Assembly: GCA_024280835.1 (NCBI GenBank)
Contig: JAJRPJ010000004.1
Span: 1-64,000 of the forward strand
Source of the DNA: Candidatus Zixiibacteriota bacterium
GTDB taxonomy: Bacteria; Zixibacteria; MSB-5A5; GN15; JACZUZ01
DNA: 64,000 nt
Direction: 5' to 3'
In this document: in pieces, positions 1 to 64,000 of the stretch
Position numbering within the stretch: position 1 is the stretch's first letter
Layout: the number at the start of each line of letters is the position of its first letter
Notes under the pieces: generated by a model
Told to the model about the DNA's origin: nothing
Database searches by the model: none
The model's input: only the letters and a program-made list of their open reading frames with translations
Program-made: the position numbers and the translations under genes

Positions 1-1482
1 ATTGAGAGCGATGGTCACTGTGGTCACACATGTGTCGGCGACACCGCAAGAGTCAGTGGCAATCATTGTAATCGTGTTGGCTCCAACTACTGGAGTGAAA
101 CAAACGGTATCACCTGAAAGAGAACCATTATCAACACTAGCACTCATCAAGTTCCCATCGGAATCAGTTGCGCTGAATCCTGGTAAACAAATATCACTCA
201 AGTCACAAACGAGGAGTGACAAATCTGTTGGGCAGGCAACAACTGGACCAGTATTGTTCGAAACTGTTATTGTGGTCACACTGGTATCGGCCAGACCACA
301 TGAGTCTGTCGCAATCAGTGTAATGACGTTGGCGCCAACAACTGGAGTGAAGCAAACAGTATCACCTGAAAGTGTTCCGCCAATAACGCTAACGGTGGCC
401 AGATTTCCATCAGAGTCAACCGCTCCAAAACCACTCAAACAAATATCGCTGAGATCACAAACAAACAATGCCATATCTGCAGGGCTGGCAGCCACTGGGG
501 CGGCGTTGACTGTTACAGTAACTGTGGTGACACATGTATCGGCCCTACCGCAAGAATCTGTCGCTATCAGGGTAAGGATGTTGGCTCCAGCTACTGGAGT
601 GAAGCAAGCGCTACCTCCAGATACAGCCCCGCCATTTACCGTGAGACTCATGAGATTGCCGTCAAAATCTGTGGCCGAGAAACCTGGTAGACAAATAGCG
701 CTGAGGTCGCAAACGAACAAAGTAGTGTCGCTTGGGCAGGCCGCGACAGGTGGCGAATCAATTATGATTGTTATGCAAACTGAGTCTTCATCATCATCGT
801 CTTCAACAATACCACGAAGATTGTCGTCATCGTCGAGTTCAAACTCAAAACAATAGACACCAGATGTATCGGGAGTAAAACAAAAAGTCGTGTCAAAGGA
901 GCTGTCTTCCTCGGTTCTGAGCAATGATGATGTCGCAAACAGCTCGGACAAGGAAATACGGTCGTCGTCGTCATCTTCTCCATGCGCCTGAAAGCAAACT
1001 TCCTCAGGACCACACAAAAATATGGTCGTGTCAGAATCAAGAGTCAGCCTTGGAGGGCTATTCGGCGAAATCGAAAATGTCGTTGCCGTTGAATCTCCGG
1101 AAATATTACCAACAGCGCTGAGCAGGAAAACAGTTACAGTATCTACTGTGACCCCTGTCCACGAAGTTAGGAAACCTCCTTGCACGCTTGAAGAAACAAC
1201 CCATGGATCGCCGATAACTCCCGACAAGGGAGAACCGTCTGGGTATGTGACCCTGAGAGTAACATCTTCGCTGAGGCCAAAAGTATTGCCGTCAATTGAA
1301 ACGGCTAGATTCGCCGAATACAGCGTGGTGTCTGTGGCGACATTCGCAGCCTGAAGGCTAGACCCCGCAAGAAAGAAGACCCCGAGAACAGCAAGCAATG
1401 AATTCTTGATTCTCTGCCATCTCGGTGAATTGGATTTTGAGATACGGCCAAAGCCGTTCTGTGAGGTTTTGTGAGTAGCCAT
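1..1482 (-). CDS. Secreted protein with tandem Cys-containing Ig-like repeats (3' end outside window)
   Basis: The minus frame is open from the ATG at 1482 to the window edge (494 codons seen), so the C-terminus is missing. The N-terminus has a basic stretch and a hydrophobic segment (LLAVLGVFFLAGSSLQA, about residues 29-45), a signal peptide. Two non-identical Ig/cadherin-like modules follow, with acidic patches (EDDDDED and DDDDN, about residues 206-235) that look calcium-binding. Then come three near-identical modules with an exact 252-bp (84-residue) period. Each has a CPSDT/LFVCDL start, GFSATDSDGN, CFTPVVGAN and IATDSCG..DTCVTTVTV, with paired cysteines suggesting a disulfide per module. 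It probably sits on the cell surface or is exported as an adhesin or matrix protein; no catalytic motif is visible. The long plus-strand frame opposite is a compositional shadow. Confidence 0.8.
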   Translation of the reverse strand, partial: MATHKTSQNGFGRISKSNSPRWQRIKNSLLAVLGVFFLAGSSLQAANVATDTTLYSANLAVSIDGNTFGLSEDVTLRVTYPDGSPLSGVIGDPWVVSSSVQGGFLTSWTGVTVDTVTVFLLSAVGNISGDSTATTFSISPNSPPRLTLDSDTTIFLCGPEEVCFQAHGEDDDDDRISLSELFATSSLLRTEEDSSFDTTFCFTPDTSGVYCFEFELDDDDNLRGIVEDDDDEDSVCITIIIDSPPVAACPSDTTLFVCDLSAICLPGFSATDFDGNLMSLTVNGGAVSGGSACFTPVAGANILTLIATDSCGRADTCVTTVTVTVNAAPVAASPADMALFVCDLSDICLSGFGAVDSDGNLATVSVIGGTLSGDTVCFTPVVGANVITLIATDSCGLADTSVTTITVSNNTGPVVACPTDLSLLVCDLSDICLPGFSATDSDGNLMSASVDNGSLSGDTVCFTPVVGANTITMIATDSCGVADTCVTTVTIALN

Positions 1483-2005
1483 TTTATCGATGATCTCCGA
1501 ATAATCCATCTGCTAAGCGCTAAAGTATCTTCTTGAGAAGCGCTGTTTTTTAAGAGCGTTGTTCTTAAGAAAGTATGTTTTCTAAGTATATTTGTGATAG
1601 GACTATAATTAATAACTGGCGACAATTACACCCAAGCGACTGACCCACTACAAACAACAAAAGGAGAACAAGATGACAATCTTGCCCTATAGATCAGCGC
1701 GAGCCTACTAAGCTCGGAAGAATATTTTTTTAGCTTTTCAATTAATAAGAATAGCCCTTGATATTCTTCTCAAAGATATTTTTCTCAAAATGAGTCTTCA
1801 AAAATAAATCAAGGAACAGTTCTAACGATGTGTAATGTAATCATAGTCGTCCAATAACTATGATTGATAAGTAGCCGCTAATAATATAGGGAGCATCCTC
1901 CAAAATGTCAACAGATTTTGTTCTATTGACCAAGCAGAATGGACTAATTTGGTAGACTTAACCGAAAGGCGCACAAAACCTTGAACAGCAGTCAGTTGGG
2001 CCAGT
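1483..2005. other. 523-bp AT-rich intergenic region
   Basis: Separates two leftward genes and carries the promoter of the repeat protein. It is AT-rich with several short TTCTTGAGAAG/TTCTTAAGAA near-palindromes around 1530-1575. On the plus strand at 1661-1711 an AAGGAG sequence lies six bases before a 12-codon ATG frame, followed by a weak CGAGC/GCTCG hairpin and a T run (1727-1733). No conserved gene is recognisable. Confidence 0.4.
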
Positions 2006-3448
2006 CTAAAACATGTATCTAAAGGAGGAATTGAGAAGGTAGAAGGTATTATTGTCGAATTGCTGGTCGTGCCATTCCCATTCGATAGAACCGATAACAT
2101 CGAGCTTGATATTCTCAGCGACTTTGAGAGTAGATAAAAGCGACAACCGATTGAAAGCATAGTCCGTTTGGAAAGAGTTTTCGACATCATAATCACGTAG
2201 GCCGAATTGATTCTCCAAAGTCATCAAAAGTGAGCTAAGAGTAAAATACTCGAAAGAGACCACTGTCGCGGTTTCAAAATACTCTTCGGATAGGTCTTCC
2301 ACACTGACTAACAAAGCCGAGTCTAGTGCATCTGTGGCGCTATTGGGACTTGTAGCGTTCGGTCCAGCGGATTGAGTTAGAGCTTGGAAACGTGGTCCAA
2401 TTCCAATTGTCGCTTTTCCAGCTCGAACTAAGAGCTTGGCCTGACCCTCAATTCGCTGTTGATCAAGATTGAACGACGAGGTGTCGAGCCGATAATTGAT
2501 CCCCTCGACAGCCAAACGCGGCTCAATCGCGAATCTCGACCCTAAATCGAATTGCGCATTTCCAGCGACTCGCAGCCAAGTTTGGTCATTGTCGTCGCCA
2601 GAGATATTGTAGTCTCGGTTATCAAGAGACAATTCCAACGAGTAATATGACGAAGCCAGAAAACCTGTATAGTCGATTTCAAATCTCTGAAGTTGATAGG
2701 CCAGTGAAGTATCGGTGGCGACTACCCGGCCTTCGAAAGTACCGCTGAATGTCAGCCTATCCAGCTTTCCAATATCTATACCCAACCCCGCCTGTCCGCC
2801 AAATCGCTCGTAGCCACTACCAAAAGCAATCAAACCGCTATCAGCTAGATTGGCATTATCGAGAGAATTGAATTCAGCTCTCACTGAGACAAACGGTTGC
2901 ACGCGCTTGCTGATCGAGTGACTCCACTTTGCTCTGGCCCGGCCAAGGAGGTATTCGTCACCAATTTCAACTTGTCCGCTACTACGGCGACGGATTTCCA
3001 GTGACGACGAAAATGTGAAGCGGTCTTTGGAAGAGCGCAGGGTTACATTGGAATTGAAGCGGCCGCGGAAATAGTCTGAGGATTGCTCGAGATATGTTTC
3101 TAGTTGTAGTCGCCTGTCACCAAAAGGATTGGCGATAATGTCCAAGAAGACACCAGGTTGGTTGAGGTATTCTTGATTTATCTGAGCCCCTAAATCGAGA
3201 GCCGTGTCGGCGATTGTTTCATAGAAGCTTTGCGAAATATAGCTATAGGAAGTTCCTGTGGAAAACCTTAGTTTCGCTGGAGAGCTAAATGAAAAGGCGC
3301 TGTTTTGGGCGTTAGCGCCGCTGGTCACTGCTAGAGACAGACATGACACCAATAGCCAGAGCTTGGCTAGATGGCAACTAATAGTCTCTTGTCGTCTTTT
3401 CATTGTGGTCACTCTCGGTTTTCGAACAATGTCAAACAGCATGAACAT
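2006..3448 (-). CDS. Putative outer-membrane beta-barrel protein
   Basis: 480 residues from the ATG at 3448, which has AGGA seven bases upstream. A second ATG at 3403 (MKRRQETIS) gives a more ordinary signal-peptide n-region, so the start is uncertain. After the hydrophobic segment LWLLVSCLSLAVTSGANAQ the protein is a long series of alternating amphipathic strands rich in Arg, Phe, Tyr and Ser, and it ends in FRYMF. A C-terminal aromatic residue is a usual feature of outer-membrane barrels recognised by the Bam machinery. No family was recognised. It resembles in style, not detectably in sequence, the 532-residue protein at 33539-35137. The function could be a channel, an assembly platform or an outer-membrane beta-barrel of the DUF560/BBP2 type; none is proven. 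Confidence 0.7.
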   Translation of the reverse strand: MFMLFDIVRKPRVTTMKRRQETISCHLAKLWLLVSCLSLAVTSGANAQNSAFSFSSPAKLRFSTGTSYSYISQSFYETIADTALDLGAQINQEYLNQPGVFLDIIANPFGDRRLQLETYLEQSSDYFRGRFNSNVTLRSSKDRFTFSSSLEIRRRSSGQVEIGDEYLLGRARAKWSHSISKRVQPFVSVRAEFNSLDNANLADSGLIAFGSGYERFGGQAGLGIDIGKLDRLTFSGTFEGRVVATDTSLAYQLQRFEIDYTGFLASSYYSLELSLDNRDYNISGDDNDQTWLRVAGNAQFDLGSRFAIEPRLAVEGINYRLDTSSFNLDQQRIEGQAKLLVRAGKATIGIGPRFQALTQSAGPNATSPNSATDALDSALLVSVEDLSEEYFETATVVSFEYFTLSSLLMTLENQFGLRDYDVENSFQTDYAFNRLSLLSTLKVAENIKLDVIGSIEWEWHDQQFDNNTFYLLNSSFRYMF

Positions 3449-3613
3449 TTCAAAATCCTGAACTCTTGAATATCACTAGGATGTAAACGATAGCAGTCGC
3501 TCAAGAGAGCTGCCTCTCGAGCGACTGCAATTCTCAGCTCGTCCATTCTAGCTTCTGAGTAAACAATATATCAAACGACTATTAGCTTCTAAGACTGCTA
3601 TTTCCCGAGACAG

Positions 3614-4717
3614 TTACTTTCCAAGTAAACGTTGCGCCTGTCTCAAAAGCATTTCAGCAGCTTTTATCTGACCAGTCGCCGCTCTTACTAAACCTTCGGC
3701 AATCAGACCCTCGGCTTCCGCTAGATTCGACTGCGCGGATTGAATGAGCTTGAGCGCCTGATCATTGCCAGCGGCCCGCTCTTCTAGAGCTATTGCGCGG
3801 CGTTTCAACGTCTCCAGACGTTTGCCAGCGCGAGTCTCAATTCCGCATAGAGCTTGGGCTTTATGACCAAGTTCGCCAGCGAGACGCAAGGCTGTTCTGG
3901 CCTGCTGTAGATGCTGGTTCTCGAATAGTTCCTTGGCTTCTCTGAGAGCGTTTTCGGCTTTGTTCAAGAGTTCGCCCGACTGTGGGTTGTCGCAATCAGC
4001 AATCTCCGCTCGCAATTCGGCAACGCGATTGGAGATATTTTCAAATTGACGCTCAAGTGATTTACCGAGTCGGCCATCAATGCGAGCATTCTTAATTAGC
4101 CCGCGTACAATGCGATCAACTTCGCGAGTCAGTTTCAAGGCCATCAGCGGATTTCCAGAACGGTACAATTCCCAAGCGCGACGCTGCATTTCGACTGCGC
4201 GCTCAAAACGAGCTCGCACTTCTGGTGGAGGAGGACCGTCAACATGTTCAGGAGCGCGAGCCAATAGCTCATCAGTCTTCTCTAAGTGGCGCAAAACAAC
4301 TGATTCGCTTTCATCGCGAGTATTCACAGCGCCGAGAGCAGCGTGGGCTTTGTCCCGCGCCTCTTTGGTCAGACGCATCGCCAATAGCGGATGCCCTGCA
4401 CGGCAATTTTTGATGGCTTCTTCTTGTACCGTAATCGCAATCTTCATCAAAGACTTTGCACGGTCTAATTGCGCTGGGGCCACGGTATGGGCGATTGAGA
4501 CTACTTTGTCGCGCACGTTCTCTAATATTTGAGTTGTACGCTCAAGCTCGGTTTGCACACGATCGGCGCACCGCTGGGCATTGGCCGAATCAAAGGCAAT
4601 CAAGTTCAAGCCAACTGAAACAAAAACCGCTATTAGGGTCATTTTGAGAACCGCCACCAAGCCAATCGACTCGCTTTGGTGGGTTCTTGCGGGGTGTACT
4701 CTTAGTAATCTTTTCAT
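3614..4717 (-). CDS. Secreted alpha-helical repeat protein
   Basis: Start taken at the second of two adjacent ATGs (4717), which has GAGG five bases upstream; the open frame extends further without a better start. 367 residues. A signal peptide (MTLIAVFVSVGLNLIAFDSANA) ends near residue 49. The rest is almost wholly helical with about four repeats of a motif A..hQ.eA..l...G.pLlAm.LT.EA/vdr (for example NCRAGHPLLAMRLTKEARD and YRSGNPLMALKLTREVDR, then two more diverged copies ending in LLRQAQRLLGK). Only three cysteines remain after processing. The periodicity suggests TPR-like or coiled-coil periplasmic scaffolding. No named family was recognised. It lies downstream of nothing obvious and 165 bp from the barrel gene, so co-transcription is possible. 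Confidence 0.65.
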   Translation of the reverse strand: MKRLLRVHPARTHQSESIGLVAVLKMTLIAVFVSVGLNLIAFDSANAQRCADRVQTELERTTQILENVRDKVVSIAHTVAPAQLDRAKSLMKIAITVQEEAIKNCRAGHPLLAMRLTKEARDKAHAALGAVNTRDESESVVLRHLEKTDELLARAPEHVDGPPPPEVRARFERAVEMQRRAWELYRSGNPLMALKLTREVDRIVRGLIKNARIDGRLGKSLERQFENISNRVAELRAEIADCDNPQSGELLNKAENALREAKELFENQHLQQARTALRLAGELGHKAQALCGIETRAGKRLETLKRRAIALEERAAGNDQALKLIQSAQSNLAEAEGLIAEGLVRAATGQIKAAEMLLRQAQRLLGK

Positions 4718-5093
4718 CATATCCTCACTTACTATATTATATGTCGTCCAACATACTTCTTCCTGCCATTCTAGAGTAATACAAACTAAGCGCCAACTTG
4801 GAGCTCGCCACGTAATCCACTGCACAGCAGTCTATTACGTAAATTACGCAGGATTAGCTTGTGGGGCTGTGTACCCGAAGGTACGGCGATTTTGGCCCGT
4901 TTGGGTCGGAATGTGGAGAAGTTAGCAACAAATCTGGAAAAATTTGGATTGATTAATCAAATAGCCATCAAATAGAACTGAAATCTGTTAACTGTTACAT
5001 ATCAAACAGTTACAAGTATTTGTTTTGGGGAATAGTGTTGTTTGACAAGAAGCTATCAAATAGAAACGGCGATCAGTGACACAACATTGACTT
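4718..5093. other. 376-bp intergenic region
   Basis: Upstream of the helical-repeat gene and downstream of the AlbA_2 gene. It holds a short inverted repeat AACTGTT/AACAGTT near 4988-5010 and two copies of ATCAAATAGAA (about 4967 and 5057). No gene, RNA or convincing terminator was recognised. Confidence 0.3.
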
Positions 5094-6560
5094 TCATGCC
5101 CAAGATGGAACATAGTTCATATGTTTCCTTGAGGCATCTTTGTCATAAGGTCTAATCACCCCAGCTACGACCGATTCTCGAATGATTCGTGAGGCCGTTG
5201 CACTGTTCTTGGGTTGAATGCCAAATCGCTTTCGAAGTGAGGAATTGGTCATGTTATTCCTATTGACATATTTCAAACAAGCATGCAAGTAGCAAGCCCT
5301 TATTCTGTCATCCTTGTCCATTTCTCTGAGCTCCCGATATGCAAAAAGTACGACCCTTGTATTGTTTCCCACAACTTCAAAGATTGGTGCAGGTAATTGG
5401 TATAGCTCAGTCTGAAACACGACTTTATCTACACCGCTACCTCGTTCCTCGCAAACACCAATTCGCCACATGAAGGAAGCAAGCATATCATTGCGAGATC
5501 GCGGAGGGCTATCTAAAAAGCGATCCGTCTCAATGAGAGGCTTACCAGGGTTAGTAATCTCTAGGCGATCATCAAAAATCTCTATTAGGGGACCTGCACC
5601 TGTGACTGAAAAGTCTTGATGGATAATCGCATTTGCCACAAGCTCTCGAACAGCTATTTCAGGATACATCGGTACAGTTTTTCTGATTGCTTGCTCAATA
5701 ATCTCATTCGAGGGCAATAAACCATTAATGAATGTTATTAGCCCTTCAAAACCAGAAGCATATCCCTTTTCACCTTCTTGCTCTCTAATTGAATTCATAC
5801 GATCATTCCCCTTATAGAGAACAACTCGAATCGCTTTTCGACGTAATGATGGAAACTGGGCCAACTTCTTGGCGAATAGAATCGCTCCCAAATTTGTCAC
5901 GTCCCATGAACCCGACTCAGATTTATTAAGCATGGAGTCCGCATGAAAGATTTCAAACATCTTTTCTCGTGTCTCTGGGAGTGGCTTCTCTTGAAGATCA
6001 AAGTATGCGGAAAAATCAATTTGCTGCGCAACATCATCGCTAGATGCGTCTTCAATAACTACATGGTCTTCAAAGCTAGTCTGATCAAAAATTCTCCACA
6101 GTTCACGTTCAATTTCTGGAAAGTTTTTTAGTTCTTTTTGGTAGCTACCTATTCGAAAATATTTTGCCCCTTTGAACTGAACAGGTTGCAATGGAGCGCG
6201 AGGAATTTCTAACAGAATCAATTTCTTCTCATCAATTACTACTTCCCGAAAACAAAAGTAGATCTTCGGCCCTATGAGTCGTAGAAGCCAACTTTCTAAT
6301 TCTTCATTTCCCACTTTATCTGTCACAGGAGAGAATTTGGTGCCAATAATATTGTGCGTCAGGTCGTCAATCCCCCACACCAAATATCCAAATGCCTTTC
6401 CATGAAGAGCCGCAGAATTCGACAACGAAGATATGTATTCTCCGATCTCGTCTGGCTTGCCATTGTTGTGCTTGAATTCAATCCACGGAGTCTCTGCTGG
6501 CGATTTGCACAACTCTGAGACTAAGCTAGTCAAATATTTTTGGGTTCTATCAGTCGTCAT
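5094..6560 (-). CDS. Schlafen AlbA_2 domain / HATPase_c_4 protein (putative DNA-binding regulator)
   Basis: Start taken at the ATG at 6560 (MTTDRTQKY); the frame extends to a TTG at 6617 that would overlap the previous gene. 488 residues. Residues about 20-140 match the AlbA_2/Schlafen fold (ETPWIEFK, SALLH-like SNSAALHGKAFGYLVWGI, then F..FREV.I..KKLILLEIPRAP.QP). Residues about 290-390 carry a GHKL-type HATPase_c_4 region (EIAVRELVANAIIHQDFS, IEIFDDRLEITNPG, RSRNDMLASF). The C-terminus is a winged-helix-like tail (NMTNSSLRKRFGI). Proteins of this build are usually annotated as putative transcriptional regulators or ATP-dependent helicase-like proteins and are often strain-variable. Here it follows the NtrC gene by 46 bp and may be read from the same transcript. 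Confidence 0.8.
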   Translation of the reverse strand: MTTDRTQKYLTSLVSELCKSPAETPWIEFKHNNGKPDEIGEYISSLSNSAALHGKAFGYLVWGIDDLTHNIIGTKFSPVTDKVGNEELESWLLRLIGPKIYFCFREVVIDEKKLILLEIPRAPLQPVQFKGAKYFRIGSYQKELKNFPEIERELWRIFDQTSFEDHVVIEDASSDDVAQQIDFSAYFDLQEKPLPETREKMFEIFHADSMLNKSESGSWDVTNLGAILFAKKLAQFPSLRRKAIRVVLYKGNDRMNSIREQEGEKGYASGFEGLITFINGLLPSNEIIEQAIRKTVPMYPEIAVRELVANAIIHQDFSVTGAGPLIEIFDDRLEITNPGKPLIETDRFLDSPPRSRNDMLASFMWRIGVCEERGSGVDKVVFQTELYQLPAPIFEVVGNNTRVVLFAYRELREMDKDDRIRACYLHACLKYVNRNNMTNSSLRKRFGIQPKNSATASRIIRESVVAGVIRPYDKDASRKHMNYVPSWA

Positions 6561-6606
6561 TGCTCTTGTAATTAAAGACTCCACTAGGTCTCTTTCAACA
6601 TACTTT

Positions 6607-7971
6607 TCAGCTATCAATTCCCAAAATCTTCATTCTTGAATACAGTTTACGGCGGGTGATACCTAGTTTTTGGGCGGCGGTGGTTTTGTTGTTGCCGCTG
6701 TTTCGGAGTGTTTTGATAATCATTTCTCGTTCGGCGTCGGCTAGACCAGCTCCTGAGGAAATTTCAGAGGAATCATCACTGTTGCTTGGGCTGGCGCTGA
6801 CGCTCAAATGTTCTACTGTGATTTGTTCTCCACTGGAGAGAATCACGGCGCGCTCGATGACATTGCGTAATTCACGGATATTTCCGGGCCAATGATATTC
6901 GCGCAGAACATTCAGCGCTTCATCGTTAATTGTTTCTGGCTGGCGATTGTGCGCTAGCAAAAACGCATTGACGAATTCAGGGATATCCGATTTGCGTTCA
7001 GCTAGTGACGGTATCGGAATCGGGAAAACATTCAAACGAAAGAATAAATCTTCTCGAAAAGTTCCTTTGCGAATCTCTGCCTGTAGGTCACGGTTGGTCG
7101 CGGTGATAACTCGCACATCACAAGTAATTTCTTCACCTGCGCCAACACGTGAGAATTTCCGCTCTTCGAGCACACGCAATAATTTCATTTGTAAAGCAGG
7201 AGAGGTCTCTCCGATTTCATCAAGAAACAGTGTTCCGCCATCGGCAAGTTCAAACCGACCACGCTTTAGATCTGTCGCGCCTGTGAAAGCGCCTTTGACG
7301 TGTCCAAAGAGTTCCGACTCCAATAAATTTTCCGCCAAAGCGGCGCAATTAACCGCAATAAAAGATTTCTTGGCCCGTTTGGAAAGCGCATGCACCATTT
7401 GTGCGGCGACCTCTTTACCAGAGCCAGACGGCCCAGTTAAAAGCGCTGTGGCATCAGTCGGCGCAACTTTGCGAATCAAGTCATTCATGCGCTTGGCCGC
7501 TGGCGCTGAGCCAAAGACAATGCCCTGCGCAACAATCCGAAACTCTTCTTGAACTTCTTCGGGGGAATCTTTTTGAGCTCGAGCCACGCGCGTGTATTCA
7601 CTAACTTGCTCGGCCAGAGCAACTAACTCATCGTTCTTGAATGGTTTTTCAATGTACTTAGCCACACCCAATTGTCCTGCTGTAACCGCCGAGTCGATGC
7701 TGGCGTGAGCGGTGATAACTATCGCTCCGATTTCGCTATTGAGTTCTGAGTCACGCGCGGCTTTGAGAACATCTAGGCCACTTTTCTCAGGCATAGACAA
7801 ATCAGTGATAATCACATCAAAGCGTTTATTCTGCAACAATTCAATTGCCTCCACCGAGCTATTGGTGGCTGTCACATCAAAACCAGCGTCACTAAGTTCG
7901 CCGTCAAGTATGATAGTTACACGTGGTTCGTCGTCGACCAATAGGGCTTTGGGAGTGTAATAGAGTGGCAT
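6607..7971 (-). CDS. Sigma-54-dependent response regulator, NtrC family
   Basis: 454 residues with the complete NtrC layout. The receiver domain (1-125) has acidic DD at 13-14, phospho-acceptor D57 (VIITDLSMP), T87 and K109. The AAA+ domain has Walker A GPSGSGKE (180-187; the family more often has GESGTGKE), the sigma-54-contacting GAFTGA loop (227-232) and Walker B GGTLFLDEIGE (245-255), then an arginine-finger region. The C-terminus (about 410-454) is a Fis-type helix-turn-helix (NNKTTAAQKLGITRRKLYSRM). It activates RNA polymerase carrying sigma-54 at its targets. The partner kinase gene lies 33 bp upstream, so the two form a two-component system. The targets cannot be told from this window. 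Confidence 0.95.
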   Translation of the reverse strand: MPLYYTPKALLVDDEPRVTIILDGELSDAGFDVTATNSSVEAIELLQNKRFDVIITDLSMPEKSGLDVLKAARDSELNSEIGAIVITAHASIDSAVTAGQLGVAKYIEKPFKNDELVALAEQVSEYTRVARAQKDSPEEVQEEFRIVAQGIVFGSAPAAKRMNDLIRKVAPTDATALLTGPSGSGKEVAAQMVHALSKRAKKSFIAVNCAALAENLLESELFGHVKGAFTGATDLKRGRFELADGGTLFLDEIGETSPALQMKLLRVLEERKFSRVGAGEEITCDVRVITATNRDLQAEIRKGTFREDLFFRLNVFPIPIPSLAERKSDIPEFVNAFLLAHNRQPETINDEALNVLREYHWPGNIRELRNVIERAVILSSGEQITVEHLSVSASPSNSDDSSEISSGAGLADAEREMIIKTLRNSGNNKTTAAQKLGITRRKLYSRMKILGIDS

Positions 7972-8004
7972 AGTTTTGCTTACTGTTTTTCTTATTGATT
8001 GCGC

Positions 8005-9423
8005 TTAGTTGACACTTGTTTGGTTAGCAAGTGACACTGAAACAGGTAGTGTCACAGTGAATCTAGTAGGTCCGCCTTCCGACGAGACAACTTTGATTTC
8101 GCCTTGCATGCGCTCGACTAGTTGTTTGCATAAATACAACCCCAATCCTGAGCCATGTTGTTTGGTTGTATAGAACGGCTCAAAGAGACGCTTTTGTAAT
8201 TTCTCTGTTATACCTAGACCATTGTCCTGTACATGTATCGTTAGGATTTGCCCATCGATAGTGACACTCAAGCGCAACTCAGCTTGGGCGGTGTCAGTTT
8301 TTTCCTGCGCTTGGGCCTGACGGGCCGCATCAGCGCCATTGAGAATAAGATTCATGACCACTTGCCGCAAGGCCGCTGAATCTATTAGCGCCGAAAGTTT
8401 TTGATTATCTGAATCGACTGTCGGTGAAATAATGGTGGTAAACTCCACACCCTCAGTTTGTAATCTTGGGCGAAGTTGTCCAGACATCTCTCGCAAGTCT
8501 GTCAGAATTTTTTCCAGCGGTGTGTAATTGAGTGTGATTCTCTCTGGCGAACGCGCAAAATCTAAGTATCCACGAACAATTTTATCAAGGCGATCAACTT
8601 CATCCACCAAGAATCCAGCTTCGCGCATTTCGGTTTTCTTTTGGATTCGTTCGGCGGCGCTACGCAAAATCGCTAGCGGATTTTTTATCTCATGCGAGAC
8701 CACTGCGACCATCCGTCCGAGATTCATCTCTGACTCGGCGCGCAAAACAGAGCGCTCGGCTTTGGCTAATCGGCGTTGTATCAGCAAAAACAATCCTGCA
8801 AATATTATTGCCGCCAAGACACTAGCCGCCGTCGAGAGCATTAGATTTTTTCGCAGACGTTCGAGTGTCGCAGTGTAATTGACATCCGCCTCAACCGACA
8901 TGGCCGCGACTACCTGACCTGAGGTGTCATAAAGCGGCGCAAAAGCTGTTTTGAGAATTAGGGCGCCGACCTGATAGCCTTGTGTGACAATCGTTGCGAG
9001 GTGTTCATCTTGCCAGTCGGCATGAAATATTGAATCAAGCGCTGCGCCATTGAGGTCGGCCAATAGGTAAATTGAATCCGATTCAAGCTGTGAGCTGACA
9101 ACGATACGAAAGTTTTGGTCGACAATAAAAACTTCTGAAACAGAGTCAGCGACAGTTAAATGGTCAATATAGTCCAACGTTTTTATATAAACGTTCACAT
9201 CGCCGTCAAGCAAAGCGCTGACATCTTCCTCAGATAAAAGCGCTGTCCCAGAAATCGCCAGCGAGCTAAGCCGCGCATCCAGTAACGATTCGAATTGCGC
9301 TTTGGCGCCGTCATAGTAGAGCCACCATGAGATATTGACCGCCAATGTCAGTAAAACAGCGAAGATAATAATCAAAACCTGACGATCTACTCCTGATGAC
9401 TTATTGGCGTTTTGTGTTGTCAT
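8005..9423 (-). CDS. Membrane sensor histidine kinase
   Basis: 472 residues. TM1 spans about 14-36, a periplasmic PAS/Cache-like sensor domain about 37-192 (FIVDQNFRIVVSSQ, then FAPLYDTSGQVVAAMSVEADV), TM2 about 194-215. The dimerisation/phospho-acceptor domain contains H244 in VVSHEIKNPL. The catalytic domain has an N box (VVMNLILNGADA), a G1 box (DNGLGI), an F box (RLFEPFYTTKQHGSG) and a G2 box (GSGLGLYL). This is the NtrB/AtoS-like kinase class that commonly pairs with NtrC-type regulators, and the regulator gene follows directly. No clear HAMP domain is seen between TM2 and the H box. The ligand is unknown. Confidence 0.93.
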   Translation of the reverse strand: MTTQNANKSSGVDRQVLIIIFAVLLTLAVNISWWLYYDGAKAQFESLLDARLSSLAISGTALLSEEDVSALLDGDVNVYIKTLDYIDHLTVADSVSEVFIVDQNFRIVVSSQLESDSIYLLADLNGAALDSIFHADWQDEHLATIVTQGYQVGALILKTAFAPLYDTSGQVVAAMSVEADVNYTATLERLRKNLMLSTAASVLAAIIFAGLFLLIQRRLAKAERSVLRAESEMNLGRMVAVVSHEIKNPLAILRSAAERIQKKTEMREAGFLVDEVDRLDKIVRGYLDFARSPERITLNYTPLEKILTDLREMSGQLRPRLQTEGVEFTTIISPTVDSDNQKLSALIDSAALRQVVMNLILNGADAARQAQAQEKTDTAQAELRLSVTIDGQILTIHVQDNGLGITEKLQKRLFEPFYTTKQHGSGLGLYLCKQLVERMQGEIKVVSSEGGPTRFTVTLPVSVSLANQTSVN

Positions 9424-9572
9424 ATATTCTTAATAATCAGTTTCGGAGTGACAATATTGGAGCCACAGTGGCGAACGATGTGCCTCCCGCTACCGACCAG
9501 CTCTCCTCAATCAATATCGGCCATTCATAGGACTTTCGTCAAACTTTAATAAAAAAGACAGCTATCACTTTT

Positions 9573-9601
9573 TTGTCAGTGGAGCTAACTTCTGGTATAC
9601 T
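9573..9601 (+). promoter_or_regulatory. Predicted sigma-70 promoter of the thioesterase gene
   Basis: TTGTCA (9573-9578), 17-base spacer, TATACT (9596-9601). Both hexamers are one base from consensus at optimal spacing, 41 bp before the ATG at 9643. Confidence 0.6.
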
Positions 9602-9642
9602 GCTGCAGGAAATGAGTCAAAGCAGATAAGGAAGAAAAACAT

Positions 9643-10086
9643 ATGCAGGCCCCAGATGTAGAATTCACCGCTCCCGATGAACAATATTGCCAGCGAACCG
9701 AGAAACTGTTCTACGATATGCCGTTTGTGAAGTTCTTGGATTTGAAAATCGCAGGTATGGGTCCGGGCTGGCTGGACTGCCAAGTGATTAATCGCCCAGA
9801 GCTGCAACAGCAAAATGGCTTTCTGCATGCGGGAGTAATCGCGACCTTGGCCGATATGTCCGCTGGAATCTCGGCGGCCACATTAATCGACAAAGACCAC
9901 AGTGCGCTATCCGCCGAATTCAAAATAGTTCTTCTACGTCCAGGACTCGGCGAGCGATTCATCGCCCGAGGCCGAACAATCAAACGCGGACGCAAACTCA
10001 GCGTAGCTGAAAGTTGGATTTATGGTGTCACTGGCGACAAAGAGAAATTGATAGCTCGCGGCTATTTGACCTTGGCGGTGATTTGA
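9643..10086 (+). CDS. PaaI-family hotdog-fold thioesterase
   Basis: 147 residues; AAGGA lies nine bases before the ATG. The hotdog signature is clear: GWLDCQVINRPELQQQNGFLHAG.IATLADMSAGISA (about 42-80), then SAEFKIVLLRPGLGERFIARGRTIKRGRKLSVAE (about 90-125). The N of QQNGFLHAG and the D of LADMS fall at the usual catalytic and substrate positions of PaaI-like acyl-CoA thioesterases. The substrate (aromatic or short-chain acyl-CoA) cannot be read from sequence. The gene stands alone, with its own promoter, between two leftward genes, and its stop is one base from the end of the convergent next gene. Confidence 0.88.
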   Translation: MQAPDVEFTAPDEQYCQRTEKLFYDMPFVKFLDLKIAGMGPGWLDCQVINRPELQQQNGFLHAGVIATLADMSAGISAATLIDKDHSALSAEFKIVLLRPGLGERFIARGRTIKRGRKLSVAESWIYGVTGDKEKLIARGYLTLAVI

Positions 10087-10087
10087 G

Positions 10088-11122
10088 TCATGGAGAAAGT
10101 TCTCTCACACTTACATCATGATTCTTAAGGGAATCAATCTGCGACCTGGATAGAAACACTTTGAAGCTACCAATATAGTTAAAACGACGAATCTTCCGCG
10201 AGAATGTCTTGACTAGCAACAAACCGGCTGAATCAAAAACCGTAACTATCACAGAATATCTTCTTTCAGCTTTTGGCGCCAGCTTGAGCGAATCCGAGAC
10301 GTTTAGCATTCCAACCCACGGAGCGCTTGAATCTGCATTTAGAATCATCTGGAATCTATACTCTCCAGACTCTCTCAGATACCACTTACCGAAATGACCG
10401 AGATATTCCAGACTAGGATCAGTATTGGGTGTCTGCTCCATCTCCCAAAGCCGTGTCTCCGCCTCCTCAATTTCGTCGCGCGGAGGTGGCGCTGGCGCAA
10501 ATGTTACCTTCGTGTAACTATCTGGCGAAGGTAACTCCCTTTTTTGAGCGACATACGCCGAATCGTATATGACCTCTGCATGAGCTACTGGTACTTTTTC
10601 CGTCCAATCAGGACCATTATACCACCCATAGAGTTCAAATTGATTTTTCGGAACATCTCTAGCGTCACCCCAAAACACTCGCGTCATTCCGTTGCGAGTG
10701 ACAAAACTCCTTATAATTGGCCACTGCTCCAACTTACCTTTATCATTTTCAATATCGAGTATGATCTTGAATCCGCAGGTGTCCTTTGGGATGATGAATT
10801 CAAATATCTTCGTGTCCCATTTGCGATCTTCAAGCGCTGATTCCCACTCTAACTCTGGACTTCCAATGAATTCAACGTCTTTTAGTCCCGTTAATCCTAT
10901 CAGAGTGAACTTCACGGTCGTTGCTTTGAGGAATTTCCCTAATGCTCCCTGAGTATACCTGAATGAAAACTTAACGGGAACGCCAGACTTTACCTCTCCT
11001 ATTGGTTCAAGAGTATACTCAAGAGCAACCGAACGTCCAGGCGGGGTCGCATTCACAGCACCCTGCCATACCAAAGCCAAGACGCCTAATATACCAAAAA
11101 GTATTCTACAAATACGCGCCAT
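10088..11122 (-). CDS. Secreted hypothetical protein
   Basis: 344 residues; GGGA six bases before the ATG supports the start. A signal peptide (ILFGILGVLALVWQGAVNA) ends near residue 26. The mature part is beta-rich: an opening section about transport-style FSFRYTQG/VKFTLIGL strands, a central GDARDVPKNQFELYGWYNGPDW, a proline-rich loop (APAPPPRDE) and a closing YSVIVTVFDSAGLLLVKTFSRKIRRF section. It looks like two or more immunoglobulin-like modules. There are no metal or catalytic motifs and no lipobox. No family was recognised; a periplasmic or surface location is inferred from the leader. Confidence 0.7.
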   Translation of the reverse strand: MARICRILFGILGVLALVWQGAVNATPPGRSVALEYTLEPIGEVKSGVPVKFSFRYTQGALGKFLKATTVKFTLIGLTGLKDVEFIGSPELEWESALEDRKWDTKIFEFIIPKDTCGFKIILDIENDKGKLEQWPIIRSFVTRNGMTRVFWGDARDVPKNQFELYGWYNGPDWTEKVPVAHAEVIYDSAYVAQKRELPSPDSYTKVTFAPAPPPRDEIEEAETRLWEMEQTPNTDPSLEYLGHFGKWYLRESGEYRFQMILNADSSAPWVGMLNVSDSLKLAPKAERRYSVIVTVFDSAGLLLVKTFSRKIRRFNYIGSFKVFLSRSQIDSLKNHDVSVRELSP

Positions 11123-11279
11123 AAATTTCCCATTTTAGCAATGCATTTAGGTTTTCCCAGGCACATACAATATACAAAAAATAGCGCTGATTACCAATGC
11201 TAAATTCTGGCCGACACGCTCTGTGTAATTGAGAATGCGCAGATGCATCACAATATTGAAACTTGTCTCAAGTCAATCC

Positions 11280-11309
11280 TAGCGCTTATCTTCTCAAAGA
11301 GGAGCGCTA
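11280..11309 (+). promoter_or_regulatory. Hairpin enclosing the ribosome-binding site of the metal ATPase
   Basis: TAGCGCT (11280-11286) pairs with AGCGCTA (11303-11309), and an inner TCTC/GAGG helix closes an AAA loop (96-98). The GAGGAG Shine-Dalgarno (11299-11304) lies wholly inside the structure, one base before the ATG at 11311. It could gate translation. Confidence 0.4.
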
Positions 11310-11310
11310 T

Positions 11311-13206
11311 ATGCCAAACACAGAACCTACATTCATTCGCAAGATATTCTTCGGAAAGATATTTTCTTATCCGCTTGAGGCCTACATAACAGTTGTCGCG
11401 CTACTCGGTATTATCAGTAGCTTGATTATGCAGTATGGTCTCGGCTACCCTGTGCAGTCTTATGAAATGCCGCTTTTGATAACTTTGGTTCTTGGTGGCG
11501 CGCCACTGGTATTCGAACTTCTTGTCAAAATGTTTAAGCGTCAATTCGGTTCGGATTTGCTGGCGGGGATTTCAATCGTCACGGCTGTCTTGCTCGAAGA
11601 ATATCTGGCTGGCGCTATTGTGGTGTTGATGCTCTCTGGTGGCGAGACACTCGAAGAATATGCGGTCGGCCGCGCTTCATCGGCGCTCAATGCACTCGCC
11701 AAGCGCATGCCAACTATCGCTCACAAAAAATCCGCATCGGGTGAAGTTAGTGACGTTCGACTAACTGACATCCAAATCAAAGACACTATCATCATCTACC
11801 CTCATGAGATTTGCCCAGTTGATGGAATAGTAATCGAAGGCCGCGGGGTGATGGATGAGTCATATCTCACTGGCGAGCCATTCCAGATGTCCAAAACGCC
11901 AGGTAGTGAGGTTATCTCAGGCGCGGTCAATGGCGAATCAGCGCTAACTATCACAGCCACAAAACTAACTGAGGATTCACGTTATGCTAAAATCATGCAG
12001 GTCATGCGCGAATCCGAACAGAGCCGACCAGAAATGCGTCGTCTCGGCGATCAACTTGGCGCATGGTACACACCGCTGGCGGTGACAATCGCAGTGGCGG
12101 CTTGGTGGTTCTCAGGTGACCCTGTGCGTTTTCTTGCAACTCTAGTGATAGCTACTCCCTGCCCACTTTTGATTGCGATTCCAACTGCCATCATCGGCGC
12201 AGTTTCAGTAGCCGCGCGCAGAGCGATTGTCATTCGTGATCCTTCGGCTCTTGAACAATTATCTGAGTGCCGCACAATCATTCTTGATAAGACTGGCACA
12301 ATGACTTTCGGCAGACCGCAACTAACTGACGAAATGTATGCCGAACCAGCCGAGCGCGCGCGAATATTGGCCTATGCCGCCAGTGTCGAGCGCTATTCGA
12401 AGCATCCACTCGCCGCGCCAATTCGTGACGCTATAGATATGGCGCGTCTGCCAATGTTTGAAGTAGCCGAAGTTCACGAACGCCCTGGCGAAGGTATGCG
12501 CGGTATTGTCGATGGTCACAAAGTCGAGATTACAGGCCGTTCAATTTTGCAAAACCAAGGACGCTTAAGTGGCTTACCGTTGCCTCCAACTGGCACGGGT
12601 CTCGAATGTATCATCTTGATTGATGACGAGTATGCTGCTACATACCGTTTCCATGACGCACCGCGTGAAGGCAGCAAATCATTCATCGAACATCTTGGCG
12701 CCAAACACGCCTACGATAAAATCATGATTGTCTCGGGTGACCGAGAATCCGAAGTTCGCTATCTCGCCGAGCAAGTTGGTATCACCGAAATACACGCCGA
12801 AACTACGCCCGAAGAAAAAGTCGCAATCGTGCGCGCCGAGACGTCAAAACAAAAGACACTCTTCATTGGTGACGGTATCAATGACGCCCCCGCGATGACC
12901 GCCGCAACAGTTGGTGTAGCTTTCGGAGCCACTAGTGATGTGACAGCCGAGGCGGCGCATATTGTTGTTATGGAAAGTACGTTGCGCCGAGTCGACGAAC
13001 TTTTTCACATCGGCGCGCGCCTCCGCAATATCGCTTTGCAAAGCGCACTTGGCGGCATGGCGCTGTCAGTTGTCGGGATGTTCCTTGCCGCTTTTGGCTA
13101 CTTGCCGCCAGTTGCTGGCGCTATTGGGCAGGAGATAATAGATCTAGTTGCAGTCTTAAACGCGCTCCGCATGGCATTCATGCCGAAAGAATTGACGGAC
13201 TATTGA
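11311..13206 (+). CDS. P1B-type heavy-metal-translocating ATPase
   Basis: Start set at the ATG at 11311, preceded by GAGGAG; an upstream TTG in frame is less likely. 631 residues. It has the actuator TGEP motif (about 190), the transmembrane metal site TPCPL (T282-L286), phosphorylated D326 in DKTGTMT, the HP dipeptide (SKHPLAAP), and the hinge GDGINDAPA. There is no N-terminal HMA or CxxC domain, so the protein begins directly at the first helices. P1B ATPases export metal ions using ATP. CPC is typical of Cu/Zn types, whereas TPC defines a less-studied group for which Ni/Fe transport has been shown in a rhizobial member. Metal identity is therefore inferred only weakly. Confidence 0.9.
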   Translation: MPNTEPTFIRKIFFGKIFSYPLEAYITVVALLGIISSLIMQYGLGYPVQSYEMPLLITLVLGGAPLVFELLVKMFKRQFGSDLLAGISIVTAVLLEEYLAGAIVVLMLSGGETLEEYAVGRASSALNALAKRMPTIAHKKSASGEVSDVRLTDIQIKDTIIIYPHEICPVDGIVIEGRGVMDESYLTGEPFQMSKTPGSEVISGAVNGESALTITATKLTEDSRYAKIMQVMRESEQSRPEMRRLGDQLGAWYTPLAVTIAVAAWWFSGDPVRFLATLVIATPCPLLIAIPTAIIGAVSVAARRAIVIRDPSALEQLSECRTIILDKTGTMTFGRPQLTDEMYAEPAERARILAYAASVERYSKHPLAAPIRDAIDMARLPMFEVAEVHERPGEGMRGIVDGHKVEITGRSILQNQGRLSGLPLPPTGTGLECIILIDDEYAATYRFHDAPREGSKSFIEHLGAKHAYDKIMIVSGDRESEVRYLAEQVGITEIHAETTPEEKVAIVRAETSKQKTLFIGDGINDAPAMTAATVGVAFGATSDVTAEAAHIVVMESTLRRVDELFHIGARLRNIALQSALGGMALSVVGMFLAAFGYLPPVAGAIGQEIIDLVAVLNALRMAFMPKELTDY

Positions 13207-13357
13207 TCATTATTCCCCTAGTTAATAGCCTCCTGTACAACACCTTACCTTACTTTTCTCTCGGTTTCAAAAATTATATTTGAACCAAACCTATTCTTCT
13301 GCGACCTTATCACTGGAAGTAGATGACAAAACTCTCCAAGAGGAATTATCGTTTACC

Positions 13358-13381
13358 GTAGGGGCATAGCGTGCTATGCCC
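13358..13381 (+). repeat. REP hairpin (GTAG type), plus orientation
   Basis: GTAG foot (13358-13361) followed by the perfect hairpin GGGCATAGC-GT-GCTATGCCC (13362-13381). Confidence 0.8.
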
Positions 13382-13435
13382 GTTTGTCACTTGTATCATT
13401 GCGACTGGTCAAATGTAGCTAACCTTTCGTTAAGT

Positions 13436-13457
13436 GTAGGGGCAGGGTTGCCCTGCC
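13436..13457 (+). repeat. REP hairpin (GTAG type), plus orientation, different stem
   Basis: GTAGG foot followed by GGCAGGG-TTG-CCCTGCC (13441-13457). The stem sequence differs from the other copies but pairing is kept. Confidence 0.75.
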
Positions 13458-13479
13458 TTTTCTCTGCTGGAGAAAGAAA

Positions 13480-13502
13480 GGCGCCGAAACGGCGCCACTA
13501 CC
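13480..13502 (-). repeat. REP-like hairpin (GTAG type), minus orientation
   Basis: On the minus strand GTAGT precedes GGCGCCG-TTT-CGGCGCC. The stem is a third sequence version with perfect pairing. Confidence 0.65.
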
Positions 13503-13532
13503 GTTGGAGATATTGTGCTGAAATCTAGAGAA

Positions 13533-13555
13533 GGCACAGCGCGCTGTGCCCCTAC
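13533..13555 (-). repeat. REP hairpin (GTAG type), minus orientation
   Basis: On the minus strand a GTAGG foot precedes GGCACAGC-GC-GCTGTGCC (13533-13550 paired), the same stem as the copies around 31.9-32.5 kb. Confidence 0.8.
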
Positions 13556-13610
13556 GGATTCGGTCGGGTGTCTTGGAGAATGGTGACAAGTTGGATTTAG
13601 ATTGGCATAG

Positions 13611-14183
13611 ATGAAAAACATAACTAAACAAATCGAAACCGAACTGCTGGTTATGCGCTGTCAGGACGGTGAGGCCGAGGCGTTTCGGGAGTTGGTCAAC
13701 CTTTGGCAGACTCGACTCAGTCGCTTTGCCTATCGTTTGACTGGCAATCAAGAAGCCAGCGCTGATATCACTCAGGACTGTTGGATGGCCGCAGTCCGTG
13801 GAATTCGCAAACTCAACGACCCAGCGCTCTTTCGCGCTTGGCTGTTTCGAGTTGCGGCCAACAAATGCGCCGATTGGATTCGCCGCGAACAAAAGAGTCG
13901 CAAAACGTTCGAAGAACTTAGCGCCGAACAAGAGGCGCAACCTTTAGACCTGACAGCGCCTAATAATTCCAACGAAGAGGATGATGTTACTCAGCTTCGA
14001 CGTGCTTTACGGAAATTACCCAGAGAACAACGCACAATTCTGAACATGCGTTACCTTGAAGGAATAAAGACAGAACAAATCGCGACGCTCCTTGGGATAC
14101 CCCAAGGCACAGTCAAATCTCGCTTGTATCATGCGCGCAACGCATTGCGAGAGTTAATCCAAGTATCAAATTCAAAAAATTAG
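13611..14183 (+). CDS. ECF-type RNA polymerase sigma factor
   Basis: 190 residues. Region 2 is at about 20-90 (EAFRELVNLWQTRLSRFAYRLTGN, then DITQDCWMAAVRGI, FRAWLFRVAANKCADWIRR). An acidic linker (NNSNEEDD) leads to region 4 at about 125-180 (LRKLPREQRTILNMRYLEGIKTEQIATLLGIPQGTVKSRLYHARNAL, with a helix-turn-helix). There is no region 1.1 or 3, as expected for ECF sigmas. The start has no strong Shine-Dalgarno. The next gene, 16 bp downstream, encodes a small two-span membrane protein that may be its partner. The upstream region is filled by REP hairpins. Confidence 0.92.
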   Translation: MKNITKQIETELLVMRCQDGEAEAFRELVNLWQTRLSRFAYRLTGNQEASADITQDCWMAAVRGIRKLNDPALFRAWLFRVAANKCADWIRREQKSRKTFEELSAEQEAQPLDLTAPNNSNEEDDVTQLRRALRKLPREQRTILNMRYLEGIKTEQIATLLGIPQGTVKSRLYHARNALRELIQVSNSKN

Positions 14184-14199
14184 TCAGAAGGAGTATATC

Positions 14200-14607
14200 A
14201 TGAATCAAAAAGACAAACAGAATATCGACCAGAGCAATATTGACCAAAAGATAAGTGAAGCCCTGCTCGCCGAGGACGAAGAGCTTCATGCTGAGTTTAA
14301 TGTTAAGCAAAACATGCTCACCGAGGTCGTTGAAAGTTTTCGCGGTCAATCTCGTTGGTTTACAATCATGGCTTTCGCAGGAATGTGGTTCATGACCGGC
14401 ATCACAGTCGCAACTGGTTATATGTTTTTGCAGTCCGAGTCCTTGCCTGAACTAATTGGCTACGGTGGTGGTTTTTTCTTTTCACTCTCGGCAATCGGCA
14501 TGATGAAACTCTGGTACTGGATGGAGCTGAGTAAGAACTCAGTGACCCGTGAAATCAAACGTGTGGAACTGCAACTAGCGCGACTTTCAGCCAGAATCCC
14601 AAAGTAG
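14200..14607 (+). CDS. Small membrane protein beside sigma factor (DUF6768-like)
   Basis: 135 residues; GAAGGAG lies eight bases before the ATG. A hydrophilic N-terminus (MNQKDKQNIDQSN...LLAEDEELHAEFNVKQNML) of about 58 residues is followed by two transmembrane helices (about 59-79 and 86-106) with a short loop, then a basic amphipathic tail (EIKRVELQLARLSARIPK). The layout matches small proteins of the DUF6768 kind that accompany ECF sigma genes; that family name is recalled, not checked. It has no ZAS zinc motif, so if it is an anti-sigma it is not of the classical class. Coupling to the sigma gene (16-bp gap) is the main argument for a regulatory role. Confidence 0.7.
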   Translation: MNQKDKQNIDQSNIDQKISEALLAEDEELHAEFNVKQNMLTEVVESFRGQSRWFTIMAFAGMWFMTGITVATGYMFLQSESLPELIGYGGGFFFSLSAIGMMKLWYWMELSKNSVTREIKRVELQLARLSARIPK

Positions 14608-14698
14608 TCCAACAAAGGAGTAGGCATACGGCCCGAGAGATTACCGTCTCATCTGGGACGTTTGCTTATTGGCGCTCACTTCCTTATCCTAGGCGCCT

Positions 14699-16048
14699 AT
14701 GACAGAGCGCTATAAAATGTTTACGATTGCCGGTCTCGGGGCCCTGCTGGCAACCTTCGAAACATCATCGGTGAACGTGGCCCTCCCGTCGTTAGCGAAA
14801 CATTTCAATATTGGCATCGATCTTGTCTCGTGGGTAGTTCTTTGCTATTCACTGATAATCGCCCCAACACTTTTGCTCTTTGCGGCTCTTGCGACGCGTA
14901 TAGGTTTCAAGAAAATATATCTAACAGGATTTGCTTTGTTTTCAGTCGGCTCATTGGTAGCTGGTTTCTCTGATGACTTCACATTTCTGATTGTCGGAAG
15001 AATCATCCAAGGACTCGGCGCCTCAATGAACATTGCGCTCGGACCTGCGGTGATTGCCAGCGCGTTTCCAAAAGGGGAACGCGGCAAAGGCATGGGCATG
15101 ATCGCGATGTTGGTTGGTGTGGGATTGTTGGCGGGGCCATTGCTCGGCGGTTATCTTTCCACTATTGACTGGCGTTTGATTTTCTTAGCGCCTTTGCCCC
15201 TCTCGATACTTCCGCTGTTCTTGGTGCCGAGAGTCCACAGTTGGCGTACACCAAGTAATCCTGATAAACGAATCAGTCCACTCTCTGGCGCGGTTCTTTT
15301 TATCGCTATCGGAACTTTTCTCTATGCCACCAAAGCCATCAACAAGTCTGCTGTTAGCTCTGAGTTGATGTATACTTTTTTTGCGATGTCACTAGCTGCT
15401 GTCGCATTTTTCCTTTGGCGCGAACGCAGTCCCGAAAAACAATTGATCGGCTACAAGCTTTTCCGCAATCGCAATTTCAGCATTTCAATCGCTTTGATGT
15501 TTCTAGCCTTTGTTTGCACATCCAGTATTCTAGTCTTAGTGCCATTTTATGTGGAGGGACAATTGGGCCTCTCCGCGCGTGAAGCGGGAATGTTCTTGGC
15601 GATTACGCCAGTGCTGATGTTTTTCTTTGCGCCTGTCGCAGGGCGTGTAGCCGACAAGATCGGCGCGCGTATCCCAGGCATCATTGGTCTAGGATTGTTG
15701 GCGATTGGTGTTTATTTGTTGCGAGGCATAACTCCCGCCGATGGAATCTACGGACTGATAGTACCGCTTGTAACATTTGGAATCGGCTTAGGGATATTTG
15801 GCACACCCAACAGCTCAGATATGATGGGCTCGGTTAGCGACGATATGCGCGGAATTGCCTCAGGAGCGCTTTCAACCACCCGCTCACTATCTATGACATT
15901 CGGCGTGGCAGTCTCTGCGGCACTATTTGTGCATTCCTCAAAAACAGTTGGTCCAGTCGAGGCCTATCAATATGTCTTCACACTAGCTCTAGTAGCGGCG
16001 CTGGCGGCTTTTGGGTTGAGTTTCTTCCGCGAGTCTGGCAAACGGTAA
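14699..16048 (+). CDS. MFS transporter, DHA2-like drug/proton antiporter
   Basis: 449 residues and about 12-14 hydrophobic segments. MFS features are visible: FETSSVNVALPSLAKHF in TM1 (D/E-rich DHA2-type opening), motif A-like LATRIGFKKIYLTG in loop 2-3, RIIQGLGASM in TM4, and antiporter motif C GLLAGPLLGGYL in TM5. Loop 8-9 has a second motif A (GRVADKIGARIPG). DHA2 members expel drugs or metabolites in exchange for protons in the inner membrane. There is no strong Shine-Dalgarno; the ATG at 14699 is the first possible start after an in-frame stop. It is convergent with the next gene and only 18 bp separate the two stops. Confidence 0.85.
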   Translation: MTERYKMFTIAGLGALLATFETSSVNVALPSLAKHFNIGIDLVSWVVLCYSLIIAPTLLLFAALATRIGFKKIYLTGFALFSVGSLVAGFSDDFTFLIVGRIIQGLGASMNIALGPAVIASAFPKGERGKGMGMIAMLVGVGLLAGPLLGGYLSTIDWRLIFLAPLPLSILPLFLVPRVHSWRTPSNPDKRISPLSGAVLFIAIGTFLYATKAINKSAVSSELMYTFFAMSLAAVAFFLWRERSPEKQLIGYKLFRNRNFSISIALMFLAFVCTSSILVLVPFYVEGQLGLSAREAGMFLAITPVLMFFFAPVAGRVADKIGARIPGIIGLGLLAIGVYLLRGITPADGIYGLIVPLVTFGIGLGIFGTPNSSDMMGSVSDDMRGIASGALSTTRSLSMTFGVAVSAALFVHSSKTVGPVEAYQYVFTLALVAALAAFGLSFFRESGKR

Positions 16049-16066
16049 GAGCAACAAAGACGCGAA

Positions 16067-17236
16067 TTACTCAAGCGCCTGCTTGAAATCTTCTAGCAAC
16101 TCATCGACATCTTCAATACCAACAGAGACACGCACCAAGTCATCTGTTAGGCCTAGCCTTTCGCGCTCCTCGACGGGTATTCCCATATGCGTGCTGCGGC
16201 TGGGTTGTACTACCAATGTTTCAACGCCACCCAAACTTGCGGCATGTTTTGGAATAGTGACACTATTGAGGAAGCGCTCAGCTGTGGCAGAGTCTTTCGT
16301 GTAGAAAGAAAGCATGCCGCCATAACCGCTCATCACGCTCTTAGCATTTTTGTGTGACGGGTCATCAGTTAGTCCAGGGTAGTTGACTTTACGGATTGCA
16401 TCATGTTGCGCGAAGAACTCAGCGATTCTCTGGGCATTGCTATTTTGACGCTCAATACGTAGCGCCAAAGTTTTCATACCACGTTCAAGTAAGAAGCAAG
16501 CATGAGGGTCAAGTGAGCCACCTAGATGTAGGAGTTTGTGATTGATTTTTGCAATATTCTCCTCAGAGCCAATCACCGCTCCGGCGACAATGTCCGAATG
16601 TCCGCAAAGATATTTTGTGGCGCTATGCACTACCAAATCAAAACCAATTTCTAATGGCCGAAAGTTTACCGCAGTGGCAAAAGTATTGTCTATCACTGAA
16701 ATCAAATTGTGCGCTTTGGCAAATTCAACAACAGCACGCAAATCGCCAACTTCCATCAGTGGATTGGATATGCTCTCCACATAGAACATTTTCGTGTTCT
16801 TGTTAATCGCTTTTTCCCATGCCGATACATCAGCGCCAGGGCCAGCGGGAACATTGTCATACGAAAAACCAAAACCAGCGGCGTCCTCATCCAAAAAATT
16901 CTGCGCGCCACCATAGAGTGTATTTTGCGCAAGAATATGATCACCAGCGTTGACAAATGTCAAAATTGTGGCGCTAATAGCGGCCATACCGCTGGAGGTG
17001 ACATGTGCCGCTTCACCGCTTTCGATTGCGGCTAGTTTGTTATGCAAAACGTGATGATTGGGAGTGTTGTTCAGGCGAATATATCGAACTGCCTCATAAG
17101 TATTCTCATCGCTCATCAAGTAATTGGCAGATTGGAAAATAGGCGTGGCAATAGCGCCTTCGATGTTCGGATGCGGTGAGCCAGCATGGACGAGATTCGT
17201 CGCTAACGTTTTGTATCTCTTCTTGTAATCGGTCAT
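16067..17236 (-). CDS. Cys/Met metabolism PLP-dependent enzyme (trans-sulfuration family)
   Basis: Start set at the ATG at 17236 (AAGGA seven bases upstream); 389 residues. The PLP-binding lysine is K208 in HSATKY, with D183 (VIDNTFAT) for the pyridine nitrogen and SSGMAA (81-86) for phosphate binding. These fit cystathionine gamma-synthase, cystathionine beta/gamma-lyase, methionine gamma-lyase or O-acetylhomoserine sulfhydrylase. The usual RYGNPT segment near residue 55 appears as YIRLNNTPN, a variant subgroup, so the exact reaction cannot be fixed. The methyltransferase gene lies 34 bp upstream in the same direction, suggesting a shared transcript and a link to methionine or S-adenosylmethionine metabolism. 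Confidence 0.9.
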   Translation of the reverse strand: MTDYKKRYKTLATNLVHAGSPHPNIEGAIATPIFQSANYLMSDENTYEAVRYIRLNNTPNHHVLHNKLAAIESGEAAHVTSSGMAAISATILTFVNAGDHILAQNTLYGGAQNFLDEDAAGFGFSYDNVPAGPGADVSAWEKAINKNTKMFYVESISNPLMEVGDLRAVVEFAKAHNLISVIDNTFATAVNFRPLEIGFDLVVHSATKYLCGHSDIVAGAVIGSEENIAKINHKLLHLGGSLDPHACFLLERGMKTLALRIERQNSNAQRIAEFFAQHDAIRKVNYPGLTDDPSHKNAKSVMSGYGGMLSFYTKDSATAERFLNSVTIPKHAASLGGVETLVVQPSRSTHMGIPVEERERLGLTDDLVRVSVGIEDVDELLEDFKQALE

Positions 17237-17270
17237 CTTCGTTCCTTCATGGCCAACCGACAAAACTGAA

Positions 17271-18110
17271 TTACGTTTTGTTAGGTTTATGCCAAACAGT
17301 TTGGATTACGACAATAGCGCCGTCTTGCATATTCTGCACAACATTGGAAGCTTGCTCTGTAAAACCATCGGCTCCAGAAAGTGAGGCGCTTTCGCGTGCA
17401 ACTTTTCCATCTTCGCCAATATTGAGCTTCTTCTGGAACCAGCGGATAGAGAATTCCGTCAAATCGTTCCAATGATTTTCCTTGAATCCAACTTCGGCAA
17501 GCTCATTGCGCACCCAGACTGCAGGCCTAACAAAACTAATAGATTCATCAGGCGCCCAGAGAACAGGAAATTTCATGGGAGTGTCACTGGCACCCATGAT
17601 CTCATGTATCGCTAGAGTCCCACCTGGCCGCAAAACACGAAACATTTCGCGATAGAGCTTGCTCCGCTCGGGAATATTCATCGCCGCGAACTGTGTCCAA
17701 ACCACATCAAAGCTTTCATCTTCAAATGGCATTTCCAAAGCGCTACCGCATTTGAATGAAATCTTATCGGACAGACCCACTAGCTTTGTAAACTCACTAG
17801 CGGTCCTGCAAAACTCTTCGGTGATATCCAGCCCTGTCACTTGTGCGCCAAATTCACCAGCCAAAGTTCGCGCAGGGCCACCTATCCCAGAGCCGACATC
17901 GAGAACAGCTTTGCCCTTAGTGATACCTGCAAGTTTCGACATGTTGCGTGTTTCACCACGTCCACCAATATGTAATTCATCATAGGACGACAAATCATCA
18001 CAAGTTAACGCTGAGATATCTTTACCTGATTCTACTATTTGATCAGAAATCCTCTCGAATAGACCTGCTTTGCCATAATGCTTGTTCACAGAACTTGTGT
18101 AATCACTCAT
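17271..18110 (-). CDS. Class I SAM-dependent methyltransferase (sarcosine/dimethylglycine-MT-like)
   Basis: 279 residues. Motif I is VLDVGSGIGGPAR (69-81), followed by the acidic ribose-binding GLDITEEF, motif II ALEMPFEDESFDVVWT, and the post-motif RVLRPGGTLAIHE. The segment YDELHIGGRGETRNMSKLAGI before motif I is characteristic of small-amine N-methyltransferases such as sarcosine/dimethylglycine and phosphoethanolamine methyltransferases. That points to an amine substrate and possibly glycine-betaine-type osmolyte synthesis, though a different small acceptor is possible. It precedes the PLP enzyme by 34 bp and follows rpe by 36 bp, so it is part of a leftward cluster. Confidence 0.85.
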   Translation of the reverse strand: MSDYTSSVNKHYGKAGLFERISDQIVESGKDISALTCDDLSSYDELHIGGRGETRNMSKLAGITKGKAVLDVGSGIGGPARTLAGEFGAQVTGLDITEEFCRTASEFTKLVGLSDKISFKCGSALEMPFEDESFDVVWTQFAAMNIPERSKLYREMFRVLRPGGTLAIHEIMGASDTPMKFPVLWAPDESISFVRPAVWVRNELAEVGFKENHWNDLTEFSIRWFQKKLNIGEDGKVARESASLSGADGFTEQASNVVQNMQDGAIVVIQTVWHKPNKT

Positions 18111-18146
18111 ATAGTTACCTCTAGATGTTGTTTGCTGGCTACGGAA

Positions 18147-18875
18147 TTATTTTGTTGCAGTCAGCGCAGCGGTTAGTTCTTTGAGACGCATCGAGTAATC
18201 TTTGGCGCCAAAGAAACTTGTGCCACAAACCAAATTATCCGCCCCGAGAGAAACAAGTTGGCCGATATTAGCCAGACCGACCCCCCCGTCAATTTGAATA
18301 TCGAATTTGAGTTTCTTTTTCTGGCGATACTTGGCTGCACGCTCCAGTTTGGCAAAAATCTCTTCAATAAAACTTTGTCCACCAAAACCTGGATTAACAG
18401 ACATCAGCAAGAGCCGATCGACTCTATCAAGAAACGGCGCGGCCAGTTTTGGATCGGTCGGCGGATTGAGCGCCAAACCAACTTTCATCCCCGCTGAGCG
18501 AATTTGGTCGATAATATGATTGATTCGACTAACGTAACGCAGTTCTGTGGCGCCATAAACCCAGCGACCGCCAGGCAGCGCCTGACGACGAGCGTCGATT
18601 TCCAAATGGAAGGTGAATAAATCTGCTCCGGCTTTGGCGAAGGACTCGATATAGTATTCAGGCATTGTCACCATGAGATGAGCGTCCAGCGGCAAGGGCG
18701 CCGCACGTTCAATCACCATTTGTGAAATATCGACACCAAATGAAATATTCGAGACGAATTGTCCGTCCATAATATCCAAATGCAGAGTTTCTACTCCAGC
18801 GTTTACCGCTGAGTCGATTTCTTCACCGAGACGGGAGAAATCAGATGCTAGTATTGAGGGAGCTATAGTTGCCAT
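18147..18875 (-). CDS. rpe: Ribulose-phosphate 3-epimerase
   Basis: 242 residues, slightly longer than the usual ~220-230 because of an insert (ARRQALPGGRWVYGATELRY, about 94-113). The (beta/alpha)8 barrel signatures are all present: IAPSILASDF at the N-terminus, HLDIMDGQFV (metal His/Asp), DAHLMV, FHLE, LALNPPT, LLLMSVNPGFGGQSF, IQIDGGV and LGADNLVCGTSFFG. It interconverts ribulose-5-phosphate and xylulose-5-phosphate in the cytosolic pentose phosphate pathway. The location near rsmB and a PASTA protein recalls the common rsmB-(PASTA/phosphatase)-rpe order in many bacteria. The insert is the only oddity. Confidence 0.96.
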   Translation of the reverse strand: MATIAPSILASDFSRLGEEIDSAVNAGVETLHLDIMDGQFVSNISFGVDISQMVIERAAPLPLDAHLMVTMPEYYIESFAKAGADLFTFHLEIDARRQALPGGRWVYGATELRYVSRINHIIDQIRSAGMKVGLALNPPTDPKLAAPFLDRVDRLLLMSVNPGFGGQSFIEEIFAKLERAAKYRQKKKLKFDIQIDGGVGLANIGQLVSLGADNLVCGTSFFGAKDYSMRLKELTAALTATK

Positions 18876-18924
18876 AGCCAGAGTATACGAAATCTCCCGC
18901 TGGTAATCAAAAGCAAGAGGATTA

Positions 18925-19611
18925 TTATGGAGCCACGACTAGATTCGAAGACAGCAGTCGCCAAACGGTGTTGCTGGTAACTGTAGTCACTGAATTGATG
19001 ACCACCTTTGAGAAATCTTGCCTCAATATGATGCCGACGCTATCAACCACCCAACTAGTCCTCAAGACATTGCTGGACTGAAAGTTCGCTTGCCAGCCAT
19101 TGAGCACACGGGCCGCAACAGGGAAATCACCAGCTGGAACACTAATCGAATCAATTGCCAAAACACCACCACTATCTGCGCCCAAAAATCCAGGGTTCTG
19201 CCAGAGCTTACCCTGAAATAGAGGCATCAAAAATATGTCATTGCCAAACGAAAATGTGCGCGAGACAAAGAACTGCACGCTGTCGGAATCGATGCGCACA
19301 AATGAAGAATCAGTCGAATCTGTTGCTGAATGCAATGTTTCCCAAACTCTGGCGAGACCTCCCGAGGAAACACTTCTCTCGCCCCGAATAGTGATTGTTA
19401 TAGTGTCAACCACGCTGGCAGTCAATGAGTCATATATTTCATATTTCCAGACCACATTGCGGACATTAGGGAAATAACTGACTGTACCCGCTGAATCAGA
19501 TAGAGAATCAACTCCGGGGTCGATACCAGGGCCGGACAAATCGTCGCCACAAGTGGAAAGTGTCAACGAGGCGCACAGCGCAAATAAAAAAACAAAAGCG
19601 GTTTTTTTCAT
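18925..19611 (-). CDS. Putative lipoprotein, unknown function
   Basis: Start set at the ATG at 19611; the frame reaches a TTG at 19629. 228 residues. The leader MKKTAFVFLFALCASLTLSTCGDD has a lipobox (LSTC), so lipid attachment at Cys21 is predicted. The mature part starts with an Asp/Ser/Gly linker (GPGIDPGVDSLSDSAGT) and continues as a single beta-rich domain (NVRNVVWKYEIYDS, FSFGNDIFLMPLFQGKLWQN, VPAGDFPVAARVLNGW, STSWVVDSVGIILRQDFSKVV-like end). The pattern of a measured quantity with a slow-versus-fast VWE-style core is typical of DUF-type lipoproteins in this phylum, but no named family was recognised. It lies between the PASTA gene and rpe, so it may be co-transcribed. Confidence 0.7.
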   Translation of the reverse strand: MKKTAFVFLFALCASLTLSTCGDDLSGPGIDPGVDSLSDSAGTVSYFPNVRNVVWKYEIYDSLTASVVDTITITIRGERSVSSGGLARVWETLHSATDSTDSSFVRIDSDSVQFFVSRTFSFGNDIFLMPLFQGKLWQNPGFLGADSGGVLAIDSISVPAGDFPVAARVLNGWQANFQSSNVLRTSWVVDSVGIILRQDFSKVVINSVTTVTSNTVWRLLSSNLVVAP

Positions 19612-19762
19612 AAGAATTATTATCTCCAACTCTTCGGCGCAAATTTCTTAAGCAAACATTTTAGGCAAACTCTCTAACTGAGTTGCTATATGATTATGAG
19701 GGATAAGCGAGGAGATCAAACTAGGCGGTTTAGAATCCAAGGTAAATTGAACTCAAGAGCTT

Positions 19763-20575
19763 TTAGTCGGTCGATGAAACAACCAAATCAATTTCCTCGC
19801 CAACCTCTAATTCGGTGGCGGGATCTTCGGACTGTTCGAGAATTGTTTCAGGTAAAAAATTCTCATCATGGCGAGTTTTTATCAAACCCACCTTCAAACC
19901 TTTTTGGCGCAAAACTTCACGGGCCTCATCTATGGACGACCCGATGAGATCAGGCATAAATGTCACACCTTGTCCGCGTCCACGGTTGACCAAAATATTA
20001 ACTTTTGAGCCTATGCTGACTGTATCCCCAGCCGAAGGAAAGGTAAAGACAACCAGCTTCTCTGGCAAGGTGTCGGTATAGGTCCAAGCGATATCGCCAA
20101 GTCGTAGCCCAGCGGTTTCCAAATCCAGTTTTGCCTGACGAACTGAGATTCCTGTAATTTGCGGAATTGTGACATCTTTTTCACCCAGCGAAACGACGAC
20201 TTTAATCATGCGTTCGGATTTGACCTTGGTCCCAGCAATTGGATACTGAGTCAAGACCGAACCATCTCGAAATGAAGGATTGTACTCCTGAGATGTAACT
20301 TCTATTCTCAATCCGCTCTCTTCAACTAACTCTGTGGCCTCGTCAATTGACATACCCACCAAATTCTCCAAGGCAAAAGAATCGCCATGCCGAATCACCA
20401 TAGGCATGATGACACTATTGAAAATTACAAACAGAACTATTCCGGCTAGACCAAGGTAGCCAAGCAGTATGAGAGCTTTGACTCGTTTGTTATCACGCCA
20501 GCTTGATTTACGATTGGATAGCTCACCCTGTGCTTGCTGACGAATTCTTTGGGGTCTTGGTGTAAACTCGGACAT
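19763..20575 (-). CDS. Membrane-anchored protein with three PASTA domains
   Basis: 270 residues. A basic cytoplasmic N-terminus (about 1-35) is followed by one transmembrane helix (ALILLGYLGLAGIVLFVIF, about 34-52). Three PASTA repeats then lie outside the membrane: about 65-130 (NLVGMSIDEATELVEESGLRI), 133-200 (PQITGISVRQAKLDLETAGLRLG) and 203-270 (PDLIGSSIDEAREVLRQKGLKVG). PASTA domains bind muropeptides or act as spacers in Ser/Thr kinases and penicillin-binding proteins. Here no kinase or transpeptidase domain is attached. Its place between rsmB and rpe is where many genomes keep the PASTA kinase, so this may be a kinase-less remnant of that arrangement. Confidence 0.9.
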   Translation of the reverse strand: MSEFTPRPQRIRQQAQGELSNRKSSWRDNKRVKALILLGYLGLAGIVLFVIFNSVIMPMVIRHGDSFALENLVGMSIDEATELVEESGLRIEVTSQEYNPSFRDGSVLTQYPIAGTKVKSERMIKVVVSLGEKDVTIPQITGISVRQAKLDLETAGLRLGDIAWTYTDTLPEKLVVFTFPSAGDTVSIGSKVNILVNRGRGQGVTFMPDLIGSSIDEAREVLRQKGLKVGLIKTRHDENFLPETILEQSEDPATELEVGEEIDLVVSSTD

Positions 20576-20763
20576 ATTACTAATCGGATTTCTTGAGAAC
20601 TGAGTTTTTCGAGAACTATTGGATTACCTATGAATTTGATTTGCTCGTCCCAGATGAACGACACTGGATATTATACTAACCAACGTCGTCAATTGACGTT
20701 AAAAACGAGTTTTGGGGAAGACTTGAATCATTTGGACCATTTTAATCAATGAAACCATTTGAA

Positions 20764-22125
20764 TCAATTAGGCCGTAGCTTGATTCTTGCGGCAAAAGCG
20801 CCGTCGAGCCGGTCAAAGGCAGGATACGTCTTCAAAAATCCGCGTTCACTAACCACAGAATCATCAAAGAACTGCGCCGCAGAATCCAACTCATAACGCT
20901 TATTGCGAGCCAGAAACTCCTCGACGATTTGGTCATTTTCTTTGCGGAGAATTGTGCAGGTTGAATAAACCAAAATACCGCCAGGTTTGAGCAGAGCCGC
21001 ACCTTTTTCCAGCAACTTGCGTTGAATTCGAGACATTTGCTCAATGTCCTGTTCGGTCTTGCGCCAACGTAAATCAGCATGGCCACCAGCTGTACCCCAT
21101 CCAGAACAGGGAGGATCGATAATCACTCGCTCAAAGAGTTCTTCAGATTCAAATTTGACAGCATCACAAACAATCGGTGAGACAATTTTGATACCTAGTC
21201 GCTCACAGTTATCAGTGAGAATCTCCAAACGTCGACGTGACTTATCCAACGCGACAATTTTGCCTTTGCCGCGCATGCGAGCGGCGCAATAAGCGGTTTT
21301 GCCGCCAGGGGCGGCTGTCATATCTAGTGTATTGACTCCCATTTTGGGATTCAGCAAACGGACAGCCATGCCCGCCGATTGATCTTGAATATAGATTTTG
21401 CCAGCAGCGAGCATATCCCGTAAAGGATCTATCGCAGTCGAATCAAGTGTCAGAAACTCATCCAAATATTTTCCAGTAGATGACGCTATGCCCAGCTCTT
21501 TCAACTCTGCCTGAACTTCCTCGACTTTGGCTTTCAACAAATTGACTCGGATTGTCATCCGCGAAGGTTCATTCATCGCTTTGAGCAAGTTTATCGTTTG
21601 CTCTTGGCCGAACTCTTTTAGACAATAGCTCACAAAATAATCGGGATAAGAATAGAAATTCGCCAAATGACGTAGCGGTTCATCCTCCAACCTTGGAAAC
21701 GCCGCCTTATGTGGCTCACGCAAATAGGAGCGCAAGACTGCATTAACCATTTTTGACTTGGAGTCGCCAAAAAAATAACGGCCTAGTTTGACACATTCAT
21801 TGACTGCAGCGGAACTGGGAATTTTATCGGTGAATTGCAATTGAAATAATCCTAAACGTAGGATGTTTTGCAATTTGACATTGAGCTTTTCAGAAGGACG
21901 TGTCAGGAAGAACTGGATCTGATAGTCCAACCGACGACGCATTTTCACTATACCGTTAATCAACAATAGTAAGAAACGATTGTCACGTGGGTCAACTCCA
22001 ACCAACTCCTTGGCGCTTTGAATCGCCACATCCAAGGAATCACCTGTTTGGTCAAAAGCCGACAGCGCTAGAATTGCCGCACCACGCACTGGATCGTAGT
22101 CAGTTGTCTTTTTTTCTTGTGCCAT
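20764..22125 (-). CDS. rsmB: 16S rRNA (cytosine-967-C5)-methyltransferase
   Basis: 453 residues with the full two-domain structure. A NusB-like RNA-binding domain fills about 10-140 (AILALSAFD, RDNRFLLLLINGIVKM, LRLGLFQLQF, AAVNECVKLGRYFFG, KMVNAVLRSYL). The Rossmann methyltransferase domain has AAPGGKTAYCAA (271-282), the SAM-binding VALDKSRRRL, and both catalytic cysteines, C340 in DPPCSGWG and C390 in VYSTCT. It methylates C967 of 16S rRNA. The PASTA gene lies downstream by 188 bp and the radical-SAM-like/DUF2344 gene upstream by 44 bp, all leftward. Confidence 0.95.
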   Translation of the reverse strand: MAQEKKTTDYDPVRGAAILALSAFDQTGDSLDVAIQSAKELVGVDPRDNRFLLLLINGIVKMRRRLDYQIQFFLTRPSEKLNVKLQNILRLGLFQLQFTDKIPSSAAVNECVKLGRYFFGDSKSKMVNAVLRSYLREPHKAAFPRLEDEPLRHLANFYSYPDYFVSYCLKEFGQEQTINLLKAMNEPSRMTIRVNLLKAKVEEVQAELKELGIASSTGKYLDEFLTLDSTAIDPLRDMLAAGKIYIQDQSAGMAVRLLNPKMGVNTLDMTAAPGGKTAYCAARMRGKGKIVALDKSRRRLEILTDNCERLGIKIVSPIVCDAVKFESEELFERVIIDPPCSGWGTAGGHADLRWRKTEQDIEQMSRIQRKLLEKGAALLKPGGILVYSTCTILRKENDQIVEEFLARNKRYELDSAAQFFDDSVVSERGFLKTYPAFDRLDGAFAARIKLRPN

Positions 22126-22169
22126 ATTTTACGAACTTATCTTTTTCAAACTTATCTCTTTACAAACTT

Positions 22170-24581
22170 TCAGCTGGAAACATTCAGAAGTTGATCGCTC
22201 TCGACCCTCAGTGGCGGTGGAGTTTCAAAACCATAACGCAGCCGATGGATTCTAGTTTTCGTGGACTCATCGCGAGACAAAATCCCTGCGGCAGCCAAGA
22301 ACTCTTCGGGGCGCACATGGAAAGTATCTGTCAGCGCCAAAGTTAGTTTGAGGATTCTACCCAATCCATCAGTATCAGGACCAAGGGTCGCAAAATTGAA
22401 AAACTTCGCATGGTCATTATCAGAGACATCTAGAACTCTAGCTTCAAAAATACCCGGGCGTAGGTCAACTTGTCGCTCACGCTTTTTGTTTCGCCTTGTG
22501 TAAACCAGACGGTTTTGCGCAAGGGCGCCAGAGAGTTTCTCTTCTAGATTATCTTCGCAAAGACCAATGAGATAGGTTACGCACTTTATCGATTCCAAAA
22601 TCGACAACTCTTTAGTCATTGACTGAGTAGCTGAAACGATCTTGTAACCAGGTGGCAGAAATTTGTTCAACTTGGCGATGTCACTGGATGTAGGGATTGT
22701 TTCAAAATAGGCGTCGAATAATTCACACTCAGATGTGAAACCGACTGGCTTTGGAGCCCCGAAAGCAATTTTCAATCGCGGGCGTTGACCCTGTGTGTAG
22801 GCAAGCTCCATTCCACTGCGTAAGAGCGCTGATTCAAGCGCTCGTATGTTATCTAAATGCGAAAGAAAACGCGCAGGCCCAGTAACCGACCAAGCAAATC
22901 GTAGGCGAGTCTTTGTTGGAGTTGCAACAATAGTGACAGCGTTGCGTTTCTTGCGCCGACCAAATGAAGCTCCATTAACGCTGCCATTTGTGGCGCCATT
23001 ACTAACAGACAAGGGATTTAACGCCTGACACTGCTTTGTATCGTTCTGTCCTGTTGGCTCCTCATCAATTGCTGGCACACATACATCTTGTGTGGATCTG
23101 GCATATTGCTTTGATAATAGCTCTTCAAATGCTGAATAGATGTCGTCGGCATCAGTGTTAGAATTGACGAAAGTAGAAAACTCTTCTATGGTAGTAAATG
23201 CGCCTCGTTCTATTAGAGCGCCCAGTAGTCTTGCAAAAGAATCTTCAAGAACAAATGTCACTCCCTTGGCGCGGCTATGCTTCTTGATTGCCTCATAGAG
23301 TAATTGCAACTCTTCTTCATTGGGAATCGCATCAAATCGCGAAATATGCCGCACATATTTGATTCGCAACCCACGCTGTGGGCTTATCATTTTAGCGCCA
23401 ACGAGGATTAACTCGCTGGTTTCTTGCGCTTCAATATCTTGGTCAAGACCAAACCCTAGCTCGACACACAAGTGTAGTGTTTGAACTGGCTCAACTTGTA
23501 GTAGCCTCAGAGCAGTGACAAATTTCTCACTATCGAAATTTGCGCCTGACCGTAAGTGTGCTGATTTGGATAACGAATTTAGTGACAATTCAATCCGCAC
23601 TCGTCGAAAACGGCCCAAAGCGCCAGTCAATAATGGTGTGACTTGCTCAGGTCCTAGGTCACGCAACGAGAGTGCGTAGCGCCGAACATCAATTTTGTGC
23701 GCCAAAGAATCAATAACTTCAGCTAGACTTATCGAACCAAGTAAATTAGCGCAACCTTCAAGCTCGACTTCCTTCAACCCAGAAAGCTTGACAGCCTTAA
23801 CTAACGCCGCGCTAACGCTGGCTTCATCGAATCCACAGCTCTTCAACTGCGAGCCAGAGCTAAACTTAAAACGCGCTCTATGTTGAGAAATCTCAACCAA
23901 CGGCACAATCGGACGATTCGGGGAAAAAGGACTAACGGGCAATGGGGAATCAGCCACCTCTGATACATCTAAAGACCTCGCAGGCGCGGCCAGAAAATCA
24001 GCGAGTGTTACAGTCGAATCAAAAATTTCGGCGACTACATCTGGAACCGCAGTGTCACTATCACTCTGCAAGTCATCGCCCAAGAGCGCAACAAGTTTCG
24101 GAGCTTTTGCCGACTGCCTTTGCTTTCGGGACATAGCAATCCCAGCGGCATCCAGTACTTTTGGCAAGGCCCAAAGAGTCACCCAACTATCGAGCGGAAC
24201 AATCAAAACATTTGCTTGTGACAAGGGGGAAAAATCTGGGCCAGAAAATGGCGCCAGATTGAGAGACTCTAGCGCCTCAAGAGACTCGACGCCAAAGGGA
24301 TAGGTCATGCCGACTTGGAAAACATCCGAATCAAGCAAGGCCAATCGAATTGCGCAAATCTGCGGATCATTGGCTGAACGTTCGTAACTCTTTAAGCTGA
24401 CAACCACAGCTTGTGGTAGAGATGACTTTTGTTCTGAGGCAAAAGCGCTTGCGGAGCTGGAATCACTTTCGCGTGGACATATCCATTCCACCGAAGCGTA
24501 GCGCCCAGGCTTAATCACCGTTGGCAAAAACTTATCTTCAACTGACCAAGCGAATTGTTTTTGCTGTTCTGCATCATTCAT
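22170..24581 (-). CDS. Degenerate radical-SAM (TIGR03960-like) / DUF2344 fusion protein
   Basis: 803 residues. The C-terminal 240 residues are a DUF2344 domain (FAWSVTGPARFLSHLDNIRALESALLRSGMELAYTQGQRP at about 562-601). The N-terminal part follows the known TIGR03960 partner domain: KPGRYASVEW at 24-33, then VFQVGMTYPFGVESLEAL at 87-104. At the place where the partner has its CxxxCxxC iron-sulfur loop, residues 236-251 read ARFKFSSGSQLKSCGF with only one cysteine (C249), so no 4Fe-4S cluster can form. The rest of the barrel region (EEVELEGCAN-like, DVRRYALSLR) remains. It is probably a pseudoenzyme or RNA-binding scaffold. It overlaps neither neighbour; rsmB follows by 44 bp. Confidence 0.75.
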   Translation of the reverse strand: MNDAEQQKQFAWSVEDKFLPTVIKPGRYASVEWICPRESDSSSASAFASEQKSSLPQAVVVSLKSYERSANDPQICAIRLALLDSDVFQVGMTYPFGVESLEALESLNLAPFSGPDFSPLSQANVLIVPLDSWVTLWALPKVLDAAGIAMSRKQRQSAKAPKLVALLGDDLQSDSDTAVPDVVAEIFDSTVTLADFLAAPARSLDVSEVADSPLPVSPFSPNRPIVPLVEISQHRARFKFSSGSQLKSCGFDEASVSAALVKAVKLSGLKEVELEGCANLLGSISLAEVIDSLAHKIDVRRYALSLRDLGPEQVTPLLTGALGRFRRVRIELSLNSLSKSAHLRSGANFDSEKFVTALRLLQVEPVQTLHLCVELGFGLDQDIEAQETSELILVGAKMISPQRGLRIKYVRHISRFDAIPNEEELQLLYEAIKKHSRAKGVTFVLEDSFARLLGALIERGAFTTIEEFSTFVNSNTDADDIYSAFEELLSKQYARSTQDVCVPAIDEEPTGQNDTKQCQALNPLSVSNGATNGSVNGASFGRRKKRNAVTIVATPTKTRLRFAWSVTGPARFLSHLDNIRALESALLRSGMELAYTQGQRPRLKIAFGAPKPVGFTSECELFDAYFETIPTSSDIAKLNKFLPPGYKIVSATQSMTKELSILESIKCVTYLIGLCEDNLEEKLSGALAQNRLVYTRRNKKRERQVDLRPGIFEARVLDVSDNDHAKFFNFATLGPDTDGLGRILKLTLALTDTFHVRPEEFLAAAGILSRDESTKTRIHRLRYGFETPPPLRVESDQLLNVSS

Positions 24582-24639
24582 AAATTGCTACACACACTCA
24601 TCAAGACCAGAAAGAGTATCCGAAAAAACATCGTTAGAT

Positions 24640-24675
24640 AAAAGAACCCGCGTCAACAATAATGCTAACGCGGGA
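24640..24675 (-). terminator. Predicted intrinsic terminator of the small zinc-protein gene
   Basis: CCCGCGT and ACGCGGG (24647-24653 / 24668-24674) pair around a 14-base loop; on the minus strand the stem is followed by TTCTTTTAT. It ends 56 bp after the stop at 24730. Confidence 0.6.
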
Positions 24676-24729
24676 ACATTGCTTTTTAAAACAACATCGT
24701 TTTAAACATACTGACAACAGGTAAGTAAA

Positions 24730-24915
24730 TTACCCGTAGACTTCGGACTGATTGCACTTGCAAACACCGATAGTGCTTGTGCGATAACGCACACCAGTCT
24801 CAGATTTTACAGCGCGGATCCATTTGACTCGGCTCTTGGCTTCGTTACAAACTGGGCACGTATCAACGTGCTTTTTCTTGGAGGCCTTATCTGAGAAACT
24901 TTGTTTTTTAGCCAT
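24730..24915 (-). CDS. Small zinc-ribbon-like basic protein
   Basis: 61 residues, basic N-terminus (MAKKQSFSDKASKKKHVD) and two cysteine pairs, CPVC (20-23) and CKC with the following residues (CKCN, 53-56), a likely Zn-binding knuckle. The size and basicity are ribosomal-protein-like, but it does not match L33, L36 or another named family that I can recall with certainty. Similar short lysine-rich CPVC/CKCN proteins occur in other FCB-group bacteria. It has its own terminator and lies between the DUF2344 fusion and the DUF4388 operon. Confidence 0.7.
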   Translation of the reverse strand: MAKKQSFSDKASKKKHVDTCPVCNEAKSRVKWIRAVKSETGVRYRTSTIGVCKCNQSEVYG

Positions 24916-25158
24916 AACTTACTAACTCCTCTACAATTCACTCATAGTTAAAAAATCCGAGAACGTCATTGCTAAATCTGCCGCAGATATCCAAAAATAG
25001 ATTTCTCTAAGAAAGACATCTCCTAAACGAATCGGCGGCGCAAAAAGACATTCAAGGCTTCTTCAACACACACAATTTAATACAACATAGAATTGAACAA
25101 CTTAGGCCACGGTTGCTAACATAACCCAAAGACTCGAAATGGAGCATCCCCACCAGAG

Positions 25159-25563
25159 TCAACGGCCATCTTTCTCAAGTATAGTAATTTCTTCGGAGAT
25201 GGCAAGCAGAAGCTCAAGGGCTTCGACAACAACTCGAATCCCTTGCAATGTTTTGGGCTGATGCTGGGGCTTCGAACCATAGGCAGACGCCCCTGATTGC
25301 CCCATAAGCGCAAGAAAGCCAGCGAGTTGACGTTTCGCCTCGGGATATTTTTTCTGCTGCAGGGCTTTGAGACCGCGCGCAAAAGCCTTCTCGGCCACAC
25401 TTAGGCGAAAAGAGCTTTTACCAGACTTAGGCTGAATTTGCTTGCGATCTAGGTAATTTGCCTCGGCAACTCCTGCAAATCCAAGCGGAGCTTTTTCTTG
25501 AAAAACTACTTCTTTTTCAAGATTAGTTTTTTGAAGGTTGATTTTTTCTTCGAGATTAATCAT
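25159..25563 (-). CDS. Hypothetical protein at the end of the DUF4388 operon
   Basis: 134 residues, mostly helical and charged. The N-terminus (MINLEEKINLQKTNLEKEVVFQEKA) is coiled-coil-like, followed by a Lys/Gln-rich stretch and a helical core (AEKAFARGLKALQQKKYPEAKRQLAGFLALMG) that looks like one TPR-type helix pair. It ends with VVEALELLLAISEEITILEKDGR. No catalytic residues and no family recognised. It follows the 297-residue gene by 60 bp and may belong to the same transcript. A second, longer frame on the same strand (to 25116) is out of phase and is not supported. Confidence 0.55.
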   Translation of the reverse strand: MINLEEKINLQKTNLEKEVVFQEKAPLGFAGVAEANYLDRKQIQPKSGKSSFRLSVAEKAFARGLKALQQKKYPEAKRQLAGFLALMGQSGASAYGSKPQHQPKTLQGIRVVVEALELLLAISEEITILEKDGR

Positions 25564-25623
25564 CTAAGTTTTCGCAAAATATCTATCTGGTTGCTTGGGA
25601 ATAGTAATGACTTACAGATTGAA

Positions 25624-26517
25624 TCAAACAGTGTTTGGATTTCTTGAACCAGAGAATCTTTTCTCGGCTTTGCGCAGACGCTCCGCATAGGGCGCCATCC
25701 GGAAACCTTCGATTTTCAAGAAATAGATTAACGAGCCAGCCAAATGCAGATACATTGGATCAGTTTTGGACTCCGCCAATTTCAACAATTGATCAAGTTT
25801 GGTTAGCGCGTGTTCACTCGTCTCAAATTCTTGATAGAGCAAATCCAGTTCCGCCCAGACTTGCTCAGTGACCCTCTCAAAAAGACCGATCTCGGCATTT
25901 TCACTTCTGCGTCGCAGGATTATTTTTTGAGAAGTGTTCTTGTGAGATGTATTTTTTCGAGAAGAGGTCTTTTCAGAAACACTACTGAGGGAAGCAGCGC
26001 TTGTAGTGACACTTTCTGTAATAGGCAAAGTAGACTCAGTGACATTCAGACGACTCTCTACTGAACTGACACCAACAGAGCCTGACCGCTCTTTCCAAGT
26101 TGCAAAACGCTGACGTAATGCCGCAGCGCCATCTGTTTCAGCCGGAGTAGTCTCCTCGGCTGGCGCTTCAGTGTCACTAGAGTCAGATTTACTTTGCAAT
26201 TCGAGCAATAACGCGGCGATACGCTTTCTATCTTGAATAGAGAGTGTTGTCGATTGAGCGAGCTCACGATGTTGGCTCATCCAGCGCTCTATCTCGGAAT
26301 TATCGAAATTACCTAGCGTCGCCTCACCGACAATTCTATCGAGCCACTCTATGCCTTCAAGTGCATCAATCCGAGTCGACTGTGAATCAGAGTATCGTTC
26401 AAGAAATGACTCAAGCGCCACTCGACTACCCTTGAGACGATTGAGTGTCTTCTCTCGTGACTCTGGGGCGACGGCAGTGCTCATTTCAACCTTATCTTTT
26501 GGCTCGCTGACACTCAT
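25624..26517 (-). CDS. Hypothetical protein translationally coupled to DUF4388 protein
   Basis: 297 residues. The ATG overlaps the upstream stop codon as ATGA (26514-26517), a classic translational-coupling arrangement. A helical N-terminal region (RLKGSRVALESFLERYSDS, about 25-110) precedes a Ser/Thr/Glu-rich low-complexity linker (SDSSDTEAPAEETTPAETDG and SVTTSAASLSSVSEKTSSRKNTSHKNTSQ). A helical C-terminus follows (ENAEIGLFERVTEQVWAELDLLYQEFETSEHALTKLDQLLKLAESKTD). No family was recognised. Its role is likely tied to the DUF4388 protein just upstream. Confidence 0.6.
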   Translation of the reverse strand: MSVSEPKDKVEMSTAVAPESREKTLNRLKGSRVALESFLERYSDSQSTRIDALEGIEWLDRIVGEATLGNFDNSEIERWMSQHRELAQSTTLSIQDRKRIAALLLELQSKSDSSDTEAPAEETTPAETDGAAALRQRFATWKERSGSVGVSSVESRLNVTESTLPITESVTTSAASLSSVSEKTSSRKNTSHKNTSQKIILRRRSENAEIGLFERVTEQVWAELDLLYQEFETSEHALTKLDQLLKLAESKTDPMYLHLAGSLIYFLKIEGFRMAPYAERLRKAEKRFSGSRNPNTV

Positions 26518-27716
26518 CCTGTAAACTCATTCCACATCTTCTCTTCATCTGAATCAGACTCTGGGTCAGATTTTTGAGCGCCGTCTTCCACTTTGCCTTG
26601 AGCTGTGTCTTGTACTGCGCTTTCAGCGAGAATTTCAGTCAAGGGCTTATCACCAACTAACCGAGTTGAGCTACCAGCGCCAGACATTGACGCCGCAGAC
26701 GATGTTGATTCAGACAGTGTTGATGCAGACAATGTTGACGAGGGGGAACCGCTTCCTTGCAAAAAATCTTCCAGCAGACCAGAAAGTCGGGTCATCATGC
26801 CCTCCAACCTGTCTGTTCCCCCCGTCAATGCCTTGTCCATATCAACCGCCTGAGACTCTGTCGTTGTCTTGGCGGTAGAACTCATTCCAAGATTAGCATA
26901 TTTGCGAACCACACAAATCAATCCCGCGAGTTTTAGAGCCGCCAATTTCTTCAGCGTTTCTATCTCACTAAGATTCGAAATATCAACAACATCAGTAATT
27001 GTCCGATGTCCATCAATCAACGCCAACAGATTCCACTCTTCAGGAGAAAGCGATACATTAATCGAGTGTCCGTCACCTGTTTGTGAAATCGCCAATTGAG
27101 AATTCATATCAGGGAGAGTGTCACGCAAATGATTCATTTCATCAAGACGCCTCAGTCCTTCGAGAATTACATTCTCAGCTGATATGTCAACTGTAATCTC
27201 TTCCTGTGTGGGAAATTGATCTTCGTAGAATTTGAAAGAGCCCGTCTGCCAATTCATCAATGAATACAGAAGCTCCTCAACCTGAGAGCGAACAACTTCC
27301 ATCACATCGGCCCTATCTATATGCCCAAGTTCTATTAGAATCTGCCCCAAACGCTGATTTGTTTCGGACTTGGACTGCTTAAGCACCGCCTCGTCGAGTT
27401 GCGCTTCGGTGATTTTGCCGCACTCCTTAAGCAGGCGGCCAATATGGAACATTTGCTGCGGTCCATAGCCGTAGATTATCAAGCCACTGTCGAAATAAAC
27501 CATGACAATGTCATCTTCGCGCTGGATGCCAAGAGTCCCACTTTTGCGCCCTGTGGCCAATAGTTGGAAAATATCAGGCAATTTGAAGTTCTCAACATTG
27601 CCTTGCAAATCCATGGCGCTGGCTTTTGCTTCTGTATTTGTCGTTGTCTTTGTAGCTGACATCTGGACGCTTTCTTGCGGCTGACGGTGTATATTTGGAT
27701 TTGGCATGCGTTCCAT
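26514..27716 (-). CDS. DUF4388 (PatA-like) domain protein
   Basis: 400 residues. Residues about 36-140 are a DUF4388 domain (MDLQGNVENFKLPDIFQLLATGRKSGTLGIQ, then VYFDSGLIIYGYG), known as the PatA N-terminal domain. A second related helix-rich unit follows (ITEAQLDEAVLKQSKSETNQRLGQILIELG, GSFKFYEDQFPTQEEITVDI), then a winged-helix-like region (LSPEEWNLLALIDGHRTITDVVDISNLSEIETLKKLAALKLAGLI) of the kind paired with DUF4388. The last 120 residues are a Ser-rich, low-complexity and acidic tail. DUF4388 proteins are found in two-component and gliding-motility-type regulators. It is the first gene of a three-gene leftward operon. Confidence 0.8.
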   Translation of the reverse strand: MERMPNPNIHRQPQESVQMSATKTTTNTEAKASAMDLQGNVENFKLPDIFQLLATGRKSGTLGIQREDDIVMVYFDSGLIIYGYGPQQMFHIGRLLKECGKITEAQLDEAVLKQSKSETNQRLGQILIELGHIDRADVMEVVRSQVEELLYSLMNWQTGSFKFYEDQFPTQEEITVDISAENVILEGLRRLDEMNHLRDTLPDMNSQLAISQTGDGHSINVSLSPEEWNLLALIDGHRTITDVVDISNLSEIETLKKLAALKLAGLICVVRKYANLGMSSTAKTTTESQAVDMDKALTGGTDRLEGMMTRLSGLLEDFLQGSGSPSSTLSASTLSESTSSAASMSGAGSSTRLVGDKPLTEILAESAVQDTAQGKVEDGAQKSDPESDSDEEKMWNEFTG

Positions 27717-28186
27717 TGCTCTTACCTAAATCGAATGACTCTACCGATTTTTGAGATTCACATGCAAGTCAACGTCCTAGCAAATACAGTTAAGGACCTG
27801 ACCAGCAACTATACGCTCAAATCAATAGAGCGCAGATACAGCAAGGGTAATGTTTTTCCAGCGTTGTTGAAAAGTTAAAAATGAGACTATTTGCCTGTAA
27901 ATCAGAGTAGAAATCCATATCAAACTAGAGAGTAGATAATGTCATGGCGATAAACTCCTCGAAAGCTCCCAACCCCGCTGAAGTTTATCCTGCAAATACC
28001 GATAATTATGCATAAGGATTTGGCCCACTGGTCGCAAGTCCCGCCAACTTAGATTGGGCAAAACTGGATTCCGCCAGATGTATTTTTGTTGGAGAGAACC
28101 ATAAGACATGCGTGATTGAAGTGGCATTGGGATTACCAGTCTTATTGACCTAAAGCACAAAGAGCCTCAAAGGGAATTATTAATCT
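27717..28186. other. 470-bp intergenic region
   Basis: Divergent promoter region between the DUF4388 operon and the glycosyltransferase. It holds only a short frame on the minus strand (27942-28160) that may be a gene remnant, described separately. Confidence 0.4.
27942..28160 (-). pseudogene. Possible HepT-like gene remnant
   Basis: A 72-codon minus frame contains LSWRDLRPVGQILMHNYRYL. This recalls the WR(D/E)I..(F)RN.L.H.Y signature of HepT/DUF86 toxin-type proteins, with the Arg-Asn of the conserved RX4HXY motif changed. Nothing upstream or downstream restores a full gene, no antitoxin is nearby, and the similarity is by eye only. Confidence 0.25.
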
Positions 28187-29122
28187 ATGAACCCGAACAA
28201 ACCTACATTTTCGGTCGTTACACCAACTTACAATTGCGCCGAATTCATTCTGAGAAGTTACTTTTGCTTACAATCACAGACTTTCACCGATTGGGAGTGG
28301 ATAATTGTTGACGACGGCTCAAGTGACGACACTTTTGAAATCCTCAAAAGCATCAATGACCCACGTGTACGTCCATTCCGCTATGAAAAAAATAGTGGCC
28401 GAGGTTATGCTCGTGACTATGCCCTCAAGCAGGCCAGGGGAAAGTGGATGGTGGTTTGGGATGTTGATGATATCTTTCTGCCAGAGCGTTTGAGTGAAGC
28501 CGCCCAAGCGCGAAAAGAAGGTTTTGAGTTTTGCTGTTCCTATGCATTTTTGCTCTCAGAAAAACTAGAACTCAACGGACTCAGAACTTTCGTCATGGAT
28601 GAAAGTGACACGACACAAGTTTTTGTGCACCCGACTATGTCCTGCAATCTCGACCTCGCTAAAGAAATCGGCTACAATCCAGATTATCGAGCGGGTGAGG
28701 ACGCGGATATTCTCTGGTCACTCGCAAGGAAGAATCATGGCAAATGGATTAAGGATGCCTTGATTGGCTATGTCGAAGAGCGTGAGATTAATCTGCCTAA
28801 ATCTATTTCATCAAACATCGCGCAATTCAAAATTGCCCGCCAGTTATTTCACAAAGGAATCTTGGATATTGGAACTCAGGCCTATGCGCGCATGTGTCTC
28901 TGGTGGTCGCTAAAATTGATTGTCTTACAAACCCTGCGAATTTATCCACCACTGTTCATGAAAACAGTCAACCGCAGACGCCTCGGTGAGGCGGATCAAA
29001 ACTTCAAACCCGACAGTCAAAAGCTTGATTTTCTCGCAGAAGTTTGTGAAAGAGAAAAGACAAGCAACTGGAGCGTCTCAGAACTAAAACAAGAACACCG
29101 CGAAGTTTCCTCTATTTCTTAA
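28187..29122 (+). CDS. Family 2 glycosyltransferase
   Basis: 311 residues; AAAGGG lies about 12 bases before the ATG. A GT-A fold is clear: FSVVTPTYNCAEFILRSYFCLQSQTF at the N-terminus, WIIVDDGSSDDTF (nucleotide-binding D-D-G-S), then DVDD at about 93-96, and an ED-type acidic pair (GEDADIL) near 169. It uses a nucleotide sugar to glycosylate an acceptor such as a lipid or oligosaccharide. A hydrophobic/amphipathic C-terminal half (CLWWSLKLIVLQTLRIYPPLFMK) suggests membrane association. The MurJ-like flippase gene begins 25 bp later, so a role in building or exporting a lipid-linked glycan is likely. Confidence 0.85.
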   Translation: MNPNKPTFSVVTPTYNCAEFILRSYFCLQSQTFTDWEWIIVDDGSSDDTFEILKSINDPRVRPFRYEKNSGRGYARDYALKQARGKWMVVWDVDDIFLPERLSEAAQARKEGFEFCCSYAFLLSEKLELNGLRTFVMDESDTTQVFVHPTMSCNLDLAKEIGYNPDYRAGEDADILWSLARKNHGKWIKDALIGYVEEREINLPKSISSNIAQFKIARQLFHKGILDIGTQAYARMCLWWSLKLIVLQTLRIYPPLFMKTVNRRRLGEADQNFKPDSQKLDFLAEVCEREKTSNWSVSELKQEHREVSSIS

Positions 29123-29147
29123 GCAGAGCTAACAAAGAGCCAATGCC

Positions 29148-30794
29148 ATGAGACATCGCATCGCGCGAAATACATTCACTGTTTTCTCTGCCAATATAAT
29201 CCAAGCGGCGCTGGGGTTCTCAGTCTCGGCTTTTGTGGCCGCGACTTACGGAAGCTCAGGTGAAGTAGACGCTTTCTTTATCGCTGCGCCATTGCCGATT
29301 CTTCTCGGGCAATTCACCCTCTCAATTTCACTAGTGGCTATCACACCCCATTACCAACGCCTCTCAGAATCACATGGACGCACCAGCGCCCTGCGAAAAA
29401 TAGCCCCATTGTTTTGGAGCTGGAGCCTCTTGGTTCTGACGCTAACAACAATTGGCTATTTTGCAATCGAACCATTAGCGATCGCTCTCGCCCCAGGCTT
29501 CGACAGCCAGCGACTAACATTATTGGTGACTTACCTACGCTGGGCGGTTTTGGCGGCGCCATTTATTTCACTTGCGGGGTTCTTGCAGGCGCTAGAAAAC
29601 GCCGACGGGCATTTTTTCAGGCCAGCTTTTGCTAGACCATTGATTACGGCAATCGCCTTTGGCGCGGTAGTGACAGCGGTCGCAGACCAAGGCCTTGAAC
29701 CATTCTTCATCGGACTTTTCGTCGGCGCAGCGTTGACATCGCTTTGGCAGTTTCTCGAAGTGCGATCGTTCGGCTCCGATGATTCAGCAAGTTCTTTCCC
29801 ACTGACACTACGCGGCGCCAAACAAGTTTGGACTTCGATCCGCTCAACCGCTCTTTCGATGGCGTTGGCGCGCGGAATGGGGCAGGGCGCAGAGCTTGGC
29901 TTGCAAATTATCGCCACGTTGGCAACCGCAGGTGTGGTAGCAGTCTACGGTTTCAGTTTCAAGATTGCGGCGATTCCTCTGATGCTCTCGATTTCATTAG
30001 CCCTAGCCTTATTCCCTGCGCAATCAGCGGCTTACGCGAAAAACAACCCCGCTGAATCGTTGCGAATCCTTTGGCGCGGTGTCAACGCGCTGGCAATTCT
30101 CGGCGCTTTCTTTGGTGGCTTTTTCTTTGTCTGGGCCGAGCCACTGGTGATTCTGCTTTATGAGCGCGGCGACTTCAATCCCGCCCTGACCGCCAATGTC
30201 GCTCAAACCATTCGTATTTTCTCACTGGGCTTGATGGTCATCGCCGCCAACAATGCTATTGCCAATGGATTCTGGGCCGCCAAACGTATGAAAGAGCGAA
30301 TCATTCTTGAATCATTCGCAAACGCTATCTTGCTAATACTAGCTGGATTATTCATCAAATCCCACGGCCCAATCGCTTTAGCTGGCTCCTATGTCACTTG
30401 TTACACATTCCTGTTTTTCGTCGGCCTGTGGATGCTCGAAAAAAATGAGAGTCCGTCGAAATCACGCATGTGGGCCTACCTGACTCGTTTGGCGACATTC
30501 GGCAGAGTGGCGGCAGTAACAGGAATCTGTATTCTACTCGGTTCAACGCTTTCACCGTCCAATCAATTCTTCCGCGAACTCAGCCATATCGCCCAAATTG
30601 GCGTTCTCGGAATTGGTGGGCTAGGCTTTGCTCTGGTCTTTTTTGCAGGGCTGTATGCGCTAAAAGTCGATGAAGCCTACTATTTATTGGAGAAGTTAAC
30701 TTTACGATTGAGTCGCAAGCCACGGGCGCTTGATGGCCAGTCGGATAATGTTGATGCTTCAACAACGAAAGAGCGTCAACGCGCTGATGTGTAA
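29148..30794 (+). CDS. MurJ/MviN-family lipid-linked flippase
   Basis: 548 residues, about 14 transmembrane helices. The N-terminus (MRHRIARNTFTVFSANIIQAALGF) and the conserved MOP-superfamily spacing, with FSFKIAAIPLMLSISLALALFPAQSA and LRILWRGVNALAIL in the middle, mark the MurJ/MviN branch. MurJ moves lipid II across the inner membrane; related proteins export other lipid-linked sugars. Because a glycosyltransferase gene is next to it and no other cell-wall genes are here, it may be a paralogue for a surface polysaccharide rather than the essential MurJ. Which one cannot be decided from sequence. The C-terminal tail (about 520-548) is hydrophilic and variable. Confidence 0.85.
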   Translation: MRHRIARNTFTVFSANIIQAALGFSVSAFVAATYGSSGEVDAFFIAAPLPILLGQFTLSISLVAITPHYQRLSESHGRTSALRKIAPLFWSWSLLVLTLTTIGYFAIEPLAIALAPGFDSQRLTLLVTYLRWAVLAAPFISLAGFLQALENADGHFFRPAFARPLITAIAFGAVVTAVADQGLEPFFIGLFVGAALTSLWQFLEVRSFGSDDSASSFPLTLRGAKQVWTSIRSTALSMALARGMGQGAELGLQIIATLATAGVVAVYGFSFKIAAIPLMLSISLALALFPAQSAAYAKNNPAESLRILWRGVNALAILGAFFGGFFFVWAEPLVILLYERGDFNPALTANVAQTIRIFSLGLMVIAANNAIANGFWAAKRMKERIILESFANAILLILAGLFIKSHGPIALAGSYVTCYTFLFFVGLWMLEKNESPSKSRMWAYLTRLATFGRVAAVTGICILLGSTLSPSNQFFRELSHIAQIGVLGIGGLGFALVFFAGLYALKVDEAYYLLEKLTLRLSRKPRALDGQSDNVDASTTKERQRADV

Positions 30795-31009
30795 TACGTT
30801 ACGCCGACAAACCCAGTTTACTTCATTTAAGACCTTCTATTCCACTTGACAATTTCCCTGAGCTTCGTACGCTATACAATCACCGATTGTTTTCCCCGAT
30901 TACATCGGCGCATAAATGATGAAAAGCTATGTGTAGCTTGTATATAACTGTTATATATAGGTACTGAGACAGGCGCCAAAGCAACTGTGACCACCGAGAC
31001 CTTTAGACC

Positions 31010-31786
31010 ATGAGCGGAGCCAGCCAAAAGAAAAACCACGATAGTTCCGAGCTTGGCGCAACTTCCAAAGATGCGACCCTGCAAGAAGAACTCAGTTTTG
31101 CGGCTCCAAAACCTATGCCATTGCAACCTCAAAAACCAGAACAGCCAACAAGCCAGACAAACAGCCAGACTCTTAACCAAAAGAAACGTAGCATGTATGA
31201 AGAGCGCTCGCTATTTTTGGGTAGAATCTGCCTCAAGCTCGGCCTGACACCCAATTTCATTACTGGGGTTTCGTTTTTAATCTCGATTGCCGCTGGTGGA
31301 TTCTTCTGGAAAGGTGAACTGCTTTGGGGTGTGGCATTTATGGCGCTAACCGCTTTCACCGATATGCTCGACGGCTCAACGGCTCGGGCTGGAAATATGG
31401 GCACCACCTTCGGTGGCATTCTCGATCATGTCTCTGATCGCTATGGCGAATTCTTTATCCTCGCTGGAATATCTATGTCTGGGCTTTCGCATGAAACAGT
31501 TCACCCCGGCTGGGCGATGGCGGCTTTGTTTTCAATGTTAATTGCTTCTTACACCCGCGCCGCCGCCGAATCAATGGGCAAACTAGAAAACTGCGCAGTT
31601 GGCGTGATGGGACGACTCGAAAAATTCGTCCTCATTATGATTGGCGCTACTTTAGAACATTATTACCCCAATCAACGCTTCCTCGAGATAGCTTTGATTA
31701 TTGTCACTGTCTTCTCACTAATCACCGCAGTCCAACGCATGGTCTTCACAAAAAAAGAACTCGACAAACGCGACGGAAAAGCATAA
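31010..31786 (+). CDS. CDP-alcohol phosphatidyltransferase, possible phosphatidylinositol-phosphate synthase
   Basis: 258 residues. After a hydrophilic Gln-rich N-terminus of about 60 residues come six transmembrane segments. The CDP-alcohol signature D1..D2G..AR...D3...D4 is complete: D118, D121-G122, A125-R126, D139, D143 (TDMLDGSTARAG, then GGILDHVSDRYGE). The family joins CDP-diacylglycerol to an alcohol such as glycerol phosphate, serine or inositol phosphate. The alcohol cannot be read from the motif. Because an inositol-3-phosphate synthase is encoded 3.9 kb downstream with a kinase between, inositol phosphate is a reasonable guess. The stop is followed by the left end of the REP/RAYT element. 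Confidence 0.8.
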   Translation: MSGASQKKNHDSSELGATSKDATLQEELSFAAPKPMPLQPQKPEQPTSQTNSQTLNQKKRSMYEERSLFLGRICLKLGLTPNFITGVSFLISIAAGGFFWKGELLWGVAFMALTAFTDMLDGSTARAGNMGTTFGGILDHVSDRYGEFFILAGISMSGLSHETVHPGWAMAALFSMLIASYTRAAAESMGKLENCAVGVMGRLEKFVLIMIGATLEHYYPNQRFLEIALIIVTVFSLITAVQRMVFTKKELDKRDGKA

Positions 31787-31819
31787 CCAGACGATTCCAA
31801 AAAACCATCCACCAACACC

Positions 31820-31889
31820 CGTAGCCCTCTCCGCCAGAAAACAGATGTCCCAATAAAAGAAGGCACAGCACGCTGTGCCCCTACACTCG
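31820..31889. repeat. REP flank (left) of the RAYT gene, lacking one hairpin
   Basis: GTAG (31820-31823) is followed at once by CCCTCTCC, a shared 27-base spacer (CGCCAGAAAACAGATG and beyond) and a minus-orientation REP hairpin GGCACAGC-AC-GCTGTGCC (31862-31879) with GTAG foot. Compared with the right flank (32430-32507) the 17-base hairpin segment after GTAG is missing. Confidence 0.8.
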
Positions 31890-32411
31890 ATGAATACCAA
31901 CAACCACCGCCGCACAGTCCGACTGAAAGAATACAACTACTCTCGAGCAGGCGGTTATTTTGTAACAATTTGTACACACAACAAAGAACCAATATTCGGC
32001 CAATTTCATGATCACCAGTCAGTACTTAACAAATTGGGAGATGCTGTAAGAACAGAGTGGCTCAAGACTGCGGAGTTGCGAGAGACGGTCAGTATAGATG
32101 AGTTCATCGTTATGCCGAATCACTTTCACGGAATTATTATGCTCATTGAGAATCATTTGCCTATCTCGCAAGAGGGCACAGCACTCTGTGCCCCTACGGA
32201 ACGTGGATTTGGCGAATCGACAAAGGGTTCTCTTTCAACAATTATTGGAGCATTCAAGTCCGCCTCTACCAGACAAATCAACCTAGTCCGCAAGACACCT
32301 GGCGCTCCTGTCTGGCAACGCAGTTTTTACGAACACGTAATACGAGACGAAAACGATTTAGCAAACATTCGCAAATACATAAAATTCAATCCACAAAAAA
32401 TTTCTTACTAA
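31890..32411 (+). CDS. REP-associated tyrosine transposase (RAYT, Y1/HUH nuclease)
   Basis: Start set at the ATG at 31890, just after the left REP; 173 residues. It has the HUH motif MPNHFH (H78, H80 with GIIML following) and the catalytic tyrosine Y163 in RKYIKFNP, plus the N-terminal YSRAGGYFVTICTH typical of RAYTs. RAYTs cut single-stranded REP hairpins beside a GTAG tetranucleotide; this copy is flanked by such hairpins. One REP hairpin lies in frame inside the gene (residues 95-104, EGTALCAPTE). The reading frame is intact. It sits inside the putative inositol-lipid cluster, without inverted-repeat ends or target duplication. Confidence 0.9.
   Translation: MNTNNHRRTVRLKEYNYSRAGGYFVTICTHNKEPIFGQFHDHQSVLNKLGDAVRTEWLKTAELRETVSIDEFIVMPNHFHGIIMLIENHLPISQEGTALCAPTERGFGESTKGSLSTIIGAFKSASTRQINLVRKTPGAPVWQRSFYEHVIRDENDLANIRKYIKFNPQKISY
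32174..32197 (-). repeat. REP hairpin inside the RAYT coding sequence
   Basis: On the minus strand GTAG precedes GGGCACAG-AGTG-CTGTGCCC (32174-32193). The 24 bp are a multiple of three and are read in frame as part of EGTALCAP. Confidence 0.8.
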
Positions 32412-32429
32412 ACAATCTTATACTAGACC

Positions 32430-32507
32430 GTAGGGGCACAGCGTGCTGTGCCCTCTCCACCAGAAAACAAATGTCTCAATAAAAGGCACAGCACGCTGTG
32501 CCCCTAC
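32430..32507. repeat. REP pair (right flank of RAYT), head-to-head
   Basis: A plus-orientation hairpin with GTAG foot (32430-32453, arms GGGCACAGC/GCTGTGCCC) and a minus-orientation one (32485-32507, arms GGCACAGC/GCTGTGCC) are separated by a 31-base spacer. The spacer and the second hairpin repeat the left flank. Confidence 0.85.
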
Positions 32508-32543
32508 ATATCGAAGATTTCATAATAAAAGCGAGAAACAACC

Positions 32544-33512
32544 GTGATTACAGCAATCGGCAACCCTGTTTTTGATTTAATCAAAACTCAAAAAGTAGAC
32601 ACCAAAGAACGCATCCTCTCGGGTTGCTCCACTAATGCAGTTCTTGCATTGAGCAAACTCGGCGAGAAAACCCGACTAATCGGGGCGCTCGGCCCAGATT
32701 TTCGTGAGCGTTTCGAGGCCGACATGTCAGCGCGTGGAATCGAAAGTGTCATCATCGATTCAGAAAAATCTGGCGGATTTTCATTACATTACTACGATGA
32801 CTTCGGCAATCGCACTTTGGATATCATTGACAAAGCCGCCGACATCACTGACATCAAACCCGAATGGTACCAAGACAGCAAGGCTGTGCTAATTGGCCCA
32901 ATCCTCGGCGAGGTTTCATTTGCTGAAATCAAAAAAATCCGCGAAAACTTCGACGGATTATTTTTCTGTGACCCACAAGGTTTGCTTCGCGGAATCGATA
33001 GTGACGGACGTATCAACCACACTGCGGTAGAAGGTATAAGAGAATGTCTTGCAAATTTTGATGTAGTTAAACCTAATGAACTTGAAGGCGAAGTTCTTAC
33101 AGGTCTTGATTGCCGCAAACATCCGCACGAAGCCGCCAAGATAATTCACAGTTGGGGACCGAAGATTGTTTTCCTAACTCTCGCCGAACTTGGCGCAGTG
33201 ATTTATGACGGCTCAGATTTCGTAGATATTCCGCCAGATGAGATAAAGCTTCCAGCGGATATACCAGCAATAGATGTCAACTTGATTGATTCGACTGGCG
33301 CTGGTGACACATCGATGGCGGGCTTCACATTCGAATACCTCCGCACCAAAGACCTAATCAAAAGCGCCTGTTTCGCGGGAGCCACAAGTTCAATCATGAT
33401 AGAAAACGTCGGCCCAGACTTCGAAATGACCGAGGACCTAGTCCGTGAGCGAGCCAACAAACTCTACAAGAAGATTGAAAACGGTTATCGCTTAGAAACT
33501 GTTGGCGCTTGA
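32544..33512 (+). CDS. PfkB-family sugar kinase
   Basis: 322 residues with a GTG start (no strong Shine-Dalgarno). PfkB signatures are present: AIGNPVFDLI at the N-terminus, GCSTNAVLALSKLG at 27-40 (substrate-binding G..N), GALGPDF, VVKPNELE at 174-181, and the anion-hole/catalytic DSTGAGDTSMAGF (249-261) with D255 as base. It phosphorylates a sugar or polyol. Archaeal members include a myo-inositol 3-kinase, so inositol is one candidate, supported only by the neighbouring inositol-3-phosphate synthase gene. The REP/RAYT element lies just upstream, between this gene and the phosphatidyltransferase. Confidence 0.88.
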   Translation: MITAIGNPVFDLIKTQKVDTKERILSGCSTNAVLALSKLGEKTRLIGALGPDFRERFEADMSARGIESVIIDSEKSGGFSLHYYDDFGNRTLDIIDKAADITDIKPEWYQDSKAVLIGPILGEVSFAEIKKIRENFDGLFFCDPQGLLRGIDSDGRINHTAVEGIRECLANFDVVKPNELEGEVLTGLDCRKHPHEAAKIIHSWGPKIVFLTLAELGAVIYDGSDFVDIPPDEIKLPADIPAIDVNLIDSTGAGDTSMAGFTFEYLRTKDLIKSACFAGATSSIMIENVGPDFEMTEDLVRERANKLYKKIENGYRLETVGA

Positions 33513-33538
33513 GAATCAAAAATTGGTAGGCGATATGA

Positions 33539-35137
33539 CTAGTAGATGTACGACCGTACACCTATACCAAATAAGACTGATCCATTAGTTTGGCGCTGCG
33601 TGAAAGAACGCTTTTCTATCCAACCAGTGAAACCAATTTCTGCCGTGATAGTAGTCGGTACAGCTATTCTATACTCCATTGCCAGGGCGAAATCCCCATT
33701 CCGCGAATATGTTGAGATGTATTGTTCAGAATCGATGGTAGTCACCACAGAATTAGTGTCGGTTTGTACGTTTGTGAAGACACTGTTGTAATCTTCATTA
33801 ACTGACCTAAGTTTTGCTATAAGATCAAATCTAGTTCTTGAAGATACAATCTTGCTCAACTTCAAACTAAATTCGGCTTGAAAATTCCCTTTATAGCGCT
33901 CTGTTGAAATCCTATTATCGATAAAGCCGACTATATTGTCCTCGCTAGATTTAGTGAAGTTATCATTATTGAGGTTATATCGAATTGAGGCGAAAAGTGA
34001 CAATTGTAGCTTTTGATTGATAGGCTTTTCGTAGATAAAATCACTGGAGAAAAACGGAATCACTCGCCGACGAAAATATTTTAAGTCATTGCCATTTGCG
34101 CTTGAAAAGATAGTGTCACCTGGAGGAATAGTCGAAAGCGACGTACGTAATTGCTCTTCAAGATATTGCCTCTTAAACATGCCTTGAGAATTAGCAGCTC
34201 CAAAATTAAATCTAGCCTGAACTCCAAACAGCCGTCTGTCCTGTGGATAGAACTCCCAAACATCTAGCAAAAGCAAAGTCGCCAAAGGTGACGCCTCTGA
34301 TATGACTCCGATCGATGATAGCCAATTTGTCATCTCGCTTAACGCATCTATTCTTCTGAGCCTTGAATCGACACTGTGAACTTCAAGGGATTGATACATT
34401 CGTTCAGCAAGAGCCACAAATTCACTCTTGCTAAGCTCACGACTAAGAAGCCCGTTCTCTTCTAGCTCTTGAATAGCTTCAAGCGCCAAATATCCAAATC
34501 GTCCATCAAATGTTCTTCCGACTCCGAACCCTAGCTGGGCGCTGATGTTGAATGACTCCTCTTGGCGATTGAGAAACCTGTTACGAACAAATTCAGTGGA
34601 AGAGCTTCTGGACTGACTATTTTTTTCGTCTTTCGAAGACAAAAGTGTCCCCAAAAATCTAGATTGCCCCGTAAGGAAAAATCTATCGGTAACATACCAA
34701 TCACTCCTCAATAGTAAGCTACTTTCAAGCTTACGCTCACGTTCAAAATCAAGATTTGAAGAAGGAAAGCCAAATGTACCTGACTCAAGTTGGGTTGAAA
34801 TTTTCCGACGCTCTAACGATGGAGTCACACTCAAAACGATATTCCAAGTACGCTTCAATGAATAATCATAATAATCGAAAGTATTTCTCAATCCGAACAC
34901 CAAAAGTGAATTACTAAAGACGTCAGTCCCAGGTGTAAATTGAATAGCGGAGCCCACATCCGAGCCGATTTCACTGTTGTCGCTCTCCAAGCCTGGCTCT
35001 AACTTCCATTGAAAGTCAACCAACCGAACTGGCTTGTAATCCTCAATACGAAACTCATCAGACGAAAAAGCAGTCTGAGCCATCATCAATGCCGCGACAA
35101 GAAGACATACTAATCTGCTGATTTTCACTGTTTTCAA
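33539..35137 (-). CDS. Putative outer-membrane beta-barrel protein
   Basis: 532 residues. The leader MKTVKISRLVCLLVAALMMAQTAFSS is a signal peptide cut near residue 26. The rest alternates hydrophobic and polar residues in long strands (TFDYYDYSLKRTWNIVLSV, RYNLNNDNFTKSS, FDLIAKLRSVNEDY), with many Arg-Ser-Phe turns, and the protein ends in GVRSYIY, a C-terminal aromatic of outer-membrane barrels. The layout matches 3614-kb-region neighbours only in style (see the 480-residue protein near 3.4 kb). No channel family was recognised. It is convergent with the PfkB kinase gene (27-bp gap) and starts 500 bp from the ino1 gene in the divergent direction. Confidence 0.65.
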   Translation of the reverse strand: MKTVKISRLVCLLVAALMMAQTAFSSDEFRIEDYKPVRLVDFQWKLEPGLESDNSEIGSDVGSAIQFTPGTDVFSNSLLVFGLRNTFDYYDYSLKRTWNIVLSVTPSLERRKISTQLESGTFGFPSSNLDFERERKLESSLLLRSDWYVTDRFFLTGQSRFLGTLLSSKDEKNSQSRSSSTEFVRNRFLNRQEESFNISAQLGFGVGRTFDGRFGYLALEAIQELEENGLLSRELSKSEFVALAERMYQSLEVHSVDSRLRRIDALSEMTNWLSSIGVISEASPLATLLLLDVWEFYPQDRRLFGVQARFNFGAANSQGMFKRQYLEEQLRTSLSTIPPGDTIFSSANGNDLKYFRRRVIPFFSSDFIYEKPINQKLQLSLFASIRYNLNNDNFTKSSEDNIVGFIDNRISTERYKGNFQAEFSLKLSKIVSSRTRFDLIAKLRSVNEDYNSVFTNVQTDTNSVVTTIDSEQYISTYSRNGDFALAMEYRIAVPTTITAEIGFTGWIEKRSFTQRQTNGSVLFGIGVRSYIY

Positions 35138-35255
35138 CCCTCCGATTTGCGAGATGGTATGGAGCTGATAAATATTGTAGCCCTCTATCCTGAAGTCAAT
35201 ATCTTAGATCGACATTCGAGTATAGCGCCCAAGACAATGATTGCCAATCGAGGTT

Positions 35256-35279
35256 GCGTCAGTTCCTCAGAACTGACGC
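35256..35279. repeat. 24-bp perfect palindrome (arm GCGTCAGTTC)
   Basis: GCGTCAGTTC-CTCA-GAACTGACGC. Directly abuts the next palindrome; the two loops, CTCA and TGAG, are complementary. Confidence 0.85.
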
Positions 35280-35303
35280 CAGTCGGGTCTGAGGACCCGA
35301 CTG
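35280..35303. repeat. 24-bp perfect palindrome (arm CAGTCGGGTC)
   Basis: CAGTCGGGTC-TGAG-GACCCGACTG. There is no GTAG foot, so this is a different family from the RAYT-linked REPs. Confidence 0.85.
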
Positions 35304-35637
35304 AACTGTTCGCGGAAAACTTGTAGCAATTCGTAACAATGTTGGCGTATCGAACACCATATCCGTCCATCCTGCAACCGTTTCCAGCCCAAACCACCAA
35401 ATAATATCCACCAAACGACATAAGCTATTGCCAGAACCCAATCTTTGCCCTTTATTGGGTTTCTTCCGCTGGGTTTTCGGCGGGGTTTTGTTGTGCACGG
35501 TGGATTTGTCCTTAGGCGATAGATTTGCCAATAGATTGAAATAATTGATTACGTTGTTAGACAATACTGTTTTGACAGCGCTGTTTTGACAACAATAGTT
35601 TTAGACAACATCGCTGTTGTGAAAGGAATTGAGCCAG

Positions 35638-36939
35638 ATGGCCAAAGGTAAGTTGAAAGTTGCGATTATCGGAGTTGGTAATTGTTGCTCCTCGTTTGTT
35701 CAGGGCGTGGAATATTATAAGAACGCCAAAGAAGATGAATCCGTACCAGGATTGATGCACGTCAATCTTGGCGGCTATCACATCCGTGATATCGAATTCG
35801 TAGCGGCTATCGATATCGACAAAAACAAAGTCGGTAAAGATCTCTCCGAAGCGATTTTCACCAAACCGAACAATACACTCAAGTTCTCAAAGGTTCCGAA
35901 ACTCGGTGTCAAAGTCCAACGCGGCATGACACATGACGGTCTCGGAAAATATCTCTCGCAGATTATCGAAAAAGCCCCAGGTGACACAGTCGACATCGTC
36001 AAATTGCTTAAGAAATCAAAAGCCGATGTTGTGGTCAGTTACTTACCAGTTGGCTCAGAAGAAGCCACCAAATGGTATGTCGAGCAGATTCTTGAAGCTG
36101 GCTGTGGTTTCGTGAACTGTATCCCAGTCTTTATCGGTCGCGAAAGATATTGGCAGAAACGTTTCGAAGAAAAAGGTGTGCCAGTGATTGGTGATGATAT
36201 CAAATCACAAGTCGGCGCAACAATCACCCATAGGATGCTCACCCGTTTGTTCGTAGAGCGTGGTGTCAAACTTGAGCGCACAAGTCAACTCAATGTTGGT
36301 GGCAACACTGACTTCTTGAATATGCTTGAGCGTGAGCGCTTGGAATCCAAGAAAATCTCCAAGACCAACGCTGTCACCAGTCAGTTGGATTATGACATCG
36401 GCGCTGGCAATGTACATATTGGACCATCGGACTATATCGAATGGCTCTCCGATAGAAAATGGGCTTACATCCGCCTCGAAGGCACAACTTTTGGTGATGT
36501 GCCTTTGAATATCGAAATGAAAATGGAAGTTTGGGATTCACCAAACTCAGCTGGCGTTGTAATTGACGCAGTGCGTTGTATTAAACTTGCCCTTGATCAT
36601 GGTATTAGCGGTGTTCTCGAAGGCCCATCGGCATACTTCAAGAAGTCTCCGCCAGTTCAATATCACGACGATGTTGCGCGTGATATGACAGAGGCCTTCA
36701 TTGCCAAGTACGGTAAGAAGTCAAAGAAGACCGCTGCGAAGTCATCGAAAACTTCCAAGTCAACCAAGACGGTAAAAACCGCCAAGAAGTTAGAGCTCAA
36801 AGCCAATATGAATGGCTCAAAAGCCAACGGAACTGCCAAAACAGCAAGTCGGCGAGCTTCAGTTAAGAAAGCAATCAAGTCGGCTAGCCGTACTGGTAAA
36901 ACCGCTGCTACTCGTAAGACAACAAAAGCCACGAAGTAA
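35638..36939 (+). CDS. ino1: Inositol-3-phosphate synthase with basic C-terminal tail
   Basis: Start set at the ATG at 35638 (AAAGGA about 11 bases upstream; an in-frame TTG at 35629 is less likely). 433 residues. The NAD-binding [18 protein letters not shown] at the N-terminus, [21 protein letters not shown], the [11 protein letters not shown] segment, [12 protein letters not shown] and [18 protein letters not shown] are all hallmarks of MIPS. It cyclises glucose-6-phosphate to inositol-3-phosphate. Residues about 359-433 form an Ala/Lys/Ser/Thr-rich tail ([16 protein letters not shown]... ending RKTTKATK) resembling histone H1 C-tails and absent from known MIPS. An intrinsic terminator follows at 36988. 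Confidence 0.93.
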
Positions 36940-36987
36940 CGGTGTGACGGTTTATAGTTGATCAGATATGATGTATGAGCATTATGG

Positions 36988-37024
36988 CCGGCGGAAGGAA
37001 CTAAAACCTTCCGCCGGTTTTTTA
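36988..37024 (+). terminator. Intrinsic terminator of ino1
   Basis: CCGGCGGAAGG (36988-36998) pairs with CCTTCCGCCGG (37007-37017) and is followed by six T's. It lies about 50 bp after the ino1 stop. Confidence 0.85.
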
Positions 37025-37058
37025 TTGAACTAGACTTAACGTATTCAGAAACATCTCA

Positions 37059-37697
37059 ATGAAGAAAACAAAGACAGGCTTGTTCATCACATTTGAAGGT
37101 ATCGACGGTTGCGGAAAGACCTCACAAATCCGTCTGGCTGAACGTTACCTACGCAAGTTAGGCCTGACTGTAGTTACACTTCGCGAACCAGGTTCGGCGC
37201 CACTCTCCGAGCGTATCCGCAAGATCCTGCTTGATAGAAATCTTGAAATCGCTGACTACCCTGAGTTATTGCTCTATCTTGCGGCGCGCGGACAGCTAAT
37301 CAGCGAAACTATAGTTCCTGCGCTACAAGACGGCTCTATTGTTCTTTGCGACCGATTTCACGATTCGACAGTAGCCTACCAAGGCTATGGTCGCGGTTTA
37401 GATTTGGATTTTATCGAACAATTGCGCCAGCGCATCGTAGGAAAAGTTACGCCACATCGGACTTATGTCTTTGATGTCGATATGCGGACGTCACTATCAA
37501 GACGAAAAAAGAATCCTGATAGATTAGAGAAAGAATCCGAATTGTTTTTCAAACGTGTCCGTGCAGGATTTAGAAAAATTACAAGACAAGAACCCAAACG
37601 AGCTCTTTTGATAAATGCCATGCGCACACCAACGGAAATTCATGACTCAGTTTGTAACGATTTACAAATTCTCTTACGCAGAAAAAAACTACTTTGA
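37059..37697 (+). CDS. tmk: Thymidylate kinase
   Basis: 212 residues. The P-loop FEGIDGCGKTSQ (13-24) is followed by the dTMP-binding REPG (43-46, including the DR(Y/H)-type motif later: LCDRFHDSTVAYQGYGRGL) and a LID-like region (RRKKNPDRLEKES). It phosphorylates dTMP to dTDP with ATP, an essential step of dTTP synthesis. The stop overlaps the next gene's TTG start (TTGA), so the two are translationally coupled. The preceding terminator suggests that transcription starts just upstream of this gene. Confidence 0.95.
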   Translation: MKKTKTGLFITFEGIDGCGKTSQIRLAERYLRKLGLTVVTLREPGSAPLSERIRKILLDRNLEIADYPELLLYLAARGQLISETIVPALQDGSIVLCDRFHDSTVAYQGYGRGLDLDFIEQLRQRIVGKVTPHRTYVFDVDMRTSLSRRKKNPDRLEKESELFFKRVRAGFRKITRQEPKRALLINAMRTPTEIHDSVCNDLQILLRRKKLL

Positions 37698-39388
37698 GCG
37701 AGCCGACTCCAAATAACGCAGGCGCCAGCCAAACTGGACATCAGAGTGGTAAGAAATTCTCTGGAGCGAACTCTCTGGCTTTCATGCTTCTGTCAATCTC
37801 ATTTGCGATTTGCGCTAGCGCTGCTCTATATGTCATCTCCTCACCGCAATTGCGCCAACTCTCTCGCTATCAATCGACCTTAGCGGCAGTTCTCTCGGAA
37901 TACCCTGACAAAATCAACACCGATGATCTCTTCAAGAACTCATCGGATGAAGTCTACAAGGTACTCGACAGATACAGCCGTTTTGCGCCAGCACAATCAT
38001 ACACTCAAGTTGTCGAAGAATATTCTGGCGCTTATGCTGGGGTAGGAGTTTCAATTGTTTCTCAGCCAAACGGATTGCTCATCGCCTCGGTAAATCCAGA
38101 CGGCCCAGCCAAAGAGGCTGGCATCAAACTCGGCGATGTAATCATCAGCGCCGATACTGTTGACCTAACTGGCAAAACGACTCAGCAGGCCAGTAACATA
38201 TTGCGTGGTAAAGAAGGTGACACTGTCACTGTTGGTTTCATTCGTCCACATCCCCAAACCACTCTCGCGGTGAGTAAAAAGGGTGACCTTGCCTCAAGAG
38301 AGCTTAGTGACACTATCTTCACAGATATAGTTCGGGCGGCAGTGCCACTTCGACATGTCACACTCTATGGTGTCACTCCCAGCCAAGCGCTCTATGTGCG
38401 GCTCAATGACTTTGGCTCTGGCGCAGCCAAGCAATTCAAACACGCACTGGATTCATTACGCGAAGCTCATCCCGACAATCAGGGTATACTAATCGACTTG
38501 CGCAACAATCCTGGTGGGCTCCTCTCCGAGGCTCTGGACCTTGCAGATTATTTTCTACCCGATAACACGCTCTTACTCGGAGAGAAAGGGAAATCCCGCT
38601 GGAGCAGACGTGAATTCTATAGTTGGAGTGACGACCAAACAGATGGAGCGCCAGTTGTCATTATGGTCAACCGTTTTTCAGCCTCAGCTTCGGAAGTTTT
38701 CTCTGGCGCGCTTAAGTATGCCGGTCGCGCCACACTCATCGGGGACACAACTTTCGGTAAAGGCCTGATTCAAGAGTACCATTCTTTCAACGACGGCTCG
38801 GCTTCCAAGCTCACTGTCGGCAGATATTATTTCACTGGTGAACGTTACCTCAATCAGCCAGGCGCAGAAAAAGTCGACTCTGGCTCAGGGTTGCCACCCG
38901 ATGTTCTGCATCAATTCGGAGCCAGCAAACCTTTGCTTCGGGCGCTGGGGGCTCAATTGCTATTCACAAAATTCGTCGCCCGCTACCAAGACATTATTAT
39001 CAGCGCCTATGAACAAGACAAGTATGACGATATAGTCAGTGAATTCCACCACCTAGTCAGTCAAACTGGCTTTGATTTTCGTAGCAAATTGTTACAACGA
39101 GCCAACGCACTCTACCTCTGGGCCTCGCTCTACGAATCCGACCCACAGTCGCTAAGCATAAGTAGCGCCATTCTCCGTAAAGCCGAAAAACTAGAAGGCG
39201 ATCTCTTTGAATTACAACGCGACAAAATTATTCGCCGTTTAGCGCAATTGTCATACGAGCGCCGCGATGGAGCCAAAGAAGCATTCTTGAAAATTACACT
39301 ACCCAACGACCCAGATATTAACGTCTCCGCGTCTCTCTTGATTGACACAAATCAGGTTGCAGGTCAAAACAAGGAAGCAGGCGCTTAA
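37694..39388 (+). CDS. C-terminal processing protease (S41, CtpA-like)
   Basis: 564 residues, TTG start overlapping tmk. One N-terminal membrane anchor (about 26-48, LAFMLLSISFAICASAALYVI) puts the rest in the periplasm. Residues about 105-190 are a PDZ domain (GVGVSIVSQPNGLLIASVNPDGPAKEAGIKLGDVII). The S41 core has DLRNNPGG (268-275), the nucleophile region NRFSASASEVF (326-336, Ser around 331) and catalytic K356 in GDTTFGKG. The Ser/Lys dyad cleaves near protein C-termini. The extended helical C-terminal part (about 430-564) is unusual and has no clear match. It is coupled to tmk. Confidence 0.9.
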   Translation: MSEPTPNNAGASQTGHQSGKKFSGANSLAFMLLSISFAICASAALYVISSPQLRQLSRYQSTLAAVLSEYPDKINTDDLFKNSSDEVYKVLDRYSRFAPAQSYTQVVEEYSGAYAGVGVSIVSQPNGLLIASVNPDGPAKEAGIKLGDVIISADTVDLTGKTTQQASNILRGKEGDTVTVGFIRPHPQTTLAVSKKGDLASRELSDTIFTDIVRAAVPLRHVTLYGVTPSQALYVRLNDFGSGAAKQFKHALDSLREAHPDNQGILIDLRNNPGGLLSEALDLADYFLPDNTLLLGEKGKSRWSRREFYSWSDDQTDGAPVVIMVNRFSASASEVFSGALKYAGRATLIGDTTFGKGLIQEYHSFNDGSASKLTVGRYYFTGERYLNQPGAEKVDSGSGLPPDVLHQFGASKPLLRALGAQLLFTKFVARYQDIIISAYEQDKYDDIVSEFHHLVSQTGFDFRSKLLQRANALYLWASLYESDPQSLSISSAILRKAEKLEGDLFELQRDKIIRRLAQLSYERRDGAKEAFLKITLPNDPDINVSASLLIDTNQVAGQNKEAGA

Positions 39389-39391
39389 CAA

Positions 39392-40162
39392 ATGGATACT
39401 TTAACTGTTTTTGGTGGCGCGATTACCGCTGGCCTGATTGCAGGAGTGATGGGTCTCGGTGGGGGAGTTTTGATTATTCCAGCGCTAACTATTTTTGCAG
39501 GTGTGCCAATCAAACAAGCCGTTGGTATTTCACTCACTTCTGTGATAGCCACTTCCATGTCCTCATCGACTGTCTACTTGAAAAAAGACCTCGTTGACCT
39601 AGAAGTCGGAATGTTACTAGCAGTCAGCGCCATCGCTGGCGGACTATCGGGAGGTATCCTCAGCGCTTACATACGAAGTGAACATCTGAATTTCATTTTT
39701 TCAGCTTTGTTGATTTACTCGGCGATCTCACTGGCTCTCAAGAAAGAAAGCGCACAATCCACAGACCTCAAATACAGCAAGAAAACCATGTGGGTCTTCT
39801 TGATAATTTCATACTTCACAGGCATGCTCACAGGCATGCTCGGCATCGGCGGCGGCATTATCTTCATCCCCTTGCTCTATCTCGGACTGCGCATGCCTCT
39901 ACCAATTGCAATCGGCACTTCGGCTTTCAAAGTCGGTCTTACCGCCACAGCTGGAGCGATGATCTACTTTCTTCGCGGTGATTTGGACCCTGTCCTGACA
40001 TTGATTCCGCCCGTAGTGGTTGGGATGATTGTCGGAGCCAGAGTCGGTGGCATGATCGGTGTTAAAATTAAATCCAGTGTCACCAAAGCTTTGTTTTCTC
40101 TGATGTTAGTGTATTTTAGCTATCGGATGTTCACTATGGGACTCGCAGAGTTGGCGAAATAA
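39392..40162 (+). CDS. TauE/SafE-family sulfite/anion exporter
   Basis: 256 residues, 3 bp after the protease stop. Eight hydrophobic segments with the duplicated TauE/SafE signatures: GLIAGVMGLGGGVLIIPALTIFAGVPIKQAVGISL at the N-terminus and GMLTGMLGIGGGIIFIPLLYLGLRMPLPIAIGTSAFKVGLT in the second half. Members export sulfite, sulfoacetate or other organosulfur anions, though substrates are rarely proven. The DUF1634 gene six bases downstream is a typical partner. The local order is protease, TauE, DUF1634, HAD. Confidence 0.88.
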   Translation: MDTLTVFGGAITAGLIAGVMGLGGGVLIIPALTIFAGVPIKQAVGISLTSVIATSMSSSTVYLKKDLVDLEVGMLLAVSAIAGGLSGGILSAYIRSEHLNFIFSALLIYSAISLALKKESAQSTDLKYSKKTMWVFLIISYFTGMLTGMLGIGGGIIFIPLLYLGLRMPLPIAIGTSAFKVGLTATAGAMIYFLRGDLDPVLTLIPPVVVGMIVGARVGGMIGVKIKSSVTKALFSLMLVYFSYRMFTMGLAELAK

Positions 40163-40168
40163 ATAATC

Positions 40169-40468
40169 ATGTTTACACTCTCAAAGAAAAGCAAAAAGAC
40201 ATTCATAATTGTCTCAGACTCTTTACTGACGCTTTTGTTCCTCTTGATGATAACTGGTTTTTTTCTTGAGCGAAGCGGCCTAGAACATGACTTCTCCCGC
40301 AAGTTAATCTACGGCGCGGTCATAGTAGCGTTAATCGCCACACCCATTCGGCTAATCGTTATCTCTTCTTTGCTGATTAAAGAAAATCAAAAACGAATCG
40401 CACAGATGGCCCTGTCATTAATTGTGATTCTGGCCCTCGGTGGCTTAGTGAAATGGTACTTCCTATGA
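40169..40468 (+). CDS. DUF1634-like three-helix membrane protein
   Basis: 99 residues and three transmembrane helices (about 11-31, 46-66, 79-97) separated by short charged loops (RSGLEHDFSRK, KENQKRIAQ). Position and topology match DUF1634 proteins that commonly follow TauE/SafE genes and probably form part of the transporter. The start of the next gene overlaps its stop (ATGA at 40465-40468), so all three genes are co-translated. Confidence 0.75.
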   Translation: MFTLSKKSKKTFIIVSDSLLTLLFLLMITGFFLERSGLEHDFSRKLIYGAVIVALIATPIRLIVISSLLIKENQKRIAQMALSLIVILALGGLVKWYFL

Positions 40469-41133
40469 GTCACTCGGATTCAAGTGAAGACTATCTCATT
40501 TTTTCGGACTTTGATGGCACTATCGCCGAAGTAGACGTTGGCTACCGAGTACTCAGCTCTTTTTCAATAACTGGCAACGACGACTTAGAGGAGTTATGGA
40601 ACACGCACAAAATAGGCGCGCGCGAATGTCTGAAACTCGAAGTCGAGCGTATCAAATCCACTCGCGAAAAAATGCTCGCCTATGTCGACCGATTCGCTCT
40701 TGATAGTGAGTTTGTGCGGTTCAATCAGTTTGTCGCAGACAAGGGCCGAAATGTAATTGTCCTCTCTGATGGACTAGACTTCTACATCCAACACCTACTC
40801 AACAAACACGGCCTTGAGCGCTTGGAGTTACACACTAACCGTGCGGTTTTCAAAGCCGACTCTCTTGAGGTTGAGTTTCCCTACAATGACGGTTGCGGTA
40901 ACTGCGGAGCTTGCAAGGCCGAGCGAATTCGCACAATCAAATCTCGCGAAAGTTTCCACGGCAAAGTCGTCTTTGTTGGTGACGGCTATTCTGACATTTG
41001 CGCAATTCCCGAGGCAGACATCCTGTTCGCCAAAAGCGATTTACAAAAATACTGCCTCTCAGAAAATATCCCCCATACCGCCTTCGAGACTTTCGCGGAC
41101 ATCGGGGCTGCTTTGTTTTCTGATTGGAAGTAA
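40465..41133 (+). CDS. HAD-family phosphatase (MtnX/SerB-like)
   Basis: Start set at the ATG at 40465 overlapping the previous stop; 222 residues. Motif I is FSDFDGTIAEVD (residues about 9-20, nucleophile D in SDFDGT), motif II LSDGL (about 93-97), motif III/IV GDGYSDICAI (about 172-181). The cap has a C-x2-C-x2-C motif (CGNCGAC, about 147-153) seen in MtnX-type HAD enzymes, a probable metal or disulfide site. It could dephosphorylate a phosphosugar, phosphoserine or an inositol-related phosphate. The last would fit the inositol cluster, but this is conjecture. Confidence 0.8.
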   Translation: MSHSDSSEDYLIFSDFDGTIAEVDVGYRVLSSFSITGNDDLEELWNTHKIGARECLKLEVERIKSTREKMLAYVDRFALDSEFVRFNQFVADKGRNVIVLSDGLDFYIQHLLNKHGLERLELHTNRAVFKADSLEVEFPYNDGCGNCGACKAERIRTIKSRESFHGKVVFVGDGYSDICAIPEADILFAKSDLQKYCLSENIPHTAFETFADIGAALFSDWK

Positions 41134-41180
41134 CTCAAGACCCAGAGTCTATACCAGTCTAAACCAAAACAAATCTATAC

Positions 41181-41218
41181 AAAAAAAAGAGGCCGCTGTA
41201 ATCCGTCACAGCGACCTC
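41181..41218 (-). terminator. Intrinsic terminator on the minus strand
   Basis: GAGGCCGCTGT (41189-41199) pairs with ACAGCGACCTC (41208-41218), with one mismatch; on the minus strand the stem is followed by eight T's. It lies 12 bp after the stop of the leftward gene at 41231. Confidence 0.8.
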
Positions 41219-41230
41219 AAAGCAGGTAGA

Positions 41231-41611
41231 TTAGCTTGGGAAGAATGCGTCTCTACCACCTAAGTGGCGACACCAGATTTGTATTACCCCACCAGATTCA
41301 AACAAATACCTGATTGTCTTTGAAGAAAAGGTCCAGTTCCACCACTGCAATTTTCCCTCAAAGCGGAGCGCGTTAATCGAAACTGATTCAATGGCCCACT
41401 GAACCAGTTCACTATAACGGCCGTGCGTAAATCTGTTTTTCGAAGATTCTATGGAAACAAAAACGAGAGGCCTCGGATCTGCATATAAGGCACAACCCTT
41501 GTCTCTTTCCTCTTCTATGTCGCCAAGTCCAACGCCAACTCTCAGGTCCAACAAGTGAATCCAATAGCCGAGCGTCCGACCTAGTGCATTAAACGACTCT
41601 ATCTCAAACAA
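41231..41611 (-). CDS. Hypothetical protein with its own terminator
   Basis: 126 residues from the TTG at 41611 (the in-frame stop at 41615 excludes an earlier start; no better ATG). Composition is that of a normal globular protein, with a hydrophobic core region (ALGRTLGYWIHLLDLRVGVGLGD) and a Trp-rich C-terminal part (LQWWNWTFSSKTIRYLFESGGVIQIWCRHLGG). No family was recognised. The well-formed terminator at its 3' end argues that it is really transcribed. It is an orphan between the HAD gene and asnS. Confidence 0.55.
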   Translation of the reverse strand: MFEIESFNALGRTLGYWIHLLDLRVGVGLGDIEEERDKGCALYADPRPLVFVSIESSKNRFTHGRYSELVQWAIESVSINALRFEGKLQWWNWTFSSKTIRYLFESGGVIQIWCRHLGGRDAFFPS

Positions 41612-41669
41612 GTTTCACGCATAATTTGCGCCTGAGTTCGTAGGGCTGTATTTTCTATCTCAGCGACTA

Positions 41670-41864
41670 ATGGAGTGTCGTGCTCCACACCATCTGCCTT
41701 TTCTGTATTTGCATAGTGAGGCAGATGTGAATACTTTTGCAACTGTTGTCGATGGAGAAAAGAAATGGTCTCAGAACCAACTCCAGTTATTAGCCAGAGA
41801 AATTATTAATGAAGCATTAGCTTCAAATATATACAAACGAAGGATTACCCCAGATGGACTATAA
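41670..41864 (+). CDS. Doubtful short ORF upstream of asnS
   Basis: 64 codons, no Shine-Dalgarno. The second half (DVNTFATVVDGEKKWSQNQLQLLAREIINEALAS) looks protein-like and helical, but the 11-base out-of-frame overlap with asnS and the lack of homology leave it unproven. Confidence 0.2.
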   Translation: MECRAPHHLPFLYLHSEADVNTFATVVDGEKKWSQNQLQLLAREIINEALASNIYKRRITPDGL

Positions 41865-43254
41865 AATACGAACACGAATATCGGCCATCCTCGTCGATGA
41901 AAAAGTGAAACCCGGAACTAAAGTAACCTTGCTCGGCTGGGTGCGAACAATCCGTATCGGCAAAGCTGTCAGCTTTATCGAGCTGAACGACGGCTCCTGC
42001 CGCAGTGGTATTCAGGGCGTTGCTGAGACAGACAACTTCCCCGAGCTCAAATCAATTACGACTGGCGCTTCAGTGAGGATGAAAGGTGAACTAGTCGAAT
42101 CGCAGGGCAAAGGCCAAAAATACGAAGTCCATATCAGCACAATCGATTTGGTTGGCGCAGCTCAGGTAGATTTCCCTCTCCAGAAAAAACGCCACAGTTT
42201 CGAATTCCTCCGCGAAATCGCCCACCTGCGTCCACGCTCAAACACTTTTGGCGCGGCCAACCGTCTTCGTTCAAAACTGGCTTATGGCATTCACAAATAT
42301 TTCCAAGAGCGTGATTTCCACTATATCCACACGCCAATTATCACCGCCTCAGATTGCGAAGGCGCGGGGGATATGTTCAGAGTAACAACTTTGCCAGCTG
42401 AAAACCCACCGACCGCCAAAAGCGGGGGAGTGGATTGGGGTAAAGATTTCTTCGCCGAGCAGACATTTTTGACCGTTTCAGGCCAACTAGAAGGCGAAGC
42501 TCTGGCCACCGCGCTCGGCGATATTTACACGTTTGGCCCAACTTTTCGCTCGGAAAACTCGAACACTTCGCGCCATGCCTCAGAGTTTTGGATGATTGAG
42601 CCAGAGATGGCTTGGGCTGAACTCGACGACAACATGGACCTCGCGGAGGATTTCCTCAAGGAATTGCTGAAATTCACCCTGTCGGAATGCGCCGATGAAC
42701 TCGCATTTTTTGACCAATGGATAGAAAAAGGCCTTATCGCCAAACTCGAAGCTGTCGTCAACAATCAATTCGAGCGGCTTTCGTATACCGACGCAATCAA
42801 GATTCTAGAGAAAAACTCAGACAAGTTCGAGTTTCCTGTCGGCTGGGGAACAGATTTGCAGTCCGAACATGAGCGCTATCTGACCGAACAGGTCTTCAAA
42901 AAACCTGTGATTCTCTTTGACTATCCTGAAGAAATCAAAAGCTTCTATATGAAAGTCTCCGAAGACGGCAAAACTGTCGGCGCGATGGATGTGCTAGTCC
43001 CTGGCATCGGCGAAATCATCGGCGGCTCACAAAGAGAAGAGCGCCTCGATGTCCTCACCGAGCGCATGAAAAAGAAAGGTCTAGACCCTGATGACGCAGT
43101 CTATCAATGGTACCTCGACCTCCGCCGCTACGGCACCGTGCCTCATTCGGGCTTCGGCCTCGGCTTTGAGCGCACGTTGATGTACGTCACGGGGCTAAGC
43201 AACATCCGCGATGTAATCTCCTTCCCGAGAACACCTAGATGGGCTAAGTTTTAG
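41854..43254 (+). CDS. asnS: Asparaginyl-tRNA synthetase
   Basis: 466 residues; GAAGGA lies nine bases before the ATG. An N-terminal OB-fold anticodon-binding domain (about 20-110: [25 protein letters not shown]) is followed by the class II catalytic domain. Motif 2 is [24 protein letters not shown] (the SRH with -EPEM of AsnRS), and motif 3 is [15 protein letters not shown] near the end. The [10 protein letters not shown] region is characteristic of AsnRS rather than AspRS. It charges tRNA-Asn in the cytosol. Presence of AsnRS suggests that the organism need not rely on amidation of Asp-tRNA. Confidence 0.95.
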
Positions 43255-43341
43255 GGAATCATAAGAGTCGTAATTAAGCTCCGAACATAATATTCGGAAT
43301 GTGCGGCATGAAAGGTCAGCGTACATGAAGGAGTCGCATTA

Positions 43342-44466
43342 ATGAAACTCATACTTTTCATTACAGTCATAGTCACGCTCTGGGTATGCTCAATAGCCGA
43401 TGCTAAAACCCAAGACTATAAGTCCTTGCTGATTATTCTTACACCTACAAATGTCTCCTTTGAGAATCAACTGCGATCTGAAGTCGATAGCATTTCAATC
43501 AAAATGCGCAAACAAGTTCGTGAAAAAGACCTAACCAGTGAATGGAAGGAACTCCTTTCCGACAGTCTAGAAAACAGGCGCATAATCGGCAAGAACATTC
43601 TGGAGTTCATGCATGAAATGGACTTCACCAAATACGCCTCATGGGTCTCCCAATCATTCTTGCAACACTACTTCTACATGCAATACGATGACATTCTTGC
43701 TTACGCTACCACCGATACTTCAGATGGCACGGAACAGTCACTTCTGAGAATCGCAGAATCTCACAGCGTTCGCTATGTAGTCAACTTTTCAAGTATTCAC
43801 ATATATCTCGAAAACAATTCCAAAAGGAGTGAGATTCATTATCAACTCTTTGATTCACAGGAAAATGAATTTGTATTTGACACAACATTATTTAACGGAT
43901 CGAAAGATCCGAGAGGCGTTTTTTCCTGCGTAGAAGGAAGTGTAGTTTGCACAATCAACAATGCGCTCTCTGAGATGCTTCCGATTACGATGGATATCAT
44001 TTGGGTACGAAGCGAAAGTTTCCAGAAAAATCTAGAATTAGCAAATGAGCGCGCCAAAATTCTCATTGATGAGTACCTTCTAAAAGAACCTGACCCAGAA
44101 CTTTCTGAAATTATTGGTATTGCTGATACATCAATCTCGACAGAGGGTTACTTTCAAGGATTCAAAGATGAATCAGGCGAAAAGTTCATAGCTTTTTTTG
44201 TGCGGCCCAAGCCATACAAAACAGAAGACTCAGCCAAGTTGAATAGTGCTTCTCTTTCAATCGCACACATTGTAATTGGTGTAAAGTACAATGGCAGATG
44301 GTTTGTCAATAAAGATAGTGACATTACATTTGAAGCGGATTCTAAGCAAGATTCCGAGGAATTATTATTTGACCTTTTGAGTGCGTATTTCTTGGGAGTG
44401 GGGGAAACGACACCGGCCACTAGTCTTTGGGAAACTGAGTGGTTTGCAAGAATCAATGTAAAGTAG
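43342..44466 (+). CDS. Secreted hypothetical protein
   Basis: 374 residues. The leader MKLILFITVIVTLWVCSIADA is a signal peptide cleaved near residue 21. The mature chain has mixed alpha/beta character: a helical charged part (LRSEVDSISIKMRKQVREKDL), a central IYLENNSKRSEIHYQLFDSQENEFVFDTT beta section (about 155-185) with a single CVEGSVVC cysteine pair (about 193-200), and a beta-rich C-terminus with FVRPKPYKTEDSAKL and GVKYNGRWFVNKDS. No family is recognised. A well-formed terminator directly follows the stop. Confidence 0.7.
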   Translation: MKLILFITVIVTLWVCSIADAKTQDYKSLLIILTPTNVSFENQLRSEVDSISIKMRKQVREKDLTSEWKELLSDSLENRRIIGKNILEFMHEMDFTKYASWVSQSFLQHYFYMQYDDILAYATTDTSDGTEQSLLRIAESHSVRYVVNFSSIHIYLENNSKRSEIHYQLFDSQENEFVFDTTLFNGSKDPRGVFSCVEGSVVCTINNALSEMLPITMDIIWVRSESFQKNLELANERAKILIDEYLLKEPDPELSEIIGIADTSISTEGYFQGFKDESGEKFIAFFVRPKPYKTEDSAKLNSASLSIAHIVIGVKYNGRWFVNKDSDITFEADSKQDSEELLFDLLSAYFLGVGETTPATSLWETEWFARINVK

Positions 44467-44498
44467 GTCAAGTCCCCTTTTTAGGGACTTGACGTTTT
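44467..44498 (+). terminator. Intrinsic terminator
   Basis: GTCAAGTCCC (44467-44476) pairs with GGGACTTGAC (44484-44493), followed by GTTTT. It begins at the base after the stop codon of the preceding gene. Confidence 0.75.
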
Positions 44499-44523
44499 AG
44501 ACAATCTTAACAAAGGATGTATT

Positions 44524-44721
44524 ATGAAAACTCTTAAATGCGATTTATGCGATCACGAAGTTCAAGGTGAGACTTTCGAAGAGTGGATGAATGCCCTCAA
44601 ACCCCATTACGGCGAGGCCCATGCTGATGTTATGAAAAGTCATAGCGGTAGTGAGGAAGAAATGAAAACCCAAATGAATAAATGGATGTCTGAAAACAAA
44701 GCCCGATTCGACGCTGCCTAA
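44524..44721 (+). CDS. Small Cys/His protein (DUF1059-like)
   Basis: 65 residues; AAAGGA about seven bases before the ATG. The N-terminus has CDLC (6-9) and the following segment H..E...L.PH...H (LKPHYGEAHADVM, H28 and H33 region), a C2H2-type spacing that could bind zinc; DUF1059-type small proteins have a similar plan. It is acidic and Met-rich at the C-terminus (HSGSEEEMKTQMNKWMSEN). Function is unknown. Confidence 0.65.
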   Translation: MKTLKCDLCDHEVQGETFEEWMNALKPHYGEAHADVMKSHSGSEEEMKTQMNKWMSENKARFDAA

Positions 44722-44736
44722 TCTTGTAGTGGAAAG

Positions 44737-44755
44737 CCCACCCCCAAGGGGTGGG
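44737..44755. repeat. Strong GC hairpin without T tract
   Basis: CCCACCCC-CAA-GGGGTGGG immediately after the small-protein gene. It may stop or stabilise transcripts, but no T run follows. Confidence 0.4.
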
Positions 44756-44817
44756 GTACACTTGTCACAGACGCGCGGAAACCCGACATCTCAATTGGAG
44801 CTAGAGAGCGTAAGTAG

Positions 44818-45261
44818 ATGCAAACTCTTAATTACATAGCCGTAACGCTAATCGTCATTGGCCTAATAGCTTACTTCACTGGATTTTTCGGTAAGAAAGA
44901 TCCTCATCCTGAGCAACAAACAGAGCCGATTGACATGCAACATTGGAAGACCACCCCCCATGTCTTCAATAGAATTGCCACCGAACAAGATGTAAAAGAT
45001 GGAAGCGCAGCGTATTACATCCCTGAGGAGAGTAATCCAACACCGTATGCCGAAATTGATTTGCCCACCTGCGCGATTCTCAAAGATGTTGAGGATGGTA
45101 CAGAAGAGCCTATAATAATAATTCAAGCCGAAGTTGCTGAATACCTTGTGGATATTGGCTTCCGTGCACTCATCGGTTACCGATCACTTTCTGGAGAGTA
45201 CGGCGTATGCACTCTCGCTGACGTAGAAGTCTTAAGCGAACCTGACGAGAGATTCCGTTGA
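44818..45261 (+). CDS. Membrane-anchored hypothetical protein
   Basis: 147 residues. The first 22 residues (MQTLNYIAVTLIVIGLIAYFTG) form one transmembrane helix that is not clearly cleaved. A hydrophilic linker (KKDPHPEQQTEPIDMQHW) and a mixed domain follow, with two cysteines (LPTCAIL, YGVCTLA). No known family. It is separated from the previous gene by the GC hairpin, so it may have its own promoter. Confidence 0.6.
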   Translation: MQTLNYIAVTLIVIGLIAYFTGFFGKKDPHPEQQTEPIDMQHWKTTPHVFNRIATEQDVKDGSAAYYIPEESNPTPYAEIDLPTCAILKDVEDGTEEPIIIIQAEVAEYLVDIGFRALIGYRSLSGEYGVCTLADVEVLSEPDERFR

Positions 45262-45299
45262 CATCGCAAGAACCTGATACGCAGTCGTCTTGCTTCGAA

Positions 45300-45857
45300 C
45301 TATTTCAACATCTTACCGGCAATCGCTCCAACTGCGGTCCAGCCGACTAGGTAATCCAGACCCAATGTTAGCGCGTAGCCAGCGGGCCAGTAGGCCCAGA
45401 TCATATAGGTGACTGGGGCTACCAAACAGATAATAACCCCGAAAGCGGCTCCCATAAGCATGGTCTGCTTAACGCTTCTCTGATTCCCAGCCCCGCGCGA
45501 AATAGATGTAGCAAAAAACAGAACCGCCAAAATATCTACGAGTAATCCCCACATAAAGACCATCGGACTCATCGGCTCGCGTCCATCTGGATGAAATATC
45601 ATCAAAGGAACCAATGGCCCGTTGCGATGCTTCTCAAACCAAGCGGTCTCCGCTTCTTCGGTCATATCACCAGAGTACCCAGGGAGCATATACGCCCCAG
45701 ACTCTGTGATACTCTCAGATAACAAAGCTGAGATGGCCTCTTCGTTGGGCATTGGACGAAGAGTTTGCGTATGAAACGGAAGCGCCATCCAAGAAATCAT
45801 CCCCCAAACAAACAGCGACAAGCCTCCAAGTAAACCAGTTAGCAAAATGTCTTTCAT
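45300..45857 (-). CDS. Hypothetical membrane protein with four spans
   Basis: Start set at the second ATG (45857), six bases after GGAGG; the first ATG would touch the Shine-Dalgarno. 185 residues. Helices at about 4-24, 95-115, 128-148 and 155-180; a long external loop between the first two is acidic (MPNEEAISALLSESITESGAYMLPGYSGDMTEEAETAWFEKH). Its start and stop are clean. No named family was recognised. It stands alone in the leftward direction between repeat-rich intergenic DNA and the rightward small protein. Confidence 0.65.
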   Translation of the reverse strand: MKDILLTGLLGGLSLFVWGMISWMALPFHTQTLRPMPNEEAISALLSESITESGAYMLPGYSGDMTEEAETAWFEKHRNGPLVPLMIFHPDGREPMSPMVFMWGLLVDILAVLFFATSISRGAGNQRSVKQTMLMGAAFGVIICLVAPVTYMIWAYWPAGYALTLGLDYLVGWTAVGAIAGKMLK

Positions 45858-45990
45858 GAACATCCTCCAATCAGATTTATGTTATTTTTCTCCATCATAA
45901 AACTGGGCACTTTGGCTCCATAATACAAGAAAATGTTTTTGTATGTATGCATCCTTTCATGCGTCCCACCAAAAACCAAAATACCATCCA

Positions 45991-46061
45991 CGTCTTGCTC
46001 GCGAAGGCGGGCATCCAGTCATGGTCGATGTTGATGGATTTCCGCCTACGCGAGAATGACG
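45991..46061. repeat. Inverted pair of dispersed 26-bp repeat
   Basis: Minus copy at 45991-46016 and plus copy at 46036-46061 share GGATT(C/T)CCGCCT(T/A)CGCGAG and a GACG end. A third copy at 46204-46230 is more diverged. Similar GGATTCCCGC..GCGGGAATGACG repeats occur widely in bacterial genomes. Confidence 0.6.
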
Positions 46062-46086
46062 AGATCTGATGTGCTTGGAACCTGCA

Positions 46087-46131
46087 CAAAAAAAGCCCTT
46101 GCACTTCACCCGTTGGGCATAATACAAGGAC
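46087..46131 (-). terminator. Candidate minus-strand terminator
   Basis: The minus strand reads CCTTGTA, a loop of about 20 bases, TGCAAGG and GCTTTTTTT. It lies about 100 bp after the stop of the DUF899 gene at 46238. Confidence 0.45.
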
Positions 46132-46237
46132 TCTTAGATTTAAGATTGTAAATAAGTAACCTACTTCTTACATCCAATTCTACATCCTGCCGAGGATATA
46201 CTAGGATTCTCGCTTACGCGAAGGTGACGGAAACACA

Positions 46238-46960
46238 TTAGTTGTATTTGTCATGATGGCGAATCCATTCCATCGTATATGACAATTCATCTTCATCACG
46301 GCCCTTAGGGACGATATCCAAGAAATTGTAGGTTCCCATCAGCATATCCAACCCCCGAGCGTAGGAAGAGAATGTATGAAAAACGTTTCCATCGGTGTCT
46401 TTGGCAAAAACACTAATTCCGTGCGCCTCTGTAACTGGGTAGTTTCCAGTACCATAGTTATAGTTTGTTTTGCCTTCTTCAACTTCTTCGGATGTAAACG
46501 AAACACCAAAGTCATCGTTGAAATTTGTGCTATTGGATGAAACCCAATTGAACTCCCAGCCCATGCGCGCTCTGAATTTATTGAGTTTATCCAGAGGCGC
46601 TCTTGATGACGATATCATCGTAACATCTCGATTATTCAGGTGAATAATTTGTTTAGCAAAATTATCTGCGACAAGCGAACAGGTTTTGCAACCCTCATCC
46701 CAAGACGAATCAAACATAAAATGGTAGACAATCAGCTGACTACGACCCTCAAAAAGTTCAGATAATGTTTTCTTTCCAAGAGCTGTTTCGAAGTGATAAT
46801 CATTCTCTATTTTTCGCCACGGCAACTTGCGCCTTGCTTCACTCAGCTTGTCACGTGATTTGGTAAATTCCTTCTCTCTGACTAAATGCTTCTTCTGCGC
46901 CTCTATCCATTCCTCGCCTGAGACAATATCATGACCCGTACTTTTCACTTTGTCTTTCAT
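46238..46960 (-). CDS. DUF899-family thioredoxin-fold protein
   Basis: 240 residues; AAGGA six bases before the ATG. Matches the DUF899 plan: SEARRKLPWRKIENDYHFETALGKKTLSELFEGRSQLIVYHFMF (about 41-84), then the GCKTCSLVADNF cysteine pair (about 93-104) in place of a thioredoxin-type active site, and RAPLDKLNKFRARMGWEFNWVSSNSTNFN plus VFAKDTDGNVFHTFSSYARG. Proteins of this kind are often paired with SRPBCC and ArsR genes, as here: the SRPBCC gene lies 118 bp upstream in the same direction. Confidence 0.85.
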   Translation of the reverse strand: MKDKVKSTGHDIVSGEEWIEAQKKHLVREKEFTKSRDKLSEARRKLPWRKIENDYHFETALGKKTLSELFEGRSQLIVYHFMFDSSWDEGCKTCSLVADNFAKQIIHLNNRDVTMISSSRAPLDKLNKFRARMGWEFNWVSSNSTNFNDDFGVSFTSEEVEEGKTNYNYGTGNYPVTEAHGISVFAKDTDGNVFHTFSSYARGLDMLMGTYNFLDIVPKGRDEDELSYTMEWIRHHDKYN

Positions 46961-47078
46961 GCAAATTCCTTAAAGCATCTGGTTTTCCTGTTTGAATCTG
47001 TATGTCACTAACTCTGCGACTGTATCATGTATACATGAATCGCTCTATCTCACAGAAACTGACACAACAGTTGAGTGA

Positions 47079-47516
47079 CTATTTCTCCATCCAAGACTCC
47101 ATTTTGCCAATAAATCCGTTCCAGCCCTGTGTGTGTGGCTCAACCCACGGCTCAGGCAATCTTTCATGTGTTAGTATTAGTTCAGTTCCATCTTCGTGCT
47201 TGTAGAAATTGAGAGTCACTAACGTTTCTCTTTCATCGGTATGTTTTGAAGTCCAAGTAAATTGTATCGTATTTGGGCGATCAAGAATACGATACTCTCC
47301 AGAGTGAGGCAGATCATTCCCCTCGTGCTTCATCACGATTTCGTATTTTCCACCGACACTCACATCCTGCTGATAGCTCCAATCGCGAATACGTCCCATA
47401 AACCACTGCTGAAACATCGCTGGATCAGCCCAGGCGTCATAGGCCTCCTCTGGAGTCGCTTTGACAACTCGGCGAATAGTCAAACTGGTTTTGTCAGTCT
47501 CTGTTGCTTTCGTCAT
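47079..47516 (-). CDS. SRPBCC / AHSA1-family protein
   Basis: 145 residues with a START-like/AHSA1 fold: LTIRRVVKATPEEAYDAWADPAMFQQWFMGR at the N-terminus, GGKYEIVMKHEGNDLPHSGEYRILDRPNTIQFTW in the middle, and a C-terminal helix EPWVEPHTQGWNGFIGKMESW. Such proteins bind hydrophobic ligands or act in responses; function here is inferred from genome pairing with an ArsR-type regulator. The ATG overlaps the stop of the upstream ArsR gene by four bases (ATGA), so expression is coupled. Confidence 0.85.
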   Translation of the reverse strand: MTKATETDKTSLTIRRVVKATPEEAYDAWADPAMFQQWFMGRIRDWSYQQDVSVGGKYEIVMKHEGNDLPHSGEYRILDRPNTIQFTWTSKHTDERETLVTLNFYKHEDGTELILTHERLPEPWVEPHTQGWNGFIGKMESWMEK

Positions 47517-47899
47517 TCTGTTTTACCTCTCTTGATTATCCTTGTCTCTGATTTGCTCTTTTGTCTCTTCTTGTTTTCTAAGAAATCTTCGAACGCATCC
47601 AGCTTGTTATCCCAGAAACGACTGTAATGCTCAAGCCATTTCGCGGCGTTCTGCATTGAGTCAGCTTTAAGGCGACAGGTCCGCACTCGTCCAACTTTTT
47701 CGCTGGCTATCAACCCCGCCTCCTCGAGAATCCCGATATGCTTATGAATCGCTGGCAAGGACATAGAAAACGGCTTGGCCAGTTCACTAACCGAGATCTC
47801 CCCAGAGGCCAGCATATCTACAATAGCCCTGCGAGTCGGGTCGGCCAGGGCCGCAAAAGTATTATCTAGAAGTGTATTGTCTAATCGTCTCGTATCCAT
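47513..47899 (-). CDS. ArsR-family transcriptional regulator
   Basis: 128 residues. A winged helix-turn-helix is clear (TFAALADPTRRAIVDMLASGEISVSELAKPFSMSLPAIHKHIGILEEAGLIASEKVGRVRTCRLKAD, about 14-79). It lacks the CxxC metal motif of arsenic/cadmium sensors, as usual for the ArsR subgroup that precedes SRPBCC genes. A perfect inverted repeat just upstream probably is its own operator. The ATG at 47899 sits directly at the edge of that repeat, so the mRNA may be nearly leaderless or the promoter overlaps the operator. Confidence 0.9.
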   Translation of the reverse strand: MDTRRLDNTLLDNTFAALADPTRRAIVDMLASGEISVSELAKPFSMSLPAIHKHIGILEEAGLIASEKVGRVRTCRLKADSMQNAAKWLEHYSRFWDNKLDAFEDFLENKKRQKSKSETRIIKRGKTE

Positions 47900-47920
47900 A
47901 CTTAACCATTAAGTTAAGTA
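47899..47920 (-). promoter_or_regulatory. Inverted-repeat operator upstream of the arsR gene
   Basis: TACTTAAC-CATTAA-GTTAAGTA, 8-bp perfect arms, overlapping the first base of the start codon and the predicted -10 region. Confidence 0.6.
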
Positions 47921-47939
47921 TCGGGAAGCAGTTTGTCAA
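47911..47939 (-). promoter_or_regulatory. Predicted promoter of the arsR-SRPBCC operon
   Basis: Perfect TTGACA on the minus strand (47934-47939), 17-base spacer, then a weak -10 TAACTT (47911-47916) that lies inside the operator palindrome. Confidence 0.45.
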
Positions 47940-48144
47940 GCCCTTTTTGAAAGCCAACTTAGAGCCAGCAAAAACCCAACCAACCCACACCAATTCCTAG
48001 ATACAAGGGGCTTGTCTGGCCGCGGGAAACCTTTTATCTTCAGCCCCGTAGGGAATCATCAGGGGTGGTACAAAACTCACGAATACATTGCTTTTGAGAA
48101 ACGCTTTATTGCAGAATCAAGTTTTCCACCATTTAGGAGGTTTC

Positions 48145-50796
48145 ATGTTTGGTAGAGTCATTAGCAAAACTGCAACACTAACCGCGCGCTATGTTGCGCT
48201 CACATTGGCCACCTTGCTGGTCTGCAATTCGCAGTCTTTCGCAGATTTCAAGCGACTTGACCCGAATGCTTATCCAACATTTCAAAGCATCAATCTCAAA
48301 CTAGACCCTGCCCAAGCTGAATACAGCGGTTCGGTTTCTATCCAATTCGACATCAAGAAAGCCACCAAGACTTTTAGCTTCAATTCCGAAAACCTAACGC
48401 TCGGCAAAATGAAACTCAAAGGTCCAGATGGATTTGTTGGTTTTAATCAGGTTACCAATGCTGGTGATAGTAGTGTCGTTGATATTACGGCAGATGATGA
48501 AATGAAACCTGGGACATATACACTCGACATCGAATTCACAAATGATTTCAATACACAAGCCACAAGTCTCTACAAACTTGAAGTCGAGGGTTCATCTTAT
48601 AGTTTTACACAATTCGAATCCAATGACGCTCGTGAGGCATTCCCATGCTGGGATGAGCCGATGTTTAAGTTTCCTTATCAAATAACACTAACTGTTCCAG
48701 AGAATCACGAAACTGTTAGCAATACTCCTTTTCTTAGTGAGTCAACAACAGATGGCTGGAAGACTGTTGTTTTCGAAAAAACGAAACCGTTACCGTCATA
48801 TCTGTTGGCAATTGCTACTGGTGAGCTTGAATTCGTCGATGTGCCTGGAATGTCAACACCTGGGCGCATCGTGACAGTCAAAGGCAAGTCGGCAATGACA
48901 CAAGAAGCTATCAACGCCACTCCGAAAATTCTTGCCGCTCTTGAGGAGTATTTCGGTCGGCCATACCCTTACAAGAAGCTTGATATGCTTGCAGTCCCAG
49001 AGTTTTGGGCAGGGGCTATGGAAAACGCAGGGGCAGTGACCTACCGTGAAACAATTCTCTTGGTTGATCCAAACGAGGCCACAGTCTCCCAAAAGAGACG
49101 ACTAGCTTCTGTCGTTGCTCATGAGTTGGCGCATATGTGGTTCGGCGATTTGGTGACCATGGAATGGTGGGATGATTTGTGGCTCAATGAATCATTTGCC
49201 TCTTGGATGGGTAACAAAGTCACTCATGAAGTTTTCCCTGAATATCAGATGGATATTTCAACCGCTCGTCGGGCTAGTGGCGTGATGAGCAGTGACGCGC
49301 GTCCATCGGCCGAAGCGATTCGTAAACCCGTCAGTGACCCTGGTGACCTGACTGGCAACGTTGGTGTTATCTACGTTAAGGGTGAAGCGACGTTGAAAAT
49401 GTTTGAACGCTGGGTTGGCGAAGATGCATTCCGCCAAGGCGTGTTGGATTATTTGGCCGACAATGAATGGGGCAACGCTACGGCAGACGAGTTATGGAAC
49501 GCGCTTTCTAAGGCCTCGGGTATGGATGTCACTTCGGCAATGGGAACATTTATCGAAAAGCCAGGCGTACCACTTGTAAAAGTCGAAACTTCTCTGGATG
49601 GTAGTGTCACCTTGACTCAATCGCGTTTTGCAAATTTTGGTATCAAACAAGTCGAAACACCACTTTGGACAATCCCTGTTGAGTTGCGTTATGCCGACAA
49701 GAGCGGTACAAGAAGCCAAACAGTCACTCTCGCAGAGCCGTCTATGACTTTCAAATTGGAGTCTGATGGTGACGTCCAATGGATATTGCCGAACCCAGGT
49801 GTCAGTGGCTACTATCGTTGGGAGGCCTCCTCCGCGGCGCTCAATGCGATTGCCAACGCCTCAAGCGCTTTGGCTCCAATTGAAAAAATGGGCTATCTAG
49901 GCAACCTTGCCGCGCTTCTAGATGCAGGAGTTGTTAGTGGTGGTGACTATCTCAAAGCGCTTTCAGCCTTCGCCAATGACGGCGACCCGAATGTAATCTC
50001 GGCTGTAGTTGCTGGTCTCGGTAAAGTTGAAGGAGCTTTTGTCCCCGATGAACTCAAAGACCAATACGCCATTTATGTGCGGAAGACTTTGTCTCCCGCT
50101 TTGACACTCTACGGTCTTGATCCGCAAGATGGCGAAGAGGAAACAATTTCTCGCGTTCGGCCACAACTTATTGGCATGATGGTCAATAGCGGACATGACG
50201 AGAAAGTGCAAAGGTATTGCGAAGAGGTCGCCAAGAAGTATTTGCACGATCCTACCTCTGTTGCCCCATCAACAATCGGAATTGCTATTAGTGTCTCGGC
50301 CTTACGCGGTCATCGCGATATGTTTGATGAATATCGCAACCGTTTTGAGTCCGCCAAGAAACCAGCCGATCGCAGACGTTTTCTTGGAGCGCTTGGCCAA
50401 TTCAGAGATCCTGAACTGCGCGATGAGGCGCTACGGTACGCCTTTGAAGGCCCACTTCGCCCACAAGAACTATTCACAATTCCAGGGTCAGTTGCTAGAG
50501 CCTCCGACGAAAGTCAGGAATATATTTTTAACTGGCTACAGAAGAACTATGAGACTATCACTGCGAAAATGCCTCCCATGTTCAAGACTTTCTTGCCATT
50601 CTTTGCTGGAGGATGTTCCGGCGAATTGTTGGCGGAAGCCAACACATTCTTCATGGACTCGACTCGCTATGTCAAAGGTGTCGAGCGACAGCTAACTAGA
50701 GTTTCAGATCAAGTCAACGATTGTGTCGGACTGCGCGACCGCGAAGGACCAGCGGTCGCTGCCTACTTGAGAAGTCTATCTGAAGACAAGAATTAG
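48145..50796 (+). CDS. Secreted M1-family aminopeptidase
   Basis: Start set at the ATG at 48145, five bases after AGGAGG; the frame extends to 48088. 883 residues with a signal peptide (ARYVALTLATLLVCNSQSFA). Gluzincin signatures: the exopeptidase GAMENAGAVTYRE, and HELAH (H326-E327-x-x-H330) with E349 in the WLNESFA helix, coordinating zinc. The C-terminal half is an ERAP1-type helical domain (about 500-883). It trims N-terminal residues from peptides in the periplasm or outside the cell. A bidirectional-looking hairpin ends the gene. A second M1 enzyme lies 6 kb on. Confidence 0.93.
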   Translation: MFGRVISKTATLTARYVALTLATLLVCNSQSFADFKRLDPNAYPTFQSINLKLDPAQAEYSGSVSIQFDIKKATKTFSFNSENLTLGKMKLKGPDGFVGFNQVTNAGDSSVVDITADDEMKPGTYTLDIEFTNDFNTQATSLYKLEVEGSSYSFTQFESNDAREAFPCWDEPMFKFPYQITLTVPENHETVSNTPFLSESTTDGWKTVVFEKTKPLPSYLLAIATGELEFVDVPGMSTPGRIVTVKGKSAMTQEAINATPKILAALEEYFGRPYPYKKLDMLAVPEFWAGAMENAGAVTYRETILLVDPNEATVSQKRRLASVVAHELAHMWFGDLVTMEWWDDLWLNESFASWMGNKVTHEVFPEYQMDISTARRASGVMSSDARPSAEAIRKPVSDPGDLTGNVGVIYVKGEATLKMFERWVGEDAFRQGVLDYLADNEWGNATADELWNALSKASGMDVTSAMGTFIEKPGVPLVKVETSLDGSVTLTQSRFANFGIKQVETPLWTIPVELRYADKSGTRSQTVTLAEPSMTFKLESDGDVQWILPNPGVSGYYRWEASSAALNAIANASSALAPIEKMGYLGNLAALLDAGVVSGGDYLKALSAFANDGDPNVISAVVAGLGKVEGAFVPDELKDQYAIYVRKTLSPALTLYGLDPQDGEEETISRVRPQLIGMMVNSGHDEKVQRYCEEVAKKYLHDPTSVAPSTIGIAISVSALRGHRDMFDEYRNRFESAKKPADRRRFLGALGQFRDPELRDEALRYAFEGPLRPQELFTIPGSVARASDESQEYIFNWLQKNYETITAKMPPMFKTFLPFFAGGCSGELLAEANTFFMDSTRYVKGVERQLTRVSDQVNDCVGLRDREGPAVAAYLRSLSEDKN

Positions 50797-50814
50797 TATA
50801 GTATCTTATCTCAT

Positions 50815-50852
50815 AGCCGACAGCTTGTGTATCTAAGCGCAAGCTGTCGGCT
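50815..50852 (+). terminator. Intrinsic terminator between convergent genes
   Basis: AGCCGACAGCTTG (50815-50827) pairs with CAAGCTGTCGGCT (50840-50852), followed by TATTTGTTT on the plus strand; overlaps the last base of the leftward lipoprotein's stop. Confidence 0.65.
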
Positions 50853-52159
50853 TATTTGTTTAGCGTAATCAACGCTGTCTGAACTTGCGATGTATCTGCG
50901 GTGTGAGTCCATGCGATTAGAGCCCCGTTGTTAACTGGGGCCATGCGAGCAAATCCGCTGGCGCGACTGGAGCTTGACTCAGTGACAGTCACTGGCTTCG
51001 ACAAGTCGCCATTAGCTTTTGCAGTGCGAACAATTATTTCGGTAGACTCATTAATTTCTTCAAGCCAACTCACAAGAGCTGTTTGGGAGTCTAGCATCAC
51101 AACATCCACCCGACCAAGTGGGACTCCGCCATCAAGACGAAGCGGCTTTTCGAATGTCTGTCCGAAATCACGAGAGAAGGCGCAGTAAACTTTTGGCTTT
51201 TCATCAGCGCCCATAGTGAACCAACCCATCACTACCAAAGAATCAGAAGAGGCTAGCGCTGGACCATTGACAGGGCAACCTTCGATTTTCCAGTTATCAG
51301 AAGCTACTGCGGCAGGAGCGCTCCAAGTGTATTCTCCAGTTTCTGAGACTTCACCACGCACATAGAAAGCGTCTCGAAGTTCTTCACTGGAACGATCACG
51401 ATAGGCAACAATAACACTGCCATCAAAGAGAACTGTCATCGATGTTTGACAACAATCACAAGTGCGTTGGTCGAGACGTGTCTCATTTTTGAGTGTTCCA
51501 TCAGCGGCCACAGTTGCAAAGCGAAGTGTCATGGCGGCGCTAGTGTCGACTGTTTCACGTCCATCGAGCCAAGCGACAGCAAAGCCACCGTTGGGTAATG
51601 GTTCAAGTGAGACGAACCCATGTTCTGTGCTCGTGCCGTCGGAGTGCAGTATAAACGATTCTTGCCAGCTGTCTCCGTAATTATGAGACAGCGCTAGATG
51701 TACATCATAGGAATAAGTAGCGCTGGCGGATTTTTCCAGCCAACTAGCTAACATGACACCACTCTTGTCGATTGCGACCGCGGGGAAGTCCGCCCAATTG
51801 ACGAACCAATCTTTGCCAGAGGCAACAGCTTTGGGTGCAGACCAATCGCCAGCTTGAGCTAGTGACAGATATAGCGCTGACACTTTTTCTGATGATTTGT
51901 CCGATGTTGTTTCAACCCATGAAAGAGCAACTTCTCCAGTGGCGGAGATTGCGAAATTCGGTTCTCCTGCAAACAACCCAGCTGGGGATTTTAATTTCGT
52001 AACAGACAACGAGCCTGACGAAATTGGTTGGGTATCATCGCTTGCAATATCTGACTTGAAACTGGTTTCGGTCTGTGAACAACCAGCTATCAGTCCGACC
52101 ATGAGGAACACAGTACAAGTACGTGCGATTTGCATAAACAGCTTACGGCTTAACGACAT
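50852..52159 (-). CDS. BNR/sialidase-type beta-propeller lipoprotein
   Basis: 435 residues; GGAG seven bases before the ATG, which overlaps the upstream gene end by ten bases. The lipobox is LIAGC near residue 27. Beta-propeller Asp-box-like repeats (SHNYGDSWQES, SRDFGQTFEKP) occur at about 158 and 338, as in sialidase/BNR families. A CDCC cluster (TCDCCQT, about 233-239) and CPVNGPA (about 293-299) are conserved cysteine features seen in similar proteins; metal binding or disulfides are possible. No catalytic sialidase residues were identified. Coupled to the ThDP enzyme gene upstream. Confidence 0.75.
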   Translation of the reverse strand: MSLSRKLFMQIARTCTVFLMVGLIAGCSQTETSFKSDIASDDTQPISSGSLSVTKLKSPAGLFAGEPNFAISATGEVALSWVETTSDKSSEKVSALYLSLAQAGDWSAPKAVASGKDWFVNWADFPAVAIDKSGVMLASWLEKSASATYSYDVHLALSHNYGDSWQESFILHSDGTSTEHGFVSLEPLPNGGFAVAWLDGRETVDTSAAMTLRFATVAADGTLKNETRLDQRTCDCCQTSMTVLFDGSVIVAYRDRSSEELRDAFYVRGEVSETGEYTWSAPAAVASDNWKIEGCPVNGPALASSDSLVVMGWFTMGADEKPKVYCAFSRDFGQTFEKPLRLDGGVPLGRVDVVMLDSQTALVSWLEEINESTEIIVRTAKANGDLSKPVTVTESSSSRASGFARMAPVNNGALIAWTHTADTSQVQTALITLNK

Positions 52160-53793
52160 AATAATTCTCCGAGACGTTCAGTTAGTTTCAAGTTTTCACG
52201 ATAATCGACTGGTACAACAACTATGCTTGGTTTACTTTTTTCGGCAAATGCTTGTTTCATAGCTGGGATGAATTCGTTTGTAGCTTTGACTTCAATCCCT
52301 TGACAACCAAATGAATCAGCTAGTTGCATCCAGTTGGGGTTGGTTAGATCAATGTGTGAATGCTTATGATAAGCCGCTTCCTGTTTCCATTTGATAAGTC
52401 CGTATTGGTTATCATCCCAGAGCAGGACTGTTAGTGGGACATTATATTTTACGGCTGTGATTAGATCCTGAACATTCATGAGAAATCCACCATCGCCGCA
52501 AAGCGCTACAACGTTCTTGTGTGGATAGAGGCGCTTAGCGGCAAACGCTGATGGTAGAGAGAAACCCATTGAGCATAGTCCATTGGTGATGAAGCAGGAT
52601 TTCGGCGCATATGTTTGATAGTGCCGCGCTACCCACATTTTGTGTGCGCCCACGTCGCTGATAAGAATGTCATCATCGCGCATGACAGAACGTAAGTCGC
52701 TGAGTATCCGTTGAGGTTTCATCGGAAACCCCTCATCGGCATCGTTGATTGTCAGTTCATGGGTCATCATCTCGCGTGGATTTTCAAACTGAGCAGTATC
52801 TTTGCGATGACTTTTGCCAAGTCGTTTATTCATTTCCCTGAGAGTCTCTGGAATATCACCAATAATCTCAACGTCTGTTTGGTAGCAACTGTCGACTTCG
52901 GCTGGGCGTGTGTCGATGTGGATGATTGTTTTTTCAGTTCCCGTATTCCATTTTTCGGGGTGCCATTCAATCATGTCATAGCCAATACAAATCACAAGGT
53001 CGGCTTCTTGAAAGGCATCGAGAACGATATCGCGAGTTCCCAAACCAACTGTATAGAGGCATTTGGGATTGCGCGCAGAGAGGGAGCCTTTGCCCATGAA
53101 TGTATTGGCTGCATAGATTCCTGTCCGATTGACAAACTCTTCAATTAAATCTGAGGCGCCAGAGCGAATGACACCCCAGCCATTGAGCACTATCGGAGTC
53201 TTGGCATTGGCAATCAGCCTGAGAGCTTCATCTATCAGGTGAGTATCTGTGGCGAAGTGGCGTTGGTTTGATGAGACTCTAATTGGTTGGACGTCGGTCT
53301 CGGCTTTGGCTATATCTTCCGGTAATTCAATTAGCGTTGCGCCTGGTTTTTCGTCATGCGCTAGTTTGAAGGCTTTGTGAATAACCTCGGGGATATTTCC
53401 AGCATCATAAATCGAGGAGGCCCATTTGGTGACGGGCTTAAACATGGCGATTGAGTCCATGTTTTGGTGCGACTCTTTGTGTAGACGAGTGGTTGTGCCT
53501 TGTCCGATAATCGCTACCAAAGGAGAATAGTCCAATGTAGCGCTGGCGACACCAGTTAGAAGATTCGTTGCGCCAGGGCCAAGAGTCGCTAAACAAACAC
53601 CTGGTTTACCAGTCAAACGACCGTACATGTCGGCCATGAATGCTGCAGCCTGCTCGTGACGACAGATTATGAACTCTATTGGAGAGTCAAGTAATGAAAT
53701 CATTAAATCGGCGTTTTCCTCTCCGGGAACGCCAAAGATTGTATCGACACCTTCTTCTTCAAGACAACGGAGGAATAGTTCTGACGCTTTCAT
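52150..53793 (-). CDS. ThDP-dependent acetolactate synthase-like enzyme
   Basis: Start set at the ATG at 53793 (MKASELFLRC, AGGG six bases upstream); a longer frame reaches 54018. 547 residues. All three ThDP-enzyme domains are present: the Pyr domain with catalytic E47 (CRHEQAAAFMAD), a middle domain with VVLNGWGVIRSG, and the PP domain with the Mg/ThDP motif GDGGFLMN...N (433-462). The GVPGEEN start and overall fit are closest to catabolic acetolactate synthase and large subunits of acetohydroxyacid synthase. No small regulatory subunit or other branched-chain gene is near. It overlaps the downstream lipoprotein gene. Confidence 0.85.
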   Translation of the reverse strand: MKASELFLRCLEEEGVDTIFGVPGEENADLMISLLDSPIEFIICRHEQAAAFMADMYGRLTGKPGVCLATLGPGATNLLTGVASATLDYSPLVAIIGQGTTTRLHKESHQNMDSIAMFKPVTKWASSIYDAGNIPEVIHKAFKLAHDEKPGATLIELPEDIAKAETDVQPIRVSSNQRHFATDTHLIDEALRLIANAKTPIVLNGWGVIRSGASDLIEEFVNRTGIYAANTFMGKGSLSARNPKCLYTVGLGTRDIVLDAFQEADLVICIGYDMIEWHPEKWNTGTEKTIIHIDTRPAEVDSCYQTDVEIIGDIPETLREMNKRLGKSHRKDTAQFENPREMMTHELTINDADEGFPMKPQRILSDLRSVMRDDDILISDVGAHKMWVARHYQTYAPKSCFITNGLCSMGFSLPSAFAAKRLYPHKNVVALCGDGGFLMNVQDLITAVKYNVPLTVLLWDDNQYGLIKWKQEAAYHKHSHIDLTNPNWMQLADSFGCQGIEVKATNEFIPAMKQAFAEKSKPSIVVVPVDYRENLKLTERLGELLCR

Positions 53794-53970
53794 AGTAGCC
53801 CTATAATTATATGATAGATTTCTTGATATTTCTGACACTTCTTCATCAGAAGAATACATCGGTCCATGAATATCCAGACGCCAAGATACAACGCCCACCT
53901 GTCTCAAACAAACAATGTTTGTTCTTGTTCCTCGGAGAAAGGCGCCCAGAATTGATAGTTTAGTAGCATG

Positions 53971-54003
53971 AAAAAACGCCGAGATGGCGGGGCATCTCGG
54001 CGT
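53971..54003 (-). terminator. Intrinsic terminator after the anti-sigma gene
   Basis: ACGCCGAGATG/CATCTCGGCGT (53976-53986 / 53993-54003) with six T's on the minus strand; 62 bp after the stop at 54066. Confidence 0.8.
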
Positions 54004-54065
54004 CGATTTCAATAACAATAGAACTTGAGCGACAGCTTATTGTTTGTTACTCAATGTAAATAATC

Positions 54066-55667
54066 TTACTTCAGCAGGGTCATTTTCTTAGTCTGAGAGA
54101 CATTGCCAGCTCTGAAACGGTAGAAATACATTCCCGAGGCTACTTGTCGGCCATTGCTGTCTGTGGCGTCCCATTCGACTGTATGGGTTCCCGATCCAAC
54201 TTGTTCGTCGACGAGGGTCCGGACTACTTGGCCCATAAGGTTGATGATATCGATTTGCACTCGCTCTGATGTTGCGAGGGTGTAGTCTATTTTTGTAGTC
54301 GGGTTAAAAGGGTTCGGGTAATTTTGTGACAATGCAAAGCCCTCTGGAAGAACAGCTGGTCCATCTGGGTTTAACAAATCTGCATCTTTTGCTAAGGCGT
54401 CGGTTTCGTCCAGTATTCCGACGCATGTTTCTCCGTCGGCATCTGATTCAGAGCTCTTGCTGAGCATGATTTTCTGGAGACCGTCATCGGATTGCGTTAT
54501 TGTCACTGTATAGCCTTTGGCTTCCAAATCGGAGATTTGTTCATCTGTCAACTGTCCACTGGAAAAGTCGAATCCAACTAAGTCTGCCATGTCCCAATTG
54601 CAAGAGCTGTCTCCGCTTCCAATTTTTATCAGTTTGTGCAATGCGCTACCAGAGCCATTCAAATCAAGTGTAGTGTTCCCACTAACAATTATCTCATGCA
54701 GATTCATGGAATCGCCATTGGCATCCGCTCCGAAAAACACTAGCTCATGCATGCCGTCTTCGCCCTCTGAAATCCATTGCATGTCGCCATCTAGATCTGA
54801 GGAGTTAATAGAAAATGATGTCGAGTCACCCTGAATAGTTCCGAAGCAAGCTTCTAGTTTGGCAAGATTTCCACCGAGCCTCCCAAGTACGACCTCGAAC
54901 AGCTCTCCTCTTGCAGGAACGTCACCTTCTTTGGAAACGAAGAAAGCCTTGTGAGCTTTTGTGAGGAAGTTTCCACTGACAGTGTCTACAATTGGAGTTA
55001 GTTCATTTGTTAGATGCACAGCTCCGCCGCTTTCAAAAGCGGCAATCAATAATTGTCCGTCTTCGAGTGATTTCAAATCTGTGATTTTGAGATTACAAGT
55101 TGTTTCACAGCCACTAACATCCACAGTAGCCCCTTGAACACCAAGCTCAAGTAATAGCGCAGTTATTTTATCGCTATCTAGAGCTAGGTCTTTGTTGACA
55201 CCTGCAAAAGCAACTTCGTAACCGATTGTATCTTGATACCTAAATGGAATCACTGTCACTGCTAGCAAAGCTACAGTGGCAAGCGCCAAACCAATAGACA
55301 GTCGTGAACGATTTTTGAATTGAGAAAAGATTTTAGACATAATTGAGTTCCTCTGTAGTTGGTACGCGTTGGCCTGGGCGTCATCAAGACGCTCTTCGAC
55401 GCGAGTCCGTAAGAAATGTAGCGGTGTTGTTGTGCTATCTGTTGCACTATCTAGAGATTTTTTTGTATTGCTCAGAGCTTGAGACAATAAGCTTTCAGCG
55501 TCAAACTCTCTGGTAGCCACAGAGTAGCATGCAGGACAACTCAGCAAATGTTCAAGCACAGCTTGATTGTTCAACATAGCTTGATTATTCAACTCTGTGT
55601 TACCTGAGCGTTTCAACTCTTCTAGTTTGAGTTTTGCTTGTTGGCAATTTAGTTGTTGGTTTTGCAT
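54066..55667 (-). CDS. Zinc-finger anti-sigma factor with T9SS-type C-terminal domain
   Basis: 533 residues; GGAGG eight bases before the ATG. A ZAS motif H40-x3-C44-x2-C47 (HLLSCPAC) in a short cytoplasmic domain is followed by one transmembrane helix (about 123-142, LSIGLALATVALLAVTVIPF). A long periplasmic part with strand-rich sequence and two cysteine pairs follows. The last 94 residues (from 440, LPEGFALSQNYPNPFNPTTK to QTKKMTLLK) are a FlgD-Ig/Por-type sorting domain, normally a type IX secretion signal on exported proteins. Combining both ends in one protein is odd. The ECF sigma gene lies 14 bp upstream, so it is surely the partner. Confidence 0.85.
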   Translation of the reverse strand: MQNQQLNCQQAKLKLEELKRSGNTELNNQAMLNNQAVLEHLLSCPACYSVATREFDAESLLSQALSNTKKSLDSATDSTTTPLHFLRTRVEERLDDAQANAYQLQRNSIMSKIFSQFKNRSRLSIGLALATVALLAVTVIPFRYQDTIGYEVAFAGVNKDLALDSDKITALLLELGVQGATVDVSGCETTCNLKITDLKSLEDGQLLIAAFESGGAVHLTNELTPIVDTVSGNFLTKAHKAFFVSKEGDVPARGELFEVVLGRLGGNLAKLEACFGTIQGDSTSFSINSSDLDGDMQWISEGEDGMHELVFFGADANGDSMNLHEIIVSGNTTLDLNGSGSALHKLIKIGSGDSSCNWDMADLVGFDFSSGQLTDEQISDLEAKGYTVTITQSDDGLQKIMLSKSSESDADGETCVGILDETDALAKDADLLNPDGPAVLPEGFALSQNYPNPFNPTTKIDYTLATSERVQIDIINLMGQVVRTLVDEQVGSGTHTVEWDATDSNGRQVASGMYFYRFRAGNVSQTKKMTLLK

Positions 55668-55681
55668 AAGTTTGGCCTCCC

Positions 55682-56323
55682 TTACTCTTGAAACATTTGT
55701 GAAACTTTTGACATTACTGCTGGGCGCTCTGATGGGGAGTGCGAAATATATCTCTTGTCTGCAAGCTTAGTGACGGCACTGTCACTTCTTGTAGATTGTT
55801 TTAGTTTAATTGGCGACAGGTTTTTTGATTCATGCTTCGCCAAAGCAGTCTTCATCTTCTTCCGTGAACGAGATAGACGGGCTTTGATTGTGCCATCGGG
55901 CTTTTGATATAGTCGACTCAACTCCGCGATTGACCAACCCTCAAGTTCGAAAAGCGTAATTAGAGTACGCTCTTCGGCTGAGATGGCGCCGAGGGCTTTA
56001 GTTAACAATCTGCCCACAACGAAGCCGTGATTCGGATCTGGGGTTTTCAGTGTCGCGCTGATTTCCTCAGAAAGCGGAATCACTCTTCGGTACCAAGGTG
56101 TCCGAAAGCGGTGTTTGAAGCAGTTGACGATTATCCGATAGAGCCAGGGGCGGAAAGCGGCGGTCTCTTTCAAGCTCGAGAACTTGGTTAGCGCTAAGAC
56201 CAACGCGTCCTGATAGAGGTCGTCGCCGTCCTCCCTGTTTCCCATCAGTTTTCGGCTAAATGCTTCAGCCTTCGGATGTTCTGGTTCCAGAAGTTTCCAA
56301 AATAGGTTCCTGTCCCGTTCCAT
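55682..56323 (-). CDS. ECF-type RNA polymerase sigma factor
   Basis: 213 residues. Region 2: HPKAEAFSRKLMGNREDGDDLYQDALVLALTKF (about 16-48), then FRPWLYRIIVNCFKHRFR. Region 4: EERTLITLFELEGWSIAELSRLYQKPDGTIKARLSRSRKKM (about 117-157). A basic, low-complexity C-terminal tail of about 50 residues (SPIKLKQSTRSDSAVTKL) is longer than usual. It is followed by the anti-sigma gene, 14 bp apart. The upstream region (56324-56471) has an inverted repeat CGTGTCC/GGACACG. Confidence 0.92.
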   Translation of the reverse strand: MERDRNLFWKLLEPEHPKAEAFSRKLMGNREDGDDLYQDALVLALTKFSSLKETAAFRPWLYRIIVNCFKHRFRTPWYRRVIPLSEEISATLKTPDPNHGFVVGRLLTKALGAISAEERTLITLFELEGWSIAELSRLYQKPDGTIKARLSRSRKKMKTALAKHESKNLSPIKLKQSTRSDSAVTKLADKRYISHSPSERPAVMSKVSQMFQE

Positions 56324-56411
56324 CCACTACTTAGACACAGGTATTTTGTAAAAGGTTGCGCTGGGGATGATTCTTTTAACTATTCTTAACAACTCAAAGG
56401 ACATTGACATG

Positions 56412-56459
56412 CGTGTCCACGATTATTGGACTAATTTCTTATTAAGAAAATAGGACACG
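56412..56459. repeat. Inverted repeat upstream of the ECF sigma operon
   Basis: CGTGTCC (56412-56418) and GGACACG (56453-56459), 34 bases apart, with an inner TTTCTT/AAGAAA palindrome. Could be a regulatory site or the terminator of the M1 peptidase gene upstream. Confidence 0.35.
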
Positions 56460-56471
56460 ATTCTAATTGAT

Positions 56472-59075
56472 CTATTTGTCGCCAGTAGCGCTATCTGGAT
56501 TTAGTTGGTTTGAGAGTGCGTCAATTTGATCTTGTAAGTCGCGATTTTTCTTATTGACTTCATCCAAGCCTTTTTTGAGATCGGCTATTTGAGCTTCCTT
56601 GGATGATTTGGTATGAATAGTTTTGATGGCAGATTTGGCGCGATTGCGCATACCGAAATGTGGTTCACGTTCGGAGCTTCGCTGAAGCGCCGAGATTGCT
56701 TTCGGATCGCCAAGGGCGCCAAGCGCCCTGATTGCTGAACCACGCGCACGATAGCTAGGATCATCGAGAAAATCGATTAGCAGTTCGCGGATTTCGTCAC
56801 TACGCTTGTCATTTGTCTCGGACAATTTCGGCAGCGCTGATATGGCGGAGGTCCTGACTGCCTCTGGTTTGCCGTATTGCGACCATTTTAGAGCTAAGTC
56901 GATTCCACGTTTGTCTTTAAGTTCCACCAAAGCGCTGAACGCCGCCGAGCGTATCCAGTCTCTGTAGGAATTTTGCTTGAGGGCAGTCAAACAATCGCGA
57001 TATGCCTTGTCGGCATTGATTTTTGCCAGAGACTTTAGTGACTCAGCTCGAACTTGATAACTATCATCGGAGCCAAAGACTCTACGCAAAGCGCTGGCGA
57101 CGGCTCCGTCATCATCGAAATTTCCAAGCGCTATACAAATCGCTTTTCTTGCGCGTGATTCGGTTTCATTGAGAGCCACGATTAGTCCATCACGCGCTTT
57201 TTTGCTGCGGATATGTCCCAATGAATTGGCGCATTCTGCTCGGACTCCCCAAAATGAATCGTTTTCCAATGATCTCAAAAGCCCAGCGGTTACTTTTGTA
57301 TTGTGCGTAAACACTTTTAGAGCTTGTGCGGCGCGCAATCGACTGGTGACAGATTTGGCGTTCTTAAGTTGGTTGAGCCATTCTTGTTTTGGCTTTTTGA
57401 AATCCAACTTCATGAGGATGTCGCCGTCGGCATCAAACTCTACACGTGACGGACGAGTCGGTACGGCAAGAACGAATGTTTGTTTTTCTTCAGAAACTTG
57501 AACAGAAAAAGTTTTTGCTCCGAAATCGCCATTTACTATAATTTCTGTTTCGAAGTCAAAGAGCGGTGTCAATGAGTCAACTTTTTGTGTTTGCCTCACA
57601 TCCAAAGTCACAGTTTGGTGGGTTTCGTTCCATTTCCAAGAAACATCTAGCTTGGGGTAGCCCGCAGAGTATATCCATTGTTTGAAGAATTTTTCCAGCG
57701 GTTTGCCAGTTGATTCCTCTATCGCTTGTCGTAGATCATTGGTATCTACTGAGCCTTCTCTGTGGGTTTTGGCATAGTGACGGATTGCTTTCCAAAATAA
57801 TTTGTCACCTAGCTTGGCGCGTATCATGTGTAGTACCATAGCGCCTTTTTTGTATGAATGACTATCAAGCATTTGCTCCGGGTCTTCATAGAGATTTGTG
57901 ACGACATTACGGCGGTAGCGACCTCCGTCTTCGCCAAAGTATGAGTTGCGGATATTGCGTAGAACCATGGCGAATTCACCAGCTCCGAGGTCATGTTCTG
58001 TATAGAGTAAATCAAAATATGTTGCAAAGCCTTCATTGAGCCAAACATTGCTCCAATTTTTGGTAGTCAGTAAATCTCCCCACCATTGATGCGCCAGCTC
58101 ATGGGCCACCAAGCTGTGGCCAGTGTAATCTTGGTGTGCGCGTTTGTCGTGCATCAGTCTGCTCGACATTGTTGTCGCGCTGATGTTTTCCATGCCACCC
58201 CAAATAAAGTCTTGGACTACTACTTGTGCGTATTTTTCGTAGGGGTAGGGAACACCGATACTTTTTGAGTAGAAGTCCATCATGTCTGTAGTTTTTGAAA
58301 AAGCGAGTTTGGCGTTGGCCGAGTCTTTTTGTGGGACATAGTAATTCACAGGGATATCATTCCAAGAATCATGAATCACTGCGAACTCACCTATAACGAG
58401 AGAGACAAGATAGTAGACATGCGAAATATCCTCACGCCAGTGGAAGGTGATAGAATTGTCCTCATTGCGGACTGAGTCGATTAAAGCGCCGTTGGAAATT
58501 GCAATGAACCCTTCATCGACTGTCACTATCATCTCTGTAGTCAGGCGGTCATTGGGAGAATCCCAACAAGGGAACCAATGGCGGCTCTCTTCCATTTCGC
58601 CTTGTGACCAAACTTGCAGAGATTTGTTTGGGTAACCTGCGTCTGGACGAATGAAATACAGCCCTTTGTCATGGGGATGCGTAGAATAGGTTATCACAAC
58701 ACTTAGAGTCTCTGCGCTATTGTAAGAGCGTTCGAAATCGATTTCGAGCTTATCACCAAGAGTGCGATATTCTAAAGCCAGTCCCGAGCCATTGGTGACA
58801 TCACTGACTTGTAAATCCACGGCATCGAATGTAATTGAAGTCAATCCATCGTTAATCGGACTGAGGGTAGTAGTGGCGATTCCATCGATTCGACCATCAA
58901 GGATATCAATTGTCGGTTCAAGCTTTAGGTGTATTATATCAAATGTGCGCTCAGGGGTGAAAGATGAAGAGGAAGCGCTATTTGAAAAACCCCTGTCTTG
59001 TCCGTGGGCTACTCCGTTGATTAACTGTGAGGTGAGTACGATAGCTAGGACAAGCTTGCTGAGACAATGCTTCAT
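56472..59075 (-). CDS. Secreted M1-family aminopeptidase with HEAT repeats
   Basis: 867 residues, signal peptide (KLVLAIVLTSQLINGVAHGQ). Catalytic core: GGMEN (293-297), HELAH (H325-E326-x-x-H329) and E348 (WLNEGFA), the standard gluzincin set. After about residue 560 come repeated HEAT-type helices (RLRAAQALKVF, VRAECANSLGHIRSKKARDGLIVAL, KAICIALGNF, RAESLKSLAKINADKAYRD, RTSAISALPKL, RGSAIRALGALGDPKAISAL) about 30 residues apart. The last about 40 residues (KKGLDEVNKKNRDLQDQIDALSNQL) form a coiled coil. This replaces the ERAP1-type domain of the first enzyme. Probably periplasmic or surface-bound and acting as an oligomer or scaffolded enzyme. Confidence 0.92.
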   Translation of the reverse strand: MKHCLSKLVLAIVLTSQLINGVAHGQDRGFSNSASSSSFTPERTFDIIHLKLEPTIDILDGRIDGIATTTLSPINDGLTSITFDAVDLQVSDVTNGSGLALEYRTLGDKLEIDFERSYNSAETLSVVITYSTHPHDKGLYFIRPDAGYPNKSLQVWSQGEMEESRHWFPCWDSPNDRLTTEMIVTVDEGFIAISNGALIDSVRNEDNSITFHWREDISHVYYLVSLVIGEFAVIHDSWNDIPVNYYVPQKDSANAKLAFSKTTDMMDFYSKSIGVPYPYEKYAQVVVQDFIWGGMENISATTMSSRLMHDKRAHQDYTGHSLVAHELAHQWWGDLLTTKNWSNVWLNEGFATYFDLLYTEHDLGAGEFAMVLRNIRNSYFGEDGGRYRRNVVTNLYEDPEQMLDSHSYKKGAMVLHMIRAKLGDKLFWKAIRHYAKTHREGSVDTNDLRQAIEESTGKPLEKFFKQWIYSAGYPKLDVSWKWNETHQTVTLDVRQTQKVDSLTPLFDFETEIIVNGDFGAKTFSVQVSEEKQTFVLAVPTRPSRVEFDADGDILMKLDFKKPKQEWLNQLKNAKSVTSRLRAAQALKVFTHNTKVTAGLLRSLENDSFWGVRAECANSLGHIRSKKARDGLIVALNETESRARKAICIALGNFDDDGAVASALRRVFGSDDSYQVRAESLKSLAKINADKAYRDCLTALKQNSYRDWIRSAAFSALVELKDKRGIDLALKWSQYGKPEAVRTSAISALPKLSETNDKRSDEIRELLIDFLDDPSYRARGSAIRALGALGDPKAISALQRSSEREPHFGMRNRAKSAIKTIHTKSSKEAQIADLKKGLDEVNKKNRDLQDQIDALSNQLNPDSATGDK

Positions 59076-59136
59076 TGCGATTTGTGTCCTTGTGTTTTGT
59101 TGACTCGAATTACTAGCTGACTGGGACGGTGTTTAT

Positions 59137-60144
59137 TCATGACTGAGTTTGTGACCAAGCGCTCAGTACATGGCTTTCTTTTTCAAGTGTGAGGCCTGCG
59201 TGAAGTTGCTTATCTGATGGCCTTGATTTGGCCCATGTGATTGTGTTTGAAATCGTTTCTGAGAGTGGGCAAAAAGAAAGCCCCGCTGCGATGGCTTTTG
59301 AGCTATTGAAGATTCGTTTTGTTGAACTATCTTTTGGTGACTCTGAGCAAAGCGGTAATTCTGAACCGAAGCCAACATCATTTTGCGTTAGAAATTCTTC
59401 ATCTACCCACACAAAATTAGCGGCATCAGATTTTTTCTCCGTGGCAACTTTTACACAAGTTGCCAATAGTTCATCAAACCTTAGAGGATTGGCGAGGCCG
59501 ACAGCGTTGTAAAAGCCCTTGTAATCTTTTTCGCAACTGGAAATTATCCAAGTCGCTAAGTCGCGCGCATCTACAACTTGCATTTGGCGCTCGGGCGGGT
59601 TCGGCGCTAAAGCATCACCAGCTTGGGTTGCTTTTAGCGCCCAATATGTAAACCGATCTGTGGGGTCATGCGGACCGATAATATAGCCTGGGCGAATATG
59701 TAGCGAGCGCCTGGCGAAACACTTCTCGACTTCATTCTCGCAGAGGACTTTCAAGGCGCCATAGGTTTCTGCGGTTATCTCTTCGGTGGTTTCGTCGGCT
59801 ATTTTCTTAAGAGGAGACTCTTCGGCTATATCAGCATCTGCTTCTTCATAGACTGAGAGTGTTGAGATAGAGACGTAACGCTCAACAGAGTCTTTCAGCA
59901 ATTCAACAGACTGGCGGACAATTCGTGGTACATAGCCACAAGTATCGATAGCGATGTCCCATGTTCGACCTTCTAGCGCCGAGAGATTTCCGTCTCTGTC
60001 ACCGACGAGAGTTTCGACATTTGCAAAAATATTTGGATTGGATTTACCGCGATTGAATAGCGTGATTTGATGACCAGCTTCAAGAGCCGAATCGACCAAG
60101 GTGCGTCCAACGAACTTTGTGCCGCCGAGGATAAGGATTTTCAT
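59137..60144 (-). CDS. NAD-dependent epimerase/dehydratase (SDR)
   Basis: 335 residues; GGAG six bases before the ATG. The Rossmann motif GGTKFVGRTLVDSALEAGH (8-26) is followed by RGKSNP, DTCGYVPR and the YVSISTLSVY segment; the active-site YxxxK appears as YGALKVLCENEV (about 128-139). Substrate-binding RPGYIIGPHDPTDRF follows. The layout is close to the extended/atypical SDR group of CSP41-like and UDP-sugar-type enzymes. Reaction unknown. Isolated in orientation; it runs leftward from the divergent promoter with the LVIVD gene. Confidence 0.85.
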   Translation of the reverse strand: MKILILGGTKFVGRTLVDSALEAGHQITLFNRGKSNPNIFANVETLVGDRDGNLSALEGRTWDIAIDTCGYVPRIVRQSVELLKDSVERYVSISTLSVYEEADADIAEESPLKKIADETTEEITAETYGALKVLCENEVEKCFARRSLHIRPGYIIGPHDPTDRFTYWALKATQAGDALAPNPPERQMQVVDARDLATWIISSCEKDYKGFYNAVGLANPLRFDELLATCVKVATEKKSDAANFVWVDEEFLTQNDVGFGSELPLCSESPKDSSTKRIFNSSKAIAAGLSFCPLSETISNTITWAKSRPSDKQLHAGLTLEKESHVLSAWSQTQS

Positions 60145-60489
60145 GAGGGCTCCTTTGTATCTAACAAGTTCTGATAATCTGTATTAATTTCAGAACCCAC
60201 CCATGGGATACGCTACCAGACAATAATACTGGCGAATTCAATGAATGGCAAGGTCCGAGAAGACCATTGTCTTTATCCCCCTAGAAGAAGGGCCTAGGTA
60301 ATGATTTCACTTGCCAAACTAACCCTTTTATGTATCTTGAGATGACCTCACAGCGGAGATATTTGGACTCTTGGCCGAGAATCCATTGCCTCTGATTTTA
60401 CTCTATAAATAAAATAGCTTCTGTTTGGCGCCGCGTTCAAATAGTGAATAGCTGATAATCTAGTATTAGTGAAGAAAAATAGGAAATCG
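60145..60489. other. 345-bp divergent intergenic region
   Basis: Between the SDR gene and the LVIVD gene. It has AT-rich stretches and one imperfect short repeat (CCCTAG/CTAGG around 60278-60298); no RNA gene or clear promoter consensus was identified. Confidence 0.35.
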
Positions 60490-61701
60490 ATGCACATTAC
60501 TTCTAGCAGAACCCCAGATTTCAAAAAATCTGCCTCCACAACTGGCGGCAAATTCTCACATAAATTTGTACTCGGCATATGTAGCGCCGCTATTTGCTTG
60601 ATGATACTTAGCTCCAATGTCCTAGCGATACCTCTTACTTTTCAAGGGACTGCAGCTGAGCGCGAGGGTATGCCAAATCCAGAACAAGAGAGTTCGGTTT
60701 CTCAGGCGAACCAAGCTCCTACGAGATTCAATTTGGATAGTATTGCAACGTTTAGTTTCGGCACTAATCATGGAAGCGATTGCTGGGGCTGGCAAGCTCC
60801 GAATGGTGACCAATATGCTATTATGGGAATTGACGCAGGAATCGTATTTGTCAATGCGACGACTTTGCAAGTAGCTGATACTATTCCTAATGTTGGCGCT
60901 TCGTGTGTCTGGCAGGATATGGCAACCGTCGACAATTACTGTTATTCTGTTTCTGAATGCGGTAATGGTTTGATGGTGATGGATATGAGTTTTCTGCCTG
61001 ATAGTGTCCATTTTGTCGGTACATTCCCAATCAACACAACGGGAGGAATGTCTTCGCACAATCTCTCGATTGATTCTTTGAAAGGCTTTCTCTATCTCGA
61101 TGGTAGTGGAGGCGCGAGTAGGAATGTTTATGTGCATGATATTTCTAACCGTGAGAATCCTGTCTTTGTGACCGGTTTTGGTAGTAATGGTTCGGCGATT
61201 CACGATTTCTACGCTAATAACGATACTGTCTATGTCGCTGAAGGCTCACCGAGTAGTTATTCAATTTGGGATTTATCTAATAAGGCCGCTCCAAACCTTC
61301 TAACACGTTGGTTTTCTTTCAGTGGTGGTTACGCCCACAATATTTGGCCGACTGAAGACGGTCGGTATGTGGTGACTACCGAAGAGACACCTGGTAAGAC
61401 AATCAAAGTTTGGAATATCGAGAATTTGGGTAACGTGAATCTGGTGGCTGAGTATTTGGGCTCGTCACAATTGGCCCATAACGTACAAATCCGTGGTGAT
61501 ATCGCTTATGTCTCACATTATCAATCTGGCGTGTATATGATTGATCTTTCTCGGCCGTCATGCGCCGAAGAAGTTGCCCAGTTTGACACTTGGCCTTCTG
61601 GAAATAGTTCTGGATTTGCTGGTTGTTGGGGCGCTTTCCATTCACAGGAGCCGACAGTTTGTACTACGCTTCGAATGAAGACGGCACGTTGTTTATTTTG
61701 A
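60490..61701 (+). CDS. LVIVD-repeat/choice-of-anchor-type secreted protein, N-terminal part (frameshifted)
   Basis: Start set at the ATG at 60490 (AGGA six bases upstream); the frame begins at a GTG at 60469. It has a signal peptide ([21 protein letters not shown]). The beta-propeller-like core is built of LVIVD-type repeats such as [46 protein letters not shown] and [15 protein letters not shown]. The frame ends prematurely at 61701 after [10 protein letters not shown], out of phase with the homologous continuation on the next frame. The restored protein (see next entry) continues [22 protein letters not shown] one-base loss in the T run at 61635-61637 explains it. Confidence 0.75.
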
Positions 61702-62540
61702 AAATACGTGAAGATCCATCAGTTCCGATTCCTGATGTAGACGGTGATGGTGTTCGTGATTTTTGCGATAACTGCCCAAATATATCCAATCCAGACCAAC
61801 TTGATGGTGACGGTGATGGAGTTGGAGATGTTTGTGATGCTTGCCCCAGCGCTTCTGGAAACGACACCGACAATGATGATATCTGCGATGATGTTGACAA
61901 TTGTGTCACTACGCCAAATCCTGACCAAACTGATTCAGACGGGGACGGTATTGGTGATGTATGTGACGCATGCCCCAATGACCCCGACAATGACATTGAC
62001 GCTGACGGTTTTTGCGCCGATGTTGACAATTGTCCGAATGTGTTAAATTCGTTCCAAATAGACAGTGACAATGATGGTATTGGTGATCTCTGTGACGTTT
62101 GCCCTAATGATCCTAACAATGATATAGATGGTGATGGACTTTGCGCTGATGTTGATAACTGTCCGACTGTTGCTAATCCCGCACAAGTTGACAGTGACGG
62201 TGATGGTGTTGGTGATGTTTGTGACGCTTGCCCTGGCGCCGATGATTTGCAGGATGCAGATGGCGACGGTGTGCCAGATGCTTGTGATGAGTGTCCGCTT
62301 GAACCGAACCCATGTACTTGCTGTGATGTGGCAGGTGACGCTAACCATGACGGTTCATTCAATATTGCGGATGTGACTTTTAGTATCGCGCGAATTTTCT
62401 CGAGTGGCCCAGCTCCGATTTGTTCCGATGAGGCCGACTCTAACGGTGACAATACTTTCAATATTGCCGACGTGACTTATGAAATCGCTCGTATTTTCGC
62501 TGGTGGCCCAGCTCCTATTTGTGGAACCACGGGTATGTAA
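61623..62540 (+). CDS. Thrombospondin type-3 / dockerin-like C-terminal part of the frameshifted protein
   Basis: Continues the preceding frame after a -1 shift; the first residues [26 protein letters not shown] complete the propeller. Then come about five Ca-binding TSP3-type units of 35-40 residues (pattern DxDGDG(V/I)xDxCDxCP, e.g. [20 protein letters not shown]). Last is a tandem dockerin-like pair ([22 protein letters not shown] and [20 protein letters not shown], each with GGPAPIC-type ends). The TSP3 units bind calcium; the dockerin-like pair could anchor the protein to a cell-surface complex. A terminator follows at 62584. Confidence 0.85.
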
Positions 62541-62583
62541 CTGTACAATATAGTAGGACATTCTTGAAATGAGCGTTATTTGG

Positions 62584-62613
62584 GGGAGCTAGTTAATCTA
62601 GCTCCCTTTTTTT
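62584..62613 (+). terminator. Intrinsic terminator
   Basis: GGGAGCTAG/CTAGCTCCC (62584-62592 / 62598-62606) with seven T's, 44 bp after the stop of the TSP3 gene. Confidence 0.9.
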
Positions 62614-62668
62614 GTTGAAACAGTGAATTATCATATTTGAAATTCATACCTACTAGGGAGAAATTGTT

Positions 62669-63088
62669 ATGAAGCATTTCCGTAAAGAATTATGGTTCGA
62701 GATTCCGACACGCGTAGCATTGATAAATATCACCGACGAAGTTCAAGTCTGCATTGATGAAAGTGGTGTCACCGAGGGGTTGGCGTTGATCAATGCAATG
62801 CACATTACTGCTTCGGTGTTTATCAATGATGACGAATCAGGATTGCATGATGATTATCTGCGTTGGCTGGAGAGATTGGCGCCGCATGAACCGCTCTCGC
62901 AGTATCGGCACAACAATACTGGTGAAGACAATGCTGATGCGCATTTGAAGCGTCAGATTATGGGTCGCGAAGTTATGGTGGCTATCACCAATGGCGTACT
63001 TGATTTTGGGCCTTGGGAGAGAATATTCTATGGCGAATTCGATGGACGCAGGAAAAAACGAGCCTTGGTGAAAATTATTGGTGACTAA
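62669..63088 (+). CDS. YjbQ/UPF0047-family protein
   Basis: 139 residues; GGGAGAAA before the ATG. Conserved UPF0047 features: the N-terminal [46 protein letters not shown], the [22 protein letters not shown] core, and [25 protein letters not shown] at the end. The family has been linked to secondary thiamine-phosphate synthase activity, though its physiological role is open. Convergent with the next gene. Confidence 0.92.
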
Positions 63089-63124
63089 CTCTGAAGAAAA
63101 TATCAGAAGAAGATATTGGTTTTT

Positions 63125-64000
63125 TCAGGAAAGCTTTTTGGAGAACCTGAGTATTCCAATAGTCACTATCACAGGCGCGAAGAGTGTCAACGGCCAGACG
63201 AACTGCCAGAGGTCCGCTAGAGCGCTGCCTTTGAGTAAGATTCCTCTGAGGATAACCAAGAAGTATGTTAGCGGCAAAGCGTGGGCTAAGTTTTGAATTA
63301 TCCAAGGCATTGATGAGACTGGAAACATGAATCCAGAGAGAAGGATATTCGGTAGAAAGAAAAAGAACGACATTTGCATCGCTTGAATTTGAGTTTTGGC
63401 GATGGTAGAAATTACCATGCCGACCCCCAAACTTGCGACGATAAACACAAAGCCCACCGCGTATAATTCGACAAAACTACCGCGCAGGGGAATACTAAAA
63501 ACATACATCGCAATTAGTAGCACTAGTGTCATCTGAATAAATCCAACTATAACGTAAGGAATTATTTTTCCAATCATCAACTCAGCTTTGCTGACAGGAG
63601 TCGTAATTAGCGCTTCAAGAGCCCCTGTTTCGCGTTCACGTACTATGGCTGCGGCTGTCACTAGGACCATTGTCATAGTTAGAATCACACCAATCAAACC
63701 CGGAACGATATAGTTAGCTGAGCGCAAATCAGGATTGTAGAGCGCTCGAACTCGAACATCAAACGGAGTTGTTGACCCTCCAGCGGCGGAGAGTTGTTCG
63801 CCGACAACTTCTATATTCATACTTAGGCCGACTTGCGCCGAAGCCGAGAGGGCTGAACTAGCTAGCAACGGGTCTGAAGCATCGACCATAACTCCGATTT
63901 GCGCTGACCCTCGCTTGACATTGCGTGAGTAATCACCTTTGAAGAGAACAGCTACTTTGGCGCGTTCATGATCGATTTCTTCTCTGGCTTCGGCAAAACT
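63125..64000 (-). CDS. ABC-2 type transport permease (5' end outside window)
   Basis: The minus frame runs from the stop at 63125 to the window edge; the reading beyond the ATG at 63889 is [28 protein letters not shown], i.e. the start is further upstream. At least 291 residues seen. ABC-2 membrane region: an extracytoplasmic part, then six spans including [38 protein letters not shown], the typical ABC-2 loop. Its C-terminus ([15 protein letters not shown]) is complete. It resembles YhhJ/YbhR/YbhS-type permeases for drug or lipid export. The partner ATPase is presumably upstream, outside the window. Confidence 0.88.
   Translation of the reverse strand, partial: [291 protein letters not shown]

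Follow-up and report, generated by a model that had tools for sequence, protein, structure and literature searches.

A conserved membrane anti-sigma factor of Candidatus Zixiibacteriota with a C-terminal T9SS sorting domain and a conserved, putative internal start

How can a single protein combine an anti-sigma part that works in the cytoplasm with a sorting domain of the kind carried by T9SS cargo? The question is raised by a gene in a 64,000-nucleotide stretch of a Candidatus Zixiibacteriota genome (the window), in which an earlier note had described a zinc motif, one transmembrane helix and a C-terminal YPNPFNP/FlgD-Ig domain within one protein. ORF translation yielded one uninterrupted frame with no internal stop, and the primary start is the ATG at 55667, with a strong Shine-Dalgarno sequence, AAGGGAGG, 5' of the ATG. 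Together with ligand conservation, hydropathy and profile scores, this frame confirms the described combination. The fusion of anti-sigma factor and T9SS tail is real; it is a single protein, and the tail is not a separate gene. The features of the operon are collected in Table 1. An AF2 model of the full protein was poor overall (pLDDT 56.8), and we used it for the alpha/beta domain and the tail only.

Table 1. Features of the sigma/anti-sigma operon, with window coordinates.
Feature	Coordinates	Strand	Evidence
Anti-sigma factor with T9SS sorting domain, 533 aa	54066..55667 (stop included)	-	ORF; homologous loci in the order: 59, of which 23 are tailed likewise
ZAS domain, Cys8 and H40-x3-C44-x2-C47	55527..55646	-	Ligands invariant in 23 homologues; helical in AF2 model
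Internal Shine-Dalgarno AGAGGA, 8 nt 5' of internal ATG	55349..55354	-	Sequence; nucleotide-level conservation in homologues
Internal in-frame start ATG (Met110), predicted 424-aa product without ZAS	55338..55340	-	With Shine-Dalgarno in 61/61 extended and 0/21 short homologues; small +2 residue
Sole transmembrane helix, aa 123-141, positive-inside flank N-terminal to helix	55245..55301	-	Hydropathy and charge
Periplasmic alpha/beta domain, aa 142-232, conserved C187-x3-C191	54972..55244	-	AF2 pLDDT ~80; weak PII/ferredoxin-like matches; cysteine conservation
Variable, mostly disordered linker (~200 aa), aa 233-440	54348..54971	-	pLDDT mostly <50; length and sequence differ between homologues
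T9SS type A sorting domain (Por_Secre_tail/FlgD-Ig), from YPNPFNP (aa 450-456)	54069..54323	-	TIGR04183 score; FlgD-Ig-like fold, also CTD in T9SS translocon 8gl6_D
ECF sigma factor, 213 aa, same orientation, 15 bp upstream of anti-sigma	55682..56323	-	Sigma70_r2 and r4_2 above cut-off; TIGR02937 60.6 bits; pairing across the order
Putative ECF autoregulatory promoter AACC-N17-GTCTAA, immediately 5' of sigma start	56330..56357	-	Motif precedes most homologous sigma genes
Terminator-like hairpin ending the two-gene operon, 12-bp stem (7 GC) then T run	53975..54004	-	Consensus match only

The N-terminal part carries the ligand set expected of a ZAS domain. The motif HLLSCPAC occupies residues 40–47, and Cys8, His40, Cys44 and Cys47 are invariant in an alignment of 23 homologues. 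Pfam zf-HC2 matched the N-terminus below threshold (12.4 bits against a cut-off of 22.2), so the zinc assignment draws on the conserved ligands and the adjoining ECF sigma gene rather than on the family score. That gene is co-oriented with the anti-sigma gene, as expected of a ZAS anti-sigma factor. A single helix at about residues 123–141 is present in each of the 23 tailed homologues, with a mean of 4.1 K/R flanking it on the N-terminal side versus 1.0 on the C-terminal side. This charge excess N-terminal to the sole helix argues for an N-in orientation with a periplasmic tail; hydropathy and flanking charge gave the same topology in 23/23. Taken together, these features support a membrane anti-sigma factor that is predicted to bind and inhibit its sigma partner. 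Two further observations concern this half of the protein. The periplasmic alpha/beta domain contains a nearly invariant Cys187-x3-Cys191 (window 55095-55109) that could be a disulfide or a metal site and part of sensing. In homologues L121, L124, L128, L130, L134 and L137 the H-x3-C-x2-C motif is lost, while the N-terminal region, sigma partner and internal start are retained.

The opposite end, residues 449–531, exceeded the cut-off of three profiles: TIGR04183 (41.6 bits, cut-off 23), PF18962 (36, cut-off 27) and PF13860 (33.2, cut-off 27). In the AF2 model the tail forms an Ig-like sandwich; it resembles FlgD and, less closely, the translocon-bound CTD 8gl6_D (TM-score 0.61 by target length, from a low-confidence model). 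In 12 aligned tailed homologues the hallmarks of type A, PNPFNP and the terminal Lys positions among them, do not vary, and they are more conserved than the adjacent linker. Across the 23 tailed loci the tail always lies at the exact C-terminus, as in cargo, and PNPFNP, where intact, stands 78–83 residues from the end. These properties, together with the scores of TIGR04183 and PF18962, speak against a tail that is an Ig-like interaction or stability domain no longer engaging the T9SS, on a protein that is an ordinary envelope-stress anti-sigma factor. We consider that reading unlikely, while noting in its favour that PF13860 describes a general Ig-like fold also found in FlgD, that tail-less paralogues exist, and that L110, L131 and L139, otherwise normal tailed anti-sigma factors, have degenerate tails that lost the full YPNPFNP.

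Lys528 in the tail is invariant in the 12 homologues, and a weak phmmer match pairs it with a Lys in 8glj_D, another translocon-bound CTD. PorV is contacted by a highly conserved CTD Lys (PMC10994853), and we infer that Lys528 is that same residue. In a tail tree, which is poorly resolved, the anti-sigma tails grouped apart from the cargo of this genome, with 3 changes versus 17.4 in shuffles. This clustering suggests that the fusion is old and has been kept.

The host encodes the T9SS translocon (SprA, PorV, PorU) that cargo would use. SprA is a protein of 2148 residues (C12:477684-481274) and occurs in 79/81 genomes of the order, 76 of them, this genome included, above the family cut-off. 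The PorV family is present in 81/81 genomes, with 15 matches in this one, and PorU was found at E=1e-200. GldM gave no match, but control genomes were silent in the same search too, so the lack of a match carries no information. Two more PorU/C25-like peptidases besides the PorU candidate lie at G000:C13:126491-127651 and G000:C13:356198-357361. TIGR04183 has 47 matches in the genome, from which 44 tail proteins were recovered; those with a complete N-terminus mostly begin with a hydrophobic signal, bar a few with doubtful starts. Among the 44 we found no other protein with the layout of cytoplasmic domain plus helix. The full-length anti-sigma factor lacks an N-terminal Sec signal, its hydrophobic segment beginning at residue 123, after the cytoplasmic ZAS domain.

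The earlier note had held that the anti-sigma part and the sorting domain could not both work in the ordinary way at once. Overlooked here was a conserved internal start codon that would allow two forms from one gene, one with the ZAS domain and one that bears the tail without it. Met110 lies 13 residues N-terminal to the helix behind its own Shine-Dalgarno sequence, and the same arrangement recurs in homologues. The homologues split cleanly by the number of residues after the helix, 96–122 in a short class and 152–457 in an extended class. In a first sample, with L087 assigned by hand to ATG96, L104 omitted as truncated at a contig end, and the Shine-Dalgarno rule and length classes fixed after the sample was seen, an in-frame start with a Shine-Dalgarno sequence was present in 44/44 extended and 0/15 short homologues. 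The start codon is ATG, and once GTG (L143). A second sample, mostly from other families of the class, gave 17/17 extended, 0/6 short and 0/16 unrelated ZAS anti-sigma factors, with a length limit of 125 (L250 has 130), L252 (cut) left out though its start is present, and L247 (cut) counted as short. The homologues are related, and the counts therefore exaggerate the number of independent cases: about 3 changes of the trait suffice on the sigma tree.

The strength of the Shine-Dalgarno pairing gives a second line of evidence. Mean duplex energy was -6.9 kcal/mol at 46 internal starts versus -2.3 at 408 further in-frame ATGs in these genes, the 46 being the homologues then classed as tailed or of at least 240 residues, including L114 and L119, which were later reclassed as short and lack the Shine-Dalgarno sequence. 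Synonymous recoding of the 46 homologues gave a null of -3.8 +/- 0.34 kcal/mol, a value from which the observed mean departs by z=-9 (0/400 resamples). The window's own internal site is moderate, at -6.0 kcal/mol. The Shine-Dalgarno core occurs in all three codon phases (33/19/9), with K-E, I-G and L-G among the residue pairs encoded at that position; L143, with Val in place of Met, retains a GTG. What is conserved is thus the nucleotides. Directly after the internal Met stands S, A, T or G in 48/61 cases; for Mets elsewhere inside the proteins the count is 110/348 (odds ratio 8, p=5e-12). Real N-termini show a similar preference. RNA folding around the internal start revealed no unusual structure. 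The in-frame start and its Shine-Dalgarno sequence are therefore conserved beyond what the protein requires, as in a dual-start gene. Pairing stronger than the synonymous null, the three codon phases and the small next residue indicate that the gene probably makes both forms, a full-length anti-sigma factor and a T9SS-tailed isoform without the ZAS domain.

The short form might itself be normal T9SS cargo. M110 SKIFSQFKNRSR and the following 18 hydrophobic residues would then act as a cleaved Sec signal, the product would be exported via SprA, and the gene would encode a membrane anti-sigma factor and a secreted surface protein. Signal, domain and CTD make the standard cargo layout, the 18-residue hydrophobic core is of a length also seen among the cargo signals of this genome (median 15, up to 24), and an A-x-A at residues 153–155 is invariant in 12 aligned tailed homologues. 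The same segment, however, has to anchor the full-length form. A153–A155 is moreover part of a strand predicted for the alpha/beta domain, 12 residues past the invariant Pro141, and several short homologues without a tail have A-x-A too; its role is thus probably structural, and we set it aside as a signal-peptidase site. The short form has no convincing cleavage site, which makes its cleavage and export less likely. This is the main alternative to the mechanism proposed below, and we regard it as rather improbable.

Alternatively, no initiation occurs at Met110; the Shine-Dalgarno-like sequence and the Met ahead of the helix would then reflect a peptide motif, or a programmed pause of the ribosome that aids membrane insertion. 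Pauses of this type are known near membrane segments in E. coli, but were reported at codons 16–60 and before TM2, not at codons 80–110 before a sole TM (PMC4359368). K-E-x-x-x-M does recur as a peptide motif; the excess over the synonymous null, the three codon phases, the start-like spacing, the ATG (GTG in L143) and the N-terminus-like +2 residue all argue against this explanation, as does the lack of such a site in short paralogues and in other single-TM ZAS proteins. We judge it very unlikely and retain translation from Met110 as the better reading.

Across the 81 genomes of the order we recovered 59 homologous loci with the full sigma/anti-sigma pair or its anti-sigma gene. The tail is present in 23/59 loci (21/81 genomes) and missing from 36/59, one of which, L104, is cut by a contig end; three further tailed loci occur in another family of the class. 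The named relatives are mostly Candidatus Zixiibacteriota MAGs, with some complete chromosomes. The window was taken from a 20-contig draft assembly; an assembly error or chance fusion in one genome has practically no probability left, being excluded by the homologous fusions in the order and elsewhere, single-contig genomes such as CP070824 and CP070674 among them. The earlier note's own worry, that homologues might lack the tail or reveal it as an artefact or a separate gene, is likewise answered by the same tail in 23 + 3 loci. Since 36/59 homologues in the order do without it, the tail is dispensable for the basic circuit.

In neighbourhood clustering, the sigma and anti-sigma genes were the only constant members of the tailed loci. 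The short tail-less operons L097, L106, L108, L109, L117, L118, L126, L129, L132 and L138 have in common a neighbour that looks like DUF1573, named from its sequence, which occurs in no tailed locus; the short class possibly responds to a different signal. Tailed L094, L100, L101 and L103 (and L143) lie near a large membrane protein resembling M56/BlaR1, mostly together with a BlaI-like repressor, both named from their sequences. In the window itself, two M1-aminopeptidase-like proteins flank the region (48088-50796 and 56472-59075), the second with C-terminal repeats, as read from the sequence.

A motif AACC-N16/17-GTCT(A/T)A, or a close variant, lies immediately 5' of most homologous sigma starts. 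At the putative promoter in the window, the distance to the start would fit a near-leaderless message. The strict motif occurs in this genome only at the operon's own site, and a wider regulon search with strict and looser motifs added one chance-level site. A motif before most sigma starts, with its only strict match here, makes autoregulation of the operon likely. Because the regulon search found the operon alone, there is nothing to connect the sigma factor with T9SS genes; none of these was seen next to the operon either.

Several known systems resemble parts of this arrangement. Transmembrane ZAS anti-sigma factors of the zf-HC2 type have the same Cys/His ligands, one helix, a position directly downstream of the sigma gene and an autoregulated-looking operon; they differ from the protein here in its sub-threshold profile score, periplasmic T9SS sorting domain and conserved internal start. 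T9SS type A cargo (TIGR04183; RemZ/RemA, PMC10994853) has the same CTD and fold at the exact C-terminus, and probably the same conserved Lys, but a cleaved Sec signal where the full-length protein has a cytoplasmic domain and membrane anchor. The nearest precedent is PorA of the P. gingivalis PorA–PorXY–SigP pathway, a T9SS CTD protein that feeds an ECF sigma factor controlling T9SS genes and whose CTD binds PorV (PMC7712824). PorA is a separate surface protein acting via a two-component system, whereas here the CTD belongs to the anti-sigma factor itself. Clostridium thermocellum RsgI likewise joins a cytoplasmic anti-sigma domain, one TM helix and a large modular C-terminus, which senses the outside, with release by membrane proteolysis (PMC12203970, PMC4711584). 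RsgI differs in being Gram-positive and in having substrate-binding modules, another anti-sigma domain and no T9SS. N-terminal proteoform pairs from in-frame internal starts (PMC11005335) are also two products of one gene with a common C-terminal part; in this case the internal start is conserved across an anti-sigma family. In the literature searched we found no relevant description of anti-sigma factors with T9SS sorting domains or internal starts.

The sequence shows the architecture, the topology signature, its conservation, the operon, the T9SS translocon genes and the conserved internal Shine-Dalgarno sequence and start; we infer use of the internal start in the cell, contact between CTD and translocon, proteolytic release and export sensing. 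In the proposed mechanism, the ZAS domain of the full-length form would hold the sigma factor in the cytoplasm while the helix anchors the protein in the inner membrane. The alpha/beta domain and long flexible tether would present the type A CTD in the periplasm for recognition by SprA–PorV. Its anchor would keep the full-length chain from being exported, making it a probe and not cargo. The periplasmic domain would be altered by docking, by competition with genuine cargo or by a pull at the translocon, and this would lead to sigma release, probably by proteolysis as in other transmembrane anti-sigma factors, such as RsgI (PMC12203970). The Met110 form, with the same membrane and periplasmic part but no ZAS domain, would vie with the full-length form for its partner, setting the sensitivity or threshold. 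We hold this model as a whole, an autoregulated ECF sigma/ZAS operon whose anti-sigma factor has a T9SS docking module at its periplasmic end and a second start that sets sensitivity, only tentatively, as slightly less apt to be right than wrong. The more specific proposal, that both isoforms probe the translocon and that competition with cargo turns secretion load into sigma activity, so that a dual-start anti-sigma factor reads out export, is doubtful. A truly C-terminal, periplasmic tail in a genome that encodes the T9SS translocon makes a docking or sensing role reasonable, and sensing of export status by the tail, as the earlier note suggested, is plausible.

The architecture is real, conserved and unusual; export sensing is our hypothesis for its function. 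The internal start is a new observation that goes beyond the earlier note and is, as a candidate feature read from the sequence, stronger than it. Of the routes by which T9SS bacteria could adjust export capacity to demand, PorA–PorXY–SigP is the sole one we found in the literature searched; its action is indirect, and P. gingivalis is the organism in which it was demonstrated. As a conserved anti-sigma factor with a T9SS signal at its physical end, the protein described here is a candidate for a direct sensor, and it belongs to a different phylum. The internal start, present in all 61 extended members, would characterise this anti-sigma family in general and would be hidden from single-start gene annotation.
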